Shown one piece after another: positions 1 through 64,000 of a stretch of 64,000 nt of DNA; positions within the stretch are counted from its first letter, which is position 1; the number at the start of each line of letters is the position of its first letter. Position numbers and translations under genes: made by a program. Source of the stretch: Microbacteriaceae bacterium VKM Ac-2854 (GTDB taxonomy: Bacteria; Actinomycetota; Actinomycetes; Actinomycetales; Microbacteriaceae); contig JABMLH010000002.1 in assembly GCA_013205085.1 (NCBI GenBank), positions 623,425 to 687,424 on the forward strand, read 5' to 3'. The notes beneath the pieces are model-generated. The model was given only the letters and a program-made list of their open reading frames with translations, did no database searches and was not told where the DNA came from.

Positions 1-466
1 CCTTCGACGCCGCGTAGGCCGCCTGGCCGATCTGCCCGTCGAACGCCGCGACCGAGGCCGTGTTCACGATCACGCCGCGCTCGCCGTCCACCGGCTCCGT
101 CCGCGCCATCGCTGCGGCCGCGAGCCGCACCACGTTGAACGTGCCGACGGTGTTGATCCGCAGCACCCGCTCGAACACGTCCAGCGGCAGTGGGCCGTCG
201 CGCCCCAGGGTGCGGCCCGGCGTCGCCACGCCCGCGCAGTTCACCACGATCCGCAGCGGCGCGAGATCCGTGGCGCGCGCGATGGCCGCCGACACGGCCG
301 TCTCATCCAGCACGTCGCCGCCCACCGCATCCGAGAGGCCCACGACGGCCGCCGGCAGGTCGAGCACAACCACCCGCGCGCCCGCCTCGGCGAGCGCCGC
401 AGCCGTCGCCGCGCCGAGGCCAGAGGCTCCGCCGGTGACCAGCGCCGCGCATCCGTCGATCCGCAT
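1..466 (-). CDS. SDR-family 3-hydroxyacyl-CoA dehydrogenase (HSD10-like), 3' part outside window
   Basis: Partial gene; only the first about 155 residues lie in the window. The minus strand reads from ATG at 466: MRIDGCAALVTGGASGLG, the N-terminal Rossmann TGxxxGxG motif, followed by NCAG near residue 80, a NT.GTFNV stretch, and at the window edge the catalytic YAASK (YxxxK) motif. The overall layout (DVFERVLRINTVGTFN, then NTASVAAFDGQIGQ) is that of the type-2 3-hydroxyacyl-CoA/3-hydroxy-2-methylbutyryl-CoA dehydrogenases. It starts 13 bases after the stop of the thiolase gene and is read in the same direction, so the two probably perform the last two steps of a beta-oxidation or isoleucine-type degradation. 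Exact substrate is not determined. Confidence 0.85.
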   Translation of the reverse strand, partial: MRIDGCAALVTGGASGLGAATAAALAEAGARVVVLDLPAAVVGLSDAVGGDVLDETAVSAAIARATDLAPLRIVVNCAGVATPGRTLGRDGPLPLDVFERVLRINTVGTFNVVRLAAAAMARTEPVDGERGVIVNTASVAAFDGQIGQAAYAASK

Positions 467-479
467 CACAACACCTCGT

Positions 480-1652
480 TCACAGTCGCTCGATCACCGT
501 CGCGTTCGCCATGCCGCCGCCCTCGCACATCGTCTGCAGGCCGTAGCGGCCACCCGTGTGCTCCAGGGTGTTCAGCATCGTCGCCAGCAGCCGGGTGCCG
601 CTCGAACCGAGCGCGTGGCCGAGCGCGATCGCTCCGCCCCACGGGTTCAGCAGCGCCGGATCGACATCGAACTCGCGCAACCACGCCAGCGGCACGGAGG
701 CGAAGGCCTCGTTCACCTCGATCGTCGCCAGCTCGTCCAGTGACAGCGCCGCCCGCGCCATCGCCTGGTGCGTCGCGGGGATGATCCCGGTCAACATCTC
801 GACCGGATCGCTGCCGACGCTGGCGAACGAGACGAAGCGCGCCCGCGGCACCAGCCCGAGCTGTTCGGCGCGTTCGGCGCTCATCAGCAGCGCCGCCGAG
901 GCGCCGTCCGAGAGCGGCGACGACGAACCGGCCGTGATGCTCCAGCGGATCTCCGGGAAGCGCGCGCTCATCTCGGCGCTCTCGAAGGCGGGCTTCAGAC
1001 CGGCCAGCGACTCGACGCTCGTACCCTCCCGCACCGTCTCGTCCCGGCGCAGCCCGACGCCCGGCACCGGCACCACCTCGCCGTCGAAGCGGCCGCTGCG
1101 CCACGCCTCGGCGCCCCGAGCGTGCGACTGCGCCGCGAAGGCGTCCAGCGCGTCCCGGCTCAGGCCCCAGCGGGCCGCGACCAGCTCCGCCGAGACGCCC
1201 TGCTCGATCAGACCGTCGGGGAACCGCGCCGCGATGTCGGGGCCGTACGGATCCCGTCCGCCGAGCGAGGAGCGCAACGGTACGCGGCTCATCGACTCCA
1301 CACCGCAGGCGATCACCACGTCCTGCCAGCCCGAACCGATCGCCTGCGCCGCGAACGTGGCCGCCTGCTGGCTCGATCCGCACTGCCGATCGATCGTCAC
1401 GCCCGGCACCGACAGCGGCAACCCCGCGGCGAGCAGCGCGTTGCGCGCGATGTTGAAACCCTGCTCCCCCGCCTGCGAGACGCAACCCGCGATCACATCA
1501 TCGATCGTGCCCGGATCGATACCGGTGCGCTCCAGAAGGGCCGAGATCGTTCCGGCCAACAGCGACGTCGGATGCACATCGGCCAGCGCCCCACCCGCCT
1601 TGCCACGACCGCAGGGGGTACGGACGGCATCGATGATCACCACGTCACGCAT
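480..1652 (-). CDS. acetyl-CoA C-acyltransferase (thiolase)
   Basis: A 390-residue thiolase, full length for the family. It splits 3-ketoacyl-CoA with CoA to acetyl-CoA and a shortened acyl-CoA (or runs in reverse). The acyl-carrying cysteine lies in DRQCGSS at residue 91; NEAF is near 314; the catalytic His is in GHALGSSG near 346; the second Cys is in CEGGG near 376, close to the C-terminus. All catalytic elements are present. The neighbouring downstream SDR dehydrogenase is 13 bases away in the same orientation, which supports a degradative role (FadA-like) rather than biosynthetic acetoacetyl-CoA formation. Substrate chain length cannot be read from the sequence. Confidence 0.93.
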   Translation of the reverse strand: MRDVVIIDAVRTPCGRGKAGGALADVHPTSLLAGTISALLERTGIDPGTIDDVIAGCVSQAGEQGFNIARNALLAAGLPLSVPGVTIDRQCGSSQQAATFAAQAIGSGWQDVVIACGVESMSRVPLRSSLGGRDPYGPDIAARFPDGLIEQGVSAELVAARWGLSRDALDAFAAQSHARGAEAWRSGRFDGEVVPVPGVGLRRDETVREGTSVESLAGLKPAFESAEMSARFPEIRWSITAGSSSPLSDGASAALLMSAERAEQLGLVPRARFVSFASVGSDPVEMLTGIIPATHQAMARAALSLDELATIEVNEAFASVPLAWLREFDVDPALLNPWGGAIALGHALGSSGTRLLATMLNTLEHTGGRYGLQTMCEGGGMANATVIERL

Positions 1653-1694
1653 CGCGACCTCCTCGTCGAGTCGTCTCCAGCGTAGCTGCGGCGA

Positions 1695-2078
1695 TCAGGG
1701 CGTCGGCGTCGCGCTCGGCTCACTCTCGGCCGCGTGACACTGCGCGAGCACGGTGTCGTAGCGCACCTGGTCCTCCAACAGCTGCTGGGCACGGGCCGCG
1801 AGCTCGGCGATCTCCTCATCGGTCACTTCGCCGGGGTCCGTCGCGGGCCCGGCGACGGGGCGGGAGGCGAAGCCGCTCTGCGCGATGCAGGCGGCCAGGT
1901 CGGCGTCGATGTCGGTGCCGACCGGCGCGGTCGCCGCGTCGGTCGGGGTCGGGGCCGTGGTCGCGGCGCGCGAGCCGCTACCGCCGGGGATCTCGGCGAG
2001 TTCGGGAGAACATCCCGCCCCGGCCAGGGCGATCGACACGGCGAGGAGCCCAGCGATTCCTGCGCGACGCAGCCTCAT
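1695..2078 (-). CDS. small secreted lipoprotein, unknown function
   Basis: 127 residues. The N-terminus has basic MRLRR, a hydrophobic stretch and a lipobox ending LAGAGC at residues 18-23, so it should be lipid-anchored on the outer face of the membrane. The mature part begins with a Thr/Ala/Pro-rich linker and ends with a predicted helical segment containing two cysteines (ACIAQSG and QCHAAESE) and a Thr-Pro tail. I recognise no family. It sits between the thiolase and the RNA methyltransferase, all on the minus strand, without overlap. Confidence 0.75.
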   Translation of the reverse strand: MRLRRAGIAGLLAVSIALAGAGCSPELAEIPGGSGSRAATTAPTPTDAATAPVGTDIDADLAACIAQSGFASRPVAGPATDPGEVTDEEIAELAARAQQLLEDQVRYDTVLAQCHAAESEPSATPTP

Positions 2079-2157
2079 CGTCCGATCCTCTCCATCGTGC
2101 GGTCCTTCGCCGTCGGTACCGCGCCCCCGTTGCGGTCGAGCCTAGGGGTCGAGGGGC

Positions 2158-2955
2158 TCAGAGGGCGAGCGCCCACATCGCCACCGCGCTCGCCGCCGCG
2201 ACGTTCAGCGAGTCGATGCCGTGCCGCATCGGGATCCGCACCACCGCATCCGCGGCCGCGATCGCCTCATCGGTGAGCCCCTCCCCCTCGGTACCGAGCA
2301 CCAGTGCCACCCGCTCGGGAGCGTCCGCCGCGAAGTCCCGCAGCGGCACGGAGCCCGCGGTCAGTGCCATCGCCGCGATGGTGAAGCCCGCCTCGTGCAG
2401 CAGCTCCCGCGTCGAGGGCCAGTCGCCGACCCGCGTCCACGGCACCTGCAGCACGGTGCCCATGCTCACCCGGATCGCGCGGCGGTAGAACGGATCGGAG
2501 CAGCGCGGAGTGACCAGCACCGCATCCGCGCCGATCGCGCCGACGGATCGGAAGATGGCGCCGACATTGGTGGGGTCGACCACGTTCTCGAGCACGACCA
2601 CGCGCCGGGCATCGCGGATCAGGGCGGCCGGATCCGGGAGGCTCGGCCGGTGCATCGCCGCGATCAGCCCGCGGTGCAGCAGGTAGCCGGTCAGTTCGGC
2701 CAGCAGCTCACTCGGGCCGGTGAAGACGGGGACGTCGCGATCGCCGAGCAGCCGCTGCGCCTCCTGCGCCGAGGAGCCCAGCGCCAGCACGGATCGGGGT
2801 TCGTGGCCCGCGCGCAACGCGCGTTCGAGCACCAGGGCCGACTCCGCGATGTACAGGCCGTGCGCGCCGCGGGCGTTCTTCAACGCGACGTCGGTGGCGT
2901 GCGCGTAGTCGGCCAGGCGTGCATCCGCGAGGTCCGTGATCGGGATCAGGGGCAT
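2158..2955 (-). CDS. TrmH/SpoU-family RNA 2'-O-methyltransferase
   Basis: 265 residues from ATG at 2955 (MPLIPITDL); an in-frame ATG 48 bases upstream is rejected because it falls in the 59-nt palindrome. These SPOUT enzymes transfer methyl from S-adenosylmethionine to a ribose 2'-OH in rRNA or tRNA, through a trefoil knot. Visible hallmarks are the motif-1 segment NVVDPTNVGAIFRS, the motif-2 block LVLGTEGEGL, and the motif-3 stretch IPMRHGIDSLNVAAASAVA near the C-terminus; the N-terminal part is an RNA-binding substrate domain of the rRNA methyltransferase type. The target nucleotide cannot be told from sequence. Confidence 0.9.
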   Translation of the reverse strand: MPLIPITDLADARLADYAHATDVALKNARGAHGLYIAESALVLERALRAGHEPRSVLALGSSAQEAQRLLGDRDVPVFTGPSELLAELTGYLLHRGLIAAMHRPSLPDPAALIRDARRVVVLENVVDPTNVGAIFRSVGAIGADAVLVTPRCSDPFYRRAIRVSMGTVLQVPWTRVGDWPSTRELLHEAGFTIAAMALTAGSVPLRDFAADAPERVALVLGTEGEGLTDEAIAAADAVVRIPMRHGIDSLNVAAASAVAMWALAL

Positions 2956-2981
2956 CCGTCGATTCTGGCCGCCCTCGCCCC

Positions 2982-3040
2982 GCGAGATGCCACTTCGGTA
3001 CACCTTGCCCGGCGTGTCGCGTACAAAAGAGGCATCTCGC
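2982..3040. repeat. 59-nt dispersed palindrome, copy A (inverted orientation)
   Basis: Ends are GCGAGATGCC and GGCATCTCGC. Read on the minus strand it matches two other 59-nt copies at 24976-25034 and 47793-47851, sharing the half that runs GCGAGATGCCTCTT, two variable bases, GTACGCGACACGCCG. It lies between gabD-like and the methyltransferase gene, both on the minus strand. The arms in this copy are not fully complementary next to the GTAC (one A/T and neighbouring mismatches). Confidence 0.85.
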
Positions 3041-3051
3041 AGGAGCGGGGA

Positions 3052-4527
3052 TCAGGCGAACGGGTCGGGCGTGAGGGTGTACTTCGTGGAGAGGTATTCG
3101 TGGATGCCCTCGAGGCCGCCCTCACGGCCGAGGCCGGACTGCTTCACCCCGCCGAACGGCGCGGCGGCGTTCGAGACCACGCCCACGTTCAGGCCCATCA
3201 TCCCGGTCTGCAGCCGCTCGATCATCCGCTGGCCGCGCGCGAAGTCCGCCGTGAAGACGTAGGAGATCAGGCCGAATTCGGTGTCGTTGGCGAGGCGCAC
3301 CGCGTCGGCCTCGTCGGTGAACGGCACGATCGCGACCACCGGCCCGAAGATCTCGGTGCGCAGGATCTCGCTGCCGGCGGTGACCCCGGTCACCACCGTG
3401 GGTTCGTAGAAGTGCCCCGGTCCGTCGATCTCGGCGCCGCCGATGCGCACCTGGGCGCCGCGCGAAACGGCGTCCTGCACCAGTTGCTCGGCCTTCGCCA
3501 CGGCGCGATCGTCGATCAGCGGGCCGATGGTGACGCCGTCCTCCGTGCCGCGTCCCACGCGCATCGCCTGCACCTTCGCGACGACCCGCGCCGCGAACTC
3601 CTCGGCGACCGACTCGTGCACGATGAAGCGGTTCGCCGCCGTGCAAGCCTGGCCGATGTTGCGGAACTTCGCCAGGATCGCGCCGTCGACAGCCTTGTCG
3701 AGGTCGGCGTCGCCGAAGACGACGAAGGGGGCGTTGCCACCGAGTTCCATCGAGGTGCGCAACACGTTCTGAGCGGACTGCTGAATCAACTTCTGCCCCA
3801 CCGGAGTCGAGCCGGTGAACGAGAGCTTGCGCAGCCGCGGATCCGCGATGATCGGCTCCGAGACGGCCGCCGACGTCGAGGTGGTGATCACGTTCACGAC
3901 GCCGGCCGGCACCCCGGCGTCCTCCAGCAGCCTCGCGAACAGCAGCGTGGTCAGCGGCGTCAGCTCGGCCGGTTTGATCACCACGGTGCAGCCCGCGGCG
4001 AGCGCCGGGGCGACCTTGCGCGTAGCCATCGCGAGCGGGAAGTTCCACGGAGTGATCAGGTAGCACGGGCCGACCGGGTGCTGCGTCACGATCACGCGGC
4101 CGGTGCCCTCCGGGTTCGTGCCGTAGCGCCCGGCGATGCGCACCGCCTCCTCGCTGAACCAGCGCAGGAACTCGCCGCCGTAGGCGACCTCGCCGAGCGC
4201 CTCGGCGTAGGGCTTACCCATCTCGAGCGTCATCAGCAGCGCGAACTGCTCCTTGCGCTCCTGCAGCAGGTCGAAGGCTCGGCGCAGGATCTCGGCACGC
4301 TTGCGCGGCGCGGTGGCCGCCCAGCCGTCGGCGGCGGCGACCGCCGCGTCCAGGGCGCGCAGTCCGTCGCCCGCATCCGCATCCGCGATCGTCCTGATCA
4401 CCGCGCCGGTGGCCGGATCCTCCACGTCGATCGAGCGCCCGCTGGAGGACGCCACCCACTCACCGCCGATGAAAAGGCCGTCGGGGACGGAGGCGAGCAG
4501 TTCGGATTCGGTGACGGAGGCAGCCAT
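3052..4527 (-). CDS. gabD: NAD(P)-dependent succinate-semialdehyde dehydrogenase
   Basis: About 491 residues from ATG at 4527 (MAASVTESE); an ATG/GTG three codons upstream is possible. Aldehyde dehydrogenase superfamily: oxidises succinate semialdehyde to succinate in GABA or related breakdown, in the cytosol. Visible are the cofactor-binding TPWNFPLAMATRK, the FTGSTPVGQ loop, the catalytic Glu in MELGGNAPF, and the catalytic Cys in NIGQACTAANR; KQSGLGREGG is near the C-terminus. The GabD assignment rests on general similarity; a broader semialdehyde or aldehyde substrate is possible. No other GABA genes are adjacent. Downstream is the 59-nt palindrome. Confidence 0.88.
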   Translation of the reverse strand: MAASVTESELLASVPDGLFIGGEWVASSSGRSIDVEDPATGAVIRTIADADAGDGLRALDAAVAAADGWAATAPRKRAEILRRAFDLLQERKEQFALLMTLEMGKPYAEALGEVAYGGEFLRWFSEEAVRIAGRYGTNPEGTGRVIVTQHPVGPCYLITPWNFPLAMATRKVAPALAAGCTVVIKPAELTPLTTLLFARLLEDAGVPAGVVNVITTSTSAAVSEPIIADPRLRKLSFTGSTPVGQKLIQQSAQNVLRTSMELGGNAPFVVFGDADLDKAVDGAILAKFRNIGQACTAANRFIVHESVAEEFAARVVAKVQAMRVGRGTEDGVTIGPLIDDRAVAKAEQLVQDAVSRGAQVRIGGAEIDGPGHFYEPTVVTGVTAGSEILRTEIFGPVVAIVPFTDEADAVRLANDTEFGLISYVFTADFARGQRMIERLQTGMMGLNVGVVSNAAAPFGGVKQSGLGREGGLEGIHEYLSTKYTLTPDPFA

Positions 4528-4590
4528 GCAGACCACTCTAGGCCACCGGAATCCGCATCGAAAGGTGCGGATCGAGTTGCCTGGAAGGGT

Positions 4591-5202
4591 CTAGCCCACG
4601 GTTTCCGTCGTCACGCCCGGTGCGCGTGTCGACGGCAGCACCTCGATGCCCGCCGCACGCATCTCCTCGAGCGCGGCGGTGCTCGACGCGGGAGCGACCC
4701 CGGCGATGAGGTCGTCCAGTACTCGCACGATCACTCCCTCGTCGCGGGCATCGAGGGCGGAAGCGCGGACGCAGTAGTCCGTGGCGATGCCGACGACATC
4801 GATCTCGGTGACCCCGAGCCGCTCGAGCACGGCGCGGAGCGACTCGCCTTCGGCGGTCATCCCCTGGTAGATCGAGTAGGCGGGTTCGCCTTGACCCTTG
4901 CGGATGTGCACGTCGATCGCGGCGGTGTCGAGGTCGGGATGGTACTCCGCGCCGACGCTGCCCGAAACGCAGTGCACCGGCCAGCTGTCGACAAAGTCGG
5001 GCTCGCCCGCGGCGAAGTGCCCGCCGTTGTCGTTGTCGCCGTCGTGCCAGTCGCGTGAGGCGATCACATAGTCGAACGCCAGCGGATGCGCGTGCAGCAG
5101 GGCGCTGATTCCGCGCGCAACAGCGGCGCCGCCGTCGACGCCGAGCGCGCCGCCCTCGGTGAAATCGTTCTGCACGTCGATGACGAACAAGGCGGTGGTC
5201 AT
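4591..5202 (-). CDS. pncA: nicotinamidase (isochorismatase superfamily)
   Basis: 203 residues. Converts nicotinamide to nicotinate for NAD salvage. The catalytic triad is visible as Asp9 (FVIDVQNDF), Lys102 (IRKGQ) and Cys144 (GIATDYCVRAS). The metal-binding site is Asp51, His53 and His62 in the stretch DWHDGDNDNGGHF. Length and motif spacing fit PncA rather than other isochorismatase-like hydrolases. It is flanked by the dehydrogenase and the PBP4 gene in the same orientation but separated by over 60 bases on each side, so it may be its own unit. Confidence 0.92.
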   Translation of the reverse strand: MTTALFVIDVQNDFTEGGALGVDGGAAVARGISALLHAHPLAFDYVIASRDWHDGDNDNGGHFAAGEPDFVDSWPVHCVSGSVGAEYHPDLDTAAIDVHIRKGQGEPAYSIYQGMTAEGESLRAVLERLGVTEIDVVGIATDYCVRASALDARDEGVIVRVLDDLIAGVAPASSTAALEEMRAAGIEVLPSTRAPGVTTETVG

Positions 5203-5296
5203 GGTGCGTCTCCTTCGGGGTTCGGGACGTCGACCGCGCGAATCGGGGCGAATCCGCTGCGGCTGACTTCGATCCTAGGCGGAGCCAACCTGCCGG

Positions 5297-6712
5297 TCAG
5301 GAGTCGGACAGCTGGGCGCCGCAGCGGTATAAGCCGGTCGCCAGGGTGTCGATCGCGGCCTTGGCGCTGTCGTCCACCGCGCCGAGGGCGTAGATGGCGA
5401 AGGTCTGCACCGAGCCGTCCTCGGCGTGCACGATGCCGGCCAGGGTGTAGCCGGTGTCGATCCATCCGGTCTTGGCGTTGATCGCTCCGTCCGCATCCGC
5501 GTTCGCGCCGGTGAACCGGTCGCTGTACGACAGCGATCCGGTCTCACCCGACACCGGCAGGCCGTCGTAGACGACGCCGAGGTTCGCCTCGCGGTCGTTC
5601 ACCTTGCGCAGCAGCTCGGTGAAGTACGCGGGCGGCACCGCGTTGTCGTCGCTCAGGCCGGAGCCGTCGACGATCGTGAGCCCCGTGGTGTCGACGCCGT
5701 ACGCGGCGAGGCCCTGCAGGATGCCCGCCTGCTCGCTCGCGAAGTCGTTGCCGGCACCGGCCGCGATCGCGGTCAGCCGCGCGAGCATCTCGGCGATGGC
5801 GTTGTCGGACACGATCAGGCTCTGCTGCACCAGGGTCGCGACGGTCGCCGATTGCACGCTGCCCAGCTGCGCTGCGCCCGCCGACGCGGTGCCGCGGCTG
5901 ACGGTGACGGAGCCGCCGAGCTCATCCGCGAAGGCCTCTCCGGCGCGTCCGACCGGGTCGGTGCTGCGTTCCGAGACGGAGTCGGTCGGGTCCTCGCGGT
6001 CGCCGTCGACCTGCAGCGCGGTGATCTCGGGCATGTAGCCGTCGGTCTGCTCCTTCCGATTCCAACTCGACTGCCAGGTGTCTCCGGAGTAGAGCGAGGA
6101 GTCGAGCACCAGTTCGGTGATCTCGGTCCCCGCCGTCGCCGGATCCGCATCCCAGGCGTCCTGCACCTGCTCGGCCAGGTCGTCCAGATGCGCGGCGCCG
6201 GCGTAGACCGACTCCTCACCGGTGGGCAGGCTGGAGAGGGTGAGATCGCCGCCGCCGACCAGCACAACGGTGCCCGGCGTGTCACCCTTGACCACGGTGG
6301 TGCTGATCCGGGTGTCGGGGCCGAGCACGCTGAGCGCGGCGGCCGTCGTCAGGATCTTCAACGCGCTCGCGGTGCGCGAAGCGGTCTCGCCGCCGCGGTC
6401 GAAGAGCACGGTGCCGGTCGCGGCGTCGACGACCTGCGCCTGGAACGAGCCGAGGCGGGAGTCGGCGGCGAGATCGGCGACGGAGCAGGTGCGCAGGGCG
6501 GAGGCGGCGGTCTGCGCCGTGGGGCGGGCGGCCTCGGTGGGCGTCGGAGTGGGGGTCGCCGTCGGCGTCGCGGCCGCTTCCGGAGACGGCGCGAGTCGGC
6601 CGCCGAGCGCGAACGCACCGACGCCGAGGAGGGCGAAGGCGACGGTCGCCGCGACGACGGCGACGACGCGAGGGGCGCGGGGCGCGCGGGAACGGGGGCG
6701 GTGCTGGCTCAC
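5297..6712 (-). CDS. dacB: D-alanyl-D-alanine carboxypeptidase/endopeptidase (PBP4, DacB type)
   Basis: 471 residues. Penicillin-binding protein class C that trims pentapeptides or cuts crosslinks in peptidoglycan. A basic cytoplasmic tail (MSQHRPRSRAPRAPR) is followed by one membrane helix at about 16-38 and a Thr/Pro-rich linker, so the enzyme sits outside the membrane. The three active-site boxes are in order: SALK (Ser116, Lys119), SDN (302-304) and KTG (414-416). The long insert between SxxK and SxN is typical of the DacB family. Stand-alone gene, not in the tilS-hpt-ftsH neighbourhood often seen for it in actinobacteria. Confidence 0.93.
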   Translation of the reverse strand: MSQHRPRSRAPRAPRVVAVVAATVAFALLGVGAFALGGRLAPSPEAAATPTATPTPTPTEAARPTAQTAASALRTCSVADLAADSRLGSFQAQVVDAATGTVLFDRGGETASRTASALKILTTAAALSVLGPDTRISTTVVKGDTPGTVVLVGGGDLTLSSLPTGEESVYAGAAHLDDLAEQVQDAWDADPATAGTEITELVLDSSLYSGDTWQSSWNRKEQTDGYMPEITALQVDGDREDPTDSVSERSTDPVGRAGEAFADELGGSVTVSRGTASAGAAQLGSVQSATVATLVQQSLIVSDNAIAEMLARLTAIAAGAGNDFASEQAGILQGLAAYGVDTTGLTIVDGSGLSDDNAVPPAYFTELLRKVNDREANLGVVYDGLPVSGETGSLSYSDRFTGANADADGAINAKTGWIDTGYTLAGIVHAEDGSVQTFAIYALGAVDDSAKAAIDTLATGLYRCGAQLSDS

Positions 6713-6768
6713 CCGGTCATGGTAGGCGGGGTGCCTGAAGGGAACGTGGTGGCGTCAGGTGAGGGCGC

Positions 6769-7109
6769 CTACCGGCCAGTTCGAGTATTGGGAGGCACGA
6801 CGATCGGATCGAAGAGTTCGATCAGAGCTGCGGTCGAGCCTGACTCCATGGCCGCACGGGACGCACCATCGTTGATCGCACCGCTAACGGCTTCCCAGCC
6901 GATCCTTTAACCGGCCGCCGCAGCGACGCCGGTCCAGAACAGACGTTGCGTCCGCCCGTTTCCTTCTCGGAACGGATGAACGTAGTTCTGGTCGTACCGA
7001 CGAAGTCCGTCCCCGCGCGTTCGAGCACCACCGGATCGGTGATGCCGAGCTTGTTGCGGAGTATTCCGGAGGACGGATCCAGATACGGGTCTTCGGGTCG
7101 CTCAGCCAA
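6769..7109 (-). pseudogene. Fic-domain toxin relic (VbhT-like), deleted, frameshifted and stopped
   Basis: Downstream of and overlapping the antitoxin gene. From a TTG at 7109 the frame reads LAERPEDPYLDPSSGILRNK, then KLGITDPVVLERAGTD, the usual N-terminus of bacterial Fic proteins. At about 6990 the homology jumps, in another frame, to YDQNYVHPFREGNGRTQR (His codon at 6976-6978), which is the intact Fic active-site motif HPFxEGNGR. That frame then meets TAA at 6907-6909 and resumes with RIGWEAVSGAINDG, ending at TAG 6769-6771. Compared with a typical Fic protein the central part of the domain (roughly 80-90 residues) is missing. The gene cannot make an active AMP-transferase. Confidence 0.85.
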
Positions 7110-7314
7110 CGCCGTAGCGGGCTCGGGTGCGCGCGACGAGTTCGTCGGCATCGATCGTTCCGTCGACGTACGCCTCCGCGTCGATGCGGAACTCCGCACT
7201 GGAGCGCAGTCCCTCCATTTCGGAGCTGTGTGCTGCGGCGTCCACATCGCACCGACGACGGGCGCGCTCGGCGGCCGTGATGTTCACGTCCGCTGCGGTG
7301 CGAGCGATGGACAT
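7102..7314 (-). CDS. VbhA-family antitoxin
   Basis: 70 residues, intact. VbhA-type antitoxins are small helical proteins that insert an inhibitory (S/T)xxxE(G/N) helix into the Fic toxin. Here the stretch SSAEFRIDAEAYVDGTIDADEL resembles the family's C-terminal helix, in which SSAEFR matches the inhibitory motif form SxxxE/R loosely, and the preceding AERARRR helix is also typical. The start ATG at 7314 has a strong GGGAGGGGG ribosome site. The stop overlaps the start of the Fic relic. Because the toxin is broken, the antitoxin is an orphan in this genome unless another Fic protein exists. Confidence 0.75.
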   Translation of the reverse strand: MSIARTAADVNITAAERARRRCDVDAAAHSSEMEGLRSSAEFRIDAEAYVDGTIDADELVARTRARYGVG

Positions 7315-7363
7315 GGAACCCCCTCCCGACGAAGTGAGCCCTCATTCTATCGCCCGGAGACGA

Positions 7364-7393
7364 CGAAACCCCCGGCGCCGGCCGGGGGTTTCG
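7364..7393 (-). terminator. intrinsic terminator after tRNA-Thr
   Basis: Perfect 13-bp stem cgaaacccccggc / gccgggggtttcg with a 4-base loop, directly 3' of tRNA-Thr on the minus strand and upstream of the antitoxin gene. The same AAACCCCCGG...CCGGGGGTTT style is used after asd at 40081. Confidence 0.85.
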
Positions 7394-7398
7394 AGGTG

Positions 7399-7474
7399 TG
7401 GAGCCGCCTGTGGGAATCGAACCCACGACCTTCTCATTACGAGTGAGACGCTCTGCCGACTGAGCTAAGGCGGC
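7399..7474 (-). tRNA. tRNA-Thr (anticodon CGT)
   Basis: Minus strand reads GCCGCCTTAGCTCAG at the 5' end (7474) with a full cloverleaf: acceptor GCCGCCT/AGGCGGC, anticodon stem TCTCA/TGAGA around loop CTCGTAA (anticodon CGT, threonine), and T-arm GTGGG/CCCAC with TTCGATT. Body is 73 nt (7402-7474), discriminator T, and the genomic CCA follows at 7399-7401. Confidence 0.97.
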
Positions 7475-7546
7475 GTGTTCACGAGGCGCTGGCCCCGGAC
7501 ACGATTACACAGCATAGCCTGAACGCGGCCGTGCCGGAAACTCGGC

Positions 7547-8167
7547 TCAGGCCAGCAGCGCGCCGAGCTCGTCGAAGGAGCGGCGGATGCGCTCGGGCAG
7601 CGGCACACGACCTTCCTCGTCCGCCCAGCACGCCCAGGCATGCCGCACCGCGGAGAGTCCGACGAGGGTGTACATCCGCGCGGTGCTGCGCAACTGCGCG
7701 TCATCGTCGGTGCCGGAGCGCCGCAGCCGCGCGAGTACAAGACCGTCCAACTCCGCCTCGAAGCCGCGCATGCCCGCGACCTTCATGCCGAACAACTGCG
7801 GATGCCGGCGGAAGATCTCGCGGCGCAGCAGGTGCACCTCGTGGTCGTCGGACAGCGAATCCTCGGTGGAGTTGGCGAACAGCTCGCGGAGGCCGGCGAG
7901 CACCGGCCCGTCGGCCGCCACGAACGCTTCCGAGTCCTCCTCGCGCAGCTGCGGGATTCCGCCGACGAGCGCCTCGTCCTTCGACGAGAAGTAGTTGAAG
8001 AAGGTCCGCGGCGAGACGTCGGCCGCGGCGCTGATGTCCTCCACGGTCACCTTCTCGATGCCGCGCTCGACGGTCAGCTCCAGCACCGCCACCTCGATCG
8101 CGCGTCGGGTCGCGAGGCGCTTGCGCTCGCGGAGGCCGGGGCGGGCAGGCGGGGCGGTGACGGTCAT
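7547..8167 (-). CDS. TetR/AcrR-family transcriptional regulator
   Basis: About 206 residues from ATG at 8167 (MTVTAPPARPG); the longer reading from 8200 would begin inside the candidate operator. One-component repressor with N-terminal DNA-binding helices: GIEKVTVEDISAAADVSPRTFFNYFSSKDE is the typical TetR helix-turn-helix with the FFNYF.SK signature, at about residues 30-65. The C-terminal ligand domain is not assignable. It lies upstream of no co-directed transporter; the peptidase/DNA-replication operon ends just downstream on the same strand orientation. Probable autoregulation through the palindrome at 8187-8200. Confidence 0.9.
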   Translation of the reverse strand: MTVTAPPARPGLRERKRLATRRAIEVAVLELTVERGIEKVTVEDISAAADVSPRTFFNYFSSKDEALVGGIPQLREEDSEAFVAADGPVLAGLRELFANSTEDSLSDDHEVHLLRREIFRRHPQLFGMKVAGMRGFEAELDGLVLARLRRSGTDDDAQLRSTARMYTLVGLSAVRHAWACWADEEGRVPLPERIRRSFDELGALLA

Positions 8168-8186
8168 CCGACGATTATTGCGCGAC

Positions 8187-8200
8187 GTGCAAGTTTGCAC
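8187..8200. promoter_or_regulatory. candidate TetR operator
   Basis: Perfect palindrome GTGCAA-GT-TTGCAC, 19 bases upstream of the TetR start codon at 8167 and 13 bases past the stop of the peptidase gene (8213). Position and symmetry suit autoregulation. It is the only such site seen here; no binding data. Confidence 0.5.
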
Positions 8201-8212
8201 AACGGCGCGAGC

Positions 8213-9733
8213 TCAGCACTGCGGATCCACGGCCGGCACCGTGCCGTCGACGAAGTACGCGTCGACCGCGTCGTTCACGCAGCTGTTCGATTTGTTGTAG
8301 GCCGTGTGCCCCTCGCCCGTGTACGTGATCAGATGCCCGCTGCTCAACTGCGACGCCAGCGCCTGTGCCCAGACGTAGGCCGTCGCCGGGTCGTTCGTGG
8401 TGCCGATCACCAGGATCGGCGCGGCGCCCTCGGCCGCGATCGGCGCTCGGACCCCGGTGAACTTCGCGGGCCAGACGTCGCACTGGATGTCGCCGTACGC
8501 CATGTAGTGCCCGAAGTACGGCGCCGCGGCTTCCACCTCGGCCGCCTCGGCGCGCAGTTGCGCCAGGTCGGAGGTGTAGGCGTAGTCGACGCAGTTGATC
8601 GCGAGGAACGCCTCGGTCGAGTTGTCGGCGTAATCGCCGGCGCCCGTGCGCCCGTTGTACGCGTCGGCGAACTGGAACGCGACGTCGGCCGAGCCCTTCT
8701 GCACATCCGCGAACATGCTCGAGAGCGCGCTCCAGGCCGAAGCGTCGTAGAGCGGGTAGATGATGGCGGTGAAGAGGGTGCTGCTACCCAGCTCGCGGCC
8801 GTCGTTCGCCCGGATCGGGCTCGCGTCGACCCGGTCGAGCATCGCCCGCACATCCGCCATCGCGTCGTCCACGCCGCCCGAGAACGGGCAGTCGTCGGAG
8901 CCGAGGCAGTCCGTCAGGTACGCGCGCAGGGCGCTCTCGAAGCCCTTCGCCTGCTGCGTCACCACGTCGAGGTTGGTCGCGGCGGGATCGAGCGCGCCGT
9001 CGAGCACCAGTCGGCCGACCCGATCCGGGAACAGACCGGCGTAGGTGGCGCCGAGGTAGGTGCCGTAGGAGTAACCGAGGTAGTTCAGGGCCGTGTCACC
9101 GAGCGCGGCGCGGAGCACGTCGAGATCCTTGGCGGCGCTGACGGTGTCGATGTGCGGCAGCAGCGATCCGGAGTTCGCTTCGCAGGCGTCCGCGAAGGCG
9201 GTCGCGGTCGCACGCGAGGCCGCGATCCACTCGTCCGAGCCGCGCTCCCCCGGCACGATGTCGTAGAGGAAGGAGTCCATCTGATCGCCGTCGAAGCAGC
9301 GCACCGCCGTCGACGCGCCGACGCCGCGTGGATCGAAGCCGACGATGTCGTAGTGGTCGCGCAGCTCGCCGTCGACGGCGTAGTCGACGCTGTCGCGGAT
9401 CAGGTCGACCCCCGATCCGCCCGGGCCGCCGGGATTCACCAGCAGCGAGCCGAGCGGGCTGCCGTCGCGCGCGGGGTAGCGCAGCATCGCGATGCTGGCG
9501 GTCTCACCGCTCGGATCCGCCCAGTCCAGCGGGACCGTCGCGTCGGTGCACTGCGCGCCGTCGCCGCACTCCGTCCAGACCAGGGTCTGGCCGTAGAAGG
9601 GCTCGAGCGCGGCGTCGACCCGCTGCGCGGCGGGCGTCGAGGTCGGTCGCACCGGACCGGAGCCGACGAAGCAGCCGGAGAGCAGGAGCGTCGCGACCGC
9701 CAGCAGTGCCGCGGCGGCGAGGCGGCGACTCAC
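8213..9733 (-). CDS. secreted alpha/beta-hydrolase, tripeptidyl-aminopeptidase (TAP/SlpD) type lipoprotein
   Basis: 506 residues. Lipoprotein signal with LLLSGC (Cys21), so anchored outside the cell. The alpha/beta-hydrolase core carries PGGPGGSG (oxyanion region), the nucleophile elbow GYSYG (Ser222), and a C-terminal TAP-like part with Asp in GTTNDPATAY and His in GEGHTAY. This layout is that of Streptomyces Slp/TAP aminopeptidases that release N-terminal peptides. Its start codon overlaps the holB stop by 4 bases (ATGA), so it is the last gene of the topA-tmk-holB operon, an arrangement with no evident functional logic. Confidence 0.9.
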   Translation of the reverse strand: MSRRLAAAALLAVATLLLSGCFVGSGPVRPTSTPAAQRVDAALEPFYGQTLVWTECGDGAQCTDATVPLDWADPSGETASIAMLRYPARDGSPLGSLLVNPGGPGGSGVDLIRDSVDYAVDGELRDHYDIVGFDPRGVGASTAVRCFDGDQMDSFLYDIVPGERGSDEWIAASRATATAFADACEANSGSLLPHIDTVSAAKDLDVLRAALGDTALNYLGYSYGTYLGATYAGLFPDRVGRLVLDGALDPAATNLDVVTQQAKGFESALRAYLTDCLGSDDCPFSGGVDDAMADVRAMLDRVDASPIRANDGRELGSSTLFTAIIYPLYDASAWSALSSMFADVQKGSADVAFQFADAYNGRTGAGDYADNSTEAFLAINCVDYAYTSDLAQLRAEAAEVEAAAPYFGHYMAYGDIQCDVWPAKFTGVRAPIAAEGAAPILVIGTTNDPATAYVWAQALASQLSSGHLITYTGEGHTAYNKSNSCVNDAVDAYFVDGTVPAVDPQC

Positions 9734-10896
9734 GCGGCCACCGTTCGGCGCGAGGCCACCACGAGCATCGCTTCGAGGGCGAGCACCGGGGAGACGTTCG
9801 CGTCGATACGGTGGCGGGCCGTGGCGATCGCGTCGAGGATTCCGAGGGTCTGGGCCGCCGTCGTGGCGCCCGCGAGGGTGTTCATCTCGTTCAGGACTTC
9901 CGTGTTGATGACGCCGCCGACGGCCCCCAGCTGCAGCCGGACGATGTCGCGGTAGAGCGAGAGCAGATCGACGAGGATGCGGTCCAGGCCGTCGCGCAGG
10001 CTGCGGGTGGCCCGCCGCTTCTGGTCCTCCTCCAGCACGCGCAGCTGCGAGCGCAGGGCGGGCGGAACCGTGCCGCCGGGCTCGACGCCGAGCGAGCGCA
10101 GGGTGTGCTCGCGCTCGGCCTCATCGCGTTCGACCGTGATCGCCTTGGCGTCCTCGCCCGCGATCTCCATCAACCGGGCGGCGCCGAGCACCGCATCCGA
10201 CACCCCACGCAGGCGCAACGCGATCTGCAGGGTCTCGTCGCGGCGTTCGCGCGCGGACTCGTTCGTGGCGAGACGGTGCGCCATGCCGATGTGGCTCTGG
10301 GCCTGGCGCGCCGCCCGTTCGGCGGTGGCGGCGTCCACGCCGTCGCGGCGCTCCAGCAGGGCGGCGACGTCGTCGATGCCCGGCACCTTGAGTCGCACCG
10401 AGCGCACGCGGGAGCGGATGGTCGGCAGCAGGTCGGCCTCGCTGGGGGCGCAGAGGATCCAGACCGTGCGCTCCGGCGGCTCCTCGAGCGCCTTGAGCAG
10501 CACGTTCGACGTACGCTCCGCCATCCGATCCGCGTCTTCGATCACCATCACCCGATAGCGCGAGACGGAGGGGGAGTAGGCGGAGCTGGTGACGAGTTTG
10601 CGCACCTCGTCGATCGCGATCACGACCCGGTCGGTGGCGAGAACGGTGAGGTCGGGATGCGAGCGCGCCGCGACCTGGGCGCAGTCGGGGCACTCGCCGC
10701 AGCCGCCGAAGCGGCACAGCAGCGACGACGCGAAGGCGTAGGCGAGGTTCGAGCGGCCGGAGCCGGGCGGGCCGGTGATCAGCCACGCGTGCGTCATCGA
10801 GGAGGACTCGTCACCGGCCGCCGTGCGCGGGCTGGACGCCGCACGCAAGGCCTCGGTCGCCTCGCTCTGGCCGACGAGTTCGCTCCACACGTTCAT
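9730..10896 (-). CDS. holB: DNA polymerase III subunit delta'
   Basis: About 388 residues from ATG at 10896 (MNVWSELVGQ), ten bases after the tmk stop; an ATG/GTG at 10926 would overlap tmk by 20 bases and is less likely. Clamp-loader AAA+ subunit: P-loop TGPPGSGRSN, zinc-binding cysteines CRFGGCGECPDC, Walker B-like VIEDADRM, and sensor segment LKALEEPPE. It works with DnaX (57230-59533, same window) to load the beta clamp at the replication fork. Part of the translationally linked topA-tmk-holB unit. Confidence 0.94.
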   Translation of the reverse strand: MNVWSELVGQSEATEALRAASSPRTAAGDESSSMTHAWLITGPPGSGRSNLAYAFASSLLCRFGGCGECPDCAQVAARSHPDLTVLATDRVVIAIDEVRKLVTSSAYSPSVSRYRVMVIEDADRMAERTSNVLLKALEEPPERTVWILCAPSEADLLPTIRSRVRSVRLKVPGIDDVAALLERRDGVDAATAERAARQAQSHIGMAHRLATNESARERRDETLQIALRLRGVSDAVLGAARLMEIAGEDAKAITVERDEAEREHTLRSLGVEPGGTVPPALRSQLRVLEEDQKRRATRSLRDGLDRILVDLLSLYRDIVRLQLGAVGGVINTEVLNEMNTLAGATTAAQTLGILDAIATARHRIDANVSPVLALEAMLVVASRRTVAA

Positions 10897-10906
10897 GCCG
10901 TCAAGG

Positions 10907-11554
10907 CTATCGAGCGGCACCGACATCGAACGCGCCGCCGAGCAGCGGTGTCACCCGGTCGCGGACGCGCGTCGCGATCTCGTCGATCGGCAGGCCGGCG
11001 TCGAGCACCAGGAAGCGCTCGGGCTCCGCGGCGGCGATGGCCAGGAACGCCTGGCGCACCCGCTCGTGGAACTCGTTCTTCTCGGCCTCGAGCCGGTCGT
11101 AGCGGGTGCGCGCCGCGTCCAACCGCGCCCGCGCCGTGAGCGGGTCGAGGTCGAGCAGTACCGTCAGGTCGGGGCGGAAGCCTTCGGTGGCCCACTCGGA
11201 GAGCCGACGCACCTCGCCGCCGTCGAGCACCCGTCCGGCGCCCTGGTAGGCGACGGACGAGTCGATGTAGCGATCCTGGATCACCACCTCGCCGCGCTCG
11301 ATCGCGGGCCGGACCTTGGTCGCGATGTGCTGGGCGCGGTCGGCCGCGTACAGCAGCGCCTCGGCGCGCGGATCCACCTCGCCGCGGTGGTGCAGCACGA
11401 TCTCGCGGATCTGCACGCCGACTTCCGTGCCACCCGGCTCCCGGGTGCGCACAACGGTCTCGCCGCGCTGCTGCAGCCACTCGGTCAGCAGCTCGGCCTG
11501 CGTGGTCTTGCCCGATCCGTCGCCGCCCTCGAGCGTGATGAACAGGCCGGTCAC
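10907..11554 (-). CDS. tmk: thymidylate kinase
   Basis: 215 residues, standard length. Phosphorylates dTMP to dTDP. P-loop EGGDGSGKTT at residues 9-18, the dTMP-binding REPGGTEVG and the DR(Y) motif in QDRYIDSSVAYQG, followed by the LID segment ARTRYDRLEAEKNEFH. The start ATG overlaps the topA stop (ATGA at 11551-11554). Confidence 0.97.
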   Translation of the reverse strand: MTGLFITLEGGDGSGKTTQAELLTEWLQQRGETVVRTREPGGTEVGVQIREIVLHHRGEVDPRAEALLYAADRAQHIATKVRPAIERGEVVIQDRYIDSSVAYQGAGRVLDGGEVRRLSEWATEGFRPDLTVLLDLDPLTARARLDAARTRYDRLEAEKNEFHERVRQAFLAIAAAEPERFLVLDAGLPIDEIATRVRDRVTPLLGGAFDVGAAR

Positions 11555-14439
11555 TGCGCCGCGGGGCCCGAGGCCTTGGTGGCGCGAGCGGTCGCCGGCT
11601 TGGCGGTGGCCTTGGCGGCCGTCGCCTTCGCGGTGCTCGCGCGCGTCGTGGTCGCCTTCGCCGCCGTGGTCTTGGTCGCCGTGGTCTTGGTCGCCGTCGC
11701 CTTAGCGGTAGTCGCCTTCGCCGCGGGCTTCTTGGCCGGGGCGCGCTTGGCCGGGGCCTTCTTCGCCGGACCCTTCGCCCGCTTGTCCGCCAGCATCTGC
11801 ACGGCCCGGTCGAAGTCGATCTCGTCGATCGATTCGGTCTTCGGGATCGTCACATTGGTCTCGCCGTCGGTGACGTAGGCGCCGAAGCGGCCGTCGCGGA
11901 TCCGGATCGGCTTGCCGCTGACCGGGTCCGCCTCGAACTCCTTCAGGGCGCTCGACGCCTTGCGGGCGCCGTACTTGGGCTCCGCCAGCAGCGCCAGCGC
12001 GCCGGCCAGGTCGATCTCGAAGATCTGGTCCTCACCGGTGAGCGAGCGGGTGTCCGTGCCCTTCTTGATATACGGGCCGTAGCGTCCGTTCGCCGCGAGG
12101 ATGGGCTCGCCGGACTCCGGGTCCTCGCCGATCGTGCGCGGCAGGTCGAGCAGCTTCAACGCCGTCGTCAGGTCGAGCGACGCGAGGTCCATCGACTTGA
12201 ACAGAGAGGCGGTGCGCGGCTTCTCGGCCGCGGCGGCCTTGGTGCCGCGCTTGGCGGGAGCCTTCTTGACCACCTCGGCGACCTCGCCCGTCGTCGCGTC
12301 GACGACGGGGTCGGGCTCGGGGTCCGCCTCGGTCACATAGGGGCCGAAACGGCCGTCCTTCGCGAGCACGATCTTGCCGGTCTCGGGGTTGCTGCCGAGC
12401 ACGCGGTCGGTCTGCACCGGCGCCTCGACGAGTTCGTGCGCCTTCGCGGCGGTGAGCTCGTCCGGGGCCAGCTCCTGCGGCAGGTTGATCCGGCGCGGCG
12501 TGCCCTCGACGCCCTCGGACTCCCCCTCGATCACCTCGAGGTAGGGGCCGTACTTGCCGATCCGCAGCGTGATCTCGTCGTCGATGCGGATGGAGTTGAT
12601 GCTGCGCGCGTCGATCTCGCCCAGGTTGTCCACCACGTTGCGCAGGCCCGGCTGGGCTCCGCCGCCGAAGTAGAACTTGGTCAGCCAGTCGACCCGGTCC
12701 TCCTGGCCGTCGGCGATCTTGTCGAGGTCGCCCTCCATCTCGGCGGTGAAGTCGTATTCGACCAGGTCGGAGAAGAAGTCCTCCAGCAGCCGCACGACCG
12801 AGAACGCGATCCAGTTCGGCACCAGTGCGGTACCTCGGGGCGTCACGTAACCGCGATCGACGATGGTGGTGATGATCGAGGCGTAGGTGGAGGGGCGCCC
12901 GATACCGAGCTCTTCGAGCGTCTTGACCAGGCTCGCCTCGGTGTAACGCGGCGGCGGCGAGGTCTCGTGGCCCTTGGGCTCGATCTCGGCGATGGCGAGC
13001 GCCTGGCCCTGCGACAGGTTCGGCAGCTTGGCCTCGGCCTGTTCGCGGTTGCTGTGGCGTTCCTCGTCCTGGCCCTCCTCGTAGGCGAGCAGGAAGCCGC
13101 GGAAGGTGATCACGGTGCCGGAGGCGGTGAACTCGGCGAGCTGAGCGCGGTCACCCTTCGGCGCGGCCTCGATCGAGACGGTCGCGGTCGAGCCCTTGGC
13201 GTCGGCCATCTGCGAGGCGACGGTGCGCTTCCAGATCAGGTCGTACAGGCGGTGGTCGTTGCCGCGCAGGGTGCCCGCGAGCTGATCCGGCGTGCGGAAC
13301 GTCTCGCCGGCGGGGCGGATCGCCTCGTGCGCCTCCTGAGCGCTCTTGTTCTTGCCGGCGTAGACGCGCGGCTTGTCCGGAACGGTCTCGGCCCCGTAGA
13401 GCGAGGCGGCCTGGCTGCGAGCGGCGTTGATCGCCTGCTGCGAGAGCGACGGCGAGTCGGTTCGCATATACGTGATGTAGCCGTTCTCGTACAGCGACTG
13501 CGCGACGCTCATCGTCTGGCGAGCCGAGAAGCGGAGCTTGCGCGCCGCCTCCTGCTGCAGCGTCGAGGTGGTGAACGGGGCGGCGGGACGGCGTGAGTAG
13601 GGCTTGGACTCGATGCCGGTCACGGTCACCGTTGTCGCGGCGTCCTGCAGCGCGGCGACGAGTTCGGTGGCCGACGCCTCCGTGAGCACGGTGACGTCGC
13701 TCTTGAGCTGACCCTTGTCGTCGAAGTCGCGGCCGCTGCCGACGCGCTTACCGGCCAGGCGCGCCAGGCGGGCGTCGAAGGTCGCCTTCGCGTCGTCCAG
13801 CGGTGCGAGCACGGTCGCGAGGTCCCAGTAGCTCGCCGAGACGAAGGCGAGACGCTCGCGCTCACGGTCGACGACGAGGCGGGTCGCCGCGGACTGCACG
13901 CGGCCGGCGGACAAGCCGGGCCCGACCTTGCGCCAGAGCACCGGCGAGATCTCGTAGCCGTACAAACGGTCCAGGATGCGGCGGGTCTCCTGCGCGTCGA
14001 CCAGGGCGGTGTCGATGTCGCGCGTGTTGTCGCGCGCCTTCTGGATCGCATCCTTGGTGATCTCGTGGAAGACCATGCGGTGCACGGGCACCTTGGGCTT
14101 GAGCTCCTGCAGCAGGTGCCACGCGATGGCCTCGCCCTCGCGGTCCTCATCAGTTGCGAGGTACAGCTCGTCGGCGCCCTTCAGCGCGCGCTTGAGATCG
14201 GCGACCGTCTTCTTCTTCTGATCGGAGACCACGTAGTACGGCTCGAACTTGTTGTCGACGTCGACGGAGAACTTGCCCAGGCCGCCGGTCTTCAGCTCCG
14301 GGGGCAGGTTCTTGGGCTCGATGAGGTCGCGGATGTGACCCACCGAGGCGAGCACCTCGTAGCCGTCGCCCAGGTATTGGGCGATCGTCTTCGCCTTCGC
14401 GGGCGACTCGACGATCACGAGCTTCTTCGTGCCAGGCAC
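11551..14439 (-). CDS. topA: DNA topoisomerase I
   Basis: 962 residues from GTG at 14439 (VPGTKKLVIVESPAK), preceded by AGGAG; longer in-frame readings run into sequence with no homology. Relaxes negative supercoils. TOPRIM domain with Glu11 and the DxDxE set Asp97/Asp99/Glu101 in TDEDREGEA; the DNA-cleaving Tyr324 is in YITYMRTDSP. Residues from about 600 carry several Topo-C repeats (GRFGPYVTEAD, GRYGPYIKKGTD, GRFGAYVTDGE). The last about 80 residues are a Lys/Ala/Thr-rich basic tail (AKKAPAKRAPAKKPAAK...), typical of actinobacterial TopA and used for processive relaxation. First gene of the topA-tmk-holB operon. Confidence 0.97.
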   Translation of the reverse strand: MPGTKKLVIVESPAKAKTIAQYLGDGYEVLASVGHIRDLIEPKNLPPELKTGGLGKFSVDVDNKFEPYYVVSDQKKKTVADLKRALKGADELYLATDEDREGEAIAWHLLQELKPKVPVHRMVFHEITKDAIQKARDNTRDIDTALVDAQETRRILDRLYGYEISPVLWRKVGPGLSAGRVQSAATRLVVDRERERLAFVSASYWDLATVLAPLDDAKATFDARLARLAGKRVGSGRDFDDKGQLKSDVTVLTEASATELVAALQDAATTVTVTGIESKPYSRRPAAPFTTSTLQQEAARKLRFSARQTMSVAQSLYENGYITYMRTDSPSLSQQAINAARSQAASLYGAETVPDKPRVYAGKNKSAQEAHEAIRPAGETFRTPDQLAGTLRGNDHRLYDLIWKRTVASQMADAKGSTATVSIEAAPKGDRAQLAEFTASGTVITFRGFLLAYEEGQDEERHSNREQAEAKLPNLSQGQALAIAEIEPKGHETSPPPRYTEASLVKTLEELGIGRPSTYASIITTIVDRGYVTPRGTALVPNWIAFSVVRLLEDFFSDLVEYDFTAEMEGDLDKIADGQEDRVDWLTKFYFGGGAQPGLRNVVDNLGEIDARSINSIRIDDEITLRIGKYGPYLEVIEGESEGVEGTPRRINLPQELAPDELTAAKAHELVEAPVQTDRVLGSNPETGKIVLAKDGRFGPYVTEADPEPDPVVDATTGEVAEVVKKAPAKRGTKAAAAEKPRTASLFKSMDLASLDLTTALKLLDLPRTIGEDPESGEPILAANGRYGPYIKKGTDTRSLTGEDQIFEIDLAGALALLAEPKYGARKASSALKEFEADPVSGKPIRIRDGRFGAYVTDGETNVTIPKTESIDEIDFDRAVQMLADKRAKGPAKKAPAKRAPAKKPAAKATTAKATATKTTATKTTAAKATTTRASTAKATAAKATAKPATARATKASGPAAQ

Positions 14440-14705
14440 AGTTCTCCTATATATGTCTACGTCTTCGGGTGACGGCGTCCGAGCGTGCGGCGATGCGGAC
14501 GTTCTCACGGCTCCGAAGCGAGGGCGGGGATGCCGTCGCGACGGCGTCGGTGCTCGGGTGTCCGACAGGCACACCATACACACGAACGTCACGGGTATGC
14601 GGCGAGCGGGGCGCCGCCGCCGCCGTTTCGAGCGCCCCGCGGGCTCGCCTGTGCGCTTCATGACAGCCCCTTGCCGTCGCTCTCCGGATGAGGAGAATAA
14701 CGAGC

Positions 14706-14960
14706 ATGGCAACGACGCACACTGAAACAGAGACCTCTTCGGCCTACACCGCGAAGCTCGTGGACGGCCCGCTCGAGGGCAAGACCATCCGCACCTCCTT
14801 CCTCGATTCGGGCGACCCTCAGGCTCGTCTCGAACTCGCCGCCCCCGTCGGCTCGAAGCACTACGTCTATCTGCGCACCGGCGGCATGGAGCACGAGGAG
14901 GGCGCGGGATCCCGCCCCACCGCGGTGGAGTACCGCTACCAGCAGGTCATCGCCGGCTGA
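14706..14960 (+). CDS. conserved hypothetical small acidic protein
   Basis: 84 residues from ATG at 14706 (MATTHTETET), with GAGGAG 9-10 bases upstream; an ATG at 14688 precedes that ribosome site and is rejected. No signal peptide or membrane segment. The part AYTAKLVDGPLEGKTI then TSFLDSGDPQARLELAA looks like a compact beta-rich domain. I do not recognise a function. Divergent from topA, so the 14440-14700 gap should hold both promoters. Confidence 0.7.
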   Translation: MATTHTETETSSAYTAKLVDGPLEGKTIRTSFLDSGDPQARLELAAPVGSKHYVYLRTGGMEHEEGAGSRPTAVEYRYQQVIAG

Positions 14961-14981
14961 GGCCGCTCGATCGGGGGCCAG

Positions 14982-15038
14982 GGGCCCGGTTTCTCCTGGG
15001 GCGCGGACGAATCGCGCCGTGCAGGAGAATCCGGGCCC
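14982..15038. terminator. bidirectional intrinsic terminator
   Basis: Long inverted repeat: GGGCCCGGTTTCTCCTG (left) against CAGGAGAATCCGGGCCC (right) with one mismatch, and an inner GGCGCG/CGCGCC stem; TTTCG follows. It separates the small plus-strand gene from the convergent TadE-like gene. Confidence 0.75.
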
Positions 15039-15046
15039 TTTCGTCC

Positions 15047-15397
15047 TCATCCGGGACGATCCTCCTGCGGCGGCCCGGCCCTGGCCCGGGCCGACGCTCT
15101 GAGGCCGAGGTAGCCGGCGGAGGCGGTGATGCGGGACTCGAGGCCCGTCACCTCGCAGGAGTCGATCGCCGCCGCCATCACCGCCGCCACCTCTGCCGCC
15201 AGCGCGCACGGCTCGCCGGCGGCGAAGCCCGAAGCGGCGTCCGCGGCGGCGAGGGCCGCCGCATCCGCTACCGCCGCCGCGCGCTGCTGCACGGCGAACA
15301 ATCCGCTGACCCCGAGCCAGGCCCCGCTCAGCAGCACGATCGCCGCGGTGACCCCGATGAGCACTACGCCGGCCGAGCCGCGGTCGCGCCGGCTCAC
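15047..15397 (-). CDS. TadE-like protein of the secretion/helicase neighbourhood (Rv3654c type)
   Basis: 116 residues. One N-terminal hydrophobic helix (GVVLIGVTAAIVLLSGAWLG) after MSRRDRGSA, then Ala-rich AAAVADAAALAAADAA, the signature of the Rv3654c-like TadE/TadG minor pilins. Unlike its two neighbours it lacks a Glu at position +5 after the Gly. Its ATG overlaps the stop of the TadE gene. Last gene of the mini-Tad unit; probably a minor component of the Flp-like pilus or secretion apparatus. Confidence 0.82.
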   Translation of the reverse strand: MSRRDRGSAGVVLIGVTAAIVLLSGAWLGVSGLFAVQQRAAAVADAAALAAADAASGFAAGEPCALAAEVAAVMAAAIDSCEVTGLESRITASAGYLGLRASARARAGPPQEDRPG

Positions 15398-15744
15398 TTT
15401 CCGCCGCCCAACGCGCAGGAGCGCACCGTCACCGGCACGGAGAGCGCCGGAACCGGATGCACCACCGCCCCGACGTCGACGCAGACGAGTTCTCCTTCCG
15501 CGCCGGTCACGACGGATGCTGCAGGATCGACCCGGGCGACGGGCGCAGCGACATCCGCGTCGCCGCGCCCGAGCGCGCGCGCCGAGTCCGCCGCCGCGTC
15601 CACCAGGCGCGTGTACTGTGCCGTCGCCGCGACCGCGCCGACGCAGAGCGCCAGGACAACGATCACCGCGGGCAGCACGACCGCGAACTCGGCGGTCACC
15701 GAGCCGCGCTCACCGGCCACGACGCAGCGCCTGCGCCGGCTCAC
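15394..15744 (-). CDS. TadE-family pseudopilin
   Basis: 116 residues from GTG at 15744, overlapping the DUF4244 stop (GTGA). After the short basic leader VSRRRRCVVAGERG comes SVTAEFAVVLPAVIVVL: a Gly followed by Ser and Glu at +5, which matches the class-III prepilin cleavage pattern of Flp/TadE proteins, then one membrane helix. The periplasm-side part has three Cys-containing segments. No prepilin peptidase (TadV) is visible in the window, so it must be encoded elsewhere. Confidence 0.85.
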   Translation of the reverse strand: MSRRRRCVVAGERGSVTAEFAVVLPAVIVVLALCVGAVAATAQYTRLVDAAADSARALGRGDADVAAPVARVDPAASVVTGAEGELVCVDVGAVVHPVPALSVPVTVRSCALGGGK

Positions 15745-15944
15745 CCGTCGTAGCTGAGCGCGCGGGTGACCAGGTCGGTCAGGATGGTCTTGACCTCGTC
15801 GCCCTTCAGGATGATCACGAGCAGGCCGGCGAAGCCGACGGCGGCCATCGTCGCGATCGCGTACTCGGCGGTGGCCGATCCGGTGTCGTCGCTCAGTCGT
15901 GCGCTGAGCTGCTGGAATCGGGTGGACTGGCTGATGCTGGTCAT
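15741..15944 (-). CDS. DUF4244 Flp-like pilin
   Basis: 67 residues. The short cytoplasmic leader ends DDTG, followed by SATAEYAIATMAAVGFAG: cleavage after Gly would leave Ser1 and Glu5, as in Flp major pilins, with a hydrophobic helix after it. DUF4244 proteins (Rv3656c in M. tuberculosis) are the putative major pilins of actinobacterial Tad loci. It is coupled to the TadE gene but separated from the TadB/C gene by about 150 bases, so it may have its own promoter, as expected for a pilin needed in excess. Confidence 0.88.
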   Translation of the reverse strand: MTSISQSTRFQQLSARLSDDTGSATAEYAIATMAAVGFAGLLVIILKGDEVKTILTDLVTRALSYDG

Positions 15945-16041
15945 GTGGTTCTCTGCCTTCTTCGACGGGCCGACCCTCCGGCCGACCCCGTTCCGTCGCC
16001 CCCGACTCCTCCAGCCTGCCTCCTCCCGGGCGCCGCGAGCC

Positions 16042-16082
16042 CGATCCGTGGATAACTCCGCGATCCCGCGTCTGTGGAGGAG
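16042..16082 (-). promoter_or_regulatory. repeated motif upstream of the pilin gene
   Basis: On the minus strand: CTCCTCCACAG, 11 variable bases, GGAGTTATCCACGGATC. A near-identical block lies at 18081-18122 upstream of tadA. The TTATCCAC and TCCACAG parts resemble DnaA boxes in opposite halves. About 98 bases upstream of the DUF4244 start. Confidence 0.5.
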
Positions 16083-16097
16083 CCTCGACGCCGCGCC

Positions 16098-17048
16098 CTA
16101 GCCGAACGACACCCCGCCCGCGCCGAGGGTCGAGCCGAGCACGGCGATCACCATCGGGGCGACGCCGAGCAGCATGAAGGCGGGCAGGATGCACACCCCG
16201 AGCGGCAGCATCAGCGTCACCGAGAGCGCGGCAGCGGCCCGCTGCCCCTCCGAGCGGGCGCGCCGACGGGCCAGCGCGGCCTCGCTGCGCAGCAACGCCG
16301 CCGCGGGGACGCCGGCGCGGACCGCGAGCTCCAGCACCTCGTCCGCCGCATTCGTCTCCGCCTCCGCGAGCCCCGCATCCGCCAGTGCCGCCGACACGCA
16401 ATCCCGGGCCCGCTGTACCGAGACACCGCCGCTCAGCGCGACGGCCAACAGATCCAACGCAAGACCCGGAGCCGGGTCGACCGGCGTCGCACGGCGCACC
16501 AGGACGCGGGTCCACCATCGCGCGAGCCCCGTCAACCCCGCTCCGAGGCCGAGACAGACCAGACCGGGCACGGTGCCGAACAACACCCCGAACGAATCGA
16601 AGCCGAGCGCCGCGCCGAAAACCAGCGCGACGACCGGCAGCAGACCCACCACCGTGCCGGCGGAGCGCGGGCCGGCCAACGCGACAGCGACATCCCGACG
16701 GGCCTGACCGAGTTCGCGCATCCCCTCGGACAGCGCTGCGAAGCTCGCCGCGACCGGCGCTCCAGTCTCCGCCGCGACCCGCCAGGCGGCGGCGAGCGCC
16801 GCCCACGCCGTCGGATCGACGGATGCCGTCGCTCGTATCGCCGCCGGCACGTCGCCGCCGCGCGCCGCCTCCTCCGCCATGCCCCGCACCATCCGCCGCC
16901 GAGCCGCCGCAGCCCGCCCGGGTTCGGCGCGCAGTGCCGCGAGGTTCGCCAGTGCGGAGGCGGGCGACACCCCCGCTGACAGTAGGACGGACAGGCGTTG
17001 CGCGACCGCGGCGACGGCCTCGATCTCAGGATCCTCATCGCGGCTCAT
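16098..17048 (-). CDS. type II secretion F-family membrane protein (TadB/TadC-like)
   Basis: 316 residues from ATG at 17048, overlapping the tadA stop by 4 bases. Inner-membrane platform of the Tad pilus. The C-terminal half (PGLALDLLAVALSGGVSVQRA onward) is a recognisable GspF domain ending in two membrane helices (LSVTLMLPLGVCILPAFMLLG). The N-terminal half has a second GspF-like helical pattern (LSVLLSAGVSPASALANL, then GGDVPAAIRA) and two helices near 135-185. M. tuberculosis has two separate genes here (266 and 191 residues); this one looks like a fusion of both, or a TadC with a shortened TadB. Confidence 0.85.
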   Translation of the reverse strand: MSRDEDPEIEAVAAVAQRLSVLLSAGVSPASALANLAALRAEPGRAAAARRRMVRGMAEEAARGGDVPAAIRATASVDPTAWAALAAAWRVAAETGAPVAASFAALSEGMRELGQARRDVAVALAGPRSAGTVVGLLPVVALVFGAALGFDSFGVLFGTVPGLVCLGLGAGLTGLARWWTRVLVRRATPVDPAPGLALDLLAVALSGGVSVQRARDCVSAALADAGLAEAETNAADEVLELAVRAGVPAAALLRSEAALARRRARSEGQRAAAALSVTLMLPLGVCILPAFMLLGVAPMVIAVLGSTLGAGGVSFG

Positions 17049-18046
17049 CGCGGCAACTCCCCCGGCTCGACCGCGAGCCGCCCGTCCGATCCGAGCCGGA
17101 ACACCCCGAAGTCGCGCAATCGGCGGCGTCCGTCGACGCGTTCGAGGTGCACGACCAGGTCGAGCGCGCTGACCGCCTGCCGCGCCACCGCCTCCGGGCT
17201 CATGCCCGCCAGCGCGCCGAGCGACTCCAGCCGCGACGGCACATCGGCGAGCGAGTTCGCGTGCACCGTGCCGGCCCCGCCGTCGTGCCCGGTGTTCAGG
17301 GCCGAGAGCAGTTCGCGCAGCTCGGCGCCGCGGCACTCCCCCAACACGAGCCGGTCGGGCCGCATCCGCAGCGCCTCGCGCAACAGGCGCTCCAAGCCGA
17401 TGCCACCCGCGCCCTCGAGATTCGCCTGCCGGGTCTCGAGAGCGACGAAGTGCGGATGCACGGGCTGCAGCTCGGCGACGTCCTCGATCGCGACGATCCG
17501 TTCCTCCGGCGGGGCGCAGGCGAGCAGCGCCGCGAGCAGGGTGGTCTTGCCGGAGCCGCCGGCCCCGGAGACGAGCAGGTTCCAGCGTTCGAGAACGGCA
17601 CGGCGCAGCATCCGCTCGATGCGCTCGTCGAACATCCCGCCCGCGCGCAACTCGTCCAGGCTCCAGCCGCCGGGTCTCGGCAGTCGCACCGAGACGAGAG
17701 TGCCGTGGGTGGCGACCGGAGGCAGCACCACGTGCACCCGGATTCCGTGCCGCAGTCGCACGTCCACGCAGGGGCTGGCCTCGTCGACGTGGCGCCCGCC
17801 CGCGGCGATCAGGGCGACGGCGAGAGAGCGCACCGCGTCCTCACCACGGGTCCAGCCCGGTTCCCGCTGCGCGCCGCCGCCACGATCGACCCAGAGACCG
17901 CGCTCGCCGTTGACGAAGAGGTCGGTGACCGCGGCGTCCTGCACGTACGGTGCGAGGTCCGCGAGCGCGGCCGATCCGAGTCGAGGTGGCGCACCGATCC
18001 CGGAGCGCAGCCCATCCGGCACGGCGACGACGAAGGGAGTTGTCAT
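17045..18046 (-). CDS. tadA: TadA/CpaF-type pilus assembly ATPase
   Basis: 333 residues. Secretion ATPase that powers pilin assembly. N-terminal domain with [16 protein letters not shown], then the P-loop [13 protein letters not shown] near residue 155, an Asp box ([10 protein letters not shown]), His box-like [10 protein letters not shown] and Walker [16 protein letters not shown], and GTVHANS. All elements of VirB11/TadA ATPases are present. It is the first gene of the minus-strand mini-Tad group; the usual upstream ssd (TadZ-like) gene is not present here. Confidence 0.93.
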
Positions 18047-18080
18047 CCCTCGACGCTAAGCACGCCGAGCCGCCCGCGTG

Positions 18081-18122
18081 CGAATCGGTGGACAACTGCG
18101 CGGATCCGCCCCTGTGGAGGAG
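18081..18122 (-). promoter_or_regulatory. repeated motif upstream of tadA
   Basis: Minus strand: CTCCTCCACAG, 12 variable bases, CAGTTGTCCACCGATTCG; counterpart of the block at 16042-16082. It lies 35 bases upstream of the tadA start. TTGTCCACC differs by one base from the actinobacterial DnaA box. Confidence 0.5.
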
Positions 18123-18256
18123 GCGACGCCGCTCGCTCCCGCGCTGCTCGCTCCGCGGCCGCTCGGTCCGCGCTGGCGTTTTCACCACGCGCGCCCGGCG
18201 TGCCACCCGCGCGCGGCGAAAACAACAGCGCAGCAGGCTCGACCTCGAACGGCCGG

Positions 18257-18361
18257 TTAAAAAGAAGGGGGCGGCACCTATTGGGGGGAACAGGTGCCGC
18301 CTCGGCGGCGCGGGATTGGGGGGAATCACTTGCGCCGCTGCGCCGAACTTTCATTCGGCTG
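18257..18361 (-). ncRNA. 6C small RNA
   Basis: Minus strand carries two stem-loops, each with six C in the loop, the defining pattern of the actinobacterial 6C RNA (B11 in mycobacteria). First: GCGGCGC AAGT GATT CCCCCC AATC CC GCGCCGC (18305-18338). Second: GGCGGCACCT GTTCCCCCCAAT AGGTGCCGCC (18270-18301), a perfect 10-bp stem followed by CCCCTTCTTTTTAA, which doubles as the terminator. Known members act on target mRNAs through the C-rich loops. Its place next to the tad locus agrees with the mycobacterial location near ssd/tad genes. Confidence 0.93.
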
Positions 18362-18367
18362 TATGTA

Positions 18368-18396
18368 ATCTTACGCATCCCGAGCCGATCCGCAAA
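18368..18396 (-). promoter_or_regulatory. predicted promoter of 6C RNA
   Basis: Minus strand: -35-like TTTGCG (18391-18396), exactly 17 bases, then -10-like TAAGAT (18368-18373). Predicted start about 18361, giving a transcript near 105 nt. The antisense-facing acs leader lies just to the right. Confidence 0.55.
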
Positions 18397-18600
18397 CCAT
18401 CTGGGCCGTTCTGGCCAGATTCTTATATTCGTGTTCTGTTCACTGTGCGGACGCTCATGAAAGCGCTCCCTCCCCCGGGGGCCAGCGGATGCGCAATCCG
18501 CCGCAACCGGCACCGGAGCTACGCTGGAGACGTTCCGATCGGCCGCGTGCCGCACGGAGCACACCAGCCTGCGGCACCTCGCAAAGGAGCGAATCGCACT

Positions 18601-20586
<1,986 letters not shown>

Positions 20587-20591
20587 GCCCT

Positions 20592-20666
20592 CCGCGAGGG
20601 ACCCGTGCAGCGCGCGAGGGCGCCCCGGTCCGGGGCGCCCTCGCGTGCTGTGCGGGTCCCTCGCGG
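20592..20666. repeat. GC-rich palindrome at convergent gene ends, copy 1
   Basis: Outer arms CCGCGAGGGACCCG and CGGGTCCCTCGCGG; inner arms GCGCGAGGGCGCCCCG and CGGGGCGCCCTCGCGT. A related element is at 63323-63398. It fills the entire gap between acsA and ridA, which converge, so it can act as a terminator for both. Confidence 0.8.
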
Positions 20667-20667
20667 G

Positions 20668-21129
20668 TCAGGCGAAGGAGACGGTGAGCTCCACCTCGAC
20701 CGGGGAGTCGAGCGGCAGCTCCGCGACGCCGACGGCGCTGCGGGCGTGCACACCGGCGTCGCCGAAGATCTCGGCGAGCAGCTCGGAGCTGCCGTTGATC
20801 ACGCCGGGCTGGCCGTTGAATCCGGCCGCGGAGGCGACGAAGCCGGTCACCTTGACGATCCGGGTCACCCGGTCGAGCGAGCCGATCACGCTCTGCACCG
20901 CGGCGAGCGCGTTGATGGCGGCGATGCGCGCGTACGCTTTGGCGTCGTCCGGCGTCACTTCGGCGCCGACCTTGCCGGTCGCCGGCAGCACGCCGGCGAC
21001 GAAGGGCAACTGACCGGAGGTGAACACCAGGTCGCCGTGGGTGATGGCGGGGATGTAGGCACCGGCCGGAGCCGACACCTCCGGGATCTCGATGCCCAGC
21101 TCGGCGAGGCGCTCCGCGATGCCGGCCAT
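20668..21129 (-). CDS. RidA/YjgF-family protein
   Basis: 153 residues from ATG at 21129. RidA proteins hydrolyse reactive enamines/imines such as 2-aminoacrylate made by PLP enzymes; the broader Rid family includes other roles. Seen are ITHGDLVFTSGQLPF, the trimer-forming YARIAAINALAAVQS, and VTGFVASAAGFNGQPGVINGSSELLAEIFGD. The key Arg of true RidA (in the R-S/VG motif near the C-terminus) is matched by ARSAVGVAELP. The start codon overlaps the stop of the small upstream gene (TGATG). Confidence 0.88.
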   Translation of the reverse strand: MAGIAERLAELGIEIPEVSAPAGAYIPAITHGDLVFTSGQLPFVAGVLPATGKVGAEVTPDDAKAYARIAAINALAAVQSVIGSLDRVTRIVKVTGFVASAAGFNGQPGVINGSSELLAEIFGDAGVHARSAVGVAELPLDSPVEVELTVSFA

Positions 21130-21299
21130 CAGGCGCCCACCGCCACAATCGGGCGCTTCAGGTAGGCGACGAGCCCGCCCTCTGGTCCGGTGACGATCTG
21201 CACCAGTTCCCATCCTTCCGATCCCCAGGTGTTCAGGATCGCGGTGGTGTTGTGGATCATCAGCGGCGTCGTGATGTATTCCCACGTCGGCATGGCCAT
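21129..21299 (-). CDS. small DUF4177-like protein
   Basis: 56 residues (start ATG at 21299; ATG at 21293 is also possible, with GAGGAG suitably placed for either). Reads MAMPTWEYITTPL, then NTWGSEGWELVQIVTG and a C-terminal YLKRPIVAVGA. The WEY...GWELV pattern is that of the DUF4177 family. No known function. It overlaps ridA by one base, so the pair is translationally coupled. Confidence 0.75.
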   Translation of the reverse strand: MAMPTWEYITTPLMIHNTTAILNTWGSEGWELVQIVTGPEGGLVAYLKRPIVAVGA

Positions 21300-21367
21300 G
21301 GAACTCCTCGGGAAGAAAATGAAAATCCGACCAGGCCGTAGGCGGCCCGCCGGTTACGCTGAATTCT

Positions 21368-23731
21368 ATGTCCGGCCAAAAACGAACGGCTACTGGTGTG
21401 CTCGGGGGGATCCTCGGCCTGATCTCCGTGAGCGCGATCGCGGGGGTCCTCGTCTCGGCGACCGTCACCCCGGCTCTCGCGCTGAGCGGGTTGGCGACGA
21501 ACAACACCATCGGCATCTTCGACAACCTGCCCGAATACCTCGAGATCGGCGAGCTCGCCGAGAAGAGCAACATCTTCGCGAAGGACGGCGCGGGCAACGA
21601 CGTCCTGCTGGCCTCCTTCTACGCGCAGAACCGGGTCGAGGTCGGCTGGGACGACATCTCGCCGTACGTCAAGGACGCGGTCGTCGCCTCCGAGGATCCG
21701 CGCTTCTACGAGCACGGCGGGGTCGACCTGATCGGTACCGTGCGGGCCGCGACGACCACGGCGATGGGCGGATCCGTCCAGGGCGGCTCCTCCGTCACGC
21801 AGCAATACGTGAAGAACGTGCTGGTGCAGAAGGCCGAGGCGATCGTCGATCCGATCGAGCACGACGCGGCCTTCGCCGCCGCGACCGAGACCACTCCGGA
21901 GCGCAAGATCAAGGAGATGAAGCTCGCGATCGGGTTGGAGAAGAAGTACACCAAGAACCAGATCCTGCTCGGCTACCTCAACATCGCGCTCTTCGGCGGC
22001 ACGGTCTACGGCATCGAGGCCGCCGCGCGCTACTACTTCAACACCAGCGCGAAGGATCTCAGCGTCGCGCAGGCGGCCGCCCTCGTGGCCATCGTGAACA
22101 ACCCGGAGAAGTTCCGCTTCGACAACCCGACCGCGGAGGTCAACGGCAGCGCCGACGGCTATTCGTTGACGCTGAGCCGACGCAACTACATCGCCGCCCA
22201 GATGTTCAAGACCGGCAAGATCACCGAGGCGCAGGTGCTCGAGACCGCGGCGACCCCGATCCTCCCGACGATCACCGAACCGAGCACCGGCTGCCAGACC
22301 GCCGGCGGGCGCGCGTACTTCTGCGACTACGTCACCTGGGTGATCAAGAACGAGCCGGCCTTCGGCGAGGATCAGGATGCGCGCGACGCCAACTTCCGTC
22401 GCGGCGGCTATCAGATCTACACCACCATCGACCTCGATCTTCAGGACGCCGCGGAGTCGGCGACCAACGACTGGATCCCGAAGACGATGCCGAACGTGAA
22501 CATCGGCAGTGCGAGCGTGTCCGTCGAGGTCGGCACGGGTCGCATCCTCGCGATGACGCAGAACAAGGACTACTCGAACGACCCGGCCGTGACGCAGTCG
22601 GGCGCCAACTACACCGCGATCAACTACAACACCGATATCGACTACGGCGGCTCCAGCGGATTCCAGCCGGGCTCGACCTACAAGGTGTTCACGCTCGCCG
22701 AGTGGCTGCAGGAGGGCCACACGCTGAACGAGTCGGTCAACGGCGTCAGGCGTGTCTTCAACACGTTCCGCGACAGCTGCGCCCCCGAGGGCGCCGTCTA
22801 CGGAGCGAACTGGAACCCGGGCAACGACGAGGGCGGCAACGGCGGCGTCTACACGGCGCTCAGCTCGACGGTCGGATCCATCAACACCGGTTTCGCGGGC
22901 ATGGCCGAGCAGCTCGATCTCTGCGGCATCCGCAACACCGCTCAGGCGATGGGCGTGCACCGCGCCGACGACAACGACCTGGAGTGGTTCCCCTCCACCA
23001 TCCTCGGCACCAACGAGGTGGCGCCGCTGACGATGGCGGGCGCGTTCGCCGGTTTCGCCAATCAGGGTGTGGTCTGCACGCCGATCGCGATCGATCGCAT
23101 CGTCGACCGTTCGGGCACCGAGCTGGCGCACCCCACGTCGACCTGCACCCAGGGCGTCGCTCAGCCCATCGCGGCGACGGTGGACGCCGCTCTGCAGGCC
23201 GTGATGAGTTCCGGCACCGGCGTCGCGTCCAACCCCGGCACGGGGATCCCGCACATCGGCAAGACCGGAACCACGGACGACGCGCTGCACACGTGGATGG
23301 TCGGCTCCAGCACGAAGGTGGCGACGGCGACGTGGGTCGGCAACGTGGTCGGTAAGACTTCGATGCGCGGCTTCTCGCTGAAGGGGGTCAACGCCGGCCA
23401 GGTGCGGCACCAGATCTGGCCGCGGATCATGCGCGTGGCCGACGCGAAGTACGGCGGAGCCGCCTTCCCGCCGCCCGACCAGAGCCTGGTCCAGGCTCCG
23501 CAGGTCACCATTCCGGATGTGAAGGGGGCGAGCCCCGCCGACGCGAAGGCGCGCCTCGAGGCCGCCGGGTTCCGGGTCACCATCTCCCCCATCCAGGTGC
23601 CCTCCGATGCTCCGGCCGGCTCCGTCGCCGGTACGACGCCGCCCGGTGGCGGCGGTGCGAGCCGGCTGGCGATGATCACCATCTCGATCAGCAGCGGCCC
23701 GCCGCCGGGTGCCCCCGCGCCGGGCGGATGA
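21368..23731 (+). CDS. ponA: bifunctional penicillin-binding protein (class A PBP) with PASTA domain
   Basis: 787 residues. Polymerises and crosslinks peptidoglycan. One N-terminal membrane helix (about 8-42), a glycosyltransferase domain with the catalytic Glu in VVASEDPRFYEHGGVD and GGSSVTQQYVKN, then the transpeptidase with STYK (Ser436, Lys439), SVGSIN-type SxN box and KTGTTDD (Lys632). A single C-terminal PASTA domain (VTIPDVKGASPADAKARLE..., about 712-778) may sense muropeptide, followed by a Pro/Gly tail. Divergent from the ridA pair across a 68-base gap that must hold both promoters. Confidence 0.95.
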   Translation: MSGQKRTATGVLGGILGLISVSAIAGVLVSATVTPALALSGLATNNTIGIFDNLPEYLEIGELAEKSNIFAKDGAGNDVLLASFYAQNRVEVGWDDISPYVKDAVVASEDPRFYEHGGVDLIGTVRAATTTAMGGSVQGGSSVTQQYVKNVLVQKAEAIVDPIEHDAAFAAATETTPERKIKEMKLAIGLEKKYTKNQILLGYLNIALFGGTVYGIEAAARYYFNTSAKDLSVAQAAALVAIVNNPEKFRFDNPTAEVNGSADGYSLTLSRRNYIAAQMFKTGKITEAQVLETAATPILPTITEPSTGCQTAGGRAYFCDYVTWVIKNEPAFGEDQDARDANFRRGGYQIYTTIDLDLQDAAESATNDWIPKTMPNVNIGSASVSVEVGTGRILAMTQNKDYSNDPAVTQSGANYTAINYNTDIDYGGSSGFQPGSTYKVFTLAEWLQEGHTLNESVNGVRRVFNTFRDSCAPEGAVYGANWNPGNDEGGNGGVYTALSSTVGSINTGFAGMAEQLDLCGIRNTAQAMGVHRADDNDLEWFPSTILGTNEVAPLTMAGAFAGFANQGVVCTPIAIDRIVDRSGTELAHPTSTCTQGVAQPIAATVDAALQAVMSSGTGVASNPGTGIPHIGKTGTTDDALHTWMVGSSTKVATATWVGNVVGKTSMRGFSLKGVNAGQVRHQIWPRIMRVADAKYGGAAFPPPDQSLVQAPQVTIPDVKGASPADAKARLEAAGFRVTISPIQVPSDAPAGSVAGTTPPGGGGASRLAMITISISSGPPPGAPAPGG

Positions 23732-23771
23732 GCGACGCACTGCCAGCCCCGGCCGCGGCGCGTCCGGCAGA

Positions 23772-24722
23772 ATGAGCAGCATGACCCGTTCCTCGGCCCG
23801 ACCGTTGACCACTGCTCTTGCCACGACGGCCGCCATCGGGGCCGGCGCCGTCGTCTGGGGCACCCTGATCGAGCGGAAGCTGTTCACCCTGCGCCGGGCC
23901 ACCGCGGCCGTCCTGCCGGCCGACGCCGCCCCCATCCGCGTGCTGCACTTCTCCGACCTGCACATGGCGCCGTGGCAGCGCAAGAAGCAGGAGTGGATCC
24001 GTGAGCTCATCCAGTTGCGTCCCGACCTGATCGTCGACACCGGCGACAACCTCGGCCACCGCGACGGTCTGATCGGCATCCGGCGCGCGCTGGCCCCGTT
24101 CGCCGGCATCCCGGGCGTCTTCGTGCACGGATCGAACGACTACGTCGGCCCGATGGCGAAGAACCCGCTGCGCTACTTCCAGGGCCCGTCCAAGCCGCAC
24201 CACCCCACGATGCAGCGGCTGGACACCGCGGCCCTCACGAGCTACTTGCACCAGGATCTCGGCTGGGTCGACCTGAACAACCGGGCGGAGCGGATCACGG
24301 TGCGCGGCACCGAGATCGAGTTCTTCGGCGTGGACGACCCGCACGTGGGCAAGGACCGTATCGATCTGGTCGCCGGCGCCGTCGATGAACTCCGCGCCGA
24401 CTCCGACTCCCCCGCCGCCGTCAGCATCGGGGTGGCGCATGCGCCGTACCGCCGCATCCTGGACGACTTCGTCACGCGCGGGGCGGATGCGATCTTCGCC
24501 GGGCACACGCACGGCGGGCAGATCTGCGTGCCCGGGTTCGGAGCCCTGGTGACGAACTGCGACATCCCGCGCGACAAGGTGAGCGGATTCACCACCTGGG
24601 ATCATGCGCTGCGCACGGCTTACCTCAACGTCTCCGCCGGCATGGGCACCTCGATCTACGCTCCGGTGCGCTTCGCCTGCCGTCCCGAGGTGACCCTGCT
24701 CACCCTCGTGCCCCGGCCGTGA
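23772..24722 (+). CDS. metallophosphoesterase with N-terminal membrane anchor
   Basis: About 316 residues (start ATG at 23772 or 23781; no strong ribosome site). Calcineurin-like phosphoesterase: FSDLHMAPW (DxH motif), DTGDNLGH (GDNxxH), a GSNDYVG (GNHD-type) block, and AGHTHGGQ (GHxH). One hydrophobic helix at about 10-30 should tether the enzyme. In actinobacteria this gene commonly follows ponA, and here it begins 40 bases after it. Substrate unknown; a role in envelope lipid or nucleotide-linked intermediates is only inference. Confidence 0.9.
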   Translation: MSSMTRSSARPLTTALATTAAIGAGAVVWGTLIERKLFTLRRATAAVLPADAAPIRVLHFSDLHMAPWQRKKQEWIRELIQLRPDLIVDTGDNLGHRDGLIGIRRALAPFAGIPGVFVHGSNDYVGPMAKNPLRYFQGPSKPHHPTMQRLDTAALTSYLHQDLGWVDLNNRAERITVRGTEIEFFGVDDPHVGKDRIDLVAGAVDELRADSDSPAAVSIGVAHAPYRRILDDFVTRGADAIFAGHTHGGQICVPGFGALVTNCDIPRDKVSGFTTWDHALRTAYLNVSAGMGTSIYAPVRFACRPEVTLLTLVPRP

Positions 24723-24807
24723 CCGAAGTGGCATCCGGCCGCCGGATTATCGGGTACGATTGACGAGGTTCGAACGCGGAGGGCTCGCCCTCAACGCAAG
24801 AACCAAT

Positions 24808-24881
24808 CGGGGTGTGGCGCAGCTTGGTAGCGCGCCTCGTTCGGGACGAGGAGGTCGTGGGTTCGAATCCCGCTACCCCGA
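24808..24881 (+). tRNA. tRNA-Pro (anticodon CGG)
   Basis: Starts CGGGGTGTGGCGCAGC; acceptor CGGGGTG/TACCCCG, anticodon stem CCTCG/CGAGG with loop TTCGGGA (anticodon CGG, proline), T-arm GTGGG/CCCGC around TTCGAAT. 74 nt, discriminator A; the genomic sequence after it is CAC, so CCA is added after transcription. Confidence 0.97.
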
Positions 24882-24888
24882 CACACAC

Positions 24889-24930
24889 GCAGAAGGCCGG
24901 TCAGCAACAGCTGACCGGCCTTCTGCGTTT
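24889..24930 (+). terminator. intrinsic terminator after tRNA-Pro
   Basis: Stem GCAGAAGGCCGGTCAG / CTGACCGGCCTTCTGC, perfect, with a 6-base loop, followed by GTTT. Confidence 0.9.
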
Positions 24931-24969
24931 CCGGCGCACGCCGCCGTGCGACAGAGCGGTGAGACAGAA

Positions 24970-25040
24970 ATCCCCGCGAGATGCCTCTTGTGTACGCGAC
25001 ACGCCGGGGAGCGTGTACACAAGAGGCATCTCGCGGGGAT
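24970..25040. repeat. 59-nt dispersed palindrome, copy B (most perfect)
   Basis: Core 24976-25034 is the 59-nt unit; in this copy the arms are perfectly complementary for 26 bases (24970-24995 with 25015-25040), including flanking CCCC/GGGG, around a 19-base loop that holds CGACACGCCGG. It separates tRNA-Pro from ugd. Confidence 0.9.
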
Positions 25041-25060
25041 GAGCGAGACGCTTCTCCGGG

Positions 25061-26365
25061 CTAGCGGCCGAGGCCCCGGTAGGTCCAGCCGGCGGCGCGC
25101 CACGCGGCGGGGTCGAGGCAGTTGCGGCCGTCGACCACGATGGGCTGGGCGACGAGCTCGAGTGTCGCCGCCGGGTCGAGCGAGCGGAACTGCTTCCACT
25201 CGGTGACCACAACGACCGCGTCCGCGCCGGCCAGCGCCGTGCCGATGTCCTCGGTGTACTCGATGTCGGGCGCCTTACGGCTCGCGTTCGCGACGGCCTC
25301 GGGGTCGGTCGCGACGACGGCCGCACCGAGGTCGTGCAGGCGCGTAGCGATGTCCAGGGCGGGCGAGTCCCGGATGTCGTCGGATTCGGGCTTGAAGGCC
25401 AGGCCGAGCACGGCGATCTTCTTGCCCTCGACCGATCCGCCGAGTTCCTCGGCGACCACATCGATGACCCGCTGGCGGCGACGCAGGTTGATCTGGTCGA
25501 CCTCCTTGAGGAAGGCGACCGACGAGCCGACTCCGAGTTCTTCGGCGCGAGCCCCGAAGGCACGGATGTCCTTCGGGAGGCAGCCGCCGCCGAAGCCGAC
25601 TCCGGCGTTGAGGAAGCGGCGGCCGATGCGGGTGTCGTAACCGATCGCGTCCGCGAGCTGCGTGACATCGGCCCCGGTGACCTCGGCGATTTCGGCGATG
25701 GCGTTGATGAAGGAGATCTTCGTCGCGAGGAAGGCGTTGGCCGAGACCTTCACCAGCTCGGCGGTCGCGTAGTCGGTGACGACCAAGGGGGTCTCGGCGG
25801 CCAGCGCCGTCGCGTAGACCTCGTCGAGCAGCGCCTTCGCGCGCTCACCGGCCGCGCCCTCCGGCACACCGTAGACGAGGCGGTCGGGGCTGATCGTGTC
25901 TTCGACGGCGAAGCCTTCGCGCAGGAACTCGGGGTTCCAGGCCAAGGTCGCGCCGGTGGCAGCGATCCGCTCGGCGAGGCGCGCGGCCGTACCCACCGGC
26001 ACCGTCGACTTGCCGACGACCAGCGAGTCGGCGGTGAGGTAGGGGGTGATGCCATCGATCGCGGCATCGACGTAGGTCATGTCGGCCGCGTTCGAGCCGG
26101 CCTTCTGCGGGGTGCCCACAGCGATGAAGTGCACGTCGGCGCCCGCGGCGTCCGCCGCCTGGGTCGAGAAGCGCAGGCGGCCGGAGGCGACCCCGGCGGT
26201 CAGCAGCTCGGGGAGGCCGGGTTCGAAGAACGGCGCGTTGCCGGCGGCGAGCGCGTCGATCTTGGCCTGGTCGACGTCGATCCCGATGACGTCGTGTCCG
26301 AGCTCGACCATGGCCGCGGCGTGCACGGCACCGAGGTAGCCACACCCAATAACAGAAAGCTTCAC
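25061..26365 (-). CDS. ugd: UDP-glucose 6-dehydrogenase
   Basis: 434 residues. Oxidises UDP-glucose to UDP-glucuronate with two NAD+, supplying exopolysaccharide. Rossmann GCGYLGAVHAAAM at residues 8-20, ECGxxPxKD-type active site seen as GFGGGCLPKDIRAF (catalytic Cys about 262), and the C-terminal domain with LGLAFKPESDDIRDSP. First of a minus-strand group in which the tyrosine phosphatase and BY-kinase lie upstream; BY-kinases are known to phosphorylate and activate Ugd, so the pairing is meaningful. Confidence 0.95.
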   Translation of the reverse strand: MKLSVIGCGYLGAVHAAAMVELGHDVIGIDVDQAKIDALAAGNAPFFEPGLPELLTAGVASGRLRFSTQAADAAGADVHFIAVGTPQKAGSNAADMTYVDAAIDGITPYLTADSLVVGKSTVPVGTAARLAERIAATGATLAWNPEFLREGFAVEDTISPDRLVYGVPEGAAGERAKALLDEVYATALAAETPLVVTDYATAELVKVSANAFLATKISFINAIAEIAEVTGADVTQLADAIGYDTRIGRRFLNAGVGFGGGCLPKDIRAFGARAEELGVGSSVAFLKEVDQINLRRRQRVIDVVAEELGGSVEGKKIAVLGLAFKPESDDIRDSPALDIATRLHDLGAAVVATDPEAVANASRKAPDIEYTEDIGTALAGADAVVVVTEWKQFRSLDPAATLELVAQPIVVDGRNCLDPAAWRAAGWTYRGLGR

Positions 26366-26480
26366 AGGGTTTCTCCGAATCGTGGAAGTTCACACCGTCG
26401 ACGTGACGGCATGGGTACCGCAGGGGGAATGTGGGACGTGTCGCACCGGATGGCCGCTCCGGATGCGCGAAATCGTTCGC

Positions 26481-27161
26481 TCATCGCTGCGCGAGCGCCC
26501 GAAGGTCTCGTGCGATCGAGGAGACGGCCTCGTCGATCTGATCGGCCACGCGAGCATGGGTCTTCTCGCTGCGCCCGATCGGGTCTTCGATGTCGTCCTG
26601 AACGTTACCGGTCGAGGGCACCCGACCGCGATTCGCCGCGGCGAGACGCACGACCGCACGCATCCGTGCGGCGGGATCGGCGACCGTCGGGAGCGGGATC
26701 TCGGCCAGCACGAACGGCAGCACCCGGGCGAACTCGCGCAGCGTGAAGCCGCGCAGCAGGGTGGCGGGATAGCGCTTCGCCGCGTCGACGAGGTGATCGC
26801 GCGTCATCGTCAGCATCACGTCGGCGCCCGAGGCGAGCGGCTCCGAGAGCTTGCTGCTGGCGTGCGCATCCGGAACCGCTCCGTGTTCGCGGGCGAAGTG
26901 CGCCGACATCTCGTCCATCGGGATGCCGTCGCGCGTCTGCACCCCGGCGCTGGTGAAGGCGAACAGCGGTTGCCCGGAGGGCGCTGCGACGCTCGCCAAC
27001 TCCTTGCGGAACAGCTGCTCCGCCATCGGCGATCGGCAGATGTTGCCGGTGCAGATCGAGAGGATCGTGAACGTCGGCGCTCCGGCGCCGCCGTCGAACG
27101 GGGACGACGGACGGCCGCGCCGACGCGCGCGGCTGAGTCCGTCGTCTCCGGGGAAGGTCAT
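26481..27161 (-). CDS. low-molecular-weight protein tyrosine phosphatase
   Basis: 226 residues from ATG at 27161, eight bases after the BY-kinase stop. The first about 30 residues are a Gly/Arg-rich extension not seen in the core family. Active-site loop CTGNICRSP (Cys37 to Arg43, CX5R) is complete. The C-terminal DPxG-type acid loop (general acid Asp) is seen as QDDIEDPIGRSEKTH. The obvious partner is the adjacent BY-kinase, whose tyrosines it would dephosphorylate to control exopolysaccharide chain length and export. Confidence 0.92.
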   Translation of the reverse strand: MTFPGDDGLSRARRRGRPSSPFDGGAGAPTFTILSICTGNICRSPMAEQLFRKELASVAAPSGQPLFAFTSAGVQTRDGIPMDEMSAHFAREHGAVPDAHASSKLSEPLASGADVMLTMTRDHLVDAAKRYPATLLRGFTLREFARVLPFVLAEIPLPTVADPAARMRAVVRLAAANRGRVPSTGNVQDDIEDPIGRSEKTHARVADQIDEAVSSIARDLRALAQR

Positions 27162-27169
27162 CGTCGCGC

Positions 27170-28654
27170 CTAGGCCGCCGCGGGTCCGACGGCGGGCTCG
27201 GCGACGGCGTCGGGGCGGGCGCCCTTCTTGTCGGTGCCGTAGTAGCTCGTGTAGTAGTAGCCGTAGCCGCGGCCCAGCTGTCCGCGCGGGGGAACGCGGT
27301 TCAGGATGACGCCGAGCGTGTGACCGGACACGCGTTCCAGGTTCTGGATCGCCTTGCCGAGCTCGTCCGTGGTGGTCTTGCCTGCCGAGATGACGACCAG
27401 GGCGCCGTCGGTGCGAGCGGTGAGGATCGCGCCGTCGGTGACGGGCAGCAGCGGCGGGGCGTCCACGATCACGATCGCCTCGCGGGCGATCTCGTGCAGC
27501 AGGATGTCCATACCGTTCGAGCCGAGCAGCTCGGACGGGTTCGGCGGGATCGAGCCGGCGCCGAGGATCCACAGGTTCCCCGAGGGGCCCCACGGCTGCA
27601 GCACGTCCTGCAGCTCGGCCTTGCCGATCAGCAGGTCGGTCAGGCCGACGCCGGGCACCAGGCCGAAGGCCTTCGCCACGGTGGGCTTGCGGAGGTCGCC
27701 GTCGACGACGACCGTGCGCTGACCGGAGGCGGCCAGGGTCACCGCGAGGTTCGCCGTGACCGTGGACTTACCGTCGGCGGGCAGCGGGCTCGTGACGACG
27801 ATGATGCGGGGCGGGCTGTCCACGTTCATGAACTGGAGGTTGGTGCGCAGCTCACGCAGCGACTCCGCGAGCGCGTGCCGACCGTCCGAGGAGACGTAGT
27901 CGGTGGTGTCCGCCTCCGGCACGATGCGGTTGTCGGCGGTGAGGCGCTTGTCGATCGGCAGGGTACCGACGACCGGGAGGTCGAACAGGCGCTCGACCAT
28001 CTCAGCGGTGCGGATGCGGCGGTCGAGGGTGCTGCGCACGAAGGCGTAGATCAGACCGACGACGAGGCCCACGAGGGCGCCGATGCCGAGCACGAGGCGG
28101 ATGTTCGGGTAGACGGGCGAGGTGGGGATGGCGGCCGCCTGCACGGTCTGCAGGGTCACGCCCGCAGCGCTCGTGGTGGTCTCGGTCGCTGAGCCGTCGA
28201 CGTTGCCGCTGTCGATCTGCTGGATGCGGGTCGCGAGCGCGGTGACCCAGGCGTCGGCGAGCGTCTGCGCGCCCTCACCGGTCGAGGCGCGGGCCGAGAC
28301 CGTGAGCACGGCGCTGTCGGCCTCGGAGGTGATCGTCACGTTGCGGATCAGCGACGACGGGCTGGCGTCCAGACCGAGGTTCTGGATCACGATGCTCGCG
28401 ACGTCGCGCGAGTTGGCGATCGGCAGGTAGGCGGCGACCTTGGACTTGGCCAGGGAGTCGGCGACCTGCTGCGCGTACACGGCGTTGTCGCCGCCCGCGC
28501 TGGCCTGGATGGTCACGATGCCCTGCGAGTCCGCCTGATAGACGGCCTTCTGGGTCAGCGACCAACCGAATGCCACGATGGTGCCCAGCAGGATCGCCGC
28601 GACGATGGCCAGCCAGTGATCGCGGAGAAGTCGGAGGACGTCTCTAAGTTCCAC
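27170..28654 (-). CDS. polysaccharide biosynthesis tyrosine autokinase (Wzz domain plus BY-kinase)
   Basis: 494 residues from GTG at 28654 with AGAGGAAAG upstream. N-terminal Wzz chain-length domain bounded by two membrane helices (about 15-35 and 175-200), then a cytoplasmic BY-kinase: Walker A SPLPADGKSTVT, A'-motif VVDGDLRKPT, Walker B VIVDAPPLLPV, and a C-terminal tyrosine cluster (YGYYYTSYYG). The fused actinobacterial/proteobacterial-type layout allows control of polysaccharide polymerisation. In the 106-base gap upstream a TTGACA (minus strand, 28705-28710) is present without an obvious -10. Confidence 0.95.
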   Translation of the reverse strand: MELRDVLRLLRDHWLAIVAAILLGTIVAFGWSLTQKAVYQADSQGIVTIQASAGGDNAVYAQQVADSLAKSKVAAYLPIANSRDVASIVIQNLGLDASPSSLIRNVTITSEADSAVLTVSARASTGEGAQTLADAWVTALATRIQQIDSGNVDGSATETTTSAAGVTLQTVQAAAIPTSPVYPNIRLVLGIGALVGLVVGLIYAFVRSTLDRRIRTAEMVERLFDLPVVGTLPIDKRLTADNRIVPEADTTDYVSSDGRHALAESLRELRTNLQFMNVDSPPRIIVVTSPLPADGKSTVTANLAVTLAASGQRTVVVDGDLRKPTVAKAFGLVPGVGLTDLLIGKAELQDVLQPWGPSGNLWILGAGSIPPNPSELLGSNGMDILLHEIAREAIVIVDAPPLLPVTDGAILTARTDGALVVISAGKTTTDELGKAIQNLERVSGHTLGVILNRVPPRGQLGRGYGYYYTSYYGTDKKGARPDAVAEPAVGPAAA

Positions 28655-28760
28655 GGTCGTTACTTTCCTCTACTGATTCGTCTCGGCAAGCGACTCTCAC
28701 TCGGTGTCAACCTTGGAATTGTCGCACACGCCGGTTTCGGGGATTTCTGTTGCCTGCGGC

Positions 28761-29957
28761 TCACGCCGTGGCCACGCTCTGCGCGGCCGGGACAGACTCG
28801 GACAACTCGACGACACCAGCAGCGGCGAGTTCGTACAGTGTCGCGCGCACGACGCTTTCCGCGTCGACCCCGTCAGGGGGATGACCGATCGCGTCGAGCA
28901 CGCTCTGGAGCACGGCGTCGATGCCGATCCAGTCGCGGGCGATATCCCAGATCAGCGGCCCGATCCCCGACAGTCGTACGACGGAGCCCGAGACGAACAG
29001 CAGCAGGTCGCCCTCCGCGCCGGCGATCGCGTCCTGCACGGCGGCGCGCCGCACGGCGGGGATCTCCGGCTCCGGCGTCTGCGCGCGATCCAGCTCGTGC
29101 CGGGGCAGCGGCTCGTAACCGCCGGGGGCGGCGGGAGCGGCGGAGAGCTCGAGCAGGCGCGCGACGAGCGGCGGCAGTGACTCCGCCTCCGAATAGACGA
29201 GGCGATGTACTCCCCCGCGTGCCTCGAACGTGGTCAGCAGTTCCAGCAGCGGGCGGTCGCGGACGGACAGGTAGGAGGTCTGCGGCACCAGCTCGCAGAT
29301 GGCGTCGATCGGGTCGACGCTTTCGATCCGGGCCTCGACGACGCCGTCGGCGCGATCGAGCAGCGCAACGGCCGCGAAGCTCAGGGGGGCGTCCGGCACC
29401 GGCAGCAGCTCGGCGGCGTCCGGCGCGAGCTGGCGCTTGGGCAGACCCGCCTCGTCCTGCTTCACCGAGAGGGGCTTCGGATAGGCGACGACCCCACCCT
29501 CGGCGTCGATCGCGACCGTCTCGTCGGTCACGTAGCCGTAGCTGCGGCCGAGCGTGCGCGCCGCGGTGGTCTTGCCGGTGCCCGAGGCCGCGACGAGGGC
29601 GAGGACGCGTCCGTCCGGCGAGGCGAGCCCGCACGCGTGCAGCATCAGCAAGGCGTTCTGCTGTTCACCGATGGCGCGCACCGTCAGGCTCGAGGTGAGC
29701 AGTTCCTCCAGGTGGGCGAGCGTGGAGCCGACGACCCGGAGGCTGTCCGCTGCGCTCTCGAACACCGAATCGCTCAGGAGCGCGTCGACCCCGATGCCCG
29801 CCGCGGACTCGCCGCCCAGCAGGCAGCGCCGCCAGGAGCCGCGGATGCGCTCGACGTCGTCCGCGGTGATCCGCTCATCGAAGCGGACGGTGAACGGGAT
29901 CGCGAGCACGGCGACCGTCATCACGTGCGTATCGATCACGCTGTCCCCCAGAAGCAT
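28761..29957 (-). CDS. HPr-kinase-like P-loop protein with C-terminal PqqD-like domain
   Basis: 398 residues. Central part resembles HprK-type serine kinases: LHACGLASPDGRVLALVAASGTGKTT (Walker A 125-130) followed by GYVTDETVAID and PKPLSVK, the same order as HprK/Scm-like proteins. The last about 90 residues (GDLLLFVSGSVVRLSGIGPLIWDI ...) resemble PqqD, a peptide- or cofactor-chaperone fold. A canonical HprK hexamer loop is not apparent. Proteins of this kind occur next to exopolysaccharide BY-kinases; the true substrate is unknown. Runs in the same direction as the kinase with a 106-base gap. Confidence 0.7.
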   Translation of the reverse strand: MLLGDSVIDTHVMTVAVLAIPFTVRFDERITADDVERIRGSWRRCLLGGESAAGIGVDALLSDSVFESAADSLRVVGSTLAHLEELLTSSLTVRAIGEQQNALLMLHACGLASPDGRVLALVAASGTGKTTAARTLGRSYGYVTDETVAIDAEGGVVAYPKPLSVKQDEAGLPKRQLAPDAAELLPVPDAPLSFAAVALLDRADGVVEARIESVDPIDAICELVPQTSYLSVRDRPLLELLTTFEARGGVHRLVYSEAESLPPLVARLLELSAAPAAPGGYEPLPRHELDRAQTPEPEIPAVRRAAVQDAIAGAEGDLLLFVSGSVVRLSGIGPLIWDIARDWIGIDAVLQSVLDAIGHPPDGVDAESVVRATLYELAAAGVVELSESVPAAQSVATA

Positions 29958-30177
29958 TCGATCACTCTAGCGGGACGCTCGACGCGACCGGGATTCGTCG
30001 GCGCAGGCGACGCGGATGCGCGCTTCGCCGTCGTCGCGCTCTCACGTGCCATGGTGCTCTCGGTCCTCGTCCCACCGCGAGGATCACGGCGTTCGGGTCC
30101 ACGATAACCAGTCGCACGTTTCGGCGACGTGACGGATACCCGCGCCGACCTCGCTTCTCGAACGGATGCGGCCGCGA

Positions 30178-30786
30178 TCACGCGCGCAGGCGACCGGCGC
30201 TCTCCTGCAGGTAGCAGGCGCCGCACAGGGATTCGTAGGTCACCGCGACGCCGTCGATGGCCACCTGGTCGCCGTCGAAGACGAAGCGACCGTCGATGAG
30301 CCGGCCGTTGAAGATCGCCTTGCGGCCGCAGCGGCAGATCGTCTTCAACTCCTCCAGGCTGTGCGCGATCTCCAGCAGACGGCGGCTGCCCGGGAAGGCG
30401 ACGGTGCGGAAGTCGGTGCGGATGCCGTAGGCGATCACCGGCACGCCCTCGAGGATCGCGATCCGCAGCAGTTGATCGATCTGCTCCTCCGGCAGGAACT
30501 GCGCCTCGTCCACGAGCAGACAACTGACGTCGCGGCCGCTCTCCTGAACGACGCGTGCACGGGCCCGCGCGAACACCGCGTGCGCGTCCTCGTCGGGAGC
30601 GAACAGCAGGTCGACCGCACGGGTCACGCCGAGGCGGGAGACGATCAGCTGCTCGCCCTTCGTGTCCACCGCCGGCTTCGCCAACAGCACCCGGTGCCCG
30701 CGCTCCTCGTAGTTGTACGCCGCCTGGAGCAACGAGGTGCTCTTGCCGCTGTTCATCGCTCCGTAGCGGAAGTACAGCTTGGCCAT
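30178..30786 (-). CDS. tdk: thymidine kinase
   Basis: 202 residues from ATG at 30786 (a TTG directly before it is unlikely). Type-II thymidine kinase: P-loop YGAMNSGKST, the catalytic DEAQFL (Glu), a zinc-binding set CRCGRKA plus CGACY, and the lasso YESLCG. Phosphorylates thymidine in salvage. It is encoded 8 bases downstream of the response-regulator gene, so co-transcribed with a two-component system, an odd pairing. The 29958-30177 gap holds no gene I can support. Confidence 0.95.
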   Translation of the reverse strand: MAKLYFRYGAMNSGKSTSLLQAAYNYEERGHRVLLAKPAVDTKGEQLIVSRLGVTRAVDLLFAPDEDAHAVFARARARVVQESGRDVSCLLVDEAQFLPEEQIDQLLRIAILEGVPVIAYGIRTDFRTVAFPGSRRLLEIAHSLEELKTICRCGRKAIFNGRLIDGRFVFDGDQVAIDGVAVTYESLCGACYLQESAGRLRA

Positions 30787-30793
30787 CAACGCC

Positions 30794-31528
30794 TCACTTC
30801 AGGAAGCCGTCTTCCGCCGCTCGGCGGATCAGGTCGGACTTCTTGCTCGCCGGTCGACCCGCCTTGGCGTACTTCTCGCGGACGCGGCGCAGATACGTCT
30901 TCACGGTCTCGTACTGCACGTTCATCTTCAGCGCGACGTCCGCCGTCGTCGCCCCGGCGACGTAGAGGCGCAGCGCCTCCAATTCGCCGGTGGAGAGCTT
31001 GGGTCGTTCCACCGCCGCGGTGCCGATCGGCAGGGGGCGCCACTGGGTCGCGGTGTCCCCCGCCGATCCGACGCCCATCGCCGCTCGCGCGTGATCCATC
31101 ACTTCGCGCATCGGCAACGATTTAACCAGGTACGCCGCCGCTCCGGCGCGGAGGGCGCGTTGACGATCGCGATCGTCGTCCACCGCGGAGAGCACCATCA
31201 CGGTGGCCCCCGCCGCGCGGCAGGTGCGGATGCGCGCCTCGATCGAGATCGGCTCGCGCAGCTGCAGATCCATGATGACCAGCTGCGTCGGGAAGGCGGT
31301 GCTGGTCACCAGATCCATCCAGGTACCGGCGCTGACGACGAGGTCGAAGTCGCGGGCGTTCGCGAAGATCCAGCTGCTCATGCTGTCCAGCAGCAGCTCG
31401 TGATCATCGAGCAGCGCCAAGCGGATCCGGGACGGATCCAGGGCGTCGACATCGGCGGCGGTGGGGAGGTTCAGGTGTGCATCGGCCGAACCAGCAGGCT
31501 CGGCATCACCGGTCGTTCGGGTGACCAT
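30794..31528 (-). CDS. NarL/FixJ-type response regulator
   Basis: 244 residues. Receiver domain with acidic pair in LALLDDHE and phosphoacceptor Asp87 in LVIMDLQL, Thr/Ser in VLSAVDD and Lys in YLVKSLP. Output is a LuxR-type helix-turn-helix (about 180-235): LSTGELEALRLYVAGATTADVALKMNVQYETVKTYLRRVR. An N-terminal extension of about 30 residues precedes the receiver. The start overlaps the end of the kinase-like gene by 23 bases, and the real sensor kinase is the next gene upstream. Confidence 0.92.
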   Translation of the reverse strand: MVTRTTGDAEPAGSADAHLNLPTAADVDALDPSRIRLALLDDHELLLDSMSSWIFANARDFDLVVSAGTWMDLVTSTAFPTQLVIMDLQLREPISIEARIRTCRAAGATVMVLSAVDDDRDRQRALRAGAAAYLVKSLPMREVMDHARAAMGVGSAGDTATQWRPLPIGTAAVERPKLSTGELEALRLYVAGATTADVALKMNVQYETVKTYLRRVREKYAKAGRPASKKSDLIRRAAEDGFLK

Positions 31529-32672
31529 AGGTCAACCTTAGCGTCAGCTGTTCGCTCGCTCTCGTGATCGCAACGGCGTCGAACGTGGCGTAGAGGACGC
31601 TGAGATACGGACGCAGCTCGGTGCGACCACGACGGTTGAAGACGCTCGACGCGACCCCGATCTCGATCGTCCGCCCGGATCCACTCGAGAAGGCGCGCAC
31701 CCGCAGTCCCGCATCCTCCGGGTGCGCTCCGCGGCGCAGCACCAGGATGACGTAGGCCATCAGCGCCGCCCGCGCCGTGCCCTCGACCTCGTCGACGATG
31801 CGTTCCGGATCCTGCACGATCGACTTCGGGTCGAAGCCCTGCTCCGCCGCGCCGCGCCACTCCCGAACCAGGACGTGATCCAGCCAGCTGCGATCGTTCT
31901 CGGCCACGATGATCCGGCGCACCACGTCCGCCACCGCGCGGGCGTTCCCGGAGTCGTCCTCCGCGATCGCATCCTTCTCCAGCAGCCGCCGGAAGAACGG
32001 CAGCATCTCGCGGTTCAGCACCCCGAGCACGTTCTCGTGCACGTCGGCGGCCAGCCGCTCGTGCTGATCGCCGGCGAAATCGCGCGCCTCGCGCCCCGCG
32101 CGTTCCCGCCATCCGGACACACTGCGGGCGTAGGAGCGGGCGTAGGCCGCGGCGCCGAGTGACGCGCCGAGTACCGGTGTGCCGACGACCATGCCCGCCA
32201 GCAGCATCCCGGCAACGCCGCTGCCGGTCGCCTCGGCCGTGATCACCCCGGACAGCACCACGGCCGCGGTGGCGACGGATCCGTAGGCCACCAGTTCACG
32301 ACCCGAGCGGTACGACGCGGTGGCCAAGAAGAACAGGGCCAGCGCGTACGGCGCCCACAGACTGGGCGCGGTCAACACGCGTTCGGCGGCGATGCCGGCC
32401 ACGGCGGAGGCGGTGGCCAGCACGAGAGCCACCGCGAACGCAGACCGGGCGAACGGCGCCCGCGAGGGATGGGCGTTGATCGCGACGAGCACCATCGAGG
32501 CGAGCAGCAGGAGGAAGGAGAGCGTGACGGTCAGCACCGGTCGGGCGTCGACGGCCGAGGCGATCGCGGAGATGAACGAGCCGACGACCGCGATCAGGGC
32601 GCAGAACAGCGCGACCGGCCAGGCGTCGAGTGCGCCGAGCGGATCCAGTTGCTGCGGGGTCTTCGCCGTCAC
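31506..32672 (-). CDS. membrane protein with degenerate histidine-kinase module
   Basis: 388 residues from GTG at 32672, overlapping the kinase stop (GTGA). Five to six membrane helices in the first 180 residues, then GDQHERLAADVHENVLGVLNREM, which resembles the dimerisation helix of NarX/DesK-type kinases (HExxxGxL) but in altered form. The C-terminal part keeps no recognisable N, G1 or G2 ATP-binding motif (VASSVFNRRGRTELRPYLS where GxG would be). It therefore looks like a kinase-derived partner that senses or regulates rather than phosphorylates. Function is inferred. Confidence 0.65.
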   Translation of the reverse strand: MTAKTPQQLDPLGALDAWPVALFCALIAVVGSFISAIASAVDARPVLTVTLSFLLLLASMVLVAINAHPSRAPFARSAFAVALVLATASAVAGIAAERVLTAPSLWAPYALALFFLATASYRSGRELVAYGSVATAAVVLSGVITAEATGSGVAGMLLAGMVVGTPVLGASLGAAAYARSYARSVSGWRERAGREARDFAGDQHERLAADVHENVLGVLNREMLPFFRRLLEKDAIAEDDSGNARAVADVVRRIIVAENDRSWLDHVLVREWRGAAEQGFDPKSIVQDPERIVDEVEGTARAALMAYVILVLRRGAHPEDAGLRVRAFSSGSGRTIEIGVASSVFNRRGRTELRPYLSVLYATFDAVAITRASEQLTLRLTYGHPNDR

Positions 32673-33907
32673 GGCAGCGGCTCCGGGGTCGGACCCACCG
32701 GCACGTCCACGCCCGCGTCGACCGGCACGGACATCACCACGGAGGTGCCGCCGCCGGGCGTGGACCAGATGTTGACCGAACCGCCGACGAGCTCGATCCG
32801 CCGCGTGATGGAGTGGCTGATGCCGAGTCGGTCCTGCGGGGTGCTGCCGGGGTCGAAGCCGACGCCGTCGTCGATCACCATCACCGTCACCGCGTTGCGC
32901 GCGGCGAGCAGGACGACCTCGGCGGAATCCGTGCCCGCGTGTTTGACGACGTTGACGAGAGCCTGCTTCGTGGCCAGAGCCAAAGCGTTCTCCTGCTCGA
33001 TGGTCACCCGCTCGACCGCACCGAGGTCGCCCGAGATCGTGACCTCGAACGCGTCGGTGCGCACATCGGCGATCGCCTCCCGCACCGGCGAGCCCTCCCA
33101 ACTCCCGACGGCCGGATCCAGCGCGTCCGCCTCGCCGGCGAGCCAGTGCCGGCCGATCAGCAACGCGATGTCGCGGGAGATCTGCGTGCGCGCGTGCTCG
33201 GTCAGCGCTCCGGGTTCAGCGGCCGAGATCGCCGCGAGGTGACCGAGCACCGTGTCGTGCATAAAGGCGGTGGCCTGCAGCTCCATCGAGCGCCGCACGC
33301 GCGACATCTCGTCCTCGCGGGTGGCCGTCTGCAGACTCACCTGCATCGAGCGGGCGATCCGATGGCTGCGGGCGGAGGCGTAGAGCACGCAGCCGGCGAG
33401 GAAGAAGGAGCCGAGCAGCACGAAGTCGACGCTGTACGCGCCGCCATCCACCGCGAGCACCACGATCCGGGTGCACTCGGCGACAACGAGGCCGGCGCAC
33501 ACCCAGAACACCGCGGGGCGCACGCGCTCCTGCGCGGCGCCGACCAGGATCACCGCCACCTCGATCAGGGTCAGGAAGTACCCGTTCGTGCCGACCTCCG
33601 CGTCGACCGTCGCCCCGAGGTACCCGACGATCGCGATGGCGCCGAGCGCGACGTAGATCGCGCTGATCAGATGATTCGGCCGCCACGTCGGGCGCGTGAG
33701 CAGCACCGACATCGCGAACAGCGCCGCCACCCCGACGAAGCCGGGCACGGCCGTACCGTAGATCCCGGAGCGCAGAGCGAGCGCGGTGGCCGCGGCCAGG
33801 ACGCAGACGCAGGCGAGCACCCGGCCCCCCGAGGCGACGGCGCGCGCGACGACGGAGGAGACCTCGTCCGTTGCCAGGACCTGCGACACTCGTACCCCCG
33901 CACGCAC
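32669..33907 (-). CDS. sensor histidine kinase (NarX/DesK-like)
   Basis: 412 residues. About six membrane helices in residues 28-190 with little extracytoplasmic sequence, so it probably senses something in or near the membrane. Phosphoacceptor His217 in AFMHDTVLGHL (HPK7-like dimerisation helix), N-box KQALVNVVKHAG, G1 DDGVGFD, and G2 GGGTSV. All catalytic motifs are present, unlike the neighbouring 31506-32672 protein. Cognate regulator is the NarL-type protein downstream. The 34 kb radical SAM gene lies 113 bases upstream. Confidence 0.92.
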   Translation of the reverse strand: MRAGVRVSQVLATDEVSSVVARAVASGGRVLACVCVLAAATALALRSGIYGTAVPGFVGVAALFAMSVLLTRPTWRPNHLISAIYVALGAIAIVGYLGATVDAEVGTNGYFLTLIEVAVILVGAAQERVRPAVFWVCAGLVVAECTRIVVLAVDGGAYSVDFVLLGSFFLAGCVLYASARSHRIARSMQVSLQTATREDEMSRVRRSMELQATAFMHDTVLGHLAAISAAEPGALTEHARTQISRDIALLIGRHWLAGEADALDPAVGSWEGSPVREAIADVRTDAFEVTISGDLGAVERVTIEQENALALATKQALVNVVKHAGTDSAEVVLLAARNAVTVMVIDDGVGFDPGSTPQDRLGISHSITRRIELVGGSVNIWSTPGGGTSVVMSVPVDAGVDVPVGPTPEPLP

Positions 33908-34019
33908 CGGATCGAAGCGGCTTCGGCCCGCCTCGGCAGCGTCATCCTCTGCGCAGAGGACTCAGGATCCGGTTCGGTCGGCTCCCGCTCACGCACCCTA
34001 ACACGGGGGCGGAAGGCGC

Positions 34020-35138
34020 TCAGAACAGCGTCGGCTGACCGAGCATCGTCAACCCGGCGGCCCGCCCCGCACCGAGCTCTTCGGCGATGATGCCGCCCTC
34101 GCGCACCGGTCGCCGCTCACCCTCGCCGTCGCGCAGCATGCCCAGTGCCGTCGAACGCACACCACCCGTGAGCGGATCCTCTTCGCCGCGGATCAGCCCG
34201 TGCGCGCGGATCAGCGGTTTGATCCGCTCCGCCAACCACTTCCGGTACTCCTGCGGAGCCTGCGCGTTCCGGCCCGGATACATCGCACGGTAGCGGTCGA
34301 GGTGCTCGGGGTGCTCCTGGGCCAGCCAGCGGAAGTACCACTCCTTGACTCCCGGCTTGAGGTGCAGCGCGGTGTACAGCACCGAGCTCGCCCCGGCGGC
34401 GCGGCAGGCACGCAGGGCTTCGTCGAGATGCGCTCGGGTATCGGTGAGGAAGGGCAGGATCGGCATCAGGAAGACGGAGCAGCTCAGGCCCGCCTCCCGT
34501 ACGGCGGTGACCGTGGCCAGCCGGGCCGCGGCGGTCGGTGCGCCCGGCTCGACGGACCGGCTCAGCTCGTCGTCGTAGACCGCGATCGAGACGGCGAGGT
34601 CGACGGGAACGTGCTCGGCGGCCTCGGCGAGCAGGCCGAGGTCGCGCCGCATCAGGCTGCCCTTCGTCAGGATGGACAACGGGGTGCCGGAGGCGGCGAG
34701 CGCGGCGATGATGCCCGGCATCAAGCGGTAGCGCCCCTCGGCGCGCTGATAGGGATCCGTGTTGGTGCCCAGCGCGACCGGATGCCGCTGCCAGCTCGGC
34801 CGCGCCAGCTCCCGCTCCAGCACCTCGGCGACGTTGACCTTGACCACGATCTGGGTGTCGAAGTCGCGGCCGGCGTCGAGATCGAGGTACTCGTGCGTCG
34901 GACGGGCGAAGCAGTAGGTGCACGCGTGGGTGCACCCTCGCATCGGATTGATGGTCCAGCCGAAGGGCATCTTCGACTGCCCGGGCACCTTGTTCAGCGC
35001 CGACTTCGCCAACACCTCGTAGAACGTGATGCCGTCGAACTCGGGCGTCCGCACGGTTCGCACGAGGTTGTTCAGCCGGGCCAAGCCGGGCAGCGCCTGC
35101 TCGTCCGTCGCCGCGATCTCTTGCCCGCTCCACCTCAT
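34020..35138 (-). CDS. Rv2578c-family radical SAM protein
   Basis: 372 residues. The iron-sulfur cluster cysteines are CTHACTYC at residues 69-76 (CxxxCxxC), followed by the SAM-binding ALGTNTDPYQ and SILTKGSL. This matches the Rv2578c/SplB-like subfamily widespread in actinobacteria. It has no tailored partner gene here; the reaction is unknown. Thirty-odd bases separate it from the ABC-F gene upstream. Confidence 0.87.
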   Translation of the reverse strand: MRWSGQEIAATDEQALPGLARLNNLVRTVRTPEFDGITFYEVLAKSALNKVPGQSKMPFGWTINPMRGCTHACTYCFARPTHEYLDLDAGRDFDTQIVVKVNVAEVLERELARPSWQRHPVALGTNTDPYQRAEGRYRLMPGIIAALAASGTPLSILTKGSLMRRDLGLLAEAAEHVPVDLAVSIAVYDDELSRSVEPGAPTAAARLATVTAVREAGLSCSVFLMPILPFLTDTRAHLDEALRACRAAGASSVLYTALHLKPGVKEWYFRWLAQEHPEHLDRYRAMYPGRNAQAPQEYRKWLAERIKPLIRAHGLIRGEEDPLTGGVRSTALGMLRDGEGERRPVREGGIIAEELGAGRAAGLTMLGQPTLF

Positions 35139-35159
35139 GCACCCATTAGAACACAGTTT

Positions 35160-36839
35160 CTAATTACCGGCGGGACTCCGCTCGATCCGACCATCGGCGA
35201 CCGCGAGGGTCGAGCCCGTCCAGCGCGCTCGAGTCCAGCGGTCATGGCTGGCCACGATCACGGCACCGGGGTAGCCGCCGAGCGCCTCCTCCAACTCGGT
35301 CGCCAGCGCGAGCGAGAGGTGGTTGCTCGGCTCGTCCAGCAGGAAGAGGTGCGGCGGCCGGGCGATCACCAGGGCCAGCGCGAGCCGACGCCGTTGGCCG
35401 ACGGACAGCGCGCCGATCGGTCGGTCCAGATCACGCGGGGCGATCAGCCCGAGCGAGTCCAGCGGCACGGCCTCGGCGCGCCGCTCCCCCAGCGTCCGCT
35501 CGTAACGTCGGCGCGGCGTGCTCTGCGGATCGGCGAAGACGACGTCCTGCTCGAGGAGGCCGATCCGGGTGCCGGGGCGGCGGCGGATCGAGCCGGCATC
35601 CGCTCGGAGCGCACCGGCCAGCACCGTGAGCAGGGTGGACTTGCCGGCACCGTTCGGGCCGGTCACGAGCATCCTCTCGTCGGGTTCGACCTGCAGTGTG
35701 TCGACCACGAGCCGAGAGCCGACGCGGACGTCGCTCAGCTGCAGCAGCGGCTCGTCGCCGCTCTGCGCGCCGAAGCCGTGCGGGAGCCCGGCGAATCGCA
35801 GCAGCTCGGGTGGAGCGCCGACGCGGGACGCGCTCAGCTCCGACAGCCGGCCGCGTGCGTTGCGCACCCGCCTGCTGAGCTGACCCTGCACCCGATTGCC
35901 GATGTTGCCGTACGACATCTTGTTGCGATCGGCCATCGCCTTGCCGTGACCGACCTCGCGGGCCGTGACGGCCACGGAGCGCTCGAGCTGCTCGAGCTCG
36001 AGTTCCTCCTCGCGATGGCGCAGCTGCCACCGCCGTCGTTCGGCGGCCTTCGCCTCGAGCGACGCCGTGTACACGCGGCCGCCGTCGCCGGCGCCGAACA
36101 CCGTCACGCCCGAGCCGCTCGCCGCGGGATCGAGATCGATCAGGCCGGTGGCGACCTCGTCGAGGAACGCCCGGTCGTGGCTGGCGAACAGGACGGGGCC
36201 GCGCCAGTCGCGCAGCTGCGCCGTCAGCAGCGCCACGGCGTCGTCGTCCAGGTGGTTGGTCGGCTCATCGAGCAGCAGCGCCTCCGGCCGGCCGAGCAGC
36301 AACGCCGCGAGCGCGACGCGCGAGCGCTGCCCGCCCGAGATCTCGCCGAGCGAGCGTCGCGGATCGATCGCCGCGACACCGAGACCCGCGACGAGAGCAT
36401 CGCGGCGGGTGTCGACCGACCAGACGTCGGCGGATTCGGCGGCGGCCAGCGCGCGTTCGTAGCGCGCATCCGCCTCGGCCGTGCCGTCGGACAGGCCGGC
36501 GGCGGCGTCCTCCAGTGCGCGCTCGATCGCGCGCACCTCGCCGAGTTCGCGCTCGAACACAGCATCGATGGTGTCGCTCGGATCGAACGGCGGCTCCTGC
36601 CAGAGTATGCCGGTGCGCCGCGGCCGGACGATCGAGCCGGAGTCGGGCTGCTCGACACCGGCGAGCAGGCGCAGCAGCGTCGATTTGCCCGCGCCGTTCT
36701 CGCCGATCAGGCCGACGCGCCGGCCCGGGGCGATCGTGAGATCAACGGCGGTGAGGACGGGGCGGCCGCCGTAGCCGTGCGAGACGCCGACGGCGCGCAG
36801 GTGGTCGCTGGTGGTGGTGGTGATCGGGGTCGCGGGCAC
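35160..36839 (-). CDS. ABC-F family ATPase (ribosome-protection type)
   Basis: 559 residues from GTG at 36839. Two ATP-binding cassettes with no membrane part: GENGAGKST near 46-54 and GPNGAGKST near 400, signature-type LGEISGGQRSRVAL and LSVGQRRRLALA, Walker B LLLDEPTNHLDD and FLLDEPSNHLS. The linker between cassettes is charged and helical (EAKAAERRRWQLRHREEELELEQLE). ABC-F proteins bind the ribosomal E site; some protect against macrolides, lincosamides or similar drugs and others act in translation. Spacing of the cassettes suits an antibiotic-resistance member, but drug specificity cannot be read. Confidence 0.9.
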   Translation of the reverse strand: MPATPITTTTSDHLRAVGVSHGYGGRPVLTAVDLTIAPGRRVGLIGENGAGKSTLLRLLAGVEQPDSGSIVRPRRTGILWQEPPFDPSDTIDAVFERELGEVRAIERALEDAAAGLSDGTAEADARYERALAAAESADVWSVDTRRDALVAGLGVAAIDPRRSLGEISGGQRSRVALAALLLGRPEALLLDEPTNHLDDDAVALLTAQLRDWRGPVLFASHDRAFLDEVATGLIDLDPAASGSGVTVFGAGDGGRVYTASLEAKAAERRRWQLRHREEELELEQLERSVAVTAREVGHGKAMADRNKMSYGNIGNRVQGQLSRRVRNARGRLSELSASRVGAPPELLRFAGLPHGFGAQSGDEPLLQLSDVRVGSRLVVDTLQVEPDERMLVTGPNGAGKSTLLTVLAGALRADAGSIRRRPGTRIGLLEQDVVFADPQSTPRRRYERTLGERRAEAVPLDSLGLIAPRDLDRPIGALSVGQRRRLALALVIARPPHLFLLDEPSNHLSLALATELEEALGGYPGAVIVASHDRWTRARWTGSTLAVADGRIERSPAGN

Positions 36840-37099
36840 GGAGTCCGCCCTTCTGCAGGGACGCCGGCACGGATCCGCACCGGCTGCGGTTCCCGCCGGG
36901 CACGTGCCGCGACGCGGATCCTCTTCGGTGACGTGGGATCGCGCGGTCTACGGCGCCTCGGGCGCGGGACATCAGCAGCTTCAGATCTTCACAGTGCCCC
37001 GAGAATACGCCCGCGCCCTCACCCCCGTCAACCGCGCCCGGCGAAGCGGACCCCCACGCCCGGCGGAGTGCATCCGCACCCCGCGAAGCGCAGGCGGCC
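36840..37099 (-). other. 260-base leader of the ABC-F gene
   Basis: No full gene. On the minus strand it contains an Arg-rich short frame starting ATG at 36972 (MSRARGAVDRAIPRHRRG) that runs in frame past the ABC-F start, and inverted arms GGATCCGC/GCGGATCC flanking a GC-rich core. Such leaders often hold attenuators in drug-inducible ABC-F genes, but no terminator with a T-run is visible. Confidence 0.4.
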
Positions 37100-38593
37100 T
37101 CACACCGCCGTGATCGCGAGGGCCTCCGCCGTGCGCTCGACCGCAGCCTTCGCCTTCGCGGGCGCGTCGTTCAAGGTGGTGCCGTAGCTCGGCACGAGCT
37201 TCTTGATCTTCGGCGTCCACGCCTTGGTCTTGTCGGGGAAGCACCGGGCGATGATGTCGAGCATGATCGGCACGGCGGTGGAGGCGCCCGGCGAGGCGCC
37301 GAGCAGGCCGGCGATCGAGCCGTCGGCGGCGGCGATCACCTCGGTGCCGAACTGCAGCACGCCGCCCTTCTTCGCATCCTTCTTCATCACCTGAACCCGC
37401 TGGCCGGCGGTGATCAAGTACCAGTCCTTCGCGTCGGCGGTCGGCATGAACTCGCGCAAGGCCTCGACCTTCTGCGCTCGGGTCTTGAACACCTCGGTGA
37501 TCAGGTACTTCATCAGGTCGAAGTTGTCGCGGGCGACGGCGAGCATCGGGCCGAGGTTGCCCGGGCGGATCGAGCCCGGCAGGTCCCACCAGGAGCCGCG
37601 CTTAAGGAATTTCGGTGTGAATCCGGCGAACGGGCCGAACAGCAGCGAGGGTTGCCCGTCGACGACCCGGGTGTCGAGGTGCGGCACCGACATCGGCGGG
37701 GCGCCCACGGCCGCCTTGCCGTACACCTTCGCCTGGTGCTTCGCGACGACCGCGGGGTTGTCGGTGCGCAGGAATTGGCCGGAGATCGGGAAACCGCCGA
37801 AGCCGACCGCTTCCGGGATGCCCGACTTCTGCAGCAGGTGCAGCGCACCGCCGCCGGCGCCGACGAACACGAATCGCGCATCCACAACGGTGGGGGTGCT
37901 GCCGACGAGCTGCTTGATCGTCAGACGCCAGGTGCCGTCCTTGCGCTTGGTGATGTTGCTGACCTCATGCCCGGTGTGCAGCTTGCCGCCGTTCGCCGTG
38001 ACCACGTCGAAGAGCTGGTGCGTGAGCGAACCGAAGTCGACATCGGTGCCGGCCGGGATGCGCGTGGCGGCGTAGACCTCGCCCTTCGGGCGCTGGGTCA
38101 TCAGCAGCGGCGCCCATTCGTAGATGGTCTTCGGGCTCTCGGTGTACTCGATCCCGGCGAAGAGCGGCTGGTCCTTCAGCGCCTCGTACCGCTTCTTGAG
38201 GTACTCGACGTTGTCGGCGCCGTGCACGAAGGTCATGTGCGGGGTCGCGTTGATGAAGCTGCTCGGCTCCTTGAGGTCGCCGGAGGCGATCAGGCTCGAC
38301 CAGAACTGGCGCGAGATCTGGAACTGCTCGTTGATCTGGATCGCTTTGGCCGGATCGACCGATCCGTCGGGCGCCTGCGGCATGTAGTTCAACTCGCAGA
38401 GCGCCGCGTGACCGGTGCCGGCGTTGTTCCACGGGTTCGACGACTCCTGCGCCACATCCCCCAGGCGCTCGTAAGCCTCGATGCGCCAGTCGGGCTGGAG
38501 CTTGGTGAGCAGGGCACCGAGCGTCGCGCTCATGATGCCGCCGCCGATGAGGACGACGTCGACCGGTTCAGCAGGGTTCACGGGAGTCCACAT
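37100..38593 (-). CDS. mqo: malate:quinone oxidoreductase
   Basis: 497 residues. Membrane-associated FAD enzyme oxidising malate to oxaloacetate and passing electrons to quinone; replaces or complements NAD-malate dehydrogenase in actinobacteria. N-terminal FAD site VLIGGGIMSATLGALL and the family block SSNPWNNAGTGHAALCELNY follow, with PFAGFTPKFLKRGSWWDLPGS and a C-terminal LLGASPGASTAVPIM. Length is typical. A 142-base gap upstream holds no gene. Confidence 0.97.
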   Translation of the reverse strand: MWTPVNPAEPVDVVLIGGGIMSATLGALLTKLQPDWRIEAYERLGDVAQESSNPWNNAGTGHAALCELNYMPQAPDGSVDPAKAIQINEQFQISRQFWSSLIASGDLKEPSSFINATPHMTFVHGADNVEYLKKRYEALKDQPLFAGIEYTESPKTIYEWAPLLMTQRPKGEVYAATRIPAGTDVDFGSLTHQLFDVVTANGGKLHTGHEVSNITKRKDGTWRLTIKQLVGSTPTVVDARFVFVGAGGGALHLLQKSGIPEAVGFGGFPISGQFLRTDNPAVVAKHQAKVYGKAAVGAPPMSVPHLDTRVVDGQPSLLFGPFAGFTPKFLKRGSWWDLPGSIRPGNLGPMLAVARDNFDLMKYLITEVFKTRAQKVEALREFMPTADAKDWYLITAGQRVQVMKKDAKKGGVLQFGTEVIAAADGSIAGLLGASPGASTAVPIMLDIIARCFPDKTKAWTPKIKKLVPSYGTTLNDAPAKAKAAVERTAEALAITAV

Positions 38594-38736
38594 TACCTCC
38601 GCTTTCGATCGATCCTCGCTCGGGTGGGGTGGGTTGACGCGTCAAAAATGACGGTATTCGACAGGCCGTCGCGCGCGATCGGATCTGCGGCTGCGAGACG
38701 CCGGAATCTGACGGATCCAGCGCATCCGGCGGCACA

Positions 38737-39396
38737 TCACAGCCCGAGACGGGTCAGCTCCGCGTCCATCCGCTCCGCCATGGCGGCGTAGCCCGCGTCG
38801 TTCGGGTGCAGCCCGTCGGCGGCCATCCACTCGGGGTGGCCGCGGATCCAGTCCTTCGCGCCGTCGATGTAGTCGGCGTCGATGCGCACCGCCGCATCCC
38901 GCACCCAGCCGGAGATCGTCAGCAACGACTCCGGCTGCTCATCGGTGTACCAGAACGGCTGCACCACGATGAAGCGGGCATCGGGCAGCGCAGCACGCAG
39001 CTTCTCGAGGTCGGCGTCGATGGCGGCGTGGATGTCGTCGGCCCGCTCCGGCCAGGAGAAGTTGTCGTTCAGCCCCATCGTGACGAACACGACGTCGGGC
39101 TCGGCCGCGATGACCTGGTCGACGAGGTCATCCGTCACCCTGTCGCGGTTGTTCACGAAGCCGAGGCCGTTCACGCTCGGATTCACCTCGGTCCAGCCGC
39201 GCTCGCGGCTGATCACGGTGGACCAGCGGTTACCCGGATCCTGAGCCCCCGTGCCGAGCGTGTAGGAGTCGCCGTAGAACGCGGCGACCGGAGCCCCCGA
39301 GGTCGAGACCGACGGATCCGCCGCGGGCGCACAGCCGATCAAGGCGCTCGCGCCGAGGGCCGCGAGCAGGGTGAGGGTCAGGGAACGCGAGCGCAT
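38737..39396 (-). CDS. SGNH/GDSL-hydrolase lipoprotein
   Basis: 219 residues. Lipobox ALIGC (Cys22) after a hydrophobic signal. The four SGNH blocks are visible: FYGDSYTLG (Ser), GFVNNRD with Gly, MGLNDNFS (Asn), and DGLHPNDAGY (Asp/His). Extracellular esterase or O-deacetylase acting on an unidentified polysaccharide or lipid. Not in an operon with its neighbours. Confidence 0.9.
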   Translation of the reverse strand: MRSRSLTLTLLAALGASALIGCAPAADPSVSTSGAPVAAFYGDSYTLGTGAQDPGNRWSTVISRERGWTEVNPSVNGLGFVNNRDRVTDDLVDQVIAAEPDVVFVTMGLNDNFSWPERADDIHAAIDADLEKLRAALPDARFIVVQPFWYTDEQPESLLTISGWVRDAAVRIDADYIDGAKDWIRGHPEWMAADGLHPNDAGYAAMAERMDAELTRLGL

Positions 39397-39486
39397 ACTC
39401 CCTCTTCGCGGCGGCCGACCGATCGGATGGCGACCCGGTTCCTCGTCGATCCGAGCGGGATGCGACGAGGACCGGGATCACGGCGC

Positions 39487-39960
39487 TCAGTTCACGCGGA
39501 TGGCGAAGGACTCCAGGCGCGTGAACCACCAACCCGGCGTTCCGACCGTGACCGTATTGCCCCAGCCCGTGTTGGCCATGCCGACCCAGGACAGGTTCGC
39601 CGACACCTGGATCAGGTGGTCGCTGGACACCTCCAGCGCCTCGATCGGCACACCGAGACCCGTGGTGCCGACGTAGGCCCACTGGCCCGGCTCGTTGCAG
39701 ATCCACGGCTGCCAGCCGATCCAGGTGACGTGCGCGCGCATGCAGATTCGGGCCTGCGAGTTCCAGCCGATCGCCTCGAGCTGGCGGGCCTCACCCCGCG
39801 TGCCCGCCTGCCCGGTCCAGCCGACGCCCGCGAGGTGGGTGACGACGTCGACGCCGTGATACGCCGGCGGTAACCATTCCGCCTGCGCCGGGGTGGCCGT
39901 CGCGACGACCAACGCCGCCGCCGTAGCCAATGCCGCCAGGGTCCGCTTGATTCTCTTCAT
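39487..39960 (-). CDS. secreted ChW-repeat protein
   Basis: 157 residues from ATG at 39960 (MKRIKRTLAALATAAA, a Sec signal peptide cut near TPAQA/EW). The mature part is three copies of the hydrophobic ChW repeat: GVGWTGQAGTRGEARQLEAIGWN, VTWIGWQPWICNEPGQWAYVGTTG..IEALEV, and SWVGMANTGWGNTVTVGTPGW..RLESFAIRV. ChW (Clostridial hydrophobic with conserved W) repeats are found in secreted proteins of diverse Gram-positives and probably bind surfaces or ligands. It lacks any catalytic domain. Confidence 0.8.
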   Translation of the reverse strand: MKRIKRTLAALATAAALVVATATPAQAEWLPPAYHGVDVVTHLAGVGWTGQAGTRGEARQLEAIGWNSQARICMRAHVTWIGWQPWICNEPGQWAYVGTTGLGVPIEALEVSSDHLIQVSANLSWVGMANTGWGNTVTVGTPGWWFTRLESFAIRVN

Positions 39961-40080
39961 CCGAGTCCTCCTCGACTCCGGGAGAGGCGGCTCCATGATC
40001 ATTCACTCAGGAGAGTGCCAGCTGAGGAGGCATCGATGGGAACTCTGGCGCCTGAGCAACGCGCGAGGCGTCGGACGCAC

Positions 40081-40109
40081 GAAACCCCCGGTCGAGACCG
40101 GGGGTTTCG
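40081..40109 (-). terminator. intrinsic terminator after asd
   Basis: Stem GAAACCCCCGGTC / GACCGGGGGTTTC around a short loop, 20 bases past the asd stop on the minus strand. Confidence 0.85.
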
Positions 40110-40129
40110 GGAATCGAGCGGAGCCGGGC

Positions 40130-41218
<1,089 letters not shown>

Positions 41219-41286
41219 TCAGAGAAGTGTGACAGCCGATCCGCCCGGTTCATTCCGAGAGCGGGGACTGTGGCAGGAAGTCGTGC

Positions 41287-42552
41287 CTAGCGGCCGGTGC
41301 CTGCGTACACGACGGCTTCTTCGTCGCCGTCGAGGCCGAAGGCGGTGTGCACCACGCGCAGCGCGTCGTTGATCGTGTCGGCGCGGGTGACGACCGAGAT
41401 GCGGATCTCGCTGGTGGAGATCATCTCGATGTTGATGCCCGCCTCGAACAGCGAGGTGAACAGCTTCGCCGAGACGCCCGCGTTGGTGCGCATGCCGGCG
41501 CCGACGAGGGCGAGCTTGGCGATCTGGTCGTCGTACTGCAGGCTCTGGAAGCCGACCTCGGACTTCTCGGCGTTCAGCGCGGTGAGCACGGTCTGCCCCT
41601 CCGCCTTCGGCAACGTGAACGAGATATCGGTCAGACCCGTCGCGGCGGCCGAGACGTTCTGCACGATCATGTCGATGTTCGAGCCGGTCTTGGCGACGAT
41701 CGTGAAGATCTGCGCGGCCTTGCCCGGGATGTCGGGCACGCCGACGACGGTGATCTTGGCCTCGTTCAGATCGGCGGCCACTCCGGCGATGATGGGCTCT
41801 TCCACGGTTTCTCCAGGCTCGGGGTTGTAGACGATGGTGCCCTCGTTGGGGCTGAAGGACGAGCGCACGTGCAGCGTGACGCCGTGACGGCGAGCGAATT
41901 CGACCGCCCGGATGTGCAGCACCTTCGCGCCGGCGGCGGCGAGCTCGAGCATCTCCTCGCTGGTGATGCGATCGAGCTTGTGCGCCTTCTTGACCACGCG
42001 CGGGTCGGCGGTGAAGACGCCGTCGACATCCGTGTAGATCTCGCAGTAGTCGGCGCCGAGGCCGGCGGCGAGCGCGACGGCGGTGGTGTCGGAGCCGCCG
42101 CGGCCGAGGGTCGTGATGTCCATGGTCTCGCGGCTGAAGCCCTGGAAGCCCGCGACGATGACGATCGCGTTCTCCTCCAGCGCCTCGCGCAGTCGCACCG
42201 GCGTGATGTCGACGATCCGGGCGGCGCCGTGGCGGGCATCCGTGATCATGCCGGCCTGGCTGCCGGTGAACGAGCGGGCGTCGTAACCCATCGACTTGAT
42301 CGCCATCGCCAGCAGTGCCATCGAGATGCGTTCGCCGGAGGAGAGCAGCATGTCGAGCTCGCGCGGCGCCGGGATGGGAGTGACTTCGTGGGCGAGGTCG
42401 AGCAGGTTGTCGGTGGTGTCGCCCATCGCGGAGACGGCGACGACCACGTCGTTGCCGGCCTTCTTGGTCTCGACGATGCGCTTGGCGACCCGCTTGATGC
42501 TCTCGGCGTCGGCGACCGACGACCCGCCGAACTTCTGCACGATCAAGCTCAC
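41287..42552 (-). CDS. lysC: aspartate kinase
   Basis: 421 residues from GTG at 42552 with AGGAG seven bases upstream. First step of the aspartate family, with feedback control through two C-terminal ACT domains (about 265-421). Catalytic KFGGSSV (residues 6-12) and SGERIS, then [14 protein letters not shown]. In corynebacteria and relatives an internal start makes a separate regulatory beta subunit; whether this happens here is not evident. Linked to asd in the lysC-asd order. Confidence 0.96.
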
Positions 42553-42807
42553 TGCGTACTCCTGCTGCTGGGGAACGGGTCGAGGGCGCGACCCGACGAA
42601 CGATCTTACCCGCCGTGGTATAGCCGGTCCGCCATATGACGGGCGGGCCGGCGCGCGGCCGGCCGGCCGGCGGCTGGGTGCGCCGATCGACGAACCCGGG
42701 GGCGGATCGGCGCAGACCGCAACCTGTCCGAAACGCGGTGACAACATCTGTCGCGTAAACAGGAGGAGCGAGCCCGCACCCGAACGGCGGCGCGCGAAGG
42801 GAATCCC

Positions 42808-43545
42808 GTGTCCGTCTCCGCGACCAATCAGACCCGGCGAGCGTACGAGCTCGTGCGCTCGCTCATCCGCTCCGGCTTCTTGATCAACGACGAGCAACTC
42901 GTCGAGGACCGCCTGATCAAGACCTTCGGCATCCCGCGGGCGAGTGTGCGTGAGGCGTTGCAGCAGCTGGCCCTGGAGGGTCTCGTGGTTCGGCAGCGTC
43001 GCAGCGGCACGCGGGTCAGCCAGCAGTACTACCAGGTGCCGATCGACGACATCCTGCCGTGGCGCACCCCTGCGGGCTTTATGGTGCGGATCACCGACGA
43101 CCGCGTTGTGCCGTCGACCCCGCTCATCCGCGCCCGACTCGGCACGGCGGACGAGAAGGTCGGCCTGATCGAGCACCTCTTCGAGCACGTCACCGCCGAG
43201 GGCGCCAGCCCGATCGGGGTCCGGATCGCGTACTACCGCACCGCCTTCCGCCAGCCCGCCGCCTGGAACGCCTGCCCGAGCCTCGCCGTCGCGTTCGAGA
43301 GCGTGTTCGGCGTCGCGCTCGGCGGCATCGACACGGTGGTGGATGCGGTGGCGGCGGATGCGACCACGGCCGAACTGCTGGACGTGCGCCTCGGCGCCCC
43401 CGTGCTGATGCGCGAGCAGGTGCTGCGCGGCGTGGACGGCATCGCCTACGAGTACACGTTCTCGCACTACCGCGCCGACCGGGTCTCGTTCCCGATGACC
43501 GGCGAGCCCGAGCGCGCGGACGCCTACGAGCAATTCGCCCGCTGA
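42808..43545 (+). CDS. GntR-family regulator (UTRA/HutC type)
   Basis: 245 residues from GTG at 42808. N-terminal winged helix (about 10-75): [16 protein letters not shown], then [18 protein letters not shown], the standard GntR recognition helix. The C-terminal UTRA domain ends with [19 protein letters not shown] second regulator of the same architecture (53683-54432) ends with the same HYRADRVSF block, so the two are paralogues of one catabolic locus. It probably controls the importer 430 bases downstream; UTRA domains bind small molecules, usually a sugar, amino acid or related effector. Confidence 0.9.
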
Positions 43546-43641
43546 ACCGCACCGGCCGCTGCGCCACCCTGGCCCAGCACCCGGGCGACGCGCGCGCAGC
43601 GCCGCGTCGCTGCGCGGTCCCCTCAGCAACGCTCGCCCACG

Positions 43642-43694
43642 AAAAGGGTTGTCACTTTGTCGGCACGTCACCGACAAAGTGACAACCCTTTTTT
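43642..43694. terminator. perfect 22-bp hairpin after the GntR gene
   Basis: Arms AAAAGGGTTGTCACTTTGTC... (43642-43663) and the exact complement (43671-43692) around a 7-base CACGTCA loop; T-run follows. Stable in either orientation and unusually AT-rich for this region. It may be a two-way terminator or a regulatory palindrome. Confidence 0.75.
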
Positions 43695-43973
43695 GTGCTC
43701 GCCGAGTGCCGCGTTTAGCCGGGCCGCACGGCGGATAACGCCGTCCAGGGGCCTCGCGCCACGAATGCGCGGCTGCGAAACCGGCGGTGACCGGGGCATC
43801 CGCGATGAGTACGCCTCGGAGCGCAAACGCAACCGGGCGCAATAGGCGCTTAATCACCGGGATACGGCGGCGTAACGGCGCGCGCCTTGACTGTCCTCAG
43901 ACGCCGCTCGCCTCGATCCCGCAGCGGCCCCTCCCCCCTCGTGCCCCTCCCTCAGCATCGGAGCATCCTGCCC
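43695..43973 (+). other. leader before the ABC importer
   Basis: Together with 43546-43641 this is over 400 bases without a gene, except for the hairpin. A TTGACT at 43887-43892 is the best -35-like hexamer but no matching -10 is visible. Nothing else is recognisable. Confidence 0.4.
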
Positions 43974-45110
43974 ATGAAACTGCGCACCTACGCCGCCATC
44001 GGCGCCCTCACGATCGGACTCGCCGCCGCGCTGTCCGGCTGCACCTCCGCCACCGGATCCGACAGCGGATCCGTCGCCGCCGCCGAGCTCACGGCCGACC
44101 AGCAGTCCTGCGTCGACGCCGTGCAGAGCAAGGTCGACGCCGCCACCGCGGCTTCCGACCTGCTCGCCCCCGAGACCGGCCTCGACCTCGCGTCACTCAG
44201 CGGCGACACCGTCTGGTTCATCACCGTCTCGATGAACCAGTTCTCCACCGACATGGCCGACGGCGTCCAGGCCGCGGTCGACGCGGCCGGGATGAAGCTG
44301 GTGAAGTACGACGGCCAGGGCACCGCGAACCGCTTCAACGAGGGCATCGAGCAGGCCGTCGCGCAGGACGCGGCCGGCATCATCCTCGTCGGCATCGACC
44401 CGGCCGTGGTCTCCTCCGCGCTCGCCGAGGCGGAGGCCGCCGGCATCCCGATCCAGAACACGCTGAACGGCGATCCGGACGACGAGATCCCCACCGGGAT
44501 GTACGGCAACCTCACCTCCGACTTCACCATCGACGGCGCCACCGCCGTGGATTGGGCGCTGGTCGACGGCGGCTGCGACGTGAACATGACCGTCATCTAC
44601 TCCAGCGGCGTGGGCGTCTGGCAGAAGATGGCCGACGGCGCGAAGGCCGAGATGGAGGAGGCGTGCCCCGACTGCACGATCAACCTGCTCGACGTCGACA
44701 TCGCCAAGGTCGCCACGGATGTGGGCAGCCAGCTGCAGACCGCCCTGCAGAAGGACCCCGATACCAACTACGTCTACCCGGTCTGGGACAGCGCGGTGCC
44801 CTACGTCACCCCGGTGCTCTCGGCCGCGAACTCGAGCGCCAAGATCGTCAGCCGTGACGGCCTCGAGGCGAACATCGAGATGATCGTCGCCGGCGACCAG
44901 GACATGACCATCGCGATGCCGACCACCGGCTGGATCGGCTGGATCGCGTTCGACTCGCTCGCCCGGAACATCCTCGGCGACGCCGACCCGGGCTACGTGA
45001 TCCCGACGCACATCATCGACACCGCCAACGTCGGAGACGGCTCGGCCGAGGAGGTCTGGCCGAACTACGTCGGCTACGAGGACGCCTTCACCGAGGCCTG
45101 GGCGAAGTAG
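43974..45110 (+). CDS. ABC-importer substrate-binding lipoprotein (ribose/sugar type)
   Basis: 378 residues from ATG at 43974. Lipobox LAAALSGC (Cys23). A periplasmic-binding type I (RbsB-like) fold: WFITVSMNQFSTDMADGVQAA, then IILVGIDPAVVSS and the hinge segment IPIQNTLNGD. The lysine/Asp specificity pocket differs from RbsB and the ligand is unknown. Begins the import module with the permease and double ATPase downstream; the cargo is presumably the substrate of the flavin monooxygenases that follow. Confidence 0.9.
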   Translation: MKLRTYAAIGALTIGLAAALSGCTSATGSDSGSVAAAELTADQQSCVDAVQSKVDAATAASDLLAPETGLDLASLSGDTVWFITVSMNQFSTDMADGVQAAVDAAGMKLVKYDGQGTANRFNEGIEQAVAQDAAGIILVGIDPAVVSSALAEAEAAGIPIQNTLNGDPDDEIPTGMYGNLTSDFTIDGATAVDWALVDGGCDVNMTVIYSSGVGVWQKMADGAKAEMEEACPDCTINLLDVDIAKVATDVGSQLQTALQKDPDTNYVYPVWDSAVPYVTPVLSAANSSAKIVSRDGLEANIEMIVAGDQDMTIAMPTTGWIGWIAFDSLARNILGDADPGYVIPTHIIDTANVGDGSAEEVWPNYVGYEDAFTEAWAK

Positions 45111-45204
45111 TCCCGGCCCCGCTCCCGATCGGATGCGGCGCGTCGCCCCGGCCCGCCGCATCCGCACCCTGTACCGACCTCTCGCGACCCGAGGAGCCTC
45201 CCGC

Positions 45205-46227
45205 ATGACCGCGACGCAAACCCCAGCCGTCACCGCCCCCGCGGCGCCGGCGCCCACGCCCCCGCCGGCGAAGAGCCGGCTGAACTTCGGCGGACTCTTC
45301 GAGAAGTGGGCCCTCGTCGGCGCCCTGCTGCTGCTCGTGGTGATCTGCATGATCGGCCTGCCGCAGTTCCGCACCGTGGCGCTGTTCACCACGATGCTGA
45401 ACGCGCAGTCCCTGGTGCTGCTGCTCGCGCTGACCGCGACGATCGTGCTGCGGCTGGGCGACTTCGATCTCTCCGTCGCGCAGACCATGGTGGCCACGGC
45501 CGCCGTGATCGGGCAGATGACCGCCGCGGGAGTGCCCGCCTGGATCGCGATCGCCTCGGGCTTCGCGCTCGGCGCCGTGGTCGGCCTGATCAACGCGCTG
45601 CTGGTGGTGCGGGTCGGGGTGGACTCCTTCGTGGCCACCCTCGGCTCCTACACCGCGCTGGCCGGCCTCACCTACCTGATCACCGACAGTCGGATCATCT
45701 CCGGCATCCCCGACGACTTCGTCAACTTCTCCCGCTCGCAACTGCTCGGCCTGCCGCTGATCACCTGGTACGCCTGGATCCTCGTCGTGGTGCTCTGGTA
45801 CGTCTACCAGCGCACGCCGCTGGGCCGCTACACCGTCTTCATCGGCGGCAACCGCAACGCCGCTCGCCTGGCCGGTATCGCCGTGAACCCGATCCGCACC
45901 GGCGCCTACGTGGTCTCGGGCCTGCTCGCCTCGTTCGTCGGCGTCTGCTTCGTGGGCTACTTCGGCGCGGTCGACCCCTCCGTCGGCGGCCAGTACATGC
46001 TGCAGCCCTTCGCCGCCGCCTTCCTCGGCGCCACCGCGATCACGGTGGGCCGCTTCAACGCCTGGGGCACCATCACGGCGCTGTACCTGCTCACCGTCGG
46101 CATCACCGCGCTGCAGCTGCTCGGCGCGCAGACCTGGGTGACCAACCTCTTCTACGGTCTCGCGCTGATGATCTCGGTCACCGCGGCCAAGATCGCCGGC
46201 CGCCGCCGCGCCGGAGGCACGGTATGA
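45205..46227 (+). CDS. ABC-importer permease (ribose/sugar type)
   Basis: 340 residues from ATG at 45205 with GAGGAG upstream. RbsC-like BPD_transp_2 family: eight or so helices, the conserved LGDFDLSVAQ (equivalent to the DLSVGS motif), NALLVVRVGVDSFVATLG, and NRNAARLAGIAV (EAA-like coupling to the ATPase). Its stop overlaps the ATPase start (ATGA). One permease gene only, so the transporter is a homodimer. Confidence 0.92.
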   Translation: MTATQTPAVTAPAAPAPTPPPAKSRLNFGGLFEKWALVGALLLLVVICMIGLPQFRTVALFTTMLNAQSLVLLLALTATIVLRLGDFDLSVAQTMVATAAVIGQMTAAGVPAWIAIASGFALGAVVGLINALLVVRVGVDSFVATLGSYTALAGLTYLITDSRIISGIPDDFVNFSRSQLLGLPLITWYAWILVVVLWYVYQRTPLGRYTVFIGGNRNAARLAGIAVNPIRTGAYVVSGLLASFVGVCFVGYFGAVDPSVGGQYMLQPFAAAFLGATAITVGRFNAWGTITALYLLTVGITALQLLGAQTWVTNLFYGLALMISVTAAKIAGRRRAGGTV

Positions 46228-47774
46228 GCACGGCCGGATCGGCCGAGCCGCGGATCGCCCTGCGGGTCGCGAACCTTCGCAAGACCTACGGCGGTGCGGT
46301 GGCTCTCGACGACACCAGCCTGACCGTCCGCGCCGGCGAGGTGCACGCGCTGCTCGGCCAGAACGGCTGCGGCAAGTCGACCCTGGTCAAGTCGCTCACC
46401 GGCGTGATCACGCCCGACAGCGGCAGCGTCGAGGTCTACGGATCCGCGCTCGAGATGCCGCTGAGCGACCCGCACACCCGCGGCATCGCGGTGATCCACC
46501 AGGACATCGGCCTCGTCGAGGACATGACCGTGCTGGAGAACCTCGGCGCGAACGCCCGCTACGGCACCCACCTGCTCGCACCGGTGGACGTGAAGAACGA
46601 GCGGACGATCTACACCGAGCTGATGCACGGCCTCGGCTTCCAGTTCCCGCTCGACGCCCTCGTCTCCACGCTCAGTCCCGCCGAGCGCGCGCTGCTCGCC
46701 GTCGTCCGCGCGCTGCGGCTGATGGAGGGTGAGACGGATTCGCAGCTGTTCATCCTCGACGAGCCGACCGCGGCGCTCTCCCGGCCCGAGGCGGCGCGGC
46801 TGCTGGCGCTGATGCGCACGGTCGCGGATCGCGGCTCCGCCGTGGTCTTCATCAGCCACCGCCTGGCCGAGGTGATGGAGGTCTGCGATCGGGCGACCGT
46901 GATGCGGGCCGGCCGCGACGTGGTCGAGGTCGCCATCGCCGACACCACCCGCGCCGACCTGGTCGCGCACATGCTCGGGCGCCGGCTCGACGACTTCTAC
47001 CCGGAACCGCCCGCCATCGCCCCGGGAGCCGTCCGACTCGCCGTCGAGGGCATCACCGGCGACCGCGTGGACGACGTCTCGTTCGCGGTGCGCGCCGGCG
47101 AGGTCGTCGGGGTGACGGGCCTGGCCGGGATGGGCCAGGAGGAACTGCCGTTCCTGCTCTCGGGTGCGCAGAAGGCCCGCCGCGGCGCTGTCGCGATCGA
47201 CGGATCCGCCACCACGTTGCGCACGCCGGCCGCCGCGATCCAGGCGGGCGTCGCGCTGGTGCCGGGCAACCGTCTCCGCGACGGACTCTGGATCGCCGGC
47301 ACCGCGGAGGAGAACGTGGTGCTGCCCGTGCTCGGCCGCTTCTCCGGACTCTTCGGGGTGCGGCAGAAGGACGTCCGCGCCCGGGCCGCCGAGCTGATGA
47401 CCCGGGTGCGTGTGCACCCGAACCAGCCCGAGTACCCGATGGCCGCGTTCTCCGGCGGCAACCAGCAGAAGGTCGTCTTCGCGAAGTGGCTGCAGAAGGA
47501 GCCCGGCGTGCTGCTGCTGGACGAGCCGACGCAGGGCGTCGACCCCGGCTCGGCGAAGGAGCTGCTCGCGGCGGCGATGGACACCGCAGCCGGCGGCAGC
47601 GCCGTGGTGGTCTTCTCGGGCGAGCACGAGATGCTCGCCGCCGTCTGTCACCGCGTGCTGGTGCTGCACCATGGCAGCCTGATCGCCGAACTCGCGGGCG
47701 ACGCGCTCACCGAGCACGCCCTGCTGGAGGCGTGCGAATCCTCCCCCGCCGAGGTCGAGACCTTCGCGGCTTAG
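46224..47774 (+). CDS. ABC-importer double ATP-binding protein (RbsA type)
   Basis: 516 residues. Two ATPase cassettes: first with GQNGCGKST and LDEPTAALSR; second with a degenerate P-loop GLAGMGQEEL instead of GxxGxGKST, which is usual in RbsA/MglA proteins, and FSGGNQQKVVFAKWL. Drives import through the permease above. Translation is coupled to it. A 59-nt palindrome separates this gene from the monooxygenases. Confidence 0.93.
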   Translation: MSTAGSAEPRIALRVANLRKTYGGAVALDDTSLTVRAGEVHALLGQNGCGKSTLVKSLTGVITPDSGSVEVYGSALEMPLSDPHTRGIAVIHQDIGLVEDMTVLENLGANARYGTHLLAPVDVKNERTIYTELMHGLGFQFPLDALVSTLSPAERALLAVVRALRLMEGETDSQLFILDEPTAALSRPEAARLLALMRTVADRGSAVVFISHRLAEVMEVCDRATVMRAGRDVVEVAIADTTRADLVAHMLGRRLDDFYPEPPAIAPGAVRLAVEGITGDRVDDVSFAVRAGEVVGVTGLAGMGQEELPFLLSGAQKARRGAVAIDGSATTLRTPAAAIQAGVALVPGNRLRDGLWIAGTAEENVVLPVLGRFSGLFGVRQKDVRARAAELMTRVRVHPNQPEYPMAAFSGGNQQKVVFAKWLQKEPGVLLLDEPTQGVDPGSAKELLAAAMDTAAGGSAVVVFSGEHEMLAAVCHRVLVLHHGSLIAELAGDALTEHALLEACESSPAEVETFAA

Positions 47775-47792
47775 GCCGACCCGTCCCCACCC

Positions 47793-47851
47793 GCGAGATG
47801 CCTCTTCGGTACGCGACACGCCGCGCGAAACGTACAGAAGAGGCATCTCGC
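47793..47851. repeat. 59-nt dispersed palindrome, copy C
   Basis: Same orientation as copy B at 24976; ends GCGAGATGCC and GGCATCTCGC. Arms GCGAGATGCCTCTT-CG-GTACG against CGTAC-AG-AAGAGGCATC. It falls between the ATPase stop and the first monooxygenase start, within the catabolic locus. Confidence 0.88.
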
Positions 47852-47900
47852 AGGGAAACCAGCCCACCTCGCCCCTCAGAAACTCATGTAAGGAACCACC

Positions 47901-49214
47901 ATGTCTGCAGACCCCTTCCGCCTCGGCTGGTTCGGCAACCTCGCCGCCCCCGAATGGAAGTCGCCGTACAGCGGCAACGACGCGACCACCAACTACTTCA
48001 ACCTGCGCTTCTACCAGGACATGATCCGCAACATGGAGCGCGCCGGCTTCGACTTCCTGATGATCGAGGACTCGCTGATGGTCAGCGACATCTACCAGGG
48101 CACGGCCGAGATCGAGCTCAAGCACGCCCGCTACGCGCCGAAGATGGATCCGATCGCCGCCGCCGGCATGCTCGCCGCGGTCACCGAGAAGATCGGCATC
48201 GTCTGCACCGCGTCGACCACCTTCTACCACCCGTACCAGCTGGCCCGGCAGATGGCGACGCTGAACCACATCACCGGCGGTCGCATCGGCTGGAACGTGG
48301 TCACCTCCTCCGAGGACCGCGCCGCGCAGAACTTCGGCCTGGACAACCTGCCCGAGCACGACCGCCGTTACGACATGGCGGAGGAGTTCATGGACGTGGC
48401 GAAGAAGCTCTGGGGCTCGTGGGAGGACGGCGCGATCCTGGCCGATCCGGAGTCCGGCTACTACACCGATCACACCAAGGTGAAGCCGATCCACCACGAA
48501 GGCGAGTTCTTCCGCTCCCGCGGCCCGCTGAACCTGCCGCCCGGGCCGCACGGACAGCCCGTGATCTGCCAGGCCGGTGGCTCGCCCCGCGGCCGCGACT
48601 TCGCCGCCGAGCACTCGGACATCGTGCTGACCATCCCCGCCGGCATCGAAGGCGCCAAGAAGTACCGCGCCGACCTGCGCGAGCGCGCGGTGAAGTTCGG
48701 CCGCAACCCCGACGACCTCAAGGTCTTCCCGGTGGTCTACCCGATCATCGGCGAGACCCAGCGCGAGGCGGAGGAGAAGAACAAGGCCTGGTACGCCCGC
48801 AAGCAGCACAACTTCGAGGTGCAGATGACGCACATGGCGGCGACCATGGAGCTGGACATGTCGCAGTTCGACCTCGACGCGCCCATCCCCGACGACCTCA
48901 CCACGAACGGCCACCAGAGCCAGCTCGTCGAGTGGCGCAAGCAGCTGAACGGCAAGACCATCCGCGAGGGCTTCAGCGGGATGCGCGTGCAGACCACCGA
49001 GATGGTCGGCACGCCCGACGGCATCGCGGCGCAGATGGACGAGTTCATGCAGGAGGTGGGCGGCGACGGCTTCCTGATCTACGGCCAGCCGATCTCGCGC
49101 CAGTCGATCGCCGAGATGACCGACGGCGTCGCGCCCGCCCTGCAGCGCCGCGGCCTGCTGCGCACCTCCTACGCGCACGACACCCTGCGCGAGAACCTGC
49201 GCTCGTTCGTCTGA
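47901..49214 (+). CDS. LLM flavin-dependent monooxygenase (SnaA/NtaA/DszA type), first copy
   Basis: 437 residues from ATG at 47901 with AAGGA upstream. TIM-barrel luciferase-like enzyme of the class that uses reduced flavin and O2 to cut C-N or C-S bonds. Features: LGWFGNLAAPEW at the N-terminus, ERAGFDFLMIEDSLMVSD, GIVCTASTTFYHPYQLARQ, the flavin-phosphate segment GGRIGWNVVTSSEDRAAQNFG, and GQPVICQAGGSPRGRDFAAEH. Length is typical of DszA/NtaA. Substrate unknown. The stop overlaps the hydrolase start by one base. Confidence 0.9.
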   Translation: MSADPFRLGWFGNLAAPEWKSPYSGNDATTNYFNLRFYQDMIRNMERAGFDFLMIEDSLMVSDIYQGTAEIELKHARYAPKMDPIAAAGMLAAVTEKIGIVCTASTTFYHPYQLARQMATLNHITGGRIGWNVVTSSEDRAAQNFGLDNLPEHDRRYDMAEEFMDVAKKLWGSWEDGAILADPESGYYTDHTKVKPIHHEGEFFRSRGPLNLPPGPHGQPVICQAGGSPRGRDFAAEHSDIVLTIPAGIEGAKKYRADLRERAVKFGRNPDDLKVFPVVYPIIGETQREAEEKNKAWYARKQHNFEVQMTHMAATMELDMSQFDLDAPIPDDLTTNGHQSQLVEWRKQLNGKTIREGFSGMRVQTTEMVGTPDGIAAQMDEFMQEVGGDGFLIYGQPISRQSIAEMTDGVAPALQRRGLLRTSYAHDTLRENLRSFV

Positions 49215-50026
49215 TGATGCACCGCTCCTACGTGGACACCCCGCGCGGTCAGGTGCACCTGCGCCGCGCGGGTCACGGCCCCGAGACCGTGCTGCTGCTG
49301 CACCAGACGGCCGCGTCCTCGGCGATGTACGAGGCTTTCGCCGCCGCACTGGTCGCGGCCGAGCCCGAACGGTACACGCTGATCGCGGCCGATACGCCGG
49401 GCTTCGGGATGTCGTTCACGCCCGAGACGCCCTACGACCTGGTCGACTGGGCGCAGGATCTGCTCGCCGCCGTCGACGGGCCGCTGCACGTGCTCGGGCA
49501 CCACACCGGCGCGTCGATCGCGGTGGTGATGGCCGCGGTCTCCGATCGGGTCGTGTCGCTGACGATGATCGGCGCCACCGTGCTCCCCGATGCCGAGCGG
49601 GCGCGCTGGGAGGCGGGCGTGACCGGGATGCAGCTCGCCGAATCCGGCGCCCACCTCGCCACCGCCTGGTGGCAGGTCGCGAACATCGACGGCGAGCCGA
49701 ACGCGTTCCCGCCCTCGCTCGCGCTGCGCCAACGGGAGGCGGTCGACAAGCTGCACGCGGGCGCACGCTGGCACGAGGCGTACCTCACCGTGTTCCGCAC
49801 CGACGTGGCCGCGCTGCTCGCCGCGACCACCGCGCCGGCGCTGCTGATCTGCGGCACCGCGGACGTGCTGCACCCGTATGTTCCGACGACCCTCGCGGCG
49901 CGCGACGGCATCGCCTACGTCGAGCTCGAGGCGGGCGCCTACGTGCTCGATCAGAGCCCGGAGGCGGTCGTCGCGCCCGTGCTCGCCTTCCTCGCCGCGC
50001 ATCCGATCCCCGTGGAGACCGCATGA
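49214..50026 (+). CDS. alpha/beta-hydrolase fold protein lacking the classical nucleophile
   Basis: 270 residues (ATG at 49214; ATG at 49217 equally placed). HxAGSSG-like oxyanion region is LLLHQTAASSAMY, and the nucleophile elbow reads VLGHHTGASIAV, so the expected Ser (GxSxG) is a His. The acid is in GTADVLHPYV; the usual catalytic His position reads AGAYVLDQSP (Tyr instead of His). Thus two of three triad residues are not standard. RutD, the hydrolase of the Rut pathway, is a known relative with an atypical elbow, and here the gene also lies among RutA-like enzymes. Reaction unknown; it could be a non-hydrolytic enzyme. Confidence 0.8.
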   Translation: MMHRSYVDTPRGQVHLRRAGHGPETVLLLHQTAASSAMYEAFAAALVAAEPERYTLIAADTPGFGMSFTPETPYDLVDWAQDLLAAVDGPLHVLGHHTGASIAVVMAAVSDRVVSLTMIGATVLPDAERARWEAGVTGMQLAESGAHLATAWWQVANIDGEPNAFPPSLALRQREAVDKLHAGARWHEAYLTVFRTDVAALLAATTAPALLICGTADVLHPYVPTTLAARDGIAYVELEAGAYVLDQSPEAVVAPVLAFLAAHPIPVETA

Positions 50027-50916
50027 ACCCCCTGATCGTCTGGATCGCCGAGCCGGCCTCGGCCCGCGACACGCTGAACACGATCGCCGAACTCGACACG
50101 GCCGGGGTCGACGCCGTGATCCTGCCCGGCGAGACCGACGGCGCCGCGGATGCGCTGCTGCTCGCCTCGGCCGCCACGCGCCGAGCCCCGCGGATCGGGC
50201 TGGTGCCGGCGCTGTCGCCGTGGTCGCAGCCGCCGTTCCACACGGCGCGCGCGCTGAACACGCTGGATGCGCTCAGCGGTGGCCGGGCGGGCTGGTTCGT
50301 GGACGATCGACCGCTCGACGGCGGCGGCAGCGACGACTCCGGCCGCTGGTTCGCGGTCGGCGCCTCCGACGCCGAGCGGGCGGAGGCGCTGGCCGACTAC
50401 CTCGCCGCGACGGCCGCGCTCTGGAACTCCTGGGAGCCCGACTCGGTGATCGCCGACGTCGCCTCCGGACGCTACGTCGACGCCGACCGGGTGCACGTGC
50501 CGCACTACCGCGGCGCGTACTTCGCCTCGCGCGGGCCGCTGAACGCGCCGCGCGGGCCGCAGGGCCGACCGGTGCGCTTCGCCTCCGCCGCCGTGGACTG
50601 CGCGGATGTGGTGATCGTCTCGTCCGAAGACGAGGTGGACGCGGCCCGGTTCGCCGGCGCGCGGGTGCTGCTGCGGCTCGCCGCGGAGGCGGCCCTCGCG
50701 CCCCCGGCCACCGCCGCCGACGGCTACGCCTTCGCCGGCATCCCCCGCGGCCCGCGCTACGGCGAGGTGCTGCACGGCGTGATCCCGGCGCTGCGGGCCG
50801 GCGCCGCCGCCCGCACCGGCCTACTGCGCGAGCGCTTCGGACTCTCCGAGGAGGCCTTCGCCTTCGTGCTCGCGCCGACCATCGACGACCTGACTCTGGA
50901 AGGGAGCGCCCGATGA
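50023..50916 (+). CDS. shortened LLM-family protein
   Basis: 297 residues, overlapping both neighbours by 4 bases. Homologous to the full-length family (LNTLDALSGGRAGWF, ALWNSWEPDSVIADVASGRYVDADRVH, FASRGPLNAPRGPQGRPVRFAS) but with a short N-terminus and no counterpart of the central 180 or so residues found in its neighbours. The loss might leave a non-catalytic partner or a divergent monooxygenase. It is complete as an open frame with no stop, so it is not simply a broken gene. Confidence 0.75.
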   Translation: MNPLIVWIAEPASARDTLNTIAELDTAGVDAVILPGETDGAADALLLASAATRRAPRIGLVPALSPWSQPPFHTARALNTLDALSGGRAGWFVDDRPLDGGGSDDSGRWFAVGASDAERAEALADYLAATAALWNSWEPDSVIADVASGRYVDADRVHVPHYRGAYFASRGPLNAPRGPQGRPVRFASAAVDCADVVIVSSEDEVDAARFAGARVLLRLAAEAALAPPATAADGYAFAGIPRGPRYGEVLHGVIPALRAGAAARTGLLRERFGLSEEAFAFVLAPTIDDLTLEGSAR

Positions 50917-52181
50917 TGGCCCACACGCCCGACGGCCGGATGACCCTCGGCTGGTTCGTCAACTACATGCCCACCGCCTGGAATCGGCCGTGGGCCGGCC
51001 CCGATCCGCGCGAATGGCTCGACGGGCAGTTCTACATCGATATGGCCCGATCGCTGGAGCGCAGCGGCATCGACTTCATCATGCTGGAGGACTCGAGCGT
51101 GGTGCCCGAGAACTTCGGCGGCGACATGGTGGCCGAGTTCATGGCCACGGTGAAGGCGCCCAAGCACGATCCGCTGCCGCTCGCCGCCGCGATCGCCGAG
51201 CAGACCGACCGGCTCGGCATCGTCACCACGATGTCGACCAGCCTGTATCCGCCGGAGCGGATCGCCCGACTGCAGTCGACCCTCGGCGAACTCTCCGACG
51301 GGCGCGCCGGGTGGAACATCGTCACCTCCTTCGAGGACCTCTCCGCGCAGCAGGTCGGGCTCGACACCCTCTGGGAGCACGACGAGCGCTACCGCCGCGC
51401 CGACGAGTACCTGCGCACCGTGTCCGCACTCTGGGCGGCGGATGCGCGGGTGCGGCTGCAGGGCGACTACTACACGGTCGACGCTCCGCCCATCCCGATG
51501 CCGTCGCAGCAGCGGCCGGTGTTCTGCCAGGCCGGCGGCTCCTCCGCCGGCATGGACTTCGCCGCCGACTGGGCCGACCTGATCGTCTCGGCGCCCGTGG
51601 GAATCCCGGCGATGACGGCGTACCGCGCCGGCATCCGCTCGCGGATCGAGGCCGACGGCGGCGATCCGGACCGCTGCCGGGTGCTGTACATGATCACGCC
51701 GATCCTCGGCGAGACGGATGCGGAGGCGCAGGCCAAGAAGGAGCGGATGTACGCCGCGGACGGCGACAACTTCCTCCGCCGCATCGTGCAGCTCTCGAAC
51801 ATCTCGGAGATCGACTTCGCGCAGTACGACCTGGACGCGCCGATCCCGGCGGAGGCCACCACCAACGGCGCGCAGTCGATCCTCGACACGATGAAGCGGC
51901 TCACCGCCGGCTCCTCGCTGCGCGCCGTGCTCGGCTCCACCGGCGAATCCACCGCCCTGGAACTCGTCGGCACGCCGGCGACCGTGGCGGATCGGATGGA
52001 GGAGGCGATGGCGGAGGTCGGCGGCGACGGCTTCCTACTCTTCCACGGCGGCGGCGGGCTGATCACCCGGCGCTACCTCGACGAGGTGCTCGACGGCCTC
52101 ATCCCCGAACTGCAGCGCCGCGGCCTCGCCCAACGCGACTACGCCCCCGGCACCTTCCGAGACCGCCTCCAGCGCCACTAG
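50913..52181 (+). CDS. LLM flavin-dependent monooxygenase, second copy
   Basis: 422 residues (ATG at 50913 or 50916, overlapping the previous stop). Same SnaA/NtaA/DszA group: LGWFVNYMPTAWNRPW, ERSGIDFIMLEDSSVVPENFG, GIVTTMSTSLYPPERIARL, GRAGWNIVTSFEDLSAQQVGL and RPVFCQAGGSSAGMDFAADW. Compared with the first copy it has LYPPERIAR in place of FYHPYQLAR, so substrate or partner binding may differ. A compound repeat follows, then the third copy. Confidence 0.9.
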   Translation: MMAHTPDGRMTLGWFVNYMPTAWNRPWAGPDPREWLDGQFYIDMARSLERSGIDFIMLEDSSVVPENFGGDMVAEFMATVKAPKHDPLPLAAAIAEQTDRLGIVTTMSTSLYPPERIARLQSTLGELSDGRAGWNIVTSFEDLSAQQVGLDTLWEHDERYRRADEYLRTVSALWAADARVRLQGDYYTVDAPPIPMPSQQRPVFCQAGGSSAGMDFAADWADLIVSAPVGIPAMTAYRAGIRSRIEADGGDPDRCRVLYMITPILGETDAEAQAKKERMYAADGDNFLRRIVQLSNISEIDFAQYDLDAPIPAEATTNGAQSILDTMKRLTAGSSLRAVLGSTGESTALELVGTPATVADRMEEAMAEVGGDGFLLFHGGGGLITRRYLDEVLDGLIPELQRRGLAQRDYAPGTFRDRLQRH

Positions 52182-52196
52182 CCCCCCTTCCCACCT

Positions 52197-52322
52197 CGCT
52201 GGTCGAGTAGCCCAAGGCCGCTTGCGGCCGACGCGTATCGAGACCCATGCACCCTCTCTCGAGAGAATGCCGCCGGATCTCGATACGCCCGTTCGCAGAG
52301 CAAACGGGCTACTCGATCAGCG
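52197..52322. repeat. compound palindromic repeat (ggtcgagtagcc type)
   Basis: Outer arms CGCTGGTCGAGTAGCCC (52197-52213) and GGGCTACTCGATCAGCG (52306-52322) are complementary with one mismatch, with inner GTATCGAGAC / ATCTCGATAC. A short GGCCGCTTGCGGCC hairpin sits in the left arm. This style of repeat is common in Microbacteriaceae genomes. It divides the second from the third monooxygenase gene. Confidence 0.8.
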
Positions 52323-52348
52323 AGAAGGCCCCTCTAAGGAGAAACAAC

Positions 52349-53683
52349 ATGTTCCATCTCGGCTGGTTCCTCGGGAACGGCTTCGGCATCCAGGCCTGGG
52401 ATCAGGTCAACGGCGACGGCCCCTGGGTCGGCGCGAACGCGCACGACTGGATGAAGCCCGACATCTACATCGACCTCACCACCTCGATGGAGCGCGCGGG
52501 CTTCGACTACATCCTGATCGAGGACACCGCGATGGTGGAGGATAGCTACAACGGCTCCGCCGAGACCTCGCTGCGGCGCGGTTTTATGGCTCCGAAGAAC
52601 GACCCGATGCCGCTGATCCCGCTGATGACCCGCGCCACCAAGCACATCGGCATCGCGGCCACGGCGTCCGTGATCCAGTACCACCCGTACATGGCGGCGC
52701 GGCTGTTCACCACCCTCGACCACCTCACCGAGGGCCGGATCGCGATGAACGTGGTCACCTCCGTCACCGACCGCGTCGCCCAGAACTACGGCTTCGAGCA
52801 GCACTTCGAGCACGACGAGCGCTACGCGATGGCGTCCGAGTGGGTCGAGATCGTCAAGGCTCTGCAGACCTCGTGGGAACCGGAGGCGGTGCTGGCCGAT
52901 CTCGCGAACGGGATCTACGCGGACTCCTCGCGCGTGCATCCGATCGACTTCCGCGGGAAGTACTTCTCCTCGCGCGGCCCGCTGAACACCATCCCGGGCC
53001 CGCAGGGTGTGGTGCCGATCGCCTCCGCCGGCGGCTCCCCCGCCGGGCGCGCGTTCGCCGCCGAGGTCGACGACACGATGATGTCGATGTGCAAGACCGT
53101 CGAAGACATGAAGGCGTACCGCGAGGACATGTACCGCCGCCTGCGCCTGCAGGGCCGCGACCCCTCGAAGGTGAAGTTCCTCTTCCTGGTCACCCCGGTG
53201 ATCGCGGACACGGATGAGGAGGCGCGCGCCAAGGCCGCCGCGATGGCGCTGGCCCGCTCCAGCGACGCCGCGATCGAGTACAACCTCTGGAACATGTCGT
53301 ACACCTCGGGCGGCCGGATCGACTTCGGCGCGATCGACCCCGACCTGCTGGTGTCGGACATCGACCTCTCGCGGCAGAACGGCGAGATGAGCTCGATCGC
53401 GAACCTGTTCCAGGACTCGGAGGGCAAGACCCTGCGCGAGGTGGTCGCCTCGACGCACCAGATCACCGACCTCGGCCTGGTCGGCAGCCCCGACACCGTC
53501 GCGGCGAAGATGGGCGAGATCATGGCCGAGGTCGGCGGCGACGGCTTCCTGCTCTACCTGCCCACCACCCGGCGCAACATGGCCGAGGTCGCCGACGGCC
53601 TGGCGGCGGCGCTGCGCCGGCGCGGGCTGATCCGCGACGGCTACTCCGGATCGACGCTGCGCGAGCACCTGCTGGAGTTCTGA
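52349..53683 (+). CDS. LLM flavin-dependent monooxygenase, third copy
   Basis: 444 residues from ATG at 52349, AGGAG 7-8 bases upstream. MFHLGWFLGNGFG, ERAGFDYILIEDTAMVEDSYNG, GIAATASVIQYHPYMAARL, GRIAMNVVTSVTDRVAQNYGF and GVVPIASAGGSPAGRAFAAEV are in the same order as the first two. In place of the GRxGWN in the other copies it has GRIAMN, and where they have CQAGG it has ASAGG, so it is the most divergent of the three. The stop overlaps the second GntR gene start. Confidence 0.9.
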   Translation: MFHLGWFLGNGFGIQAWDQVNGDGPWVGANAHDWMKPDIYIDLTTSMERAGFDYILIEDTAMVEDSYNGSAETSLRRGFMAPKNDPMPLIPLMTRATKHIGIAATASVIQYHPYMAARLFTTLDHLTEGRIAMNVVTSVTDRVAQNYGFEQHFEHDERYAMASEWVEIVKALQTSWEPEAVLADLANGIYADSSRVHPIDFRGKYFSSRGPLNTIPGPQGVVPIASAGGSPAGRAFAAEVDDTMMSMCKTVEDMKAYREDMYRRLRLQGRDPSKVKFLFLVTPVIADTDEEARAKAAAMALARSSDAAIEYNLWNMSYTSGGRIDFGAIDPDLLVSDIDLSRQNGEMSSIANLFQDSEGKTLREVVASTHQITDLGLVGSPDTVAAKMGEIMAEVGGDGFLLYLPTTRRNMAEVADGLAAALRRRGLIRDGYSGSTLREHLLEF

Positions 53684-54432
53684 TGCCCGGTCAGGAGGAG
53701 CATCCGCGCTCCGTGCCGGGCAGCGCGCACGGGCGGCAGACCTCGTCGCGCCGCGTGCGCGACCTGGTGCACGCCTCCATCCGTGCCGGCATCTACCCCG
53801 AGCACGAGACCCTCGCCGAGGACACCCTGGTGCACACGCTGAGCGCCAGCCGCAGCGCGGTGCGCCGGGCGCTGCAGTCGCTCGCGGAGCAGGGGCTGAT
53901 GATCCGCAAGCCGCGGATGGGCACCTTCCCGGCGTACCGCGGCGTCAGCCTCGACCTGCGCGACGTCGTCGACGGCGAGCCGGAACGCTTCTCGCTCGAC
54001 ATCATCGCCCAGCGCGAGGTGGAGTCGTTCCCATTGATCCGCACCCTGCTCGCTCTGGATGAACAGCACGTGCGGATGATGGAGAACCTCTTTCTGCACG
54101 ACGGTCTCGTGATCGGCGTGCGCACCGCCTACTTCCCGCGCCGCTATACCTCGCGCGGAATGGCCGGCCCGCTGACCATGCGCGAGGTGGGTCGGCAGGT
54201 CTTCGGCACCGACGAGTTGCGGATCGCGACGACGGAGATCGGTTCGACCATCGCCGACGAGACGACCAGCCACCTGCTCGGCATCGACGCCGGTGCCCCC
54301 GTGCTCACCCGGCACCAGGTCTTCGTCGGGCCCGACGGCACCCCCATCCAGATCGTGTTCGACCACTACCGCGCCGACCGGGTCTCCTTCCGGATGCTCG
54401 GCGACACCCCGACCCCTCAGGAGCAATCATGA
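53683..54432 (+). CDS. second GntR-family regulator (UTRA type)
   Basis: 249 residues; ATG at 53683 overlaps the previous stop and its own stop overlaps the next start, so it is embedded in the operon. Winged helix: RRVRDLVHASIRAGIY then SASRSAVRRALQSLAEQGL, and a UTRA effector domain ending [19 protein letters not shown]. Paralogue of the regulator at 42808. Being inside the catabolic transcript suggests autoregulation by the pathway intermediate. Confidence 0.9.
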   Translation: MPGQEEHPRSVPGSAHGRQTSSRRVRDLVHASIRAGIYPEHETLAEDTLVHTLSASRSAVRRALQSLAEQGLMIRKPRMGTFPAYRGVSLDLRDVVDGEPERFSLDIIAQREVESFPLIRTLLALDEQHVRMMENLFLHDGLVIGVRTAYFPRRYTSRGMAGPLTMREVGRQVFGTDELRIATTEIGSTIADETTSHLLGIDAGAPVLTRHQVFVGPDGTPIQIVFDHYRADRVSFRMLGDTPTPQEQS

Positions 54433-55544
54433 AGTGCGGCGTCTTCCTCCCGACCACCAACAACGGCTACATCTACTCGGTGAACTCACCCCAGTACATG
54501 CCCGACTACGCGCTGCAGAAGCAGATCACCCAGACCGCCGAGGAGTGCGGCTACGACTTCTCGCTGTCGATGGTGAAGTACCGCGGATTCGGCGGCGAGA
54601 CCGACTTCTGGAACTGGGCCGTCGAGTCCACAGCGGTGATGGCCGCGCTGGTGGAGGCGACCAGCACGATCAAGCTGTGGGCCTCGGTCGGCGTGCCGTC
54701 CGCGAACCCGGCGATGATCGCGCGCACCGTCTCGACGCTGGACGACGCCTCCGGTGGCCGGTTCGGCGTGAACATCGTCGGCGGCTGGAACCGCTACGAG
54801 TACGAGCAGATGGGGATGTGGCCGTCGGAGGACTACTACCGCGACCGCTACGCCTGCACCGCCGAATTCATCGAGGTGATGCGCGGCCTCTGGGCCACCG
54901 GGCGGCTCACCTACGAGGGCCGCTTCTATCAGCTGGACGACTGCATCGTGCAGCCCGTGCCCGCGCATCCGATCACCGTGATCGTGCCCGGCCAGTCACC
55001 GGCCAGCCTCGCGACCGCGGCGGCGACGGCCGACGTGAACTTCATCCTCGGTCCGCTGCCCGAGCTCGCCGCCGCGCGCCGCGGACTCGAGGAACAGCTC
55101 GCCCTGACCGGGCGGGACTGCGAGAGCGCCGTGCTGATCGGCGTGATCATGGCCGAGACGGATGAGGAGGCCGTGGCGCAGGCCCGCTTCTACATGGAGG
55201 GCGTCGACCTCGGCGCGCAGGCCGGGATCCTCGCTGCGGCGAGCAACGACCGCACCGGCACCGCCGCGGGCGTCGGCCTGGAGCGCCAGCGCGGCGACGT
55301 GCCCGAGATCGTGTTCGAGCACCCGGAGCGCGCGGCGTTCCTGCAGGGCTCGTGCTGGTACTCCCCCGTGATCGTCGGCTCGTACCAGCGGATCGCGGCG
55401 TACCTCGACGCGGTGGACACCGAGGCCGGCGTCGGCAGCGCCGTGCTCACCTTCGCCGACTACACCACGGATGTGCGCCGCTTCGCCGAGAAGGTGATGC
55501 CGCTGATGGTGACGTACGAGGCGCCGGTTGTGGCGGTGGGGTGA
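54429..55544 (+). CDS. RutA-like pyrimidine monooxygenase
   Basis: 371 residues. Much closer to RutA than to the three DszA-type copies: MKCGVFLPTTNNGYIYS, then the segment FGGETDFWNWAVES, TASGGRFGVNIVGGWNRYEYEQMGMWP, and C-terminal LTFADYTTDVRRFAEKVMPL, each aligning with E. coli RutA. RutA uses a flavin peroxide to open uracil or thymine at the amide bond. No rutB, rutF (reductase) or other rut genes lie nearby, and the flavin reductase must be elsewhere. It may act on another cyclic amide; whether uracil is the substrate is not shown by the sequence. Confidence 0.85.
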   Translation: MKCGVFLPTTNNGYIYSVNSPQYMPDYALQKQITQTAEECGYDFSLSMVKYRGFGGETDFWNWAVESTAVMAALVEATSTIKLWASVGVPSANPAMIARTVSTLDDASGGRFGVNIVGGWNRYEYEQMGMWPSEDYYRDRYACTAEFIEVMRGLWATGRLTYEGRFYQLDDCIVQPVPAHPITVIVPGQSPASLATAAATADVNFILGPLPELAAARRGLEEQLALTGRDCESAVLIGVIMAETDEEAVAQARFYMEGVDLGAQAGILAAASNDRTGTAAGVGLERQRGDVPEIVFEHPERAAFLQGSCWYSPVIVGSYQRIAAYLDAVDTEAGVGSAVLTFADYTTDVRRFAEKVMPLMVTYEAPVVAVG

Positions 55545-55546
55545 GT

Positions 55547-56217
55547 TCAGTCTCGCTCGGATCGGGAGATGTCGTCAGCCCAATCGGCGAAGAACTGACG
55601 CATCGGGCCGATCTGCACCGGATCGGCGCCGAAGTCGGCGAACTGCGAATCGGTGATGTTGCCGATCCGCCGGAGGACGCGGGCGAATCGGATGCGGTGA
55701 AGCCGGCGTCATATTCCGCGGCCCGTTCGAGGGCGTCGTCCTTCGTGAATCGGGAAGACTGCAGGTAGGCGTACACATCGAGGGCATCCCTCGGCGCTGA
55801 TCGACCCCACAGGGTGAGCACCTTGGAGGCGAAGGAGTCGCCGATCGAGAGGACGGGTCCGACGGAGAGGATGGTGGGCGGGTCTTTGCGCCAATCGATG
55901 CCCAGTTCGACCTTGGTGGTCACGCCGGCGACCGTGGTGATGTTCAGACGGACGAATCCGTCATTCGAGATCGGGTCGAGTTCGACCTCATGACCGGCCC
56001 CGTGCACCGCCTCGATCACGATGTCCCGCGCCGTCGTCGCGTTCGAGCCGACGATGTTCGTGAACAGGTCCAGATCATCGGAGAGTCGTCCGGGTCTGAT
56101 GCCGTGCAGCCGCACCACGTGACCGCCCGCGATCACGAAGCCGAGGTGCTCGATCGCCGGCAGGATGATCGAGATCAATTCCGCCTGGAGCGCGGCCTCC
56201 GCCGGCCCGCGCGCCAC
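55547..56217 (-). pseudogene. AbiEii-type nucleotidyltransferase, frameshifted
   Basis: Starts GTG at 56217, overlapping the stop of the small upstream gene. Reads VARGPAEAALQAELISI, AGGHVVRLHGIRPGRLSDDLDLFTN (nucleotidyltransferase GG...DxD motif), and GIDWRKDPPTILS. At about 55696-55701 the frame breaks: the coding sense continues in another frame as HRIRFARVLRRIGNITDSQFADFGADPVQI, ending at TGA 55547-55549. A single-base loss near GGCTTCACC would explain this. AbiEii/Sav1826-type toxins add nucleotides to tRNA; this copy cannot make a whole protein unless translation shifts. Confidence 0.8.
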
Positions 56218-56546
56218 TAGGCGACCGCGGGCAACTCGGGGAAGCGTTGCGCCCATGCCTGCTCGAGATCGCGACCGACCATCAGAGTCGGCCACAGCCT
56301 GATCAGCGTGGTTTCGTCGAGGTAGGCGGCGAGATCCTCGGCGGTCGAGGCCTCTCGGATGACGGTCGAATACAGCTCGCGAAGGCTCCCGTCCTCTGTC
56401 GTCACGAACTGCGCCGGGCCCGACCACGCGAGTCGATTCGGCAGCGTGACGACCTCGGGCAGCTCCGCCCGCAGGTCGTCGAGCGCATTCGGCAGGACGA
56501 CCGGACGCAGATCGCGGTAGATCGTGTGCCCGTCTCGACTCGGCAT
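56217..56546 (-). CDS. hypothetical protein in the antitoxin position of the AbiE-like pair
   Basis: 109 residues, intact. N-terminal PSRDGHTIYRDLRPVVL, mixed helix and strand, hydrophobic Trp/Pro-containing C-terminus (RLWPTLMVGRDLEQAWAQRFPE). No DNA-binding motif typical of AbiEi is evident, but it precedes and overlaps the nucleotidyltransferase by one base, the arrangement of type IV toxin-antitoxin pairs. Possibly a shortened antitoxin or an unrelated regulator. Confidence 0.6.
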   Translation of the reverse strand: MPSRDGHTIYRDLRPVVLPNALDDLRAELPEVVTLPNRLAWSGPAQFVTTEDGSLRELYSTVIREASTAEDLAAYLDETTLIRLWPTLMVGRDLEQAWAQRFPELPAVA

Positions 56547-56585
56547 GATGACTCCTCCCGTCCGTGACGAGTTTATCCGGGGCGT

Positions 56586-57185
56586 CTAGTTCTCGACCAG
56601 GCGACGACCCTCGAACGCGCGGCCGAGGGTGATCTCATCCGCGTACTCCAGGTCGCCGCCGACGGGCAGGCCGCTGGCGAGGCGGGTGATCCGAATGCCG
56701 AGGGTGACCAGGATGCGCGAGAGGTAGGTCGCGGTCGCCTCGCCCTCCAGATTGGGGTCGGTCGCGATGATGACCTCCTGCACCTCGCCGTCGGCCAGGC
56801 GCTGCAGCAGCTGACGGATCCGCAGCTGGTCGGGGCCGATGCCGTCGATCGGGCTGATCGCGCCGCCGAGCACGTGATACAGCCCGCGGAACTCTCGGGT
56901 GCGCTCGATCGCCGGCACGTCTTTCGCCTCCTCGACCACGCAGATCGTGGTGCGGTTGCGGCGCGGGTCGCGGCAGATCGCGCAGGTCGCCTCCTCCGCC
57001 ACGTTGCCGCAGATGTCGCAGAAGTGCACCCGGGTGCGCAGCTCCAGCAGGATCTCGGCCAGGTGCGTCACGTCGAACGACTCGGTCTGCAGGATGTGGA
57101 ACGCGATCCGCTGGGCGGACTTCGGCCCGATGCCGGGCAGGCGGCCGAGCTCGTCGATCAGTTCTTGGACGATGCCTTCGTACAT
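56586..57185 (-). CDS. recR: recombination protein RecR
   Basis: 199 residues. Helix-hairpin-helix near residues 11-30, zinc finger [16 protein letters not shown] (about 55-70), TOPRIM with CVVEEAKD, and a C-terminal [22 protein letters not shown]. Loads RecA with RecO at gaps. Located 44 bases downstream of dnaX on the same strand, as in most bacteria. Confidence 0.97.
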
Positions 57186-57229
57186 GTGCTCACCGCCTCC
57201 TTTCGTTCGAGGTCTGAGCGTGCGGGTGG

Positions 57230-59533
57230 TCAGTTGATGCGCGGGCCGCGGGGTTCGTGCGGCTGCTCCTCGATGAACTGGGCGCCCAGGATCTCGCGGA
57301 CGACCGCCTCACCGTAGCGCTGCCGGCCGTCGGCCGTCTCGGAGCGAGTGGTGCGGGTGACCGGACGCGCCGCCGGCGGCTGCACGGCCGCGGGAGCCGG
57401 CGCGCGGACGGGCTCCGGAGCACGAACCGGCGCGGGCGGCGGGGCCGCCGCGGCCCAGTCGCTCGGCAGCGATTCGGTGGGCGGGAACTCGTCGTCCGGT
57501 GGCTCCTCGTCGAACGGCGGCTCGTCGAACGGCGGCTCGTCGACGGCGGGCTCGGCGCGCGACGCGGCGGGGGCCTCGACGGGCGTCGGCTGCGCGATCG
57601 GCGCGGGAGCGACCGGTGCGGAAGCCGCAGGCGTCGGTGCCGCGGGCGCGGCGGATGTCGGGGCTGCCGCGAGCACGTCCCCGAGCGGAGCCGGCTCGGC
57701 CGGAGCCGCGGAGCCGGATCCCGGAATCACAACCGTCGCCCAGCCGTCCGAACTCGGCGGAGCCGCGGCAGCCTGCACGGGCTCGCGCACCGGAGCCGGC
57801 GCGGCGGCCGGTGCCGGCTCGGGCTGAGCAGCCGTATCGACCCGGGCGATGTACTTCACCCGCAGGCCGAGCACCTGCAGGATCGCCTGGCGCAGGTACT
57901 CGCTGACGCCGGGCTGGCCGGCCTGGCCGGTCATCTTGAACGAGTCGACGTCGTTCTGGCTCGGGAACGACAGCGTGAGCACGTCGTCCTTCAGGGCGCG
58001 CACCTGGGCGGTGTAAGCGATCAGCCAGGCCGTCATCTTGGCCTTCTGCACGGCCTCGAGGATCTCGGGCCACGCATCCTTCATCCGCTGCAGGGTGACC
58101 GGCGCGTTCGGGTCGGCCGGCGGCGTCGGCGCGGCGGAGGCGGGCGTTGCGGATGCGGGAGCGGCGGTCGCGGCAGGGGCGGTCGCGGCAGGGGCAGAGG
58201 CGGGCGTCGCGGGGGCAGGCGTCGCGGGGGCGGGCGCAGACGGAGCAGCGGCCGCAGCGGGACGGGCCGCCGGGGTCGGCTCGCGCACCGGCTCCGGCGC
58301 ACGCACCGGCTCCGGCGCACGCACCGGCTCCGCGGCGGGCGGCGCGACGGTGGGCAGCGGCGCCACCCGCGGCGCCACCCGCACGACCTCACGAGCGGGA
58401 GCCGCCTCACGAACCGGCGCCGCGGATCCGCCGGCACCGTGCACCAGGGCCCGCGCGATCATCAGTTCGAGGTGCAGCCGGGGCGAGGTCGCGCCGGTCA
58501 TCTCGGTCAGCGCCGAGTTCACGATGTCGGCGACGCGTGACAGCTCGCCCATGCCCAGCGTGCGCGCCTGCACCGCCATGTGGTCGAGCTCGTCCTGCGA
58601 GAGTCCGCGCAGCACAGCGCCGGCCCCGCCACCCGTCGCTGCTACGACGATCAGGTCGCGCAGGCGCTCCAGCAGATCCTCGACGAAGCGCCGCGGATCC
58701 TGCCCGGTCTGCACAACGCGATCCACCGCGCCGAACGCCTCGGCGGAGTCGCGCTCGGCGAGGGCGTCGATCACGTCGTTCAGCAGGGCGCCGTGGGTGT
58801 AGCCGAGCAGCGCGACGGCGCGCTCGTAGTCGACGGTCTCGTTCTCGGAGCCGGCCATCAGCTGGTCCAGCAGCGACAGGGTGTCGCGCGCCGAGCCGCC
58901 ACCGGCGCGCACGACGAGCGGCAGCACGCCCGCGGCGACCTTCACGCCTTCGCTCTCGCAGAGCGTGCCGACGTAGTCGAGCATCTGAGCCGGTGGGATG
59001 AGCCGGAACGGGTAGTGGTGCGTGCGCGAGCGGATGGTGCCGATGACCTTGTCGGGCTCGGTCGTCGCGAAGATGAACTTGATGTGCTCCGGCGGCTCCT
59101 CCACGATCTTCAGCAGGGCGTTGAATCCGCCCGGCGTGACCATGTGGGCCTCGTCGATGATGAAGATCTTGTAGCGGTCGCGGGCGGGGGCGAAGATCGC
59201 GCGCTCGCGCAGGTCGCGCGCGTCGTCCACACCACCGTGGCTCGCGGCGTCGATCTCGACCACGTCGAGCGAGCCGTTGCCGTCGCGGCTGAGCTCGACA
59301 CAGCTGGGGCAGACGCCGCACGGGGTGTCGGTCGGACCCTCCGCGCAGTTCAGGCAGCGGGCCAGGATGCGGGCCGAGGTGGTCTTGCCGCAGCCGCGCG
59401 GACCGCTGAACAGGTAGGCGTGATTCACCCGGTTCGTGCGCAGAGCCGTCATGAGGGGATCGGTCACCTGAGACTGGCCGATCATCTCGGCGAACGTCTC
59501 GGGCCGGTATCGGCGATAGAGGGCTGCAACCAC
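57230..59533 (-). CDS. dnaX: DNA polymerase III subunit gamma/tau
   Basis: 767 residues from GTG at 59533 ([20 protein letters not shown]). AAA+ domain with [14 protein letters not shown], zinc site [19 protein letters not shown], Walker B IIDEAHMV, and sensor-1 region [10 protein letters not shown]. After about 365 residues comes a long Ala/Pro-rich tract (400-530), then a conserved tau-like domain ([24 protein letters not shown]) and a second Ala/Pro/Glu tract (610-745). Forms the clamp loader with HolB (9730-10896). Upstream there is no SRP RNA gene, though one is often near dnaX. Confidence 0.95.
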
Positions 59534-59630
59534 CGGACAAGAGTAACCGCCACCTCTGACAGTGAATGTTTGAGCCGGTCCTTTCGCCCCCACTCCACCT
59601 GCCACCCCGCCCGTCACCCCGCCCGCCACC

Positions 59631-59736
59631 CCGCGGAAATGCAGGATGAGCGGCGAAGATCGCGCTCTCATCCGCATGTCCCGCCCTCATCTCCGTCCTG
59701 GCCCTGTATTTCCGTCGGCGCCCTGCATTTCCGCGG
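59631..59736. repeat. 15-bp inverted repeat between dnaX and mobA
   Basis: CCGCGGAAATGCAGG (59631-59645) and CCTGCATTTCCGCGG (59722-59736), perfect, with a looser third copy CCCTGTATTTCCGTCGG at 59703-59718. It fills the divergent promoter region of dnaX and mobA. Confidence 0.65.
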
Positions 59737-59761
59737 CCGACGACGGGCCTAGCCTCGACCC

Positions 59762-60430
59762 ATGGACTTCGACGCGATCGTGTTGGCCGGCGGGCGCGGA
59801 TCCCGCGTCGGCGGAGCGGCCAAAGTGCTCGGCCAGGTGAACGGCGCCACCCTGCTCCGCCGGGCTCTCGACGCCGGCGTCGGCGCGCGTCGCACCGTCG
59901 TCGTCGGGCCGCCGAGCCTGGCCACCCACATCGGAACCGCGGCTCTCGTCCGTGAGGAGCCGCCGTTCGGCGGGCCGGTCGCCGCGATCGCGGCCGGATG
60001 CGCGGCGCTCCCGGAGCCCGCGGAGTGGACCCTCGTGCTCGCGGCCGACCACGTCGATCCCGCCGCAGCCGTCGCCGCCGTGCTCGGATCCGCCGCAGCC
60101 GCCGTGCTCGAATCCGCCGCAGCCGACGCCGCCGCCGCCGACGCCGCCGCAGCCGACGGCGCCATGGCGGTCGACGACGGCCGAGACCAGTACCTGCTCG
60201 CGGTGTACCGCAGCGGCTCCCTCCGCGCAGCGCTGGCCGCCATGCCCACGGTCGACGGCGTCTCCGTCCGCACCCTCACGCAGGGCCTCCGCCTGCATCG
60301 CGTCGCCGTCCCTGCCGGCGCCGCCCGCGACGTGGACACGCCCGACGACGCCGCCACCGCTGGGGTCACCCTGCCGCGCACGGAGCCACCGAGCACCGCA
60401 ACGCCGACACCGCGCACAATGGATGCATGA
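59762..60430 (+). CDS. mobA: molybdenum cofactor guanylyltransferase (MobA-like)
   Basis: 222 residues. NTP-transferase with AIVLAGGRGSRVGGAAKVLG at the N-terminus and the nucleotide/metal segment LVLAADHVDPA. Adds GMP to molybdopterin for the bis-MGD cofactor. The middle has an Ala-rich expansion: 24-base units (60077-60124) encoding VLGSAAAA/VLESAAAD and a GACGCCGCCGCC stretch. It overlaps the next gene and belongs to the molybdenum-cofactor/formate group. Confidence 0.82.
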   Translation: MDFDAIVLAGGRGSRVGGAAKVLGQVNGATLLRRALDAGVGARRTVVVGPPSLATHIGTAALVREEPPFGGPVAAIAAGCAALPEPAEWTLVLAADHVDPAAAVAAVLGSAAAAVLESAAADAAAADAAAADGAMAVDDGRDQYLLAVYRSGSLRAALAAMPTVDGVSVRTLTQGLRLHRVAVPAGAARDVDTPDDAATAGVTLPRTEPPSTATPTPRTMDA

Positions 60431-60711
60431 GCACCGACGACGAGACCGCCGCCACCCTCGACGCCTGGTGGGCCCGGCTCACCGCTGAACTCGGGCTGGG
60501 CGAGGTGCCCATCGATCGCGACGCACTGCTGGGGCTGGCCGGTGTCGCCGCCCACTCGGTGGTGCGTCCGGCCGCCCCGCTGACGACCTTCCTCGTCGGC
60601 TACGCCGCGGGGCTCGCGGGCGGCGGAGCGGATGCACTCACTCGCGCCGTCGAGGCTGCCGCGGCCCTGGCCAGGGAACAGCGCGATTCGGCGGCACCGA
60701 CCGCCAATTAA
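60427..60711 (+). CDS. DUF6457 family protein
   Basis: 94 residues from ATG at 60427, overlapping mobA (ATGA). LDAWWARLTAELGLGE, then GLAGVAAHSVVRPAAPLTTFLVGYAAGLA: matches small helical proteins found with molybdopterin biosynthesis in actinobacteria (DUF6457). Role unknown; context suggests molybdenum-cofactor handling. Confidence 0.75.
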   Translation: MSTDDETAATLDAWWARLTAELGLGEVPIDRDALLGLAGVAAHSVVRPAAPLTTFLVGYAAGLAGGGADALTRAVEAAAALAREQRDSAAPTAN

Positions 60712-60875
60712 GCGACGATAGTCGATCTGACTGCACCGCGGTCCAGCCCGACGTTTTATCGTTCCATCGAGCCCCAGCGCCGGGGCCCGTCGGCTGCCTG
60801 TCGGACGCTGTCGCACCCCGGATCGGGTTTCGCGCGAGCGCACCCGCGCCCGCTCGGTCAACGACAGGAGAAGAA

Positions 60876-62090
60876 ATGTCAGGCAACAGAGCCGTCGCCT
60901 ACAAGTCCCCCGGAGTCGTCGAGGTCATCGACATCGACTACCCCACCTTCGAGCTGAAGGACGGGCCGGGGGTCAACCCCGCCAATGTCGGCCGCAAGAT
61001 CCCGCACGGCGCGATCCTGCGCACCGTCTCCACCAACATCTGCGGCTCCGATCAGCACATGGTCCGCGGCCGCACCACCGCCCCGGCCGATCTTGTGCTC
61101 GGCCACGAGATCACCGGCGAGGTGGTCGAGGTCGGCCCGGATGTCGAGTTCATCAAGGTCGGCGACATCGTCTCGGTGCCGTTCAACATCGCCTGCGGTC
61201 GCTGTCGCAACTGCAAGGAGCGCAAGACCGGCATCTGCCTCAACGTGAATCCCGATCGCCCCGGCAGCGCCTACGGCTACGTCGACATGGGCGGCTGGGT
61301 CGGCGGCCAAGCCGAGTACGTGCTGGTGCCCTACGCCGACTGGAACCTGCTGAAGTTCCCCGACCGCGACCAGGCGCTGGAGAAGATCCTCGACCTGACC
61401 ATGCTCTCCGACATCTTCCCGACCGGCTTCCACGGCGCTGTCACGGCCGGCGTCGGCGTCGGATCCACGGTGTACGTCGCCGGCGCCGGACCGGTCGGTC
61501 TCGCGGCCGCCGCGGGCGCGCAACTGCTCGGAGCGGCCGTCGTGATCGTCGCCGATCTCAACGAGGAGCGGCTCGCCCAGGCGCGATCCTTCGGCTGCGA
61601 GACGGTCGACGTGAGCAAGGGCGACCCCGGCGATCAGATCGAGCAGATCCTCGGCGTGCCGGAGGTCGACTGCGGCGTGGATGCGGTGGGCTTCGAGGCG
61701 CACGGCAATGGTGCGGATGCGGGCACGGAGGCGCCGGCCACGGTGCTGAACTCGCTGATGACGGTCACCGCGGCGGGCGGCGCGCTGGGCATCCCCGGCC
61801 TGTACGTCACGGGTGACCCGGGCGGGATCGACGAGGCGGCCAAGGTCGGCTCGCTCTCCATCCGGCTCGGCCTGGGCTGGGCGAAGTCGCTGTCCTTCAC
61901 CACCGGCCAATGCCCGGTGATGAAGTACAACCGCCAGCTGATGATGGCGATCCTGCATGATCGGGTGCAGATCGCCAAGGCGGTCGACGCGACGCCGATC
62001 TCGCTGGAGGACGCGCCGCAGGGCTACGCCGACTTCGACAAGGGTGCAGCGAAGAAGTTCGTGCTGAACCCGAACGGCTACCTCGGCTGA
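60876..62090 (+). CDS. fdhA: glutathione-independent formaldehyde dehydrogenase
   Basis: 404 residues. Zinc-dependent, NAD-linked PFDH-type dehydrogenase. Catalytic zinc site NICGSDQHMVRG and GHEITGEV, structural zinc cysteines CGRCRNCKERKTGIC, NAD-binding VAGAGPVGLAAAAG, and the family's long insert with DAVGFEAHG. Oxidises formaldehyde to formate without glutathione. It stands alone in a gap of about 165 bases before it but is flanked by cofactor genes that would feed the formate dehydrogenase. Confidence 0.93.
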   Translation: MSGNRAVAYKSPGVVEVIDIDYPTFELKDGPGVNPANVGRKIPHGAILRTVSTNICGSDQHMVRGRTTAPADLVLGHEITGEVVEVGPDVEFIKVGDIVSVPFNIACGRCRNCKERKTGICLNVNPDRPGSAYGYVDMGGWVGGQAEYVLVPYADWNLLKFPDRDQALEKILDLTMLSDIFPTGFHGAVTAGVGVGSTVYVAGAGPVGLAAAAGAQLLGAAVVIVADLNEERLAQARSFGCETVDVSKGDPGDQIEQILGVPEVDCGVDAVGFEAHGNGADAGTEAPATVLNSLMTVTAAGGALGIPGLYVTGDPGGIDEAAKVGSLSIRLGLGWAKSLSFTTGQCPVMKYNRQLMMAILHDRVQIAKAVDATPISLEDAPQGYADFDKGAAKKFVLNPNGYLG

Positions 62091-62111
62091 CGTCGACGAA
62101 CCCCGGTGCGC

Positions 62112-62143
62112 GCGAGACCCCCGGCTGCAACAGGGGGTCTCGC
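62112..62143 (+). terminator. intrinsic terminator after fdhA
   Basis: Stem GCGAGACCCCC / GGGGGTCTCGC, perfect, with a 10-base loop. Confidence 0.85.
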
Positions 62144-62181
62144 ACGCACGTGGGGGTGCGAGCGCGAGACAGAATGGTCGG

Positions 62182-63315
62182 ATGAGCACCGAGGTCGACT
62201 GGGACGAGGCGCGCGCGATCATCGCGGCGGCAGTGACCCGCCCGACCGTCACGGACATCGCGCTGTTCGACGCGCGCGGCCTGCGCACTGCAGCCGACGT
62301 CCGCGCGCCGCGCGCGCTGCCGCACTACGACTCGTCCGCGATGGACGGCTGGGCCGTGCGCGGGCCCGGGCCATGGCGTGTCGGCGACCGCGCAGAACGC
62401 ATCGTGACCGGCGCGCTCGTGCCGACGGAGGCGGATGCGGTGCTCCCGGTCGAGCAGGCGACGGTCGTCGACGGCTGGGTGCACGGTGCCGATCCGCGAC
62501 CGGGCCGACACATCCGCCGCGCGGGCGACGAGCGCTCCGCCGGCGCTGTGCTGGTCGCCGCCGGAGAACGGCTCACCCCGGCTCGCCTCGCCCTGCTCGC
62601 CGTGGCCGGTTTCGACGCCGTGCGCGTGCATCCGCGGGTCGACGTGGCGCTGATCTTCACCGGCGACGAGATCGACGCGGCCGGGATGCCGGGGCCGGGC
62701 CGGGTCCGCGATGCGTTCACCCCGATCCTCCCCGCAGTGGTCGAGGGAGCCGGCGGCCGGGTCGCCTCGCTCGACCGGCTCGGCGACGACGTCGACGCGC
62801 TGGCCACCGCGATCCGCACGAGCACCGCCCCGATCGTGCTGACCACCGGCGGCACCGGCCGCTCGCACGCGGACGTGCTGCGATCCGCGATCGACGGCGA
62901 GCTGCTCTTCGACAGCGTGCGGATGCGGCCCGGTCACCCCACGCTCGCCGCCCGCCTCGCGGACGGGCGCCTGCTGATCGGCCTGCCCGGCAATCCGCTC
63001 GCCGCGGTGCTCGCCGCGCTGTCGTTCCTTCCCGCCGCGCTCGGCGCCTCTCCGCTCGAGACCGCCGCGCTCGCCGCTTCTCCGCTCGACCCCGCCGCGC
63101 TCGCCGCCTCTCCGCTCGAGACTGCCGCGCTCGCCGAACCGCAGCCGCCGATGCCCCGCACCGCGCTGATCCCCGTCCGCCGCACCCCTACCGGCTGGCT
63201 GCCCGCCGCCGGCATCCGCTCGCACATGCTCACGGGCCTCGCCGCCGCCGACGCCGTCGCGGTCGTCCCACCCGAGGGCGGCACCTCGGTGCGCCTCCTG
63301 CCCCTCCCCTGGTGA
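62182..63315 (+). CDS. moeA: molybdopterin molybdenumtransferase
   Basis: 377 residues from ATG at 62182. Inserts molybdenum into molybdopterin. PHYDSSAMDGWAV, DxxxPVEQATV, FTGDEI and LTTGGTGRSHADV are all present. Three 10-residue tandem repeats (AALGASPLET / AALAASPLDP / AALAASPLET, bases 63034-63123) lie between the main fold and the C-terminal domain IV; such repeats are not part of standard MoeA. The C-terminal domain is shorter than usual. Confidence 0.9.
   Translation: MSTEVDWDEARAIIAAAVTRPTVTDIALFDARGLRTAADVRAPRALPHYDSSAMDGWAVRGPGPWRVGDRAERIVTGALVPTEADAVLPVEQATVVDGWVHGADPRPGRHIRRAGDERSAGAVLVAAGERLTPARLALLAVAGFDAVRVHPRVDVALIFTGDEIDAAGMPGPGRVRDAFTPILPAVVEGAGGRVASLDRLGDDVDALATAIRTSTAPIVLTTGGTGRSHADVLRSAIDGELLFDSVRMRPGHPTLAARLADGRLLIGLPGNPLAAVLAALSFLPAALGASPLETAALAASPLDPAALAASPLETAALAEPQPPMPRTALIPVRRTPTGWLPAAGIRSHMLTGLAAADAVAVVPPEGGTSVRLLPLPW
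63034..63135 (+). repeat. 30-bp tandem repeat inside moeA
   Basis: Three and a third copies of a 30-base unit (GCCGCGCTCG at each start), at 63034, 63064, 63094 and a partial at 63124. Confidence 0.9.
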
Positions 63316-63322
63316 CCGCCCT

Positions 63323-63398
63323 CTGCGAGGGACCCGCGTAGCCCGCGAGGGACCCGCGCACCGGGGCGCCCTCGCGCGCTGGTGGGGTCCCTCGCGGG
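63323..63398. repeat. GC-rich palindrome at convergent gene ends, copy 2
   Basis: Related to 20592-20666: shares GCGAGGGACCCG, CCGGGGCGCCCTCGCG and GGTCCCTCGCGGG. Contains an extra GCGAGGGACCCGCG. Again it fills the gap between converging genes (moeA and the oxidoreductase). Confidence 0.8.
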
Positions 63399-63403
63399 CA
63401 TGG

Positions 63404-64000
63404 TCAGGCGGCGGGCTCGAGGCGCACGACCACCGACTTGGAGGTGGGGGTGCCGGAGACGTCGGCCGTCGAGGTGAGCGGCACCAGCACGTTCGTCTCG
63501 GGGTAGTACGCGGCCACGCAACCGCGCGGGGTGTCGTAGGCGACGGCACGGAAGGCGGGCGCGCGGCGCTCGCCGTCGGTCCACTCCGAGACGATATCGA
63601 CCATCGCGCCGTCGGCGAGACCGCGCTCGGCGAGGTCGTCGCGGTGCACGAAGACCACCCGACGCCCGCCGTAGACCCCGCGATAGCGGTCGTCCTTGCC
63701 GTAGATCGTGGTGTTGAACTGATCGTGCGAGCGCAGCGTCTGCAGCAGCAGCCGCCCCTCCGGCACGCGCGGGTACTCCAGCGGATTCGCGGTGAAGCGG
63801 GCCCTGCTGGTCGCGGTGCGGAACTCGCGCGCATCCCGCGGCGGATGCGGCAGCACGAATCCGCCCGGCTTGGCCACCCGGCGGTCGAAGTCCTCGAAGC
63901 CCGGCACGACGCGCCCGATGTGCCCGCGGATGCGCCGGTAGTCGCCGCGCAACGCCGCCCAATCCACGACAGGCGCGTTCGCCCGCCCGGCGAGCACCCG
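63404..64000 (-). CDS. FdhF-like molybdopterin oxidoreductase, C-terminal part
   Basis: Runs off the window; only about 198 C-terminal residues are visible. The molybdopterin dinucleotide-binding domain is recognisable by LLLQTLRSHDQFNTTIYG, VFVHRDDLAERGLADGA and DTPRGCVAAYYPETNVLVPLT. This combination is that of the FdhF/YdeP-like (FdhA-alpha) family. With fdhA, mobA and moeA nearby it probably oxidises formate or a related substrate. The catalytic residues are outside the window. Confidence 0.85.
   Translation of the reverse strand, partial: RVLAGRANAPVVDWAALRGDYRRIRGHIGRVVPGFEDFDRRVAKPGGFVLPHPPRDAREFRTATSRARFTANPLEYPRVPEGRLLLQTLRSHDQFNTTIYGKDDRYRGVYGGRRVVFVHRDDLAERGLADGAMVDIVSEWTDGERRAPAFRAVAYDTPRGCVAAYYPETNVLVPLTSTADVSGTPTSKSVVVRLEPAA

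Follow-up and report, generated by a model that had tools for sequence, protein, structure and literature searches.

What does a bacterium take up and break down with a ribose-type ABC importer and a row of luciferase-family flavin enzymes encoded side by side? In the window, i.e. the whole 64,000-nucleotide stretch of DNA analysed here, eleven genes lie on one strand (42808-55544): two for UTRA-GntR regulators, three for a ribose-fold ABC importer, one for an α/β-hydrolase and five for luciferase-family proteins, the latter being three full NtaA/DmoA-type monooxygenases (LLM1, LLM3, LLM4), a shortened relative (LLM2s) and a RutA-like enzyme (LLM5). On balance, these genes probably form a self-contained catabolic island for the uptake of an N-heterocycle and its stepwise oxidative opening by four oxygenases, with the hydrolase (HYD) acting downstream. 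The features are as follows.

42808..43545, + strand: GntR1, GntR-UTRA regulator (Pfam GntR 47.5 bits, UTRA 39.8 bits)
43642..43692, no strand assigned: hairpin in the GntR1-SBP gap, with T residues after its 22-bp arms (palindrome scan)
43837..43855, + strand: conserved block 5′ of SBP (alignment with VKM, Subtercola and, more weakly, Cryobacterium)
43974..45110, + strand: SBP, substrate-binding lipoprotein (Peripla_BP_4)
45205..46227, + strand: PERM, importer permease (BPD_transp_2; tree)
46224..47774, + strand: ATP, double-domain importer ATPase (ABC_tran in two stretches; tree)
47901..49214, + strand: LLM1, full NtaA/DmoA-type FMN monooxygenase (TIGR03860, 441.8 bits)
49214..50026, + strand: HYD, alpha/beta-hydrolase fold with a G-H-H-T-G elbow, base His missing (domain search, alignments, model)
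50023..50916, + strand: LLM2s, short luciferase-family subunit, NtfO1-like (motif loss, fold match, side loop)
50913..52181, + strand: LLM3, NtaA-type monooxygenase, NtfO2-like (best solved relative 7e36_B, 178.8 bits)
52349..53683, + strand: LLM4, full NtaA/DmoA-type monooxygenase (TIGR03860, 347.8 bits)
53683..54432, + strand: GntR2, second GntR-UTRA regulator (domain search)
54429..55544, + strand: LLM5, RutA-family enzyme (RutA model, 326.4 bits; residue alignment)

Each gene named in the original prediction was found, in frame, although the first regulator begins at 42808 and thus outside the range 43974..55544 given there. Neighbouring genes had been described as mostly overlapping by 1-4 bases; with starts as chosen here, this holds for six of the ten junctions, the other four being gaps of 428 (GntR1-SBP), 94 (SBP-PERM), 126 (ATP-LLM1) and 167 bases (LLM3-LLM4). 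The hairpin is, by its sequence, likely an intrinsic terminator, a counterpart of which was not found in the GntR1-SBP gap of VKM Ac-2855, and together with the three further gaps it leaves room for what may be separate transcripts within the cluster. The conserved block 5′ of SBP is a candidate promoter or operator. It occurs once in the window (one match, with a pattern built from the same aligned sequences), which gives no sign of a common operator in front of several genes. GntR1 is likely a ligand-sensing repressor; its relatives lie upstream in VKM Ac-2855 and behind LLM5 in Subtercola and Cryobacterium, and GntR2 was seen between LLM4 and LLM5 only in the window and VKM Ac-2855 among the compared loci. 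As a separate observation, the ATP-LLM1 and LLM3-LLM4 gaps exceed their VKM Ac-2855 lengths and, by eye, contain imperfect inverted repeats.

A search with SBP alone led to three loci in species genomes (SBP identity 98, 68 and 68%), all of which share the order SBP-PERM-ATP-LLM1-HYD-LLM2s-LLM3-LLM4, then LLM5. A fourth genome (G464) carries a rearranged cluster in which every part except HYD and GntR2 is present, and in all five sampled congeners lysC adjoins recR, with the cluster missing in between. The cluster is therefore a single inherited unit, an island at one site, and the neighbourhood comparison bears out the predicted link between importer and monooxygenases rather than their unrelated co-occurrence. 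Several observations count against the catabolic-island reading: the rearranged G464 stretch showed no HYD, LLM5 is in pieces in the Cryobacterium MAG, an LLM4 relative (57%) occurs in genome G1031 without this importer, and an LLM1 relative (54%) belongs to an own-genome cluster (L041) with an SBP_bac_5 protein.

The importer fold families are those of sugar importers, which speaks for sugar-linked catabolism, i.e. uptake of a glycoside or nucleoside whose aglycone the oxygenases would remove. Scored against NCBIfam sugar equivalogs, which was done for SBP and the permease, both proteins fell far below the cut-offs (SBP versus XylF, 20 bits against 389.55; permease versus AraH, 140.6 bits against 378). 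SBP, with an ALSGC lipobox recognised by eye, had a single solved relative at E 1e-5 (4yv7, 38 bits). In permease and ATPase trees, whose long branches call for caution over joins among sugar rows and others, and in the ranking of own-genome paralogues, the importer was placed with importers beside non-sugar genes (RutA, allantoin/allantoinase, hydantoinase-like and syringate-demethylase-like), the compared importers having mostly been picked by similarity to the window SBP. The six other own-genome ribose-fold importers fell outside its permease group (of eight further permease paralogues, spread over six loci, the tree took one from each locus). Equivalog cut-offs are exceeded in only two of these six loci (by RhaS in L147 and by ChvE and GguB in L152), and the best matches of the other four were YtfQ, XylF or rhizopine-type models, all below cut-off. 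A sugar importer was therefore rejected on the trees, the ranking of paralogues and the equivalog scores, and the predicted sugar-linked compound is not supported. Inspection by eye of the cluster, and of the gene lists flanking the four orthologous loci, likewise showed no recognisable sugar kinase, glycosidase or nucleosidase, and we regard sugar-linked catabolism as improbable. The other half of that prediction, heterocycle breakdown, fares better, as the genes next to importer relatives (RutA, hydantoinase-like, allantoinase) suggest a heterocycle. Against this stand the position of the window importers as sister to the ureide-linked and aromatic-linked groups, within neither; the nearest sampled outgroup, on R. 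jostii pRHL3, which adjoins acyl-CoA and alcohol dehydrogenase genes; and three of 16 SBP-homologue places at which a ring-compound context was not recognised. For this ribose-fold lineage, naming after sugars probably misleads, and SBP offers a direct route to finding the importer's substrate.

LLM2s has lost the FMN-phosphate motifs and the presumed lid and has kept a side loop; in its neighbour LLM3, by contrast, the side loop is absent from the alignment. The best fold match of LLM2s is NtfO1 (VIA-align Z 29.4, only tied with 3sdo at 28.4), which by sequence ranks only fifth among solved relatives, 3sdo and YtnJ scoring higher. LLM2s thus combines the fold, missing motifs, missing lid and retained loop of an NtfO1-like subunit, and among solved enzymes NtfO2 (7e36_B, 178.8 bits) is the nearest to LLM3 in sequence, followed by BdsA. 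NtfO1-NtfO2 and StmO1-StmO2 are described, in the excerpted text of PMC8027225, as heterodimeric flavin oxygenases of polyketide biosynthesis (PDB 7e36), and the 24-residue and 34-residue segments of our alignment would correspond to the tail of the side loop and the lid in that excerpt. From adjacency and complementary loops, LLM2s and LLM3 are predicted to be a heterodimer, the halves of one enzyme.

LLM2s is shorter and without FMN-phosphate motifs, as a functionless decaying duplicate would be. Yet it adjoins LLM3 in all five orthologous loci, the rearranged one included, and 21 of 23 short relatives, among the best matches listed within the same family, have an adjacent same-strand luciferase-family frame with FMN motifs (by pattern); since most loci in the pairing and loop comparisons were picked by similarity to LLM2s, these counts are not a random sample. 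The loop that it keeps is, furthermore, the one missing from LLM3. Loop counts were taken from the alignment, with loci present twice counted once and with rows that were RutA-like or of other subfamilies (L061_+19570, L078_+5711, window_+54444, L043_+6662, L054_+2803) or cut at an end (L022_-2829, L032_+3, L055_+9) excluded. Pairing and loop complementarity make decay very improbable. Split flavin oxygenases of this kind may be widespread within the bacterial family.

LLM1, LLM3 and LLM4 exceed the TIGR03860 (NtaA/DmoA) cut-off of 279.7 bits (441.8, 297.9 and 347.8), and LLM2s lies below it (112.7 bits). The closest solved relatives are YtnJ/MoxC (CmoJ) and LadA for LLM1 and DmoA, then BdsA, for LLM4. 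With the BdsA match of LLM3, this lends some weight to breakdown of an organosulfur compound for sulfur supply, in which LLM1 and LLM4 would break its C-S bonds, in the manner of CmoJ, DmoA or DszA, after uptake through the importer. However, the NtaA/DmoA subfamily spans C-N as well as C-S substrates, so the best matches leave the bond type unfixed. Neither the RutA-like LLM5 nor the ureide- and aromatic-linked importer kin indicates sulfur, and in the gene lists flanking the four orthologous loci nothing sulfur-specific stood out by eye. We consider organosulfur breakdown unlikely, albeit worth keeping in mind.

The original prediction also drew on riboflavin lyase RcaE, a member of the same superfamily from a related bacterial family, and riboflavin or lumichrome catabolism as in Microbacterium maritypicum would fit that kinship. 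The lyase (5w48) is, however, outscored by the top solved enzyme for LLM1 (213.7 versus 272.5), LLM2s (60.3 versus 98.8), LLM3 (104 versus 178.8) and LLM4 (147.5 versus 221.7), so riboflavin lyase identity was rejected for all four. The lumichrome route, moreover, is reported in the excerpted text of PMC12746152 to use a P450 and hydrolytic degradation of the pyrimidine ring. This makes flavin catabolism the least probable of the alternatives considered here.

As predicted, family-model searches detected no flavin reductase in the cluster. That this is unusual did not hold: the own genome and the four relatives searched carry their Flavin_Reduct genes away from the cluster, and with 45 luciferase-family matches versus four reductases of this family, a missing reductase is normal here.

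LLM5 scores 326.4 bits against RutA (TIGR03612), below the equivalog cut-off of 498.3, which counts against the island reading, and a separate RutA above cut-off is encoded elsewhere in the own genome. In alignment, LLM5 keeps Asn134 and Trp139 and has Ser for Thr105, residues near the flavin in the oxygen pocket region of RutA according to the excerpted text of PMC10005588.

Like the score of LLM5, the absence of an amidase or isochorismatase gene from the cluster weighs against the island reading. HYD departs from canonical α/β-hydrolases, which use a Ser, Cys or Asp nucleophile and a catalytic His: its GHHTG elbow has His in place of the nucleophile Ser, as do 14 of 15 relatives examined at this position, and the catalytic-position His of 3kxp aligns to Ala. 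RutD may lack a canonical triad as well. With a mean pLDDT of 74.8 and an alignment of five sequences behind it, the structural model of HYD is of modest quality; its Foldseek matches are generic (thioesterase, fluoroacetate dehalogenase, 3kxp), and no function was drawn from it. Only one of ten further HYD relatives had an oxygenase match in its short flank, again counting against the favoured reading. Among the open-licence publications listed for LLM/ABC/GntR clusters, NtaA/DmoA expansion, allantoin, hydantoin or uracil importers and RutD, none concerned the GxHTG family or this cluster, and none was listed, one query being narrow, for α/β-hydrolases lacking Ser.

In the catabolic island as we envisage it, the lipoprotein SBP and PERM/ATP would take up a small N-containing heterocycle (a cyclic ureide or imide, or else a related aromatic) that probably bears N- or S-linked substituents. 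GntR-UTRA repressors would sense it and allow gene induction, and reductases encoded elsewhere would supply reduced FMN to the four oxygenases LLM1, LLM4, LLM2s-LLM3 (acting as one heterodimeric enzyme) and LLM5. We infer the order of steps and all catalysis: LLM5 would cleave a ring amide bond oxidatively, and HYD, lacking the customary Ser nucleophile, would act on a product of ring opening. More tentatively, the locus could represent a new oxygenolytic N-heterocycle route that combines a split oxygenase (a flavin-keeping barrel and a loop-donating barrel), a GxHTG His hydrolase and a ribose-fold importer evolved for ureides and aromatics; if so, the conserved His at the nucleophile position would imply a hydrolase mechanism without a Ser, Cys or Asp nucleophile. 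A locus of many oxygenases and a sugar importer thereby yields testable claims on a split oxygenase, an importer lineage and a family of α/β-hydrolases in which His takes the place of the nucleophile.

EDTA/NTA-type multi-oxygenase clusters with other ABC importers occur in actinobacteria. Like L041 (own genome) and L119-L120 (G1031), the window cluster joins several NtaA-type oxygenases to ABC importer genes and GntR regulators; L041 and L122, however, have SBP_bac_5 importer proteins, and L041 and L119 flavin reductase genes, whereas in the window cluster the importer is of the ribose fold and a reductase is missing. With RcaE of Microbacterium, the cluster enzymes share superfamily and, as proposed here, N-heterocycle chemistry. 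With RutA, LLM5 aligns over its length, Asn134 and Trp139 being common to both, and HYD has a weak match to RutD (19.8 bits, cut-off 238.5); unlike the Rut pathway, the cluster has no identified RutB, RutC, RutE, RutF or RutG gene. The closest parallel to LLM2s-LLM3 in the excerpted text of PMC8027225 is an overlapping gene pair too (NtfO1-NtfO2, StmO1-StmO2), and in NtfO1-NtfO2, as here, the short subunit has the side loop and lacks the lid and the long subunit lacks the side loop. Unlike that polyketide-pathway pair, LLM2s-LLM3 lies within an importer-linked, putatively catabolic island with three further oxygenases.

The cluster comprises eleven genes on one strand (42808-55544), in the order GntR1, SBP, PERM, ATP, LLM1, HYD, LLM2s, LLM3, LLM4, GntR2 and LLM5, i.e. 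two GntR-UTRA regulators, an importer lipoprotein with its permease and ATPase, five luciferase-like proteins (NtaA/DmoA-type LLM1, LLM3 and LLM4, the shortened LLM2s and RutA-family LLM5) and an alpha/beta-hydrolase-fold protein. Pfam and NCBIfam bore out the family assignments of the original prediction, whose range had left GntR1 outside; the 1-4 base overlaps it described occur, with the chosen starts, at six of ten junctions, the other four having gaps of 94 to 428 bases. As a strong hairpin followed by T residues (43642-43692) separates GntR1 from SBP, GntR1 probably forms its own transcript. Downstream, a block at 43837-43855, upstream of SBP, is kept in VKM Ac-2855 and Subtercola and more weakly in Cryobacterium; no second copy was found within the window, and the block may serve as a promoter or operator. 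The island is similar in GC content to the rest (70.2% vs 70.6%). Imperfect long inverted repeats, seen by eye, lie in two gaps (47775-47900 and 52182-52348), both longer than their VKM Ac-2855 counterparts. Between LLM5 and recR, an AbiEii-type nucleotidyltransferase domain (PF08843, 34.9 bits) is encoded on the minus strand (55447-56427); in VKM Ac-2855 the recR and LLM5 matches lie <60 bases apart.

Scanning species genomes with SBP as sole query returned three named loci.

Named loci and SBP identity
Microbacteriaceae bacterium VKM Ac-2855 (near-identical locus, L059): 98%
Cryobacterium MAG (LLM5 in pieces): 68%
Subtercola boreus: 68%

The order SBP-PERM-ATP-LLM1-HYD-LLM2s-LLM3-LLM4, then LLM5, is present at all three, supporting the earlier proposal that importer and monooxygenases form one unit. 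Among the loci compared, GntR2 lies between LLM4 and LLM5 only in the window and VKM Ac-2855, and a GntR1 relative follows LLM5 in Subtercola and the Cryobacterium MAG. A relative from another family (G464) carries LLM4, LLM5, PERM, ATP, SBP, LLM1, LLM3 and a GntR1 relative in different order and partly on the opposite strand, with an LLM2s relative (43%) adjoining LLM3; neither HYD nor GntR2 turned up in the stretch examined. In the window, 14 kb separate lysC from recR; in each of five congeners sampled, the two genes are 109 to 937 bp from each other and the interval holds no cluster. This presence or absence at a single site argues for the cluster having been gained or lost as a block. Close relatives of single oxygenases occur elsewhere (LLM4, 57%, in G1031; LLM1, 54%, in own-genome cluster L041).

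The ribose-type importer proposed originally stands by family, but SBP and permease score far below every sugar equivalog cut-off. The best own-genome permease paralogue (198 bits; the other eight ≤97) adjoins a RutA above its equivalog cut-off (598.7 vs 498.3), together with an AtzE-like amidase and a RutB-like isochorismatase, both below their own cut-offs. This locus (L039, contig C13, 130000-149000), with its ribose-fold importer, probably serves pyrimidine or ureide catabolism. Among 396 genomes from the order, 13 have SBP relatives (E 1e-20), at 16 places, all inspected for neighbourhood; only the own-genome and G464 C15 places carry the cluster. A RutA-family gene lies within ~10 kb at six (window, own C13, G464 C15 and C2, G372, G411). 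Hydantoinase-like genes adjoin SBP homologues in G412 and at one G425 place, an amidase in G400 and a syringate O-demethylase-like gene in G465; neighbours in G529, G434 and G142 are aromatic-type by eye, the G142 amidohydrolase being the sole one tested. Such ring-compound context was not recognised at three of the 16 (G403, G473, the second G425 place). On plasmids, a Salipiger relative is followed by ATPase, permease, allantoinase PuuE and ureidoglycolate lyase genes (as annotated), an R. jostii pRHL3 relative adjoins alcohol and acyl-CoA genes, and a Microbacterium relative has mixed neighbours. In the permease tree, these 22 importers form one group (support 98/99), with six other own-genome ribose-fold importers outside; the ATPase tree groups them likewise, more weakly (93/93). 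The tree tool gave a long-branch warning for sugar rows and two others. Within the group of 22, the window group is sister to ureide-linked and aromatic-linked groups. Since most rows were chosen by SBP similarity, the trees show kinship rather than specificity.

LLM5 aligns with RutA end to end; at a 19-residue numbering offset worked out here, it retains Asn134 and Trp139 and has Ser in place of Thr105, residues whose roles in RutA are described in PMC10005588. N5-oxygen chemistry is possible for LLM5. HYD has a G-H-H-T-G elbow, its His aligning with Ser in 3kxp, an E-2-(acetamidomethylene)succinate hydrolase whose presumed catalytic His aligns to Ala in HYD. GHHTG is shared by all three orthologues, and ten further relatives (E 1e-15; 394 genomes of the class) all have G-x-H-T-G, some retaining GH near the C-terminal base position; an oxygenase match was found in the short flanks examined at only one of these ten places. 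A distant own-genome copy beside oxygenases has GMKTG. With His at the nucleophile position in 14 of 15 sequences, the residue is an old family trait rather than recent decay. Open frames at L161 and L162 apparently hold two tandem GxHTG hydrolase units.

Taken together, the cluster is real and conserved, and very probably catabolic. The predicted LLM2s-LLM3 heterodimer is the firmest of the mechanistic claims, and the whole reading, N-heterocycle included, we favour with moderate confidence.

The original prediction deemed the missing flavin reductase unusual. Luciferase-family matches number 45 in the own genome, against four Flavin_Reduct genes, none of these four in the cluster, and four relatives have two to four Flavin_Reduct matches each, none on the cluster-bearing contig; by gene content, reductases in trans are the rule here. 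Further clusters (L040, L041, L119-L122) hold two to seven NtaA-type oxygenases each; L041 and L122 also encode SBP_bac_5 importer proteins, and L120 a ribBA-like gene. An open frame in L014 (985-2391) encodes both a GNAT acetyltransferase domain and an NtfO1-like short subunit, through either a fusion or a missed start, and an NtaA/DmoA-type oxygenase gene (L134, 8986-10290) lies just behind the fas4 region of R. fascians plasmid pFiD188. Unlike the window cluster, the multi-oxygenase clusters L041 and L119 carry flavin reductase genes. Importer-plus-oxygenase clusters are a known kind, among which the window cluster is a novel form.
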